Below are positions 1-23,924 of a DNA stretch of 23,924 nucleotides, one piece after another (the first letter of the stretch is position 1; each line of letters starts with the position of its first letter). Origin of the DNA: a virus; the IMG/VR virus record IMGVR_UViG_3300046777_003147, positions 1-23,924 of that record. One strand, 5' to 3'. The notes under the pieces were generated by a model that was given only the letters and a program-made list of their open reading frames with translations, did no database searches and was not told where the DNA came from. Made by a program: the position numbers and the translations under genes.

Positions 1-43
1 TCAAAAGAGACGACCAGTACCTTGATAACTTAATCCTCATAAT

Positions 44-115
44 GGGTCTGTAACTCAATGGTAGAGTAACGGGCTTTTAACCTGGAAGTTGTGGGTTCAA
101 ATCCCACCAGACCCA
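44..115 (+). tRNA. tRNA-Lys (anticodon TTT)
   Basis: This 72-base cloverleaf has an acceptor stem of GGGTCTG (44-50) against CAGACCC (108-114), discriminator A115, D-arm ACTC/GAGT, anticodon loop CTTTTAA with TTT at its centre, and T-arm GTGGG-TTCAAAT-CCCAC. The anticodon stem has one mismatch (27:43). No CCA is encoded, so the host CCA-adding enzyme is needed. Only three bases separate it from the next tRNA, so the two are probably cut from one transcript. Confidence 0.93.
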
Positions 116-118
116 TAA

Positions 119-192
119 GGGAAATTAGCTCAGTTGGTTAGAGCGTACCCCTGATAAGGGTAAGGTCACTGATTCAAATTCAGTATTTCCCA
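119..192 (+). tRNA. tRNA-Ile (anticodon GAT)
   Basis: This 74-base cloverleaf has acceptor stem GGGAAAT (119-125) against ATTTCCC (185-191) and discriminator A192. The anticodon stem TACCC/GGGTA encloses loop CTGATAA with anticodon GAT, which reads AUC and AUU. No CCA is encoded. It is followed at once by the hairpin and late promoter of an HNH endonuclease gene. Confidence 0.95.
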
Positions 193-237
193 TTGGAACT
201 TATTACTAATATAAATAATATTAGTCAGATGTTCCAA
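193..237 (+). promoter_or_regulatory. T4-type late promoter inside a two-tier hairpin
   Basis: An exact T4 late-promoter octamer TATAAATA lies at 210-217. It overlaps an inverted repeat, ACTAATAT (205-212) against ATATTAGT (218-225) with loop AAATA. This is enclosed by an outer pair, TTGGAAC (193-199) and GTTCCAA (231-237), so the arms end one base before the ATG at 239. In T4 late transcripts start 6-7 bases after the octamer. Here that would be near 223-224, which removes the 5' arm. Read-through transcripts from upstream would keep the full hairpin next to the start codon. I infer that translation is blocked early and allowed late. Confidence 0.75.
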
Positions 238-238
238 T

Positions 239-703
239 ATGAACTCTTGTTTAGAATGTGGCAATTTAACTAAAACTAAATTTTGTAGTAGAAGTTGTTC
301 TGCCTCATATAATAACAGAGTTCGTCCTAAACGCAGTCCCGAACATAAATGCATTGATTGCGGAAAACCAATTAATGCTAAAAGAGCAAGATGCAAAGAG
401 CATTATCTTCAATGGTTAAAATCCAAAGAAGTAAAAGATATAACTCTTTCGGAAGCAATTTATGATAAGCATCATAGGTCTTCTGCATATGCTCTAATCA
501 GGACTAGAGCAAGATCAATTGCCAAAAAACTTGGACTTGACACTTGCGAAAAATGCGGTTATAATAAACACGTTGAGATCGCTCACAAAAGAGGGATTTC
601 AACCTTTGAAGGTGATACGCTAATTAGCATAATCAACTCCAAAGAAAACCTAATGGCATTATGCCCTAATTGCCATTGGGAATATGATCATAATTTATTG
701 TGA
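239..703 (+). CDS. HNH endonuclease, free-standing, probable homing type
   Basis: The 154-residue protein has a C-terminal HNH fold: C103-x2-C106, a histidine at 116 (EIAHKRG), N137 in the SKENLMALC segment, C142-x2-C145 and H146, with H151 near the end. Cysteine pairs nearer the N terminus (C4/C7 with C16/C20, and C38/C41 with C52/H55) look like two small zinc-binding modules. Such enzymes nick or cut DNA, and free-standing ones in T-even phages spread by homing into neighbouring sequence. It sits between tRNA-Ile(GAT) and tRNA-Arg and has its own late promoter and hairpin. The ATG at 239 is the only start that keeps the first zinc pair. No Shine-Dalgarno sequence is visible. The HNH call is firm. 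Homing activity is inferred from its position among tRNA genes. Confidence 0.88.
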   Translation: MNSCLECGNLTKTKFCSRSCSASYNNRVRPKRSPEHKCIDCGKPINAKRARCKEHYLQWLKSKEVKDITLSEAIYDKHHRSSAYALIRTRARSIAKKLGLDTCEKCGYNKHVEIAHKRGISTFEGDTLISIINSKENLMALCPNCHWEYDHNLL

Positions 704-709
704 TCTGAT

Positions 710-782
710 GCCCCTGTAGCTCAGTAGACAGAGCATCGCTCTTCTAAAGCGTTGGTCGTGGGTGCAAATCCTACCAGGGGTG
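710..782 (+). tRNA. tRNA-Arg (anticodon TCT)
   Basis: This 73-base cloverleaf has acceptor GCCCCTG (710-716) paired with CAGGGGT (775-781), a G:U first pair and discriminator G782. The anticodon loop CTTCTAA gives TCT, which reads AGA/AGG. These codons suit an AT-rich phage better than its host. No CCA is encoded. It starts six bases after the HNH gene stop. Confidence 0.92.
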
Positions 783-969
783 CTTGGCAATCTAGGATAA
801 ATACCTTATGATTGTCTTCTGCTTATCCATTTTGTAGTGGGTTTTAAAGGATAAGCAACAGGAAACCTACTTGAAAAAGAGAGAGTGAAAAACCCCATCT
901 GCAAGTCGGTGTGAAACAGACCTATGACTTGTATGCGATTCTGTTTCATTGTATGGATCTCTCTCATTT
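783..969 (+). ncRNA. Candidate structured RNA between tRNA-Arg and tRNA-Gly
   Basis: No credible ORF fills this gap, but it is rich in perfect inverted repeats: TGCTTATCC (820-828) with GGATAAGCA (849-857); TGAAACAGA (912-920) with TCTGTTTCA (940-948); and GAGAGAG (879-885) with CTCTCTC (959-965) enclosing the second hairpin. A further copy of GGATAA at 795-800 could compete for TTATCC (823-828), giving two alternative folds. GATAAATA at 796-803 is one base off the late-promoter octamer. T4 encodes two stable RNAs of unknown function (C and D) in its tRNA cluster, so a similar product is plausible. It would be cut out with the flanking tRNAs. Function is unknown. Confidence 0.45.
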
Positions 970-1041
970 GCGGAAGTAACTCAACGGTAGAGTACCTGCC
1001 TTCCAAGCAGGCTGTTGCGGGTTCAAATCCCGTCTTCCGCT
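970..1041 (+). tRNA. tRNA-Gly (anticodon TCC)
   Basis: This 72-base cloverleaf has acceptor GCGGAAG (970-976) against CTTCCGC (1034-1040), with discriminator T1041, usual for bacterial tRNA-Gly. The anticodon stem CCTGC/GCAGG encloses loop CTTCCAA with anticodon TCC. The T-arm is GCGGG-TTCAAAT-CCCGT. No CCA is encoded. Confidence 0.95.
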
Positions 1042-1043
1042 CT

Positions 1044-1058
1044 GAACCTTTAAGGTTC
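1044..1058 (+). repeat. Perfect palindrome between tRNA-Gly and tRNA-Asn
   Basis: GAACCTT (1044-1050) and AAGGTTC (1052-1058) are perfect complements around T1051, followed by TTATT. In the transcript this can form a short hairpin that fills most of the 21-base spacer between the two tRNAs. It may be a processing signal or a weak terminator. The T run is too short to call it a terminator. Confidence 0.4.
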
Positions 1059-1062
1059 TTAT

Positions 1063-1134
1063 TCCGAGTAGCCCGCAAGGTGCGGGAGCAAGCTGTTAAC
1101 TTGTTATAGGTCAGTTCGATTCTGACACTCGGAG
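1063..1134 (+). tRNA. tRNA-Asn (anticodon GTT)
   Basis: This 72-base cloverleaf has acceptor TCCGAGT (1063-1069) with ACTCGGA (1127-1133), discriminator G1134 and D-stem CCCG/CGGG. The anticodon stem GCAAG/CTTGT encloses loop CTGTTAA with anticodon GTT. No CCA is encoded. It is three bases from the next tRNA. Confidence 0.93.
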
Positions 1135-1137
1135 TAT

Positions 1138-1209
1138 GGGGTGTTCGTATAACGGTTATTACTCTGGATTTGCAATCCAGCAATAAGGATTCAATTTCCT
1201 TACACTCCA
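1138..1209 (+). tRNA. tRNA-Ala (anticodon TGC)
   Basis: The acceptor GGGGTGT (1138-1144) pairs with ACACTCC (1202-1208), discriminator A1209. The third pair is G1140:T1206, the G3:U70 wobble that is the main identity element for alanyl-tRNA synthetase. The anticodon stem CTGGA/TCCAG closes a seven-base loop TTTGCAA, which puts TGC at positions 34-36. The D-arm is weak (three clear pairs). A shifted reading as tRNA-Cys(GCA) is less likely because it loses stem pairs and would not explain the G3:U70 pair. Confidence 0.87.
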
Positions 1210-1212
1210 TTA

Positions 1213-1237
1213 TATAAATACTTCAAAAATGAAGTAT
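1213..1237 (+). promoter_or_regulatory. T4-type late promoter overlapping a start-site hairpin (dps)
   Basis: TATAAATA at 1213-1220 is an exact T4 late-promoter octamer. Its end is also the 5' arm of a hairpin, ATACTTC (1218-1224) with GAAGTAT (1231-1237), loop AAAAAT. The arm ends one base before the dps ATG at 1239 and includes the only purine-rich ribosome-site candidate (GAAG, 1231-1234). Late transcripts should begin near 1226 and lack the 5' arm. Read-through tRNA-operon transcripts would form the hairpin. Confidence 0.7.
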
Positions 1238-1238
1238 A

Positions 1239-1673
1239 ATGGAAAAACTATATAAAATACTATCAGATACTCAAGCAAGTCTTTTTGTACTTTTCCAAAA
1301 GACTTGGGTGTATCATTGGCATATTACTGGACCTGACTTTTATCAAATTCATACATTATTTGGTGAGCAATATAATGCTCTCTTTGAAGAAGTTGATAGA
1401 ATCTCAGAACACATTCGCTTTCTTGGTGCTAAACCCGTAAGTGCTCTTTCAAGAGTATCTGAGGTTTCTAGGGTATCTGAAGCAAAGAGTGGTCTTTCGG
1501 AAATGCAAATGATTCAAGATTTGCTTGATGACCATAAAAAAATTGTAGAAATGTTTGCTGAAGCAGCAGAAGTTGCAGAAGAACTTAAGTCAAGAGGAAC
1601 TACCAATCTTCTTGATGATCTAAATGAAGCACATGGTAAGTTTATTTGGTTTTTAAGATCATTTACGGAATAG
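1239..1673 (+). CDS. dps: Dps-like ferritin-family protein
   Basis: Dps proteins assemble into 12-subunit shells that oxidise and store iron with peroxide and protect DNA. The 144-residue sequence shows the Dps signature from about residue 20 to 63: H26, G31, F34, H38, D53 and E57 keep the spacing of the inter-subunit ferroxidase ligands (H31, H43, D58, E62 in Listeria Dps). The acidic ligand expected four residues after the second histidine is G42, with E43 next to it. Residues 71-82 contain a tandem six-residue repeat (SRVSEV then SRVSEA), where other members usually have a short loop. The N terminus is short, without the lysine-rich tail of E. coli Dps, so direct DNA binding is uncertain. 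It has its own late promoter and stands alone between tRNA genes. Protection of phage DNA or iron handling late in infection is inference. Confidence 0.85.
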   Translation: MEKLYKILSDTQASLFVLFQKTWVYHWHITGPDFYQIHTLFGEQYNALFEEVDRISEHIRFLGAKPVSALSRVSEVSRVSEAKSGLSEMQMIQDLLDDHKKIVEMFAEAAEVAEELKSRGTTNLLDDLNEAHGKFIWFLRSFTE

Positions 1674-1685
1674 GGATGAAGAACA

Positions 1686-1937
1686 ATGATTTCTATAAGA
1701 TGCAAAGATTGTAATAAAGAAATAACAGGACACCCAACAAAAACTGTAACTTGCGGTTGTCCTAATATGGCAACAATTCGTGGAGATAAGATTTCTGCAG
1801 TTGACTTATCACGTATTGTTATGTTAAACTCTATAAAAGAAAAGCAAAAATCTGGAGTTCTTACTCAAGAAGACGTTGCTTGGCAAGAAGCACGTCGTCA
1901 ACGTAAAGTTAGACGACTTGATTTTGAAGTCCGTTGA
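1686..1937 (+). CDS. Small conserved protein with zinc-ribbon-like start
   Basis: The 83-residue product starts with C6-x2-C9 and, after a short basic stretch, C23-x-C25, which resembles a single zinc knuckle. The rest is predicted helical and ends in a strongly basic segment (ARRQRKVRRLDFEVR, residues 69-83), so a nucleic-acid contact is possible. It begins 12 bases after dps and probably shares its late transcript. A GATGAAG stretch upstream could serve as a weak ribosome site. Similar small proteins occur in T4-like cyanophages as far as I recall, but I know no function. The cysteines could also be structural only. Confidence 0.7.
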   Translation: MISIRCKDCNKEITGHPTKTVTCGCPNMATIRGDKISAVDLSRIVMLNSIKEKQKSGVLTQEDVAWQEARRQRKVRRLDFEVR

Positions 1938-1944
1938 GGACTTT
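1926..1944 (+). terminator. Short hairpin over the stop codon, before tRNA-Ser
   Basis: AAGTCC (1927-1932) pairs with GGACTT (1938-1943), extended by a G1926:T1944 wobble, with loop GTTGA containing the TGA stop of the 83-residue ORF. It is followed by TTTC and, three bases on, by tRNA-Ser. It may be a weak terminator or a signal for cutting mRNA away from tRNA. Six base pairs and a short T run make termination uncertain. Confidence 0.35.
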
Positions 1945-1946
1945 CT

Positions 1947-2033
1947 GGAGGGGCAATCCGATTGGCGACGGAACCTGTCTTGAAAACAGTTGAGGTGTTA
2001 AATCCCTTAGGAGTTCGACTCTCCTTCCCTCCG
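1947..2033 (+). tRNA. tRNA-Ser (anticodon TGA)
   Basis: This is an 87-base type II tRNA. Acceptor GGAGGGG (1947-1953) pairs with TCCCTCC (2026-2032), discriminator G2033. The anticodon loop CTTGAAA gives TGA (reads UCA). A long variable arm follows (about 1992-2010), then T-arm GGAG-TTCGACT-CTCC. The long arm and discriminator G are the usual serine identity features. No CCA is encoded. Confidence 0.93.
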
Positions 2034-2084
2034 TTTTATAAAATTAATATTTTCTTTATCAGTGTTACGGAATGAACACATATG

Positions 2085-2117
2085 TTGACTTCTTGGTACT
2101 GGCAAGTAGTATATAAT
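2085..2117 (+). promoter_or_regulatory. Possible sigma70-type promoter, poor spacing
   Basis: TTGACT (2085-2090) and a perfect TATAAT (2112-2117) precede the ORF start at 2139, but the gap is 21 bases, four more than ideal. TATATA at 2110-2115 gives 19. The -10 box favours starting the downstream ORF at 2139 rather than at the earlier in-frame ATG at 2082. Confidence 0.35.
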
Positions 2118-2138
2118 AATAACCTACTAATAAAACAA

Positions 2139-2297
2139 ATGGACCAACATACTTATGATAATTGGGTCCGTATTAAAGAGACTTTTGAAAAGTCTGGAAA
2201 TGTTAATAACATGTTCTACAAAAGAGCATGTGCAATCATAAAGACAGGAAAAGATCCTTTAGAAAAAATTCTTGGAGATAAAAAGAATGAAGGATGA
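2139..2297 (+). CDS. Small protein of unknown function (52 residues)
   Basis: The 52-residue product begins MDQHTYDNWVRIK and has the composition of a short, mostly helical, charged soluble protein with no cysteine pair, membrane segment or signal peptide. I chose the ATG at 2139 because a TATAAT box lies at 2112-2117. The longer in-frame form from 2082 would add 19 residues and run through that box. The 3' end overlaps the next ORF by 11 bases, which suggests coupled translation. I have the impression that it is shared among T4-like cyanophages, but I cannot assign a role. Confidence 0.6.
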   Translation: MDQHTYDNWVRIKETFEKSGNVNNMFYKRACAIIKTGKDPLEKILGDKKNEG

Positions 2298-2487
2298 ATT
2301 TTGGCAAAAAAGACAATTTATCTTAAGTTCTTTTGTAAGACAAAATATTACAGTAAGTACTCAGGTTTATCGTTTTGTTGATAAAATCATTAGAGAAAAT
2401 TGGGATCTTGGGAAATATGATCTCAATGAAATTGATAAAATTATTCGACAATCTTATGAAGAACATTTACGAAATGGACAAGGATGA
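2287..2487 (+). CDS. Small protein of unknown function (66 residues)
   Basis: The 66-residue product starts MKDEFWQKRQ. A GGAG ribosome site at 2274-2277 lies nine bases before the ATG at 2287, so the upstream in-frame TTG at 2272 is not needed. The sequence alternates hydrophobic and charged residues, as in a small helical bundle, with no recognisable motif. It overlaps the previous ORF by 11 bases and the next by 14, and all three are in different frames, so they are very likely read from one message. Function unknown. Confidence 0.65.
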   Translation: MKDEFWQKRQFILSSFVRQNITVSTQVYRFVDKIIRENWDLGKYDLNEIDKIIRQSYEEHLRNGQG

Positions 2488-2632
2488 AGTTCAATCAATG
2501 ATTGACCAATCAATTGCAAAGGCCATTGACAAACACAATAAGTCTGCTACAATTATCTCAGCAGCAATCGGTTCAGTACTTCTTCTTTTTTATGCTCACG
2601 GTGTTTTCGCAGTGGTTGACAAGATGAGGTAA
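2474..2632 (+). CDS. Small single-pass membrane protein
   Basis: The 52-residue product has a charged helical N-terminal half (MDKDEVQSMIDQSIAKAIDK) followed by one strongly hydrophobic segment of about 20 residues (roughly 24-45, SATIISAAIGSVLLLFYAHG) and a short basic tail. This predicts a single inner-membrane helix with a small cytoplasmic domain. The ATG at 2474 is chosen over the longer frame from 2375 because that extension lies wholly inside the preceding gene. Its last codons contain the -35 box of the promoter for tRNA-Pro. Function is unknown. Size and topology would fit a phage protein acting at the host membrane. Confidence 0.6.
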   Translation: MDKDEVQSMIDQSIAKAIDKHNKSATIISAAIGSVLLLFYAHGVFAVVDKMR

Positions 2633-2644
2633 TTCTGCTATTAT
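2616..2644 (+). promoter_or_regulatory. Strong sigma70-type promoter for tRNA-Pro
   Basis: A perfect -35 box TTGACA (2616-2621) is followed after 17 bases by TATTAT (2639-2644), five of six to consensus, with an extended -10 TG at 2636-2637. Transcription would start near 2651, seven bases before tRNA-Pro. The -35 lies inside the 3' end of the small membrane-protein gene. Such host-like promoters serve early genes in T4-like cyanophages. Confidence 0.75.
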
Positions 2645-2657
2645 ACATAAGAAGAAA

Positions 2658-2732
2658 CGGGGTGTAGCTCAGCTTGGATAGAGCACTGCTTTTGGGAAGC
2701 AGGGGCCGTAGGTTCAAATCCTATCACCCCGA
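2658..2732 (+). tRNA. tRNA-Pro (anticodon TGG)
   Basis: This 75-base cloverleaf has acceptor CGGGGTG (2658-2664) with CACCCCG (2725-2731) and discriminator A2732. The C1:G72 first pair is typical of bacterial tRNA-Pro. The anticodon stem CTGCT/AGCAG encloses loop TTTGGGA with anticodon TGG. No CCA is encoded. Confidence 0.95.
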
Positions 2733-2748
2733 CTCATAAACTCAATTT

Positions 2749-2982
2749 ATGAAAATGACAGACGACATTGATCAACTTCAAAGATTTACAGTTGAAGAAT
2801 TTCAAGCAGACTTTGACAATCTAATGAATAGAGTCGAAAATGGAGAATCATTCATTATTACAAGTGAGCATGGAAATGCTGTGATGGTTCCTTACAAAGA
2901 AGTAATAGAAATATGTGAGGAGGCAGATGTGGATTTTGATGAGATAGTTAGAATTCATACTAATCACGAAGAAGGTTCGTGA
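2749..2982 (+). CDS. Phd/YefM-type antitoxin-like protein
   Basis: The 77-residue product matches the N-terminal fold of Phd/YefM antitoxins: a strand and helix around FTVEEFQADFDNLMNRVENG (12-31), then ESFIITSEHGNAVMVPYKE (32-50), where the family has a strand pair ending in a VP-Y/E element. The acidic C-terminal half (EICEEADVDFDEIVRIH) would be the disordered toxin-binding tail. Phd proteins bind their own promoter and neutralise Doc- or RelE-type toxins. No toxin gene is adjacent, since tRNAs lie on both sides. It may therefore counter a host toxin or act only as a DNA-binding regulator. Two starts are possible, 2749 or 2755. The family call is moderately firm and the role is inferred. 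Confidence 0.72.
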   Translation: MKMTDDIDQLQRFTVEEFQADFDNLMNRVENGESFIITSEHGNAVMVPYKEVIEICEEADVDFDEIVRIHTNHEEGS

Positions 2983-2989
2983 TTTTTAT

Positions 2990-3061
2990 GGGACTGTCGC
3001 CTATGGGTTAAGGCCCACTGCTTATAACGGTGTGAACTGAGTTCAAGTCTCAGCAGTCCTA
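2990..3061 (+). tRNA. tRNA-Ile (anticodon TAT)
   Basis: This 72-base cloverleaf has acceptor GGGACTG (2990-2996) with CAGTCCT (3054-3060), a G:U first pair, discriminator A3061, D-stem GCCT/AGGC and T-arm CTGAG-TTCAAGT-CTCAG. The anticodon stem CACTG/CGGTG encloses loop CTTATAA, so the anticodon is TAT, which reads AUA. Most bacteria read AUA with a CAT tRNA modified to lysidine by TilS. This form needs no such modification. Confidence 0.88.
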
Positions 3062-3063
3062 TT

Positions 3064-3094
3064 TACATACATTTATTATAAATAGGTGTATGTA
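3064..3094 (+). promoter_or_regulatory. T4-type late promoter in the loop of a start-site hairpin (second HNH gene)
   Basis: TATAAATA (3077-3084) is an exact late-promoter octamer. It lies in the 15-base loop between TACATACA (3064-3071) and TGTATGTA (3087-3094), a perfect eight-base inverted repeat. A late start near 3090-3091 would drop the 5' arm and the AGGTG at 3084-3088. The architecture is the same as before the HNH gene at 239, although the arm sequences differ. Confidence 0.75.
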
Positions 3095-3110
3095 TATGTT
3101 CATAACTAAA

Positions 3111-3530
3111 ATGATTATTTGCAAATCTTGCGGTAAGGAAGTTGAACAACATCCACAAAAAGGTGGAAGAACAAAACTTTATTGTAATGAAACTTGTCGA
3201 ATGAAATGGAGATACAGAAATGATCCTTGTGTTATGAATAGAAACACTTATACTGAACAAAAGGAAAGGGCATACTCCAATAAATGGAAAGCACTTCAAT
3301 ATAAAGGTGGTAAGTGTCAGCAATGTGGTGAAGATAGACCTGCAACTCTATGCTTCCATCATAGAGATCCTTCTCAAAAAGAACTAAAACTTGATGGGAG
3401 ATCTTTTGCAAATAGAAAGTGGGAAACAATCAAAGAAGAAGTTGATAAATGCGATCTTCTTTGCCATAACTGTCACAATATGCTACATTATGGAGATAGT
3501 TGGGGAGAGTTCCTACAAACGCTGGTTTAG
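3111..3530 (+). CDS. HNH endonuclease, free-standing, probable homing type
   Basis: With the start at 3111 the product has 139 residues. An N-terminal zinc module has C4-x2-C7 and C25/C29. The HNH core has C69-x2-C72, H83-H84 (LCFHHRDP), C118-x2-C121-H122 and H126. Starts at 3090 or 3096 are in frame and give 146 or 144 residues. I prefer 3111 because the late promoter predicts a transcript beginning near 3090 and because the start then places the first CxxC exactly as in the other HNH gene (MNSCLEC, here MIICKSC). It follows tRNA-Ile(TAT) and runs ten bases into tRNA-Met. Apart from the shared fold it differs widely from the HNH protein at 239, so the two look like separate arrivals. Confidence 0.85.
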   Translation: MIICKSCGKEVEQHPQKGGRTKLYCNETCRMKWRYRNDPCVMNRNTYTEQKERAYSNKWKALQYKGGKCQQCGEDRPATLCFHHRDPSQKELKLDGRSFANRKWETIKEEVDKCDLLCHNCHNMLHYGDSWGEFLQTLV

Positions 3531-3593
3531 CTCTCTGGAGAAAGCACTGCCCTCATAAGGCAAGACAGGTCGGTTCGATCCCGACAACCAGCA
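3521..3593 (+). tRNA. tRNA-Met (anticodon CAT)
   Basis: This 73-base cloverleaf has acceptor GCTGGTT (3521-3527) with AACCAGC (3586-3592), discriminator A3593, anticodon loop CTCATAA and T-arm GTCGG-TTCGATC-CCGAC. The G1:C72 pair excludes an initiator tRNA. A CAT anticodon could also be Ile2 (lysidine), but a separate Ile(TAT) already covers AUA, so elongator Met is favoured. Its first ten bases encode the last codons and stop of the HNH gene. No CCA is encoded. Confidence 0.9.
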
Positions 3594-3595
3594 TT

Positions 3596-3615
3596 GGACA
3601 CTTGCCTAAGTGTCC
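3596..3615 (+). terminator. Perfect hairpin after tRNA-Met
   Basis: GGACACTT (3596-3603) pairs perfectly with AAGTGTCC (3608-3615) across loop GCCT. It begins two bases after tRNA-Met. No T run follows, only TACTT, so intrinsic termination would be weak. It may instead stop exonucleases or mark the tRNA 3' end for processing. Confidence 0.45.
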
Positions 3616-3618
3616 TAC

Positions 3619-3647
3619 TTGACTTCTCCAAGTCAAACCCTTATAAT
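3619..3647 (+). promoter_or_regulatory. Near-consensus sigma70 promoter with palindromic -35 region
   Basis: TTGACT (3619-3624) and a perfect TATAAT (3642-3647) are separated by exactly 17 bases. Transcription would start near 3654, 16 bases before the ATG at 3670. The -35 is part of a perfect inverted repeat, TTGACTT (3619-3625) and AAGTCAA (3630-3636) around CTCC. This could be an operator for a dimeric regulator. The promoter fixes the start of the downstream gene. Confidence 0.8.
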
Positions 3648-3669
3648 ACTAAGGTCAACATTCAAAACA

Positions 3670-3885
3670 ATGACTCTCACTTCTAAATTCAAGAAAGATA
3701 TTCAAACTCTTCGCGGTGCAGCAAATGGCGAATTCTACCTTGACGTAAAGAATCCTAAACTTTATAAAAAGGTTCGTCGTTATTATGAAAATGAAGGTGT
3801 AGTTTTCTCTGGTGATCCTATGGATGACTATGAGATTCTTATGGAATATGTTTATAGTGATCTTGAATCTGTTGAAGTTGCATGA
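3670..3885 (+). CDS. Small protein of unknown function (71 residues)
   Basis: The 71-residue product starts MTLTSKFKKDIQTLRGAANG and contains a basic, helical first half and an acidic C-terminal end (DDYEILMEYVYSDLESVEVA). I set the start at 3670 because the strong promoter at 3619-3647 predicts a transcript start near 3654, so the upstream in-frame codons from 3610 would not be transcribed. The next gene starts within its stop (ATGA, 3882-3885), implying coupled translation. There is no motif I can name. It is probably an early gene, judging from its host-like promoter. Confidence 0.72.
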   Translation: MTLTSKFKKDIQTLRGAANGEFYLDVKNPKLYKKVRRYYENEGVVFSGDPMDDYEILMEYVYSDLESVEVA

Positions 3886-4112
3886 TAAAGGTTCTTCTTG
3901 AGCGTGAAGGATACCGTTTTATTGAATCGGGAATTCTTGAAATAAATGGCAAACCTGATTATAGGATGCAAAAGCAAAATTATTATACAAAACGCTGGAA
4001 TGACATTTATCTCTTTGATAATGGTCTACAATGCACTACAGCAATGGAAGACATTGAGTATGCAAAATGGTTAGACCCAGATAGAGTTCCTTGTTATGTT
4101 AAAGAAAACTAA
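3882..4112 (+). CDS. Small protein of unknown function (76 residues)
   Basis: The 76-residue product overlaps the previous gene by four bases (ATGA). It is rich in aromatic and charged residues (for example YRMQKQNYYTKRWNDIYLFD in the middle) and has two isolated cysteines, with no membrane segment. The composition suggests a small folded domain of strands around the tyrosine/tryptophan core. I do not recognise the family. The tight coupling with the 71-residue gene and their shared early-type promoter suggest that the two act together or at the same time. Confidence 0.65.
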   Translation: MIKVLLEREGYRFIESGILEINGKPDYRMQKQNYYTKRWNDIYLFDNGLQCTTAMEDIEYAKWLDPDRVPCYVKEN

Positions 4113-4137
4113 ATATTAAAAGAGTTTTTTAAAAAAA

Positions 4138-4344
4138 ATGGTAAGAAGAAGAACGTCTTCAATTCAAGAAAATTCTTTAACAACAGTGGAGGAAAACTTA
4201 ATACAAGTTGAAAATCACCCATCTTCAGATGTTAAAGAACTTGAGGAAAGACTTTCTCTCCTTGAAAGTAAATATGAAAAATTAGTAAGTGCATTAAGAA
4301 TGAACGGTGCTGTTCAGGCAGCATTGAATCAATTTTACGATTGA
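4138..4344 (+). CDS. Small coiled-coil protein
   Basis: The 68-residue product has a basic start (MVRRRTSS), a polar linker, and then a heptad-like helix from about residue 32 to 55 (KELEERLSLLESKYEKLVSA) with leucines at coiled-coil spacing, so it probably forms a dimer or trimer. An A-rich leader precedes the ATG without a clear ribosome site. Its stop is followed after 50 bases by the start of a small membrane-protein gene. No enzymatic motif is present. It could be an assembly chaperone, a minor structural piece or a regulator, and nothing here decides between them. Confidence 0.62.
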   Translation: MVRRRTSSIQENSLTTVEENLIQVENHPSSDVKELEERLSLLESKYEKLVSALRMNGAVQAALNQFYD

Positions 4345-4394
4345 AATATAGTCACGGAAAGACTCTAACAGTACTGGTCGGGAGCAACCCCTTT

Positions 4395-4628
4395 ATGTCA
4401 AAATCTGACATATTCAGATACATTGGTAATATACTTCTTTTATCGGGATACTTTTTCTTACTTTGGGGTGATTTAAAGGTAGGGTTATTAGTTAAATGTA
4501 TTGGAAATGCATTTGTAATTCCATTTGCAATAAAATATAAATTTTGGGATATTCTAGTCTTATGTGGATTTTATGCTGCAATTGAAATTCCAAAACTTGT
4601 TCAACTTTTCCTAGTTAGTTCAAACTAG
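4395..4628 (+). CDS. Small multi-pass membrane protein
   Basis: The 77-residue product starts MSKSDIFRYIGN and has three hydrophobic stretches (roughly residues 10-24, 28-45 and 49-74), consistent with two or three membrane helices and short loops. GGAG at 4381-4384 lies ten bases before the ATG at 4395 and supports this start over the earlier in-frame TTG at 4341. It is the last gene before the RNA element and glycan operon. I know no function. Location in the host inner membrane is predicted from the hydrophobicity only. Confidence 0.65.
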   Translation: MSKSDIFRYIGNILLLSGYFFLLWGDLKVGLLVKCIGNAFVIPFAIKYKFWDILVLCGFYAAIEIPKLVQLFLVSSN

Positions 4629-4757
4629 GTGGTGGAGTCAAGTATGACCCCTTATGGTTTCTTGCTTCCTTAAAAAGTAAGTGGTGCGGATGGGATTCTC
4701 TTCCTGCCTGGTTTCTTGCCTCCAGACAAAGGGCAAGTGGCGAGCCTGAGTTACAAG
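4629..4757 (+). ncRNA. Candidate cis-acting RNA with two tandem hairpin units (wcaG-RNA-like context)
   Basis: No ORF occupies this GC-richer leader of the sugar operon. Two diverged copies of a unit of about 36 bases start at 4655 and 4709 (both begin TGGTTTCTTGC). Unit 1 folds as CTTGCTT (4661-4667) with AAGTAAG (4675-4681). Unit 2 folds as CTTGCCT (4715-4721) with GGGCAAG (4731-4737). Between copies one U-A pair becomes C-G and one G-U becomes G-C, so base pairing is kept while sequence changes. From established knowledge, the wcaG RNA motif is found in cyanobacteria and marine phage-like DNA upstream of exopolysaccharide genes. The context fits, but I cannot recall its consensus well enough to match it. 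Confidence 0.55.
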
Positions 4758-4785
4758 AGGTGGGTTGCATAAACCCACCTTTTTT
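4758..4785 (+). terminator. Rho-independent terminator before the glycan operon
   Basis: AGGTGGGTT (4758-4766) pairs perfectly with AACCCACCT (4772-4780) across loop GCATA. The final T of the stem begins a run of six T (4780-4785). This is the clearest intrinsic terminator in the window. It either ends upstream transcripts or serves as the off-switch of the RNA element just before it. Confidence 0.88.
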
Positions 4786-4793
4786 AGTATAAT
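4765..4793 (+). promoter_or_regulatory. Promoter of the glycan operon, overlapping the terminator
   Basis: A perfect -10 box TATAAT (4788-4793) starts three bases after the terminator T run. TTGCAT (4765-4770), inside the terminator hairpin, is 17 bases upstream and matches the -35 consensus only in TTG. Transcription would start near 4800, 13 bases before the ATG at 4813. If this promoter is real, the operon can be read without passing the upstream RNA element. Confidence 0.55.
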
Positions 4794-4812
4794 CTAAAAA
4801 AATATTCAACTT

Positions 4813-5313
4813 ATGAAAATAGGATTTAATTGTAGTTCTTTTGACTTATTTCATGCTGGGCATGTTACTATGCTTAAAATGGAAAAGGAGATGTGCGACT
4901 ATTTAAAAGTGGCACTTCAAGTTGATCCATCAATTGATAGACCTGGTATTAAAAATAAACCAGTTCAATCTGTTTATGAAAGATATGTTCAACTTCAAGG
5001 ATGTAAATATGTCGATGAAATTCTTGTTTATGAAACTGAAGCTGACCTACTCAACTTGATTAAAACTCAAACATTTCATATTAGATTCTTAAGTGAAGAA
5101 TATAGGCATGTTGAAGTGACTGGAAAACAATATTGTCTTGATAATGGAATAGAAATTTACTATCACCTGCGTAGACATCAATATTCATCTTCAGAAATTA
5201 GAAATAGGGTTTATCTCCTTGAAAAAGAAAAGATAGATAAGAAAGAAGTAATTGAGTCACCTAGACAGTACTCCCCAGAACTTCTGAAAAAATATTCATT
5301 GAAGAATAATTGA
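4813..5313 (+). CDS. Nucleotidyltransferase of the cytidylyltransferase (TagD/RfaE) family
   Basis: The 166-residue protein belongs to the small alpha/beta nucleotidyltransferases that join CTP or ATP to a sugar or polyol phosphate. It has the nucleotide-binding HxGH motif H14-A-G-H17 after a first strand (MKIGFNCSSFDLF), a conserved ERY-like segment (YERYVQL, 55-61), and the closing SSSEIR motif (125-130), which matches the ISTT/SS-x-IR loop of the family. Glycerol-3-phosphate cytidylyltransferases are about 130 residues long, so about 30 extra residues form a C-terminal tail. It is related to the second half of the fusion protein at 21446. It opens the operon, and its sugar substrate is unknown. 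Confidence 0.82.
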   Translation: MKIGFNCSSFDLFHAGHVTMLKMEKEMCDYLKVALQVDPSIDRPGIKNKPVQSVYERYVQLQGCKYVDEILVYETEADLLNLIKTQTFHIRFLSEEYRHVEVTGKQYCLDNGIEIYYHLRRHQYSSSEIRNRVYLLEKEKIDKKEVIESPRQYSPELLKKYSLKNN

Positions 5314-5315
5314 AT

Positions 5316-6242
5316 ATGACAATTCTAGTAACAGGCGGTGCAGGTTTTATAGGAAGTAATTTTCTTCATCACTTAATTAACTTTAAAGATGATGAAATTA
5401 TTTGTATTGATAATCTCACTTATGCATCAAATAAAGAAAATATTCCCGAAGGGATTAGACTTTATATCACTGATATTGCAGATGAACACAATTGTGAATT
5501 TATTTTTAAGAAACACAAACCATCATCTGTATTCCATTTTGCTGCTGAAAGTCATGTAGATAATTCAATTAAAAATTGCTCTCCATTTATTCACACAAAT
5601 ATTGATGGGACAGTAAATTTATTAAATTTGGCATTGAAGTATGAAGTTGAAAAATTTATTCATATTTCAACAGATGAAGTTTATGGATCTATAGAAGATG
5701 GGTACTTTACCGAACAATCGAATTATTCTCCCAGAAATCCATATTCAGCATCTAAAGCAGCAAGTGACCATTTTGTAATGGCATATCACAACACATATGG
5801 TCTTCCTACATTAATTACAAATTGTTCCAATAATTATGGACCTAGACAGTACATTGAAAAAATGATTCCAAAGACTATTACTAACTTGTTATCTGGTATA
5901 AAAGTACCAATCTATGGAGATGGAAAACAAGTTAGAGATTGGTTATATGTTCAAGATCATTGTGAGGCATTAATTGAAGTTTGGGTAAATGGTAAAATAG
6001 GACAAAAGTATAATATTGGTGGTGAATGTGAAATTAAAAATATTGACATTGTTAGAATGATTCTTGACCATATGAATTTGAAAGAAACTATGATAGAATA
6101 TGTTCAAGATAGACCTGGGCATGATAGACGTTATTCAACTGACATAACAAAGATAAGACATGAACTGAAATGGTCTCCAAGGTTTTCTTTAGAAGAAGGT
6201 TTGCAAAAAACGATTGATTGGTATGAACGCAATTGGAACTAA
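5316..6242 (+). CDS. rmlB: dTDP-glucose 4,6-dehydratase
   Basis: RmlB is an NAD-dependent SDR enzyme that converts dTDP-glucose to dTDP-4-keto-6-deoxyglucose. Visible features of the 308-residue protein are the glycine-rich GGAGFIG (7-13), AAESHVD (76-82), the diagnostic STDE-VYG (118-124) carrying the dehydratase Asp-Glu pair, Y143-x3-K147, and NNYGPRQ (172-178). The length is slightly below the usual 340-360. The ATG at 5316 lies two bases after the previous stop. The 3' end overlaps rmlC by 20 bases. RmlA, which makes dTDP-glucose, and RmlD, which completes dTDP-rhamnose, are not in the window. Confidence 0.93.
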   Translation: MTILVTGGAGFIGSNFLHHLINFKDDEIICIDNLTYASNKENIPEGIRLYITDIADEHNCEFIFKKHKPSSVFHFAAESHVDNSIKNCSPFIHTNIDGTVNLLNLALKYEVEKFIHISTDEVYGSIEDGYFTEQSNYSPRNPYSASKAASDHFVMAYHNTYGLPTLITNCSNNYGPRQYIEKMIPKTITNLLSGIKVPIYGDGKQVRDWLYVQDHCEALIEVWVNGKIGQKYNIGGECEIKNIDIVRMILDHMNLKETMIEYVQDRPGHDRRYSTDITKIRHELKWSPRFSLEEGLQKTIDWYERNWN

Positions 6243-6762
6243 TTTAAAAGATTCTTACTTAATTACTACTAATATTTTCTTTGATAATAGAGGTTCATTT
6301 AAAGAATCTTTTAATTTGCGGGAAGTTCAGAAAATTATTGGACCCTATGAATTTGTCCAAGATTGTGAATCTGAATCAGTAAAAGATGTTATTAGAGGAC
6401 TTCATTATCAAATTAAGCATCCACAAGGAAAACTTATTAGGTGTTTATCTGGGGAAATATATGATGTGATTGTAGACTTGAGAAAAAGTTCTCCCACATT
6501 TGGAAAATCCTTTGGTATTAAACTTTCTCCAGGACCACTACAATTGTGGGTCCCACCTGGATTTGCTCATGGTTTCAGATGTTTAAGTGAAAAAGCTGTG
6601 GTTTTTTATAAGGTTACTGACTATCAGTACAAAGAATATGAAAGAACATTGCTTTGGAATGATCATGACTTGTCAATTTATTGGGGTAATGAATTATCTC
6701 CAATAATGTCAAATAAAGATTTAAATGCAGTTAGTTTTAAAGAGTGTGAAAAATATGATTGA
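6223..6762 (+). CDS. rmlC: dTDP-4-dehydrorhamnose 3,5-epimerase
   Basis: RmlC is a cupin that inverts C3 and C5 of dTDP-4-keto-6-deoxyglucose, the RmlB product. The 179-residue sequence has DNRGSF (21-26), the signature RGLHYQ (58-63) with catalytic H61, GEIYDVIVDLR (77-87), and VPPGFAHGF (110-118). All match the family, and the length is typical (about 180). The start at 6223 is the only in-frame ATG upstream of these motifs and overlaps rmlB by 20 bases. The stop overlaps the next start by eight bases. The resulting keto sugar would need a reductase to become dTDP-L-rhamnose. Confidence 0.93.
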   Translation: MNAIGTNLKDSYLITTNIFFDNRGSFKESFNLREVQKIIGPYEFVQDCESESVKDVIRGLHYQIKHPQGKLIRCLSGEIYDVIVDLRKSSPTFGKSFGIKLSPGPLQLWVPPGFAHGFRCLSEKAVVFYKVTDYQYKEYERTLLWNDHDLSIYWGNELSPIMSNKDLNAVSFKECEKYD

Positions 6763-7681
6763 CCTCAATTCAAGGATATTAGTTGCTGGTGCCAATGGTA
6801 TGGTTGGTTCTGCAATTGTTAGAAATCTTGAGAGTAAAGGATGTGTATCTATTATTAAGGGAACTCGTCAAGAAGTAGACTTTACAAATCAAGATGAAGT
6901 TTATAGATATTTTTCTTCTTTAGAACCAGAATATGTCTTTCTTGCTGCAGCAAAAGTTGGTGGAATACTTGGAAATAAAAATCATAAAGCAGAAATGATT
7001 TATGATAATTTGATGATTCAATCAAATATCATAGATGCTTCATATCAATTCGGAGTTAAAAAACTTTTATTTTTGGGATCTTCTTGTATCTATCCTAAAT
7101 TTTGTGAAGTTCCCATTTCAGAATCTTCTTTACTTTCCGGGTATCTTGAACCTACAAATGATGCATATGCCATAGCAAAAATTGCTGGAATTAAAATGTG
7201 CCAGTCATACCGTGAACAGTATGGTTTTAATGCAATTTCTGTAATGCCTTGTAATTTATATGGTCCTGGAGATAATTTTGACTTGGAAACCTCTCATGTT
7301 CTTCCTGCATTAATTAGAAAACTACATGAGGGTGGAAAGGTTGTATTGTGGGGAGATGGAACACCTAAGAGAGAATTTTTACATGCAGATGATTTGGCGG
7401 AAGCCTGTTATGTTTGTATGCAAAAATATGATGAATTTGAGCATATTAATATTGGTTCTGGAGAAGACATCTCAATTAAAGAGTTAGCGAGTATTATTTC
7501 TGATATTGTTGGGTATGGGGGTGATATTGAATGGGATACTGAAAAACCAAATGGAACGCTTCGTAAGGTTTTAAACGTAGAAAAAATTAAATCTCTTGGG
7601 TGGAAACCGGAGATTAGTCTTCATGAGGGTATCAAAAAAACATATAATTGGTATAAAAAAACTTGCCTTAATATGCTATAA
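6755..7681 (+). CDS. fcl: GDP-L-fucose synthase
   Basis: Fcl (WcaG) is a bifunctional 3,5-epimerase/4-reductase that makes GDP-L-fucose from GDP-4-keto-6-deoxymannose with NADPH. The 308-residue protein shows AGANGMVG (11-18), AAAKVGGI (64-71), GSSCIYP (108-114) with the epimerase cysteine C111, the catalytic Y138-x3-K142, and CNLYGPGDNF. The length matches the family. The ATG at 6755 overlaps the rmlC stop (ATGATTGA). GDP-mannose 4,6-dehydratase, the usual partner, is not in the window, so the substrate must come from elsewhere. Several fucosyltransferase-like genes downstream are natural users of the product. Confidence 0.93.
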   Translation: MIDLNSRILVAGANGMVGSAIVRNLESKGCVSIIKGTRQEVDFTNQDEVYRYFSSLEPEYVFLAAAKVGGILGNKNHKAEMIYDNLMIQSNIIDASYQFGVKKLLFLGSSCIYPKFCEVPISESSLLSGYLEPTNDAYAIAKIAGIKMCQSYREQYGFNAISVMPCNLYGPGDNFDLETSHVLPALIRKLHEGGKVVLWGDGTPKREFLHADDLAEACYVCMQKYDEFEHINIGSGEDISIKELASIISDIVGYGGDIEWDTEKPNGTLRKVLNVEKIKSLGWKPEISLHEGIKKTYNWYKKTCLNML

Positions 7682-7694
7682 TATATACTAGGAG
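7674..7694 (+). promoter_or_regulatory. Internal extended -10 promoter and strong ribosome site
   Basis: TGC-TATAAT (7674-7682) is a perfect extended -10 element overlapping the fcl stop codon; no good -35 box is visible. AGGAG at 7690-7694 follows. The 28-base gap after fcl is one of the longest gene-free gaps in the operon, so a secondary promoter here is plausible. A start near 7689 would leave almost no leader before the ribosome site. Confidence 0.45.
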
Positions 7695-7698
7695 ATTA

Positions 7699-7713
7699 AT
7701 GATTTGTTCATGA
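7699..7713 (+). other. Four-codon minicistron before the GDP-mannose epimerase
   Basis: AGGAG (7690-7694) is best spaced (four bases) for an ATG at 7699 that encodes only M-I-C-S and then TGA. That TGA overlaps the ATG of the next gene (ATGA, 7710-7713). A ribosome loaded here could restart on the epimerase. The alternative is that the epimerase starts at TTG 7704, nine bases after AGGAG. Confidence 0.4.
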
Positions 7714-8783
7714 CACAACAGATTAAAACAGCACTTGTACTTGGTGCTGGTGGCTTTATTGGTAGTCACATGGTTAAACATTTAAAAAGTAAAGGATATT
7801 GGGTTCGTGGAGTAGATGTAAAATATCCAGAACATTCTCAAACTAAAGCGGACGAATTTATTAGAGGAGACTTAACTGATCAATTTTTTACTGAAAAAGT
7901 TGTTCAGTTTAGAGGTTATGGAAATAATTTTTATAAATTTATTCCGTCCGAATATATTCAACCATTTGATGAAATTTATCAATTTGCCGCTGATATGGGT
8001 GGTGCTGGATATATTTTTACGGGAGAGCATGATGCGGATGTTATGAATAACTCTGCTACTATTAATTTGAATGTTCTTCGATCCTTGAAAGATTTGAATG
8101 AAAGAACTGGAACTAATAAGACCAAGATTTTCTTCTCTTCATCTGCTTGTATGTATCCAGAACATATTCAAATGGATCCTGAAAATCCAGGATTGAAGGA
8201 AGATGACGCTTATCCTGCAGGACCAGATAGTGAGTATGGATGGGAAAAACTCTTCAGCGAACGACTTTATTTTTCTTACTCTCGCAATTATGGTATTCCC
8301 GTTAGGGTTGCTCGATACCATAACATTTTTGGACCAGAAGGGACATGGCGTGGTGGGAAAGAAAAATCACCAGCAGCAATTTGTCGTAAAGTTGCCGAAC
8401 TTCCTCCAGAAGGAGGTGAAGTAGAAATTTGGGGAGATGGTGAACAAACTCGTTCTTTTCTTTATATTGATGAATGTATTGAAGCAACTTATCGCTTGGT
8501 TCAATCTGATTTTACTGGACCCGTGAATATTGGTTCAGAGGAAATGGTAACGATTAATCAACTCGCTGATATTGCAGCAAAAGTTGCTGGAAAAAACATA
8601 ACGAAAAAGCATATTGATGGCCCCCTTGGGGTTCGTGGTCGCAACTCTAATAATGATTTAATCCGCGAAAAACTCCAATGGGATTATTCAATGTCTCTTG
8701 AAGAGGGTATTTCAAGAACATATAAATGGATTAATTCTCAAATGCAAAGTGTAAATTACATCCCTGCTTATCATCCTGTTTGA
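7710..8783 (+). CDS. gme: GDP-mannose 3,5-epimerase
   Basis: This enzyme of the SDR family converts GDP-D-mannose to GDP-L-galactose or GDP-L-gulose, a step best known from plant ascorbate synthesis. The 357-residue protein has GAGGFIG (12-18), AADMGG (93-98), SSSACMYPE (143-151) with the acid/base cysteine C147, Y176-x3-K180 (YGWEK), and the family-specific stretch GTWRGGKEKSPAAICRK (211-227) with the catalytic lysine. All known catalytic residues are therefore kept, and the length is close to the plant enzyme (about 377). The start is ATG 7710 or TTG 7704. Together with fcl it implies that host GDP-mannose is drawn into two different sugars. Confidence 0.9.
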   Translation: MTQQIKTALVLGAGGFIGSHMVKHLKSKGYWVRGVDVKYPEHSQTKADEFIRGDLTDQFFTEKVVQFRGYGNNFYKFIPSEYIQPFDEIYQFAADMGGAGYIFTGEHDADVMNNSATINLNVLRSLKDLNERTGTNKTKIFFSSSACMYPEHIQMDPENPGLKEDDAYPAGPDSEYGWEKLFSERLYFSYSRNYGIPVRVARYHNIFGPEGTWRGGKEKSPAAICRKVAELPPEGGEVEIWGDGEQTRSFLYIDECIEATYRLVQSDFTGPVNIGSEEMVTINQLADIAAKVAGKNITKKHIDGPLGVRGRNSNNDLIREKLQWDYSMSLEEGISRTYKWINSQMQSVNYIPAYHPV

Positions 8784-8785
8784 AT

Positions 8786-9643
8786 ATGAAAATTACGGTA
8801 TTAGGATCAAGTGGGCAAATTGGTGCCTACCTAACAGAATATTTGCGTGACAAAGGACATATCGTTCATGAGTTTGACTTGGTTAATTCTTCGGAAGAGG
8901 ATATGACAATTATTCCGAATCCCCTTCTAGAAGAAAGAATTTCGGATTCTGATTTTGTATTCTTCCTTGCATTTGATGTTGGTGGTTCACGATATCTTAA
9001 AAAGTATCAACATACTTTTCAGTTTATCAACAATAATTGTCGTTTAATGGCAAATGCTTTTACTTTACTTCAAAAGTATAATGTAAGATTTGTATTTGCA
9101 TCATCACAGATGAGTAATATGAGTTACTCTCCATATGGTGTGTTAAAAAACGTTGGTGAACTTTACACTAAGTCTTTGAATGGATTGATTGTAAAGTTTT
9201 GGAATGTTTATGGAATAGAGAGAGACCATGAAAAATCTCATGTCATTACTGATTTTATTCGTAAGGGTTTTGAGACTGGTGTAATTGACATGCTTACCGA
9301 TGGTCAAGAACAAAGAGATTTTCTTTATGCAGAAGATTGTTGTGAAGCACTTGAATCTGTAATGGAAAATTATTCTGATTTTACATCAGAAGATAATTTG
9401 CATATTACAAGTTTCCATTATACTAAAATTGCAGACATTGCAAGCATGATTTGTGGTCAATTTAATTTGATTGGTAAGTATGATGTTGTAATAAAACCAT
9501 CTGAGGAAAAAGATTCAGTACAATTAGATAAAAGAAATCAGGCAGATACTTTTATTACTAAATGGTGGATGCCAAAAACAACTATTGACCAAGGAATTGC
9601 TAAAGTGTTTGCTGCAATGAAGGAGGAATATGAAAGTATTTGA
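8786..9643 (+). CDS. SDR-family nucleotide-sugar epimerase/reductase
   Basis: The 285-residue protein is an extended-SDR enzyme with GSSGQIG (7-13) for NAD(P), a serine pair in ASSQMS (105-110), and Y117-x3-K121 (YGVLK) as catalytic pair. WNVYGIERD and QEQRDFLYAEDCCEAL match the C-terminal substrate-domain segments seen in UDP/GDP/dTDP-sugar epimerases. The sequence around the sugar pocket is too diverged to name the substrate. It follows gme by two bases, so it could act on the GDP-L-galactose product or reduce the RmlC product. The last 14 bases overlap the next gene. Family is sure, substrate unknown. Confidence 0.82.
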   Translation: MKITVLGSSGQIGAYLTEYLRDKGHIVHEFDLVNSSEEDMTIIPNPLLEERISDSDFVFFLAFDVGGSRYLKKYQHTFQFINNNCRLMANAFTLLQKYNVRFVFASSQMSNMSYSPYGVLKNVGELYTKSLNGLIVKFWNVYGIERDHEKSHVITDFIRKGFETGVIDMLTDGQEQRDFLYAEDCCEALESVMENYSDFTSEDNLHITSFHYTKIADIASMICGQFNLIGKYDVVIKPSEEKDSVQLDKRNQADTFITKWWMPKTTIDQGIAKVFAAMKEEYESI

Positions 9644-10469
9644 TGTGTTTCCTTTTTTTAATGAATTAGATATTCTAGAAATTAGGTTGAATATTCTAGA
9701 CCCGTATGTTGATTATTTTATTTTGAGTGAGGCAACTAAAACTTTTTCTGGTCTTGATAAACCACTTTTCTTCCAAGAAAATAAAAACAGATTTGAAAAG
9801 TTTAAGCATAAGATCATTCACAATATTGTAGAAGATACTACTTCTTCGGATTTGCATCCTTATCAAAGGGATGTATTTCAAAAAGATAATATAAAAAAAG
9901 TTATCCTAGAAAATATTTCCGATGATGACATTATTATTTGGAGTGATGTTGATGAAGTTCCAAATCCAGAAGCAATTGAAAATGTAGATTCTTATTTTGA
10001 GCAGAATGCAGTATTTCATTTTGCTCAAGAAAATTGTATGGGATACTTGAATCTTGTTGAGGTTGGTGGTATAATTCGTGCTATGACTTCTGATTGGGAT
10101 TATGAAGATAGACCAAGATGGTTAGGTACAAAAGTTTTTGGGAAATCAATTCTAGAAAAATATACATTGTCTGAACTTCGTAGTAAACAAGAAAAAGAAA
10201 AAAATTATAGAATTTTTCCTGGTGGTTGGCACTGGAGTTATGTTGGAAGTGAAGGACTTTCTGTGGAAGAAAGGGTTTTGAAAAAAATTGAATGTGCTGC
10301 TCATATAGAACTTAACAATGAGCAAATTAAAAAAAATGTTGCTAGAGTAAAAGATAACAAGGATCCTTTAGGGAGAGATTATGCAGTATATCAAACTGTT
10401 CCTTTAGACGATTCTTATCCAAAATACATTTTAGAAAATAAAGAAAAATTTGCTAGTTTAATCAAATGA
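9630..10469 (+). CDS. Glycosyltransferase, GT17-like
   Basis: The 279-residue protein resembles family 17 glycosyltransferases (in animals, beta-1,4-mannosyl-glycoprotein N-acetylglucosaminyltransferase). It starts with FDVFPFFNELDILEIRL (4-20), has SEATKTFSG (33-41), and carries the metal-binding WSDVDEVPNP (104-113), followed by aromatic-rich acceptor segments and GGWHWSYVG. There is no signal peptide or membrane helix, so it should work on the cytoplasmic side. AGGAGG at 9621-9626 is a strong ribosome site three bases before the ATG. It overlaps the previous gene by 14 bases and the next by four. Donor and acceptor sugars cannot be told from the sequence. Confidence 0.8.
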   Translation: MKVFDVFPFFNELDILEIRLNILDPYVDYFILSEATKTFSGLDKPLFFQENKNRFEKFKHKIIHNIVEDTTSSDLHPYQRDVFQKDNIKKVILENISDDDIIIWSDVDEVPNPEAIENVDSYFEQNAVFHFAQENCMGYLNLVEVGGIIRAMTSDWDYEDRPRWLGTKVFGKSILEKYTLSELRSKQEKEKNYRIFPGGWHWSYVGSEGLSVEERVLKKIECAAHIELNNEQIKKNVARVKDNKDPLGRDYAVYQTVPLDDSYPKYILENKEKFASLIK

Positions 10470-11428
10470 TTGTATCTGAACTTTATAGTGGTTCTGGTTT
10501 AGGAAACCAACTTTGGAATCTTGTTGTTCCAAGAATTGTTGCGGAAAGACATGGTTATGAATGGGGTGTCAAAAAAACAAATCCATTTAAGGCATGTGCT
10601 TTTATGAAAAATTTTGACTTTGGTAAAGAAGTCATTGGTGGTTCTGGTCCAGAAGGAGGACCTCCCGAATCACTTCCAGAAGGTATTCTAAACTATTATA
10701 AAGAGAGAAATGAAAGATATCCATCTCATATGGGTGGGGAAGAGGTAATGTTTTTTGATGATTATCTTTGGAATAATCTTCCAGACAATACTAAGATTGA
10801 TGGTTGTTTCCAAAAGATGGGATACATTTCTGACCGAAGAGATGATGTTATTAAGTGGTTGGAGTATGAACCTAAAGTAATTGATTACTCTCATGATGAT
10901 ATTTGTGTAATTCAATTTCGTGGAGGAGATTATTTAACTGGAGCATCTTGGCTTCCTCCAGAATATTATCATAATGCAGCAAAACACATGTTGGAAAAAA
11001 ATCCAAATATGAAATTTGTTTGCATTACGGATGACCAAGAACATGCTAAACAGTTTATTCCTTTTGCTGAAGTTGTTGGTTCTGCAGTTATGGAAGAAAA
11101 AGATCCATATCAAGGAAGTATTGGGTGGTACAAGTATCCGGGAGGTCCAATTGGTGTTGACTATTCAATTTTAAATACTGCCAAAAATGCTATTATTTCT
11201 GCATCAACTTTTGCATTTTGGCCAGTTTGGACTAATAAAGAATGTGATGTAATCGCACCAAAGTATTGGTTTGATTGGAAAAATTCCAATGGATGGTGGA
11301 GACCTGATGAGTCTATTGTTGATGAATGGTATTGGTTGGACCGTGAAGGTGATTTGATGACCGGAACTGAATGCAAAAAGGAATATCAAATGTATAAAGA
11401 AACCAAAGAATTCTATAGGAGCAAGTGA
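10466..11428 (+). CDS. Divergent fucosyltransferase-like protein (GT11-related)
   Basis: The 320-residue protein has SGSGLGNQLWN (8-18), the N-terminal G-x-x-N-Q motif of alpha-1,2-fucosyltransferases, and CVIQFRGGDY (147-156), a variant of the GDP-fucose-binding H-x-R-R-x-D-Y motif in which the histidine is Gln and the second arginine is Gly. Near the C terminus ISASTFAFWPVW corresponds to the NSSFSWW segment of that family. It is long for GT11 and rich in tryptophan and proline. The changed motif leaves open whether fucose is the donor. It overlaps its upstream neighbour by four bases and has a single base of overlap with the ATG at 11428. Confidence 0.68.
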   Translation: MIVSELYSGSGLGNQLWNLVVPRIVAERHGYEWGVKKTNPFKACAFMKNFDFGKEVIGGSGPEGGPPESLPEGILNYYKERNERYPSHMGGEEVMFFDDYLWNNLPDNTKIDGCFQKMGYISDRRDDVIKWLEYEPKVIDYSHDDICVIQFRGGDYLTGASWLPPEYYHNAAKHMLEKNPNMKFVCITDDQEHAKQFIPFAEVVGSAVMEEKDPYQGSIGWYKYPGGPIGVDYSILNTAKNAIISASTFAFWPVWTNKECDVIAPKYWFDWKNSNGWWRPDESIVDEWYWLDREGDLMTGTECKKEYQMYKETKEFYRSK

Positions 11429-12510
11429 TGTCTAAAGTTAAAATTTATACTTATAGTCATAATCGTCCAGACTTTATTAAACTTCAATATGAAACCATCA
11501 AACGTCATGTAAAGGATGAATATGAGTTTATTGTGTTTAATAATGAACGTCCAGGTGGTGATGGTGGTTTTGATGAATCAAAAATAGGTGAAATAGAAAA
11601 AATTTGTGAAGAAATTGGTGTAGAATGTATTCGTGTTGAGTTAGATGAAAATCTTAAGTATCTTAATGGTATTAAGATGTTTGAGGGTGACAGTTACTTG
11701 AATGGAAATAATGCTTGTGCTTATTCTTTTACTTGGGGGTGGAAAAAATATATTGCAAAAAATGATTGTCTTTCAGTAATTATTGATTCTGATATGTTTT
11801 TTATCAGAGACATTTCTCTGAATGATGAGATGAAAGATTATAATCTAGCTTTTGTTCCTTCCTATCGTTATACCGAGCAATATAAAAATTCAGAGAATAG
11901 GGGAAAAATTGCATTCAAATATCCTTGGAATGGTATTGTATTTGCTAAACCAAATGAACTTCCAAACGTAGAAGACGTAAGTTGGGGGTGTGGATACGTA
12001 GAAGGAATTGCTGTTGATGTTGGTGGCGAAGCATATATGTACCTTGAAAGAAATAAAGATAATATCAAGGAACGGTATATTGATCAGTGGGGAGTTTTGG
12101 TCGATGTTCAACCACCTTTTGAAGTTAACTACGGTGGTTGTGGTCAAATGTTTGCTGATTTTGAAAAAGGAGAAGTAGAAATTAGAGATTACCAAGAGTC
12201 AGACCTTCGCACTTTTCCTCATCAAATAGAAAGAGAAAATTATTGGGAGTATGTTTACAATAATTTTGATACTATAATTAAAGTCGCTAAAGAAAATAAT
12301 TTTCCTAAACCAACATTTGTTGATTTTATTAAATTTGAAACTGATAATGATTTATTAAATGATGCATTTATCTTTCACTATAAAAATGCAAGTAATACAC
12401 TACCTTGGATGAAGGGAGATACTGGTGTCCAATACAATTATATTAAGACAGCAGCACTACAAAGTTTATTGAATAAGTTTCAGTTTCAAAAGAGAGTTCT
12501 AGGAGAATAA
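11428..12510 (+). CDS. GT-A-fold glycosyltransferase of unknown specificity
   Basis: The 360-residue protein begins IYTYSHNRPDFIKLQYETIKR-like, as in GT-A enzymes, and has the metal-binding DSD at 120-122 (VIIDSDMFF). Three glycine- and aromatic-rich stretches follow (for example WGCGYVEG and NYGGCGQMF), and a C-terminal FHYKNASNTLPW is likely part of the acceptor site. AGGAG at 11417-11421 is six bases before the ATG. The preceding in-frame GTG at 11425 is less likely. No membrane segment is seen. The family looks like one common in cyanophage and picocyanobacterial LPS clusters, but I cannot give a family number or sugar. Confidence 0.75.
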   Translation: MSKVKIYTYSHNRPDFIKLQYETIKRHVKDEYEFIVFNNERPGGDGGFDESKIGEIEKICEEIGVECIRVELDENLKYLNGIKMFEGDSYLNGNNACAYSFTWGWKKYIAKNDCLSVIIDSDMFFIRDISLNDEMKDYNLAFVPSYRYTEQYKNSENRGKIAFKYPWNGIVFAKPNELPNVEDVSWGCGYVEGIAVDVGGEAYMYLERNKDNIKERYIDQWGVLVDVQPPFEVNYGGCGQMFADFEKGEVEIRDYQESDLRTFPHQIERENYWEYVYNNFDTIIKVAKENNFPKPTFVDFIKFETDNDLLNDAFIFHYKNASNTLPWMKGDTGVQYNYIKTAALQSLLNKFQFQKRVLGE

Positions 12511-12511
12511 A

Positions 12512-13216
12512 ATGTCAATCACTCATGAGCAAATTAAAAAATTAATTGGCGAAAAAGATGAGATAGTAATTTTTGAAATTGGTTGTGCTGATGGAAGAGA
12601 TACTAGAAATTTTTTAAGAACTTTTGGTGATAATTTAAAACTTTATACTTTCGACCCAGATCCAGTTAATGTTAAGGCATTGAGTCAAATTGGTTCAACT
12701 AATTGTTTGGGTGAATCTAATGATGATATTGTACAAGACTCTAGAAATATTTTTCATCCTTATGCAATGTGTGAAACTGATAGAGTATTGACATTCAATC
12801 GCTCCAGGGATGTTGGATATCCTGATAAAGGAGAGGGTGTAGGTAGATACTCAGGTTCTATTCATTCCCCAGTTGACCAAGCATCAATGTATCCTGGAAT
12901 TCTTTTTGACCAAACTGTAGAAGTTCGGGGAAGAAGTGTTGATTCATTTTGTGTAGAAAATTCGATTGAACATATTGACTTTATTTGGATGGATACTCAA
13001 GGTGCAGAAAGAGAAGTATTGTCTGGTATGAAAAATAGTTATGAAAAAATAGATTATATTTACACAGAATATTACAACCAAGAAATGTATAAAGACCAAA
13101 TTTACTTAGATGGAATTATAGAAATTCTTTCCGAAAATTTTGATCTCCTTGCTACATTTCCATTTATAGATTGTCAAGGTGGAGATGCTTTATTTAAAAA
13201 TAAGAGGATTCCATGA
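12512..13216 (+). CDS. FkbM-family methyltransferase
   Basis: FkbM enzymes transfer a methyl group from S-adenosylmethionine to a hydroxyl, in glycan clusters often on a sugar. The 234-residue protein has the SAM-binding motif FEIGCADGRDT (21-31), a second acidic strand YTFDPDP (45-51), and the FkbM-typical IDFIWMDTQGAEREVLSGM element near residues 155-175. The length is typical. AGGAG at 12501-12505 lies six bases before the ATG. One base separates it from the previous stop, and its own stop overlaps the next start (ATGA). O-methylation of a capsule or LPS sugar is inferred from context. Confidence 0.85.
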   Translation: MSITHEQIKKLIGEKDEIVIFEIGCADGRDTRNFLRTFGDNLKLYTFDPDPVNVKALSQIGSTNCLGESNDDIVQDSRNIFHPYAMCETDRVLTFNRSRDVGYPDKGEGVGRYSGSIHSPVDQASMYPGILFDQTVEVRGRSVDSFCVENSIEHIDFIWMDTQGAEREVLSGMKNSYEKIDYIYTEYYNQEMYKDQIYLDGIIEILSENFDLLATFPFIDCQGGDALFKNKRIP

Positions 13217-14031
13217 TTAGTGTATACGGTTCTACTGGATTTGTTGGAAGTAGATTTTGTAATTTATATCCACATAATGTAGTAAAACAAAATAGAGATG
13301 AAAGAAAACCTAGAACTAAAGAGATTTTATATTTAATTTCTACGGTTGATAATTATAATGTTCATTCAAATATTACTTTGGATGTAGAGACTAATTTAAA
13401 AATTTTGTGTGAGGTTTTAGATTATTGTAGAGATGAAGAAATAGTATTTAATTTTGTTAGTTCTTGGTTTGTTTATGGTGAGGTAGAACTTCCTGCTAAA
13501 GAAGACATGCATTGTTCTCCTACTGGATTTTATTCTATTACGAAAAAGGCAGCAGAAGATCTTTTAATTTCTTTCTGTAGAACATATCATGTTAATTATA
13601 GAATTATGAGATTATGTAATGTTATGGGTAAAGGTGATGGTAAAACTTCTTCTAAGAAAAATGCTCTTGCTCATATGATTAATTTGATGAAGAATAATGA
13701 GGATGTTTATGTATATGATGATGGAACTCCTCTTCGTGATGTAATGCATGTAAATGATGTATGTTCTGCTATAAAATTAATATTAGATAAAGGAGAATTA
13801 AATCAAATTTATAATATAGGAAGTGGACAATCAACTCAAATTGGTGATATAATTAGAAAAGCAAAAGAGTACCTAAATTCAGGTTCTCAAATAAAATCTA
13901 AAGAATCTCCAGAATTTCACAAGATTGTCCAAGCAAAAGATTTCTGGTTGGACACTACTAAATTAAAAAAACTTGGATTTCAACAAACAATTTCAACAGA
14001 AGATATTATCAAAGAGTTATGTATCAGTTAA
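13213..14031 (+). CDS. SDR-family nucleotide-sugar reductase/epimerase, next to the 3-dehydrase
   Basis: The 272-residue protein has YGSTGFVGS (5-13), FVSSWFVYGE (81-90), Y107-x3-K111 (YSITK), GDG-KTSS, and DGTPLRDVMHVNDVCSAI, all as in extended SDR enzymes acting on nucleotide sugars. It is shorter than most. It lies directly before, and overlaps, the E1-type 3-dehydrase. In O-antigen clusters that position is often held by the reductase or epimerase that finishes a 3,6-dideoxyhexose (abequose, paratose or tyvelose type). That role is a plausible inference, not shown by residues. An RmlD-like reductase role is a second possibility. Confidence 0.75.
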   Translation: MISVYGSTGFVGSRFCNLYPHNVVKQNRDERKPRTKEILYLISTVDNYNVHSNITLDVETNLKILCEVLDYCRDEEIVFNFVSSWFVYGEVELPAKEDMHCSPTGFYSITKKAAEDLLISFCRTYHVNYRIMRLCNVMGKGDGKTSSKKNALAHMINLMKNNEDVYVYDDGTPLRDVMHVNDVCSAIKLILDKGELNQIYNIGSGQSTQIGDIIRKAKEYLNSGSQIKSKESPEFHKIVQAKDFWLDTTKLKKLGFQQTISTEDIIKELCIS

Positions 14032-15320
14032 TTGACACATTTATAAATTCTGCAAAAGAAATGGATGAAGATATTTTTCCATTTATTGCAAATAAAAAAG
14101 ACTTCCAAGAAGGTAAAGATAGTGTTTATTATTCTGGACCTTATTGGGATGAATTGGAAGCAAGAGAACTTATTCATTCAATTATGAAAGGTAAGTGGCT
14201 TTCATCTGGAGAGAAGGTTAATAAATTTGAGCATGAGTTTTCAAAGAAATTTAACTTTGAATATTCTGTTATGGTTAATTCTGGCAGTTCTGCCAATTTA
14301 GTAATGTTTGCCGCTCTTAAAAAGTATTTTGGATGGCAAGATGGAGATGAAGTTATTGTATGTGCATGTGGATTTGCTACCACAGTAGCACCAATTGTTC
14401 AATGTGGATTAAAGCCAGTTTTTGTTGATATCAACTGGGATGATTTGAATTGGGATATTGAGCAAATTGAACAAAAAATTTCTTCAAGAACTGTAGCAGC
14501 AATTTCTTCACCAGTTCTTGGTAATCCATACGATATCAATAAATTTGTTGATCTTTGTCGGAGAAAAAATATTGCAATAATCGCAGATAATTGTGATAGT
14601 CTTGGTAGTAAATGGGAAGGAAATTATCTAACTGATTATGCTATTGCTGCCTCATGTTCTTTCTATCCTGCACATCATATTTGCACTATTGAAGGTGGGA
14701 TGGTATCTTCTAATGAAAAAGGAATTGTAGATCTTGCTCGCAGTTTTGCATGGTGGGGTCGTGGTTGTTATTGTGTAGGTCAACAAAATCTTCTTTCAAA
14801 TGGAGTGTGTGGAAAAAGATTTGATACATGGTTAGCGCATTATGAAGATGTTGTAGACCACAAATATGTTTTTTCTAATATGGGATATAATCTAAAACCA
14901 TTGGATTTGCAGGGTTCTGTTGGGTCTGTTCAACTTCTTAAGTTTGATGAAATTCATCAGATTCGTAGAAAAAATAAAGAAAATATCCAAAAAATCGTTG
15001 AGAAAATTCCTGGAATTAGAGTTGTAAATGAAAGAAAAAGTGCAGAAACAAGTTGGTTTGGAGTTCCTATTATTTGTGATAATAAAGAACTAAAAAAATC
15101 TCTTGTTTCTTACTTGGAAAAAAATAAAATCCAAACTAGAAATTACTTTGCTGGAAACATTCTTTTACATCCTGGGTATAGTCACCTGGATGATGCAAGT
15201 AAATATCCAAAGGCAAACCAAGTTTTAGATAAAGTATTCTTTCTTGGTTGTTCTCCAACAATTAATTCAAAAATGATTGACTATATTGAAAAAACTATCA
15301 ATTCTTTTATCAATGCTTGA
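14019..15320 (+). CDS. rfbH: CDP-6-deoxyhexulose 3-dehydrase (E1/RfbH type)
   Basis: The 433-residue protein has the fold of DegT/DnrJ/EryC1 aminotransferases. In SFYPAHHI (214-221) the usual PLP-binding lysine is replaced by H220, the hallmark of E1 (RfbH) and ColD, which use PMP to remove the C3 hydroxyl. Cysteines C192, C250, C252 and C264 follow the E1 [2Fe-2S] pattern C-x57-C-x1-C, but the last spacing is x11 instead of x7 (four extra residues). ColD has no Fe-S cluster, so E1 is the better match. E1 acts on CDP-4-keto-6-deoxyglucose and needs a reductase partner (E3). Neither a CDP-glucose 4,6-dehydratase nor E3 is in the window. The start is ATG 14019, overlapping the SDR gene by 13 bases; 14061 is an alternative. 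Confidence 0.88.
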   Translation: MYQLIDTFINSAKEMDEDIFPFIANKKDFQEGKDSVYYSGPYWDELEARELIHSIMKGKWLSSGEKVNKFEHEFSKKFNFEYSVMVNSGSSANLVMFAALKKYFGWQDGDEVIVCACGFATTVAPIVQCGLKPVFVDINWDDLNWDIEQIEQKISSRTVAAISSPVLGNPYDINKFVDLCRRKNIAIIADNCDSLGSKWEGNYLTDYAIAASCSFYPAHHICTIEGGMVSSNEKGIVDLARSFAWWGRGCYCVGQQNLLSNGVCGKRFDTWLAHYEDVVDHKYVFSNMGYNLKPLDLQGSVGSVQLLKFDEIHQIRRKNKENIQKIVEKIPGIRVVNERKSAETSWFGVPIICDNKELKKSLVSYLEKNKIQTRNYFAGNILLHPGYSHLDDASKYPKANQVLDKVFFLGCSPTINSKMIDYIEKTINSFINA

Positions 15321-16017
15321 CCTATCTAGAGTTACTTTAATTGCCATCGACAATACATCCAGAGTTCCTGGCACAATAAAAGCAATTTATACCTGCATTG
15401 AACAGGCAAATTTTGGAAGTGTTAAACTTATAACTTCAAAAGAAATAAAAGAAAAATTTGAAAATTCCTTACTAGAGGATGGGATAACTGTGGAGGAAAT
15501 GGTATATCCGATTACAGAAATTAATGAATATAGTAAATATTGTCTGTATGAACTACATCGACATGTAGATAAAGATTATTGTCTTTTAATTCAAGACCAT
15601 GCATTTATCATTAATCCAGATTCATGGACAGATGAATTTTATGATTATGACTATATTGGTGCTCCTTGGCCATATCAAGAAAATTCTTATGTAACTCCAT
15701 TTGATGAACATATCCGAGTTGGTAATGGTGGTTTTTCTTTTAGAAGTAAAAAACTTTTAGAAGTTCCCTTAAAAAAAGAAATACCTTTTGATTGCACTTC
15801 TGGTGATTTTTATAAACATTTTAACGCAAATAATTTTGCAGAAGATGGAAATATTTGTGTACACAACAGACATCTTTTTATCGAAGAAGGTTGTAAATTT
15901 CCCCCAGTTGAGATTGCTGCCAGATTTTCCTATGAAACACCAGTAGAAGAGAATAAAGGTTTAATTCCTTTTGGATTTCACTATAATTTACCATTAGGCG
16001 TAACAATAGAGGGTTGA
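15313..16017 (+). CDS. DUF5672-type glycosyltransferase-like protein
   Basis: The 234-residue protein carries the motifs I associate with the DUF5672 group: LLIQDHAFI (91-99) with a DxD-like QDH, YDYIGAPWP (112-120), VGNGGFSFRS (136-145), and AEDGNIC further on. The group is found in glycan clusters and appears to be a small GT-A-like fold, but its donor is not established to my knowledge. The start at ATG 15313 overlaps the dehydrase stop (ATGCTTGA). An upstream in-frame non-ATG extension to 15277 is not needed. One base separates it from the next gene. Confidence is good for the family and low for specificity. Confidence 0.72.
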   Translation: MLDLSRVTLIAIDNTSRVPGTIKAIYTCIEQANFGSVKLITSKEIKEKFENSLLEDGITVEEMVYPITEINEYSKYCLYELHRHVDKDYCLLIQDHAFIINPDSWTDEFYDYDYIGAPWPYQENSYVTPFDEHIRVGNGGFSFRSKKLLEVPLKKEIPFDCTSGDFYKHFNANNFAEDGNICVHNRHLFIEEGCKFPPVEIAARFSYETPVEENKGLIPFGFHYNLPLGVTIEG

Positions 16018-16018
16018 T

Positions 16019-16810
16019 ATGATAGGATATAATTATTTGGGTAAAAATGGGAGATTGGCAAATCAGATGTTTCAATATGCATCATTGCGAGGAATATCTG
16101 CTTTTAAAGGATATGAATTTATGATTCCTCCATCCGAATTTAAAGACCAGTGGAATCATCATCAACTTTTTAATGCTTTTATTATGGAAAGCGTTAAAAA
16201 TGTTGGTTACATTGGAGGAAATTATTATAAAGAACCGGATAATTGTTCTCACATATATCTACAAGAATACGTAGATGGTTGTCCCGATAATGTAAGTTTA
16301 CATGGTTATTTTCAAAGTGAAAAATATTTCAAGCATATTGAAGATGAGATACGTAAAGACTTTATTTTTAAGGATGAAATTTTAAACCCATGTAAGGAAG
16401 CATTTTCTTTCGATAAAATAATTTCTTTACATGTTAGAAGAACTGATTATCTTTTACCTCAACATTCATCTCATCATGGTCAGTGTAGTTTAGAATACTA
16501 TCAGGAAGCATTAGATAATTTTAGTGTAGATATACCTGTTCTTATTTTTTCTGATGATACTGAGTGGTGCAAACAACAAGATATTTTTAAGTCTGAACGA
16601 TTTTTAATATCTGAAACTGGAGATAATTTAATGGATCTTTGTCTGATGTCTATGTGTAGTCATCATATTATTGCAAATAGTTCTTTTAGTTGGTGGGGTG
16701 CATGGTTAGCTAACTCAGAGAATGTTATTGCACCAAAGAAATGGTATGGTCCAGCAGGTTCTCATTTATCAACACAAGATCTATATCTATCTCATTGGAA
16801 AGTAATATGA
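16019..16810 (+). CDS. Alpha-1,2-fucosyltransferase, GT11
   Basis: GT11 enzymes transfer fucose from GDP-L-fucose to a galactose-like acceptor. The 263-residue protein has GRLANQMFQYA (11-21), the GDP-fucose-binding HVRRTDY (138-144), and NSSFSWWGAWL near the C terminus, all three classic motifs intact. The length is typical for bacterial members (about 280-300) but slightly short. It shares long similar stretches with the gene at 18381 (for example CPDNVSLHG and FQSEKYF), so the two are paralogs. GDP-fucose would come from the fcl product upstream. The last four bases overlap the next gene. Confidence 0.9.
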   Translation: MIGYNYLGKNGRLANQMFQYASLRGISAFKGYEFMIPPSEFKDQWNHHQLFNAFIMESVKNVGYIGGNYYKEPDNCSHIYLQEYVDGCPDNVSLHGYFQSEKYFKHIEDEIRKDFIFKDEILNPCKEAFSFDKIISLHVRRTDYLLPQHSSHHGQCSLEYYQEALDNFSVDIPVLIFSDDTEWCKQQDIFKSERFLISETGDNLMDLCLMSMCSHHIIANSSFSWWGAWLANSENVIAPKKWYGPAGSHLSTQDLYLSHWKVI

Positions 16811-17574
16811 AAATTTCTATCGCAATACCAGCATATGCTAAAGATTCTGTTGGAGTTAATTATCTGAGAGAATCTTTTAATACAATTGCCTCGCAAACTT
16901 TTAAAGATTTTGAGGTTGTAGTGTCAGACCATTCTAAAATTAATGACATAGCAGATTTATGTGATGAATATTCTTCTAAATTTTATATTAAATATATTAA
17001 AAATTTTTACGATAGGAATCTTCCTCATCCAGGAACTTCAAATAGTAATGTTGCAATGAAATATTGTGATGGTGAATATATAAAAATTCTCCATCATGAT
17101 GATTTTTTTGTCGATGCAAATGCTCTACAAAAAATTGTTAATGCCTTAGATTCAAGTAAAAAGGAATGGTTGGTTTGTGGTTTTAATCATACCCGAGATG
17201 GAGTTAATTTTTTTGACCCAAGAAAACCACAGTATCCAAATCATCTTTTAATTGGTAATAACTTAATCGGTGCTCCAACAAATATTACGTTAAGAAATGA
17301 TTGTAAAATTGATTTTGATCCAGATGCAATGATGTCTATGGATCATGAATGGTATCATCGCTTAAGAATGAATTATGGTATGCCATTTTTTCTTGATGAT
17401 GTTTTAGTTACAAGTAGAATTAGGGACGATAGATTATCTGCTCAAGAGTCATCTAAATATGATATTGTTGTTGAAGGTGATGGTGGTTCTTGGCAATTTA
17501 TTCAAAGTGAACTAGAATACCTTCAGAAAAAACACTCTGATTTTTTTGAAAACTGGGAATATCCAAATGGTTGA
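16807..17574 (+). CDS. Family 2 glycosyltransferase
   Basis: The 255-residue protein starts MKISIAIPAYAKD, the usual first strand of GT2 enzymes. SQTFKDFEVVVSDHS (29-43) has the second strand with the nucleotide-binding aspartate, and ILHHDDFF (94-101) carries the metal-binding HDD variant of DxD. A later MSMDHEWYHRL segment fits the catalytic ED-type region (here MDHEW). No membrane helix is present. The true start is ATG 16807, overlapping the fucosyltransferase by four bases. The in-frame upstream extension lies inside that gene. The donor sugar is not predictable. Confidence 0.86.
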   Translation: MKISIAIPAYAKDSVGVNYLRESFNTIASQTFKDFEVVVSDHSKINDIADLCDEYSSKFYIKYIKNFYDRNLPHPGTSNSNVAMKYCDGEYIKILHHDDFFVDANALQKIVNALDSSKKEWLVCGFNHTRDGVNFFDPRKPQYPNHLLIGNNLIGAPTNITLRNDCKIDFDPDAMMSMDHEWYHRLRMNYGMPFFLDDVLVTSRIRDDRLSAQESSKYDIVVEGDGGSWQFIQSELEYLQKKHSDFFENWEYPNG

Positions 17575-18394
17575 TTTATCAAATGCTACTTTTATTATTC
17601 CTCTGAGGATTGAGTCGGAGGATAGAATGAGAAATATTATAACTTTATTATGCTTTTTATTTGGAAATTTTGAAACTAATGTAATAGTAAAAGAGGTAGA
17701 TACGGAATCTGTATTTGAAAAAAATGTTCTACCTCAAGTAAAAGAATTTGTAGACAGAGATATTAATCTTATTCATATATTTGAAAAATCTGATGATTCA
17801 ATTTTTTATCGTATGCATATTCTTAATGAAATGCTTTCGATGACTAAAACTGATGTTGTTGTTAATTATGATTGTGATGTTTTGATGCCCATTCAAAGTT
17901 ATGTTGCAGCATATGAGTCAATAATGGGTGGAGCGTGTGATGTTGTTTATCCTTATGGAAATGGAAATTTTCAAAAACAAGTTTATGTCAATGATGACAT
18001 TGTTTCTGAATTCTTAAATGAAGATTTTGATTTTTCTATCTTAGATAGTAAATCTCAAGTAAGTACTTCTGATTTTGGTTGGGTGCAGTTTTTCAATAGG
18101 TCTGTTTATCTTGATGGTGGGATGGAGAATGAAAATTTTAGAGGTTCTTCCCCAGAAGATAAAGAAAGATTTTTTAGATTTACTACACTAGGTTATAATG
18201 TAGGTAGAATTGACAATTGGATCTATCATCTTGAACATAGTCGTGGTCCAAATTCTTGGCCTAATTCTATTCAAGGAAATCCATATATGGCACAAAATTT
18301 TGAAGTTTGGAATTATATTCAAACTCTTAATAAAGAACAACTTAAAGAGTATTATTCAAAACAAGAGTATCTTAAAAAATATGTTAGCATTTAA
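17567..18394 (+). CDS. GT-A-type glycosyltransferase (GT7-C-like domain)
   Basis: The 275-residue protein opens with ATFIIPLRIESEDRMRNI (7-24), a GT2/GT7-like first strand, and has YDCDVLMP (101-108), where DCD is the likely metal-binding DxD. TSDFGWVQFFNRSVYLDGG, then ENFRGSSPEDKERFFRF, resemble the acceptor-side GW-x-D/ED region of galactosyltransferase C-terminal domains. ATG 17567 is chosen because the longer frame from 17546 starts at a TTG inside the previous gene. It overlaps that gene by eight bases and the next by 14. The specificity is unknown; galactose or N-acetylgalactosamine transfer would fit the domain. Confidence 0.75.
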   Translation: MVDLSNATFIIPLRIESEDRMRNIITLLCFLFGNFETNVIVKEVDTESVFEKNVLPQVKEFVDRDINLIHIFEKSDDSIFYRMHILNEMLSMTKTDVVVNYDCDVLMPIQSYVAAYESIMGGACDVVYPYGNGNFQKQVYVNDDIVSEFLNEDFDFSILDSKSQVSTSDFGWVQFFNRSVYLDGGMENENFRGSSPEDKERFFRFTTLGYNVGRIDNWIYHLEHSRGPNSWPNSIQGNPYMAQNFEVWNYIQTLNKEQLKEYYSKQEYLKKYVSI

Positions 18395-19238
18395 TCAAAT
18401 TGGTAATTTAGGTAGACTTGGAAATCAAATGTTTGAATATGCCGCATTGCGTGGTATTGCGTCATACCATAATTATGAATGGTGCATTCCACCTTTCCAT
18501 ATGAAAGGAATAGAAAATTATAGTTTAAATGAGTGTTTTAAACTGGAATCTGTTGAAGAAAAAAACTTGAATATTCTGGAAAACATTAAATATGTTGGAG
18601 AAAGATTTTTTCATTTTGACCAAGAGTTATTTGAAAAATGTCCAGACAATGTAAGTCTTCATGGATTTTTTCAGTCTGAGAAGTATTTTAGTCATATTGA
18701 AAAAGATATTCGTAAAGATTATACTTTTATAGACGAACATTTAGAACCATGTGTAGAGTTCATGTCGGAATTTGATGGACAAGAACCAATTATGCTTCAT
18801 GTTCGTAGAGGAGATCCTAATTTAGTTGATCCTAGGGGTTTTAAGTGGGCATATGTAAACTGTTCTGACCAACATCCTGTCCAACCTTTATCATATTATG
18901 AAGAAGCACTACAGCATTTTAATGATACTCAACCTGTAATTGTTTTTTCTGATTCTCCAGATTGGGTAAAAGAACAAGAGTTTTTCTCCAGTGACAGGTT
19001 TTTAATTTCGGAACCACAAGACAAGTATGGTGATGGTTCTTATCTGCCTTATGTTGATTTGTGTTTGATGTCTCTCTGTTCTCATGCTATTATTGCAAAT
19101 AGTTCTATGAGTTGGTGGGGTGCTTGGTTGCAAACTAATCCTAATAAAAAAGTAATAGCACCTAAAATGTGGTTTGGTCCCGCATATGCCGATAAAGATA
19201 CTAAAGACCTTTATTGTTCAGACTGGATTGTAATTTAA
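18381..19238 (+). CDS. Alpha-1,2-fucosyltransferase, GT11 (paralog)
   Basis: The 285-residue protein shows GRLGNQMFEYA (11-21), HVRRGD (140-145) and NSSMSWWGAWL near the C terminus, the three GT11 motifs. It resembles the gene at 16019 along its whole length and has an inserted loop of about 15 residues after the HVRRGD motif (NLVDPRGFKWAYVNCSDQ). The upstream in-frame extension from 18210 lies within the previous gene, so ATG 18381 is the start. Two GT11 enzymes with different loops suggest two acceptor positions for fucose in the same glycan. The stop codon TAA shares one base with the next ATG. Confidence 0.9.
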   Translation: MLAFNQIGNLGRLGNQMFEYAALRGIASYHNYEWCIPPFHMKGIENYSLNECFKLESVEEKNLNILENIKYVGERFFHFDQELFEKCPDNVSLHGFFQSEKYFSHIEKDIRKDYTFIDEHLEPCVEFMSEFDGQEPIMLHVRRGDPNLVDPRGFKWAYVNCSDQHPVQPLSYYEEALQHFNDTQPVIVFSDSPDWVKEQEFFSSDRFLISEPQDKYGDGSYLPYVDLCLMSLCSHAIIANSSMSWWGAWLQTNPNKKVIAPKMWFGPAYADKDTKDLYCSDWIVI

Positions 19239-20185
19239 TGTACGTTTCTTCTTGCCCTTTAAGAGTTTCATTGTTTGGTGGTTCAACAGATAATCCATAT
19301 TTCGTAGAAAAGTATGGGTATGGCGCAGTAATTAGTTTTTCTTGTGATCTTAAAACTTATATTACCTTGCATGAAGACAAGTTTGGATATAATATGCAAG
19401 GACACAAGTATATTGTTAATTACTCTAAAAGAGAAGAGACTGAATATATTGGGGACATTCAGAATGATTTGGTACGTGTTGTATTAAACTATTTTGGATG
19501 TTTTCCTTTGACAGTAAGTATGACAAGTGATGCTTATTCACAGGGAAGTGGTTTAGCATCATCTTCATCATACTTAATTAATCTAATTAAATGTGTTTCA
19601 ATGTTCAAGGGTATAAACATGACTGACATTGAAATCTGTTCTTTGGCGTATCAATTGGAAAGAGAGTTTAATCCTTATTGTGGTTATCAAGACTCATATG
19701 GATGTGGTATTGGTGGATTTAAAAGAATTGAATTTCAAAGAGGCGGAATTGTAAAGTACGATTTCCAATCAACAGAACTTTTTGAAAATTATGATGTCCA
19801 TCTGATTTTTACCGGAGTTACAAGAAATTCTAAAAATGTATTAAAAGATGTTAGTGATAATGTGGATAAAATATCTCCTTTGCTTGACACTTTAGAAGTT
19901 GCTTATGATTCTCTTCTTCAAAAAAATTATGATGAGTTTTTGTTTTATTTGAATAAAAGTTGGCAACAGAAAAAAGAAACAAGTTCTTTGATTATTGAAA
20001 ATTTAAAAATAAAAGAGATTGATGAATATTTACTAAATAATCCACTTGTAATTTCACATAAATTATGTGGTGCAGGTAATGGTGGTTTTTTCTTGACTTT
20101 TTCCGAAAAGAATAAATTGACACTACCATATTCATCAGTTAAAATTAACGTATCCTCAGATGGAGTAAAAGGTAAAAAATTATGA
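19238..20185 (+). CDS. hddA: GHMP kinase, heptose-7-phosphate kinase (HddA type)
   Basis: HddA phosphorylates D-glycero-D-manno-heptose 7-phosphate at C1. The 315-residue protein has the GHMP motifs PLRVSLFGGSTDNP (7-20), SQGSGLASSSS (101-111, ATP loop), and CGAGNGGFF near residue 285. REFNPYCGYQDSYGCGIGGF matches the region where HddA proteins have a GxQDQY element. The length is close to Campylobacter HddA (about 339). The next genes on are a methyltransferase, a GmhA isomerase and a phosphatase-nucleotidyltransferase fusion, so heptose is the natural substrate. Fucokinase-type or other sugar-1-kinase activity is the alternative. The stop overlaps the next ATG by four bases. Confidence 0.85.
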   Translation: MYVSSCPLRVSLFGGSTDNPYFVEKYGYGAVISFSCDLKTYITLHEDKFGYNMQGHKYIVNYSKREETEYIGDIQNDLVRVVLNYFGCFPLTVSMTSDAYSQGSGLASSSSYLINLIKCVSMFKGINMTDIEICSLAYQLEREFNPYCGYQDSYGCGIGGFKRIEFQRGGIVKYDFQSTELFENYDVHLIFTGVTRNSKNVLKDVSDNVDKISPLLDTLEVAYDSLLQKNYDEFLFYLNKSWQQKKETSSLIIENLKIKEIDEYLLNNPLVISHKLCGAGNGGFFLTFSEKNKLTLPYSSVKINVSSDGVKGKKL

Positions 20186-20943
20186 TTACACTGGAAACAG
20201 AACATCCTGCAGCATTAGAATCACCAGATCATATTTCACCAGTTGGAACAGTAAACGATAATACAACTGATGCAGATTATATTGCTGCTGTAAAAAATTA
20301 TTTTAAAAAGTCGCCACTTAAGATGATGGACCTTGGGTGTGCTGGTGGTCAACTAGTTGTTGATTTTATTGAATCTGGAGACTATGGTGTTGGTTTGGAG
20401 GGTTCAACACATGCAAGAGAGCGTGGTGCAGGAAAACACAATTGGGATAAGTATGGTGATAAAAACCTATTTACGGTAGACTTAACTAAACCATATCAAT
20501 TGTATGATGATGGGGAAAAAGTAAAGTTCGATTTTATTACTACATGGGAAGTTGTAGAACATATTGCTGAAGAAGACCTACCAATGTTTTTCGGAAATAT
20601 CAAAAATCACTTGGAAGATGATGGTGTTTTTTGTTGTTCTATAGCAGTAGTTCGTGATGATGTTGGGTATATTGATGGGAAACTAGTAAGTCGTCATCAG
20701 TCGGTTTTTAACCCAGCAAAATGGATTAATATCCTATTTGATAATGGTTTTGAACTCGCTATTGATCCTTCTTGGCCTGCTGCTCCTGCTGGTCTTGAAT
20801 ATGCTCATCATCCAGATAAACCTGCTGGAGTTGTTGCTAAACCTCATGGTCTATTTTTTGGTTATCTATTTGGTGATGCAATGTTTAGAAATCACAATGA
20901 CCGTGGAAATAGCATTTATTTTTGTTTGAAGAAAAAATCCTGA
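20182..20943 (+). CDS. SAM-dependent class I methyltransferase
   Basis: The 253-residue protein has the SAM-binding MMDLGCAGGQ (48-57), an acidic second strand (GVGLEG, 69-74), and TTWEVVEHI (120-128), the post-motif common in UbiE-like and sugar methyltransferases. The N-terminal segment before the motif and the C-terminal FGYLFGDAMFRNHNDRG are shared with no family that I can name. It lies between the heptose kinase and the heptose isomerase genes and overlaps both, so methylation of the heptose or of its product is an attractive inference. Campylobacter capsules, for instance, carry O-methyl heptoses. A different glycan target remains possible. Confidence 0.8.
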   Translation: MITLETEHPAALESPDHISPVGTVNDNTTDADYIAAVKNYFKKSPLKMMDLGCAGGQLVVDFIESGDYGVGLEGSTHARERGAGKHNWDKYGDKNLFTVDLTKPYQLYDDGEKVKFDFITTWEVVEHIAEEDLPMFFGNIKNHLEDDGVFCCSIAVVRDDVGYIDGKLVSRHQSVFNPAKWINILFDNGFELAIDPSWPAAPAGLEYAHHPDKPAGVVAKPHGLFFGYLFGDAMFRNHNDRGNSIYFCLKKKS

Positions 20944-21449
20944 TGCCTAATCCATTTACGCAGTATATTGATGCTCTTCAGGGTGCCCATATTGAAGAGC
21001 AATTTCAGAAATTTAAAGAAGCATTTGACAAGTACAATAACATTATAATTTTAGGAAATGGTGGAAGCAACTCTGTTGCTTCTCATATTTCTCAAGATTA
21101 TGTTAAGTTCCATAATAAAAACTCAATGGTTTTTTCTGATCCATCAATGCTCACTTGTTTTATTAATGATTTTGGAATGGAACAGGCTTATTGCCGCTTT
21201 CTTCAGTATTATGCCAAATCAGATACTCTTTGTATATTGATTAGTTCTGGAGGAGAGTCTAAAAACATTATTAATTGTATCAAGTACTGTGAAAATAATT
21301 CAATACCTTATGGTATTCTGACTGGATTTAGTCCCTCAAATAAAGCAAGAAGTATTGCAAATAATGCTCTTTGGGATTATCATATTCCAAGTAGAGATTA
21401 TGGAATTGTTGAGTGTGTCCATCAAATTTTTCTTCATGGGGTTGTATGA
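20943..21449 (+). CDS. gmhA: Sedoheptulose-7-phosphate isomerase
   Basis: GmhA turns sedoheptulose 7-phosphate into D-glycero-D-manno-heptose 7-phosphate, the first step to activated heptose. The 168-residue SIS-domain protein has GNGGSNSVASH (38-48), ISSGGESKNI (100-109), and the C-terminal VECVHQIFLH (156-165), which holds the zinc-site histidines. Compared with E. coli GmhA, E65 is replaced by D52 and Q172 by E157, while the two histidines (H48, H165) are kept. The length (E. coli 192) lacks part of the N-terminal helix. The ATG at 20943 shares a base with the previous stop. Sedoheptulose 7-phosphate is plentiful in cyanobacteria through the Calvin and pentose phosphate cycles. Confidence 0.86.
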   Translation: MPNPFTQYIDALQGAHIEEQFQKFKEAFDKYNNIIILGNGGSNSVASHISQDYVKFHNKNSMVFSDPSMLTCFINDFGMEQAYCRFLQYYAKSDTLCILISSGGESKNIINCIKYCENNSIPYGILTGFSPSNKARSIANNALWDYHIPSRDYGIVECVHQIFLHGVV

Positions 21450-22162
21450 GATATTGCTTTGATATTGACGGAACTCTTTGTCATACTCCAAATAATGAAA
21501 AAGGAAAACCAGATTATGAAAATGCTCAACCATACCCTTTTATGGTTGAGCAAATTAATAAGTTGTATGATGATGGAAATTATATTATTTTTCAAACTGC
21601 CAGAGGAAAAGGTTCAGGTATAGATCATACAGAACTTACTAAAAAACAATTGAGTGATTGGGGATATAAGTACCACGAATTATTTCCAATGTTCTGTAAA
21701 CCAACTGCGGATATTTTTATTGATGATAAGGGTATTAATGTTGAGGACTGGAAAAATAATCAACCATTAGTTAAGGGCATTGTTGCTGGTGCATTCGATT
21801 TAATTCATCCTGGATATATTAGAATGTTTGAAGAATGTAAAAGATATTGTAATTATCTTACAATTGCTCTTCATGAAGATCCATCTTTTGATAGACCTCA
21901 TAAATTAAAACCAGTACAAACTTTATATGAAAGAATCGAAATTCTAAAGTCAATTAAATATATTGATAATGTGATTACATATCAAGAGGAAGAGACATTT
22001 TTATCATATCTTGACAGTTATGATGTTAGATTTTTAGGGGATGATTATAAAGATGGTTCTTATACTGGGAGGGATAAGGATATAAAAATTATTTTTGTTA
22101 GTAGAGACCATGGTTATTCTACAACTAAACTTAAAACTAAAATATATGAGTCAATGAAATGA
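21446..22162 (+). CDS. Fusion of HAD phosphatase and nucleotidyltransferase
   Basis: The 238-residue protein joins two enzymes. Residues 1-105 are a HAD phosphatase with FDIDGTLC (5-12, nucleophile D6 and D8), FQTARG (49-54) and K85 then FIDDKG (91-96). Residues 109-238 are a cytidylyltransferase-fold nucleotidyltransferase with GAFDLIHPGY (115-124), DPSFDRP, YERIEIL and YSTTKLKTK (224-232). The last residue of the HxGH nucleotide motif is Y124 instead of His. In the heptose route the phosphatase would remove the 7-phosphate (GmhB role) and the second domain would add the nucleotide (HddC or HldE-C role). The second domain is homologous to the gene at 4813. The fusion would complete the route begun by gmhA and hddA. 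Which NTP is used is unknown. Confidence 0.85.
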   Translation: MRYCFDIDGTLCHTPNNEKGKPDYENAQPYPFMVEQINKLYDDGNYIIFQTARGKGSGIDHTELTKKQLSDWGYKYHELFPMFCKPTADIFIDDKGINVEDWKNNQPLVKGIVAGAFDLIHPGYIRMFEECKRYCNYLTIALHEDPSFDRPHKLKPVQTLYERIEILKSIKYIDNVITYQEEETFLSYLDSYDVRFLGDDYKDGSYTGRDKDIKIIFVSRDHGYSTTKLKTKIYESMK

Positions 22163-23055
22163 AAGCATTAGTAACTGGTGGAGCAGGATTTATTGGTTCA
22201 AATCTTGTGGATAAACTTATTAGTATGAATTGGGAGGTGGTTGTAATTGATAATCAATCTGCTGAATGTAATGAAAAATTTTATTGGAATGATAAAGCAG
22301 ATAATCATAAGTTAGATATTTGTGATTATGAGAATACAATATCTTTGTATAAAGATGTTGATTATGTTTTTCATTTGGCAGCAGAGTCTAGACTTCAACC
22401 AGCAATTAAAAATCCTATCAACGCAGTAACAAAAAACGCGGTTGGAACTTGTACTGTTCTTCAATGTGCAAGAGAATCGGGTGTCAAAAAAGTAATATAT
22501 TCTTCAACATCATCTGCCTATGGATTAAACAAATATCCAAATTATGAAACAGACCCTAATGATTGTATAAATCCATATTCAGTATCGAAAGTTTCTGGTG
22601 AAGAATTGTGTAAACTTTACACTAATCTATATGGTCTTAAAACCATTATCTTCAGATACTTTAATGTTTATGGGGAGCGTTCTCCAACTACAGGTCAATA
22701 TGCTCCAGTAATTGGTATTTTCTTACGTCAGAAAAATGCTAATGAATCACTTACTGTTGTTGGTGATGGGGAACAGCGTAGAGATTTTGTTCATGTTCAA
22801 GATGTTGTTAATGCAAATATTATGGTTTCCTTAGCAAATCTTTGTGACCACTATTATGGTCAAGTTTATAATATTGGGAGTGGTGAAAATATTTCAATTA
22901 TTGAAATTGCAAATATGATTTCTAATGACCATGTTCATATACCTGCTAGAGAGGGAGAGGCACGAACTACTCTTGCTTGTATTGACAAAGCAAAAAATAC
23001 TTTTGGGTGGGAACCGAAATTTAATGTTAGAAAGTGGATTGAAGAAAACGTATGA
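22159..23055 (+). CDS. NAD-dependent nucleotide-sugar 4-epimerase (GalE/WbpP-like)
   Basis: The 298-residue extended-SDR protein has GGAGFIGS (7-14), HLAAES (72-77), YSSTSSAYG (114-122), the catalytic Y140-x3-K144 (YSVSK), and RYFNVYGERS with a following QRRDFVHVQDVV. The arrangement matches UDP-hexose 4-epimerases, especially the UDP-GlcNAc or UDP-glucose type. The true substrate could also be an NDP-heptose, given its place right after the heptose fusion gene (ATGA overlap). The length is near the usual 310-340. Overlap with the next gene is four bases. Confidence 0.85.
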   Translation: MKALVTGGAGFIGSNLVDKLISMNWEVVVIDNQSAECNEKFYWNDKADNHKLDICDYENTISLYKDVDYVFHLAAESRLQPAIKNPINAVTKNAVGTCTVLQCARESGVKKVIYSSTSSAYGLNKYPNYETDPNDCINPYSVSKVSGEELCKLYTNLYGLKTIIFRYFNVYGERSPTTGQYAPVIGIFLRQKNANESLTVVGDGEQRRDFVHVQDVVNANIMVSLANLCDHYYGQVYNIGSGENISIIEIANMISNDHVHIPAREGEARTTLACIDKAKNTFGWEPKFNVRKWIEENV

Positions 23056-23849
23056 GTACCTTTGTAGTATTGAGAACAGCTGCTCTAGGAAATCGTATTA
23101 AGTCATATGCTTCTCATATGGCGAGATATGATAGAGTTATGATTGAGAAACCAACTGACATTCATTTATTTGAAAATTTTGAACTTGCAACTCCTGAGAA
23201 TATTGAAAAGTATCCTCATACTGGATCGGTTTGGCGTCTTCTTGTTGATGAAGATGAGAGGCATTATATTGATGATTTAAATACTATTGATTTTCTTTAT
23301 GGCAAAACACCACAATATTTTATTGACAAGTATGTTCCTGTTTTTCAAAGCTTTAGGTTGAAACCAGATTTGCAACAAGTTGTGGATGAAGTAACCAAAG
23401 ACTGGGATAAAGAAAATATGGTAGGAATTAACATTCGTAGTTGGTTGCCACCAATTGATAATTGTGGAAGAAGCGTTTGGGTTGACTTTGAAGGTTTTGA
23501 GAGAGAAGTTCAAAAACTAAATCCAAAACAAAAGTTTTTCTTTTCTTCTGATAATATTGATATTAATAATTATTATAAGTCAAAGTACAGTGACCAAATT
23601 ATTACACTTCAAAGAAGTGTAAATATCATTGCTAATGATGGATGTGTTGATGATATTCAACAAACAAAAGAAGCATTTCTTGAAATGTATTTGCTATCTC
23701 AATGCCAAAAGAAAATAGTTTGTTCTTTTGGTAGTACTTTTAGTGAAGCTGCTTGGTGGTTTGGTGGATGTAAGGCAGAAGTTGTAACTCCTACATTTTG
23801 GGATAAAGTCCCTCAAGAATTTTATGACGACGTTTTTCAGAAAAAGTAA
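23052..23849 (+). CDS. Fucosyltransferase-fold glycosyltransferase (NodZ/O-FucT-like)
   Basis: The 265-residue protein has ALGNRIKSYASHMA (11-24), an N-terminal glycine-asparagine motif as in GT11/GT23-type enzymes, and GINIRSW (125-131), a divergent form of the HxRR-type GDP-fucose site with a single arginine R129. SFGSTFSEAAWWFGG near residue 225 resembles the NSSFSWWGAW segment of the same superfamily. No membrane helix is seen. Transfer of fucose or a related GDP-sugar is inferred. Because the histidine and second arginine of the motif are missing, the donor is uncertain. The stop codon shares one base with the next ATG. Confidence 0.65.
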   Translation: MSTFVVLRTAALGNRIKSYASHMARYDRVMIEKPTDIHLFENFELATPENIEKYPHTGSVWRLLVDEDERHYIDDLNTIDFLYGKTPQYFIDKYVPVFQSFRLKPDLQQVVDEVTKDWDKENMVGINIRSWLPPIDNCGRSVWVDFEGFEREVQKLNPKQKFFFSSDNIDINNYYKSKYSDQIITLQRSVNIIANDGCVDDIQQTKEAFLEMYLLSQCQKKIVCSFGSTFSEAAWWFGGCKAEVVTPTFWDKVPQEFYDDVFQKK

Positions 23850-23924
23850 TGGACTTATTGGATAAAAATAAATCGACTTATAAACTCAAGGGAATTGGTC
23901 CCATCTATTATCTAAATCTTGATG
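23849..23924 (+). CDS. Start of a possible GT25-like glycosyltransferase, cut by the window edge
   Basis: An open frame starts at ATG 23849, sharing its A with the preceding TAA stop, as at many junctions in this operon. It runs to the end of the window (25 codons). The visible residues end in GIGPIYYLNLD. A strand of the type IYYLNLD is the usual beginning of family 25 (LPS biosynthesis) glycosyltransferases, where the N-L-D element is followed by arginine-rich residues. The gene is partial here only because the window stops. Confidence 0.55.
   Translation, partial: MDLLDKNKSTYKLKGIGPIYYLNLD

Follow-up and report, generated by a model that had tools for sequence, protein, structure and literature searches.

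Known Routes to Activated Heptoses

The known activated heptoses are the GDP-alpha and ADP-beta forms. The GDP route (GmhA, HddA, HddC) resembles the four steps proposed here, and the module described below has an isomerase of the GmhA family and a kinase of the HddA family. The module, however, joins its phosphatase to its nucleotidyltransferase, the phosphatase comes from another HAD subfamily, and the fold of the nucleotidyltransferase is unlike that of HddC. HldE, from the ADP-heptose route of E. coli, has a C-terminal domain from the same superfamily as the nucleotidyltransferase of the module, and both are two-domain fusions with a known or proposed role in heptose activation. Nevertheless, HldE has a ribokinase-type beta kinase as its partner domain and the motif HxGH, whereas the module has a phosphatase as the partner, a separate GHMP kinase and the motif HPGY.

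Closer systems are found in phages and picocyanobacteria. The window, which is the whole stretch of DNA that was analysed (23,924 nucleotides, IMG/VR record IMGVR_UViG_3300046777_003147), comes from a virus that infects marine cyanobacteria. Its arrangement is already present in the published phage SynMITS9220M01 (MT408532), in which the kinase, isomerase and epimerase were described as heptose genes (PMC7378029), while the fusion is annotated as a “hypothetical protein” and the epimerase as HldD. The order of kinase, isomerase, fusion and epimerase is the same, with 61–65% protein identity, but the published module has no internal methyltransferase. In cassettes of the P-SSM2 type, the same HAD family occurs with a nucleotidyltransferase of the same superfamily, but each has a gene of its own, and they are accompanied by an HldE-type kinase (PfkB family, TIGR02198 148 bits). 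AfhF (PDB 9iqw) belongs to the same small HAD family and has been proposed to remove the terminal phosphate from an aldose bisphosphate before nucleotide transfer. In contrast to the HAD half of the fusion, AfhF, whose function is given by the PDB title, is a stand-alone protein in a pentose route with a KpsF/GutQ isomerase and an unrelated kinase and nucleotidyltransferase. Finally, an HddC-type::GmhB fusion encoded next to isomerase and HddA genes in some picocyanobacteria resembles the fusion of the module in that a single chain holds both a nucleotidyltransferase and a phosphatase. Its domain order is reversed, the nucleotidyltransferase fold is unrelated, and its HAD domain is of another subfamily.

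Gene Layout and Conservation of the Module

The window carries a cyanophage-type, putative heptose cassette organised as an overlapping operon (Table 1), in which the genes for the kinase, methyltransferase, isomerase, fusion and epimerase are linked by the stop/start overlaps TAATG, ATGA, TGATG, ATGA and ATGA. An earlier note on this DNA had recognised a gmhA-like gene, an HddA-type kinase gene and a HAD/nucleotidyltransferase fusion gene, and all three are present where it placed them. The gene order must be corrected to kinase, methyltransferase, isomerase, fusion, the isomerase starts at the ATG at 20943, and the note omitted the downstream epimerase, which is the constant fourth member. 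The methyltransferase was correctly placed between the module genes but lies outside the route, as it is an optional insert that the module carries at 15 of 65 loci.

Table 1. Features of the putative heptose cassette in the window.
Feature	Coordinates	Strand	Evidence
HddA-type GHMP sugar kinase, 315 aa, proposed C1 kinase	19238..20185	+	NF049969 91 bits; PDB 4n3o E 3e-21
SAM methyltransferase, 253 aa, optional insert	20182..20943	+	PF13489 E 1e-12; locus census
GmhA-type SIS isomerase, 168 aa	20943..21449	+	GmhA models 57 and 51 bits; PDB 1x94 E 8e-11
HAD::cytidylyltransferase-like fusion, 238 aa	21446..22162	+	phrog_1238, phrog_7878; AlphaFold; Foldseek
HAD phosphatase half: D6, D8, T51, K85, D93, D94	21446..21757	+	motif conservation; PDB 9iqw 38% identity
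Nucleotidyltransferase half: HPGY (H121, Y124), R220/S225/T227	21770..22159	+	PF01467 E 5e-12; TagD 1coz, HldC 5xf2 folds
SDR nucleotide-sugar epimerase, GalE/WbpP-like	22159..23055	+	TIGR01179 151 bits; PDB 4zrm E 5e-49

The fusion is full-length in 86 searched loci. At those with space for the neighbouring gene, HddA lies upstream of the fusion in 65 of 65, the isomerase abuts it in 70 of 73 and the epimerase abuts it in 79 of 86. Such recurrence, with the neighbours in order, shows that the fusion is not a product of chance or a sequencing artefact. A literature search for a HAD::nucleotidyltransferase fusion found none, and the arrangement was not found in the CDP-6-glucitol system of C. 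jejuni, whose cytidylyltransferase is of a different family (PF01128).

The module is widespread in cyanophages, and its four genes (kinase, isomerase, fusion and epimerase) are also present in a few picocyanobacterial chromosomes. In the tree, the host copies form one clade that is apparently nested among the phages. No direction of transfer is claimed, as phage monophyly remains acceptable under an AU test (p 0.53 and 0.55). The LPS of marine Synechococcus is reported to be without heptose; the module is nonetheless found in some picocyanobacterial chromosomes. In other picocyanobacteria (loci L149, L158, L165, L169 and L173), the slot of the fusion beside the HddA and isomerase genes is occupied by the unrelated HddC-type::GmhB fusion.

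The Proposed Pathway

The module would be a variant of the known heptose activation pathway, and the sequences indicate that the cassette very probably converts a seven-carbon sugar phosphate to an activated heptose for surface glycans. The kinase, isomerase and fusion are likely to form an NDP-heptose module, the product of which is probably tailored by the downstream epimerase. After isomerisation, the HddA-type kinase would add the C1 phosphate to give the alpha-1,7-bisphosphate (step 2), the HAD half of the fusion would remove the 7-phosphate (step 3), and the C-terminal half would transfer the nucleotide to give NDP-alpha-heptose (step 4). The SDR enzyme may then epimerise NDP-alpha-heptose, with C4 a likelier site than C6 (step 5), and the product would supply the glycosyltransferases of the surrounding glycan cluster. 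We infer the chain length of the substrate, the anomer, the nucleotide, the use of the product and the whole epimerase step.

The earlier note had read these genes as the whole route from sedoheptulose 7-phosphate to NDP-heptose. This holds insofar as each of the four steps has a candidate enzyme, most catalytic residues are conserved and the chromosomal relatives point to heptose, and it is qualified by invariant catalytic changes in the isomerase and the nucleotidyltransferase. The suggestion that the phage drains host carbon finds no footing, since sedoheptulose 7-phosphate is also an intermediate of the pentose phosphate pathway and the findings on the module say nothing about flux.

Kinase and Isomerase

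The family scores of the kinase, isomerase, fusion and epimerase lie far below the NCBI equivalog cut-offs, which marks these proteins as divergent. The best model for the kinase is that of HddA, with a cut-off of 600 bits, and among solved structures the protein matches the heptokinases 4n3o, 4usk and 3k85, with E values from 3e-21 to 2e-18. All the residues essential in WcbL (R13, D22, S118–120, Q162 and D163) are present and invariant among 69 module kinases.

For the isomerase, the GmhA models PRK00414 (57 bits) and TIGR00441 (51 bits) score best, both below their equivalog cut-offs, and phosphoheptose isomerases are the top PDB matches. The metal and catalytic positions H48, D52, E157 and H165 are invariant in 80 module sequences. 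The metal ligands are thus H-D-E-H, as opposed to H-E-Q-H in GmhA (H61, E65, Q172 and H180 in E. coli). In E. coli numbering, E65 is replaced by Asp, Q172 by Glu and R69 by Phe, and a loop is shorter; for these reasons, the substrate may differ from that of GmhA. The changes at the metal site are conservative, yet the GmhA residue set is incomplete, and the enzyme is best described from its sequence as GmhA-like rather than GmhA.

The Phosphatase Half and the Question of a Pentose

The fusion consists of a HAD half (residues 1–104, phrog_1238) and a CTP_transf_like half (residues 109–236, with phrog_7878 matching residues 112–234). The AlphaFold model is a single confident two-domain chain (pLDDT 92, pTM 0.84). 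The pairing of phosphatase and nucleotidyltransferase, as against ribokinase-type kinase and nucleotidyltransferase in HldE, bears out the distinction that the earlier note had drawn. The HAD motifs are intact in all fusions but one (87 of 88), including one with Ser in place of Thr. No GmhB model matched the HAD half at E 0.1, and HAD-IIIA reached only 13.6 bits. The exception is the fusion of genome G212, the only one in which two HAD catalytic residues (Thr51 and Asp93) are lost; a genuine GmhB (157 bits, above the curated cut-off) lies about 1.9 kb from its module. No GmhB was found in four genomes with an intact HAD, namely G035 and the partial genomes G001–G003. Although the swap is a single case, it suggests that the HAD half, which is of another subfamily than GmhB, works like GmhB. 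Heptose is supported by this coincidence of HAD loss and a nearby GmhB, together with the HddC-type::GmhB fusion that fills the same slot. The company of this HAD family in P-SSM2, where it occurs with genes for an HldE-type kinase and nucleotidyltransferase, and the kinase–nucleotidyltransferase fusion of a megaphage described below also favour this reading.

Under the main rival reading, the same four steps would lead to an NDP-pentose, for example to NDP-D-arabinose with ribulose 5-phosphate as the starting material, or to a different aldose; such a scheme has been proposed for arabinosylating T4-like phages. The nearest solved relative of the HAD half, 9iqw (38% identity), is titled D-arabinose 1,5-diphosphate phosphatase AfhF of phage HY126, and the departures of the isomerase from GmhA fall at substrate- or metal-contacting residues. 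Nevertheless, RB69-like phiE142 has a KpsF/GutQ isomerase (TIGR00393, 111 bits), whereas a profile search gave the window isomerase no KpsF/GutQ match at E 0.1. The nucleotidyltransferase of phiE142 is a 561-aa GT-A protein that also weakly matches an APH-like kinase. The module shares only the HAD with phiE142 and was not assigned to the RB69-like NDP-arabinose route. With GmhB also standing in for the HAD in G212, the pentose product is weakened and appears unlikely.

The Nucleotidyltransferase Half and the Epimerase

In all 88 nucleotidyltransferase sequences, HPGY replaces HxGH, and the second His is thus Tyr; HldE, TagD and stand-alone relatives retain it. The invariance of the first His, Arg163, Arg220 and Ser225 in the nucleotide site suggests that the site is functional. 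Among 386 cyanobacterial genomes, the closest relatives were two copies of the module (E 1e-73 and 2e-69), far ahead of the next match at 6e-20; of the weaker matches that were read for the motif, two gave no match and the others carried HxGH. In Foldseek searches, TagD (1coz) was the best fold match, and the HldC fold (5xf2) was also matched. None of the named families could be assigned. An HldE C-terminal/HldC identity is contradicted by HPGY and by TIGR02199 (55 bits, cut-off 181.5), with the superfamily common by fold; TagD by HPGY and by TIGR01518 (58 bits, cut-off 165.4); and HddC by the Pfam assignment to CTP_transf_like rather than GT-A NTP_transferase.

The Tyr substitution could also mean that the HPGY domain is inactive in transfer and that the module ends at heptose 1-phosphate, with the nucleotide added by a host enzyme or by a second, HAGH-type nucleotidyltransferase in the window (4813–5313). 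This is quite improbable given the invariant nucleotide-site residues. HPGY is also kept in the chromosomal fusion copies and in megaphage LR756511, where an HddA-type kinase is fused to a nucleotidyltransferase of the fusion type, and most fusion loci have no stand-alone nucleotidyltransferase in the searched flank. An action of the two halves on a polyol phosphate, giving for instance a CDP-polyol as with TagD and apart from the kinase and isomerase, agrees with the top fold match and the slight lead of TIGR01518 (glycerol-3-phosphate cytidylyltransferase) over RfaE domain II (55 bits), but is highly improbable in view of the strict linkage to HddA and isomerase, the megaphage fusion, the GmhB swap and a phosphatase placed before the nucleotidyltransferase, which is hard to explain with a one-phosphate substrate.

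Returning to NDP-heptose as the product, it is tentatively proposed that the HPGY enzymes are a new class that activates alpha-heptose 1-phosphate with a Tyr where HxGH has its second His. The product would perhaps be a nucleotide heptose unlike the GDP-alpha and ADP-beta forms (e.g., CDP- or ADP-alpha-heptose), and the module may circulate between phages and picocyanobacteria.

The epimerase scores 151 bits with GalE and 116 bits with HldD (TIGR02197, cut-off 274.6), and its PDB match 4zrm is a UDP-glucose 4-epimerase. The position of Lys178 in HldD is occupied by Thr in the window and by Arg in SynMITS9220M01; an HldD identity is rejected on this replacement and on a score below both GalE and the cut-off.

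Significance

The phosphatase family of the module is known from phage DNA arabinosylation, and phage annotations of this HAD family as “phosphoheptose isomerase” name the wrong reaction. If the proposed pathway is correct, the module would be a third way to an activated heptose, in which a kinase of the GDP-route type is combined with a nucleotidyltransferase from the superfamily of the ADP route.

Organization and Distribution of the Module

The window, a cyanophage fragment from a virus record of 23,924 bases, carries ten tRNA genes in its left part and also holds a long series of nucleotide-sugar and glycosyltransferase-like genes. Two small ORFs among the tRNA genes (239-703 and 3090-3530) look zinc-ribbon or HNH-like when judged by eye. 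Five end-to-end overlapping genes encode, in order, a kinase, a methyltransferase, an isomerase, a HAD::nucleotidyltransferase fusion, and an epimerase, with the junctions TAATG, ATGA, TGATG, ATGA, and ATGA. The isomerase start is ATG 20943, as opposed to TTG 20922 in the mechanical listing. The set of putative heptose genes described in the earlier note for 19238-22162 was confirmed as a gene arrangement: its kinase, methyltransferase, isomerase, and fusion are all present with overlapping junctions. The stand-alone nucleotidyltransferase elsewhere in the window adjoins a dTDP-glucose 4,6-dehydratase-like gene and is 39% identical to the C-terminal half of the fusion.

In a scan, at least 80 viral contigs contained the fusion. 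Of 86 fusion loci examined, every one of the 65 with room upstream has HddA there; the isomerase abuts the fusion in 70 of 73 and is one gene away in two more. The epimerase abuts the fusion in 79 of the 86 and is never more than 6 kb away, and the methyltransferase lies inside the module in just 15 of 65. The same genes minus the methyltransferase occur in five picocyanobacterial genomes (G035, G212, and G001-G003), the only ones with a full-length fusion among 300 sampled from the family; HddA-like matches were found in 25. Their module proteins are 51-76% identical to those of the window in the three genomes compared closely. G035 and G001 share the surroundings of the module, which include, at a distance of a few genes, a ketol-acid reductoisomerase-like gene recognised by eye in its sequence.

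Features of the window and of the compared loci (L) and genomes (G)
Sequence	Position	Feature
Window	43-3593	Ten tRNA genes with small ORFs between them
Window	4813-5313	Stand-alone nucleotidyltransferase; RfaE domain II 61 bits, HAGH motif
Window	19238-23055	Five overlapping genes
L149	5764-7017	GT-A (HddC-type)::GmhB fusion beside HddA and isomerase genes, picocyanobacteria
L158	4640-5884	As L149 5764-7017
L165	4698-5945	As L149 5764-7017
L169	4438-5682	As L149 5764-7017
L173	6951-8207	As L149 5764-7017
L149	12837-13901	PF02348::HAD fusion
L027, L032, L045, L053 and relatives		PF02348::HAD fusions
L175	6583-8079 (-)	498-aa picocyanobacterial protein
L011	18746-19633	SynMITS9220M01_207
L012	9086-9430	phrog_1238 HAD
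L176	6980-7366	phrog_1238 HAD
L177	8986-9297	phrog_1238 HAD
L013 (LR756511.1)	5035-6411	Kinase::nucleotidyltransferase
G035		Module on single contig of 1.94 Mb
G212		Module on contig of 581 kb
G001-G003		Three Prochlorococcus single-cell genomes; partial

Properties of the Module Proteins

The best NCBIfam model for the kinase is HddA (91 bits vs 52 for the runner-up), and its best PDB matches are the solved heptokinases 4n3o, WcbL (4usk), and 3k85. Mutating R13, D22, S118-120, Q162, or D163 abolishes WcbL activity (PMC4691232); all of these residues are found, invariant, across 69 module kinases. The isomerase best matches GmhA models and phosphoheptose isomerase structures. Residues H61, E65, Q172, and H180 of E. 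coli GmhA correspond to H48, D52, E157, and H165, Arg69 is replaced by Phe, and one loop is shorter. The residue change relative to GmhA is invariant in 80 module isomerases, and the Asp and Glu also occur in Caulobacter phage Cr30 and one Dehalococcoidia contig. Because all matches fall far below equivalog cut-offs, both enzymes are, as judged from sequence, divergent members of the HddA and GmhA families.

Residues 1-104 of the fusion form a small HAD with the DxD, Thr, Lys, and DD motifs, and residues 109-236 are a domain of the TagD/HldE-C superfamily. Its AlphaFold model (55 aligned sequences) has a pLDDT of 92 and a pTM of 0.84. In Foldseek, the C-terminal half groups with TagD (1coz) and the heptose adenylyltransferase HldC (5xf2). 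Where TagD, HldE, and aligned stand-alone relatives have HxGH, this half has HPGY, in 88 of 88 fusions and also in a megaphage kinase::nucleotidyltransferase protein. The latter, in the 595-kb phage genome LR756511.1, has an HldE-like domain order, but its kinase is of the GHMP type. Of the 88 fusions, 87 retain the HAD residues, one of them with Ser for Thr; only that of G212 does not.

Several related arrangements and annotations were also noted. In hundreds of phages, members of the small HAD family phrog_1238 carry the label "phosphoheptose isomerase"; by sequence and fold, they are HAD phosphatases and not isomerases. In Lachnospiraceae, Bacteroidetes, and one picocyanobacterium, a HAD of this family follows a CMP-sugar-synthetase-type domain (PF02348) within one protein. 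This is another phosphatase-nucleotidyltransferase pairing, but its fold differs from that of the module's nucleotidyltransferase. The picocyanobacterial protein of L175 has the HldE domains reversed, with the nucleotidyltransferase preceding the kinase.

Pentose or Heptose

The top Foldseek match of the HAD half is 9iqw, phage HY126 AfhF, a D-arabinose 1,5-diphosphate phosphatase according to its PDB title; HisB-N, T4 Pnkp, and GmhB structures rank lower. Since AfhF, with its assignment from that deposit title, is the sole HAD relative with an assigned substrate, a pentose bisphosphate, the genes of the pentose route were compared in the RB69-like phage phiE142. This phage has a KpsF/GutQ-type isomerase and a 561-aa GT-A nucleotidyltransferase protein that also gives a weak match to APH-like kinases. 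The two systems have just the HAD in common, so a pentose derivative as the module's product is possible but less likely.

The heptose reading draws on four comparisons. In five picocyanobacterial genomes (G119, G239, G091, G279, and G289), the slot of the fusion, next to isomerase and HddA genes, is filled by a single protein made up of a GT-A nucleotidyltransferase and a GmhB-type HAD. Its domain order is the reverse of that in the fusion, and HddC and GmhB are among the models matched by two of the proteins. In G212, the fusion has lost HAD Thr51 and Asp93, and a GmhB scoring 157 bits, above the curated cut-off, lies ~1.9 kb from the module. G212 alone among the module-bearing picocyanobacterial genomes has GmhB; no such gene turned up in G035 or in G001-G003, which are partial. 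A GmhB near a fusion that has lost these HAD residues is the outcome that the heptose hypothesis predicts, in a single case. In P-SSM2, the same HAD family occurs alongside HldE-type kinase and nucleotidyltransferase genes, and in LR756511.1 a kinase of the HddA type and the HPGY nucleotidyltransferase make up one protein.

The announcement of SynMITS9220M01 lists the kinase, isomerase, and epimerase among heptose-related LPS genes, with the fusion annotated as "hypothetical protein" (PMC7378029). In the literature searched, no description was found of how the fusion is built and how widely it is conserved, of an alpha-type kinase paired with a nucleotidyltransferase of the HldE/TagD type, or of the HPGY signature. 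The same holds for the replacement by GmhB, the copies in chromosomes, and the analogous HddC-type::GmhB fusion. The LPS of marine Synechococcus WH8102 and CC9311 is reported without heptose (PMC4515613), so the destination of the module's product may be the virion, the cell surface of the host, or elsewhere.

Proposed Route

The further suggestion that the phage drains host carbon into its glycan is unsupported by this analysis. The CTP (TIGR01518) and ATP (TIGR02199) models score alike on the nucleotidyltransferase half; the classical HddA route uses GTP (PMC10680097). The GalE/WbpP-like SDR has neither HldD Lys178 nor the Asp-Glu pair that marks 4,6-dehydratases, and for this reason epimerisation would more likely occur at C4 than at C6. 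SynMITS9220M01_207 is annotated as an ADP-heptose 6-epimerase, which appears doubtful because HldD Lys178 is Arg there.

The most likely function predicted for the module is a route from sedoheptulose 7-phosphate to NDP-heptose, followed by epimerisation. The SIS isomerase would form heptose 7-phosphate, and the HddA-type kinase would convert it to the 1,7-bisphosphate. The HAD half of the fusion would then yield heptose 1-phosphate and the nucleotidyltransferase half NDP-heptose, which the SDR would then epimerise.
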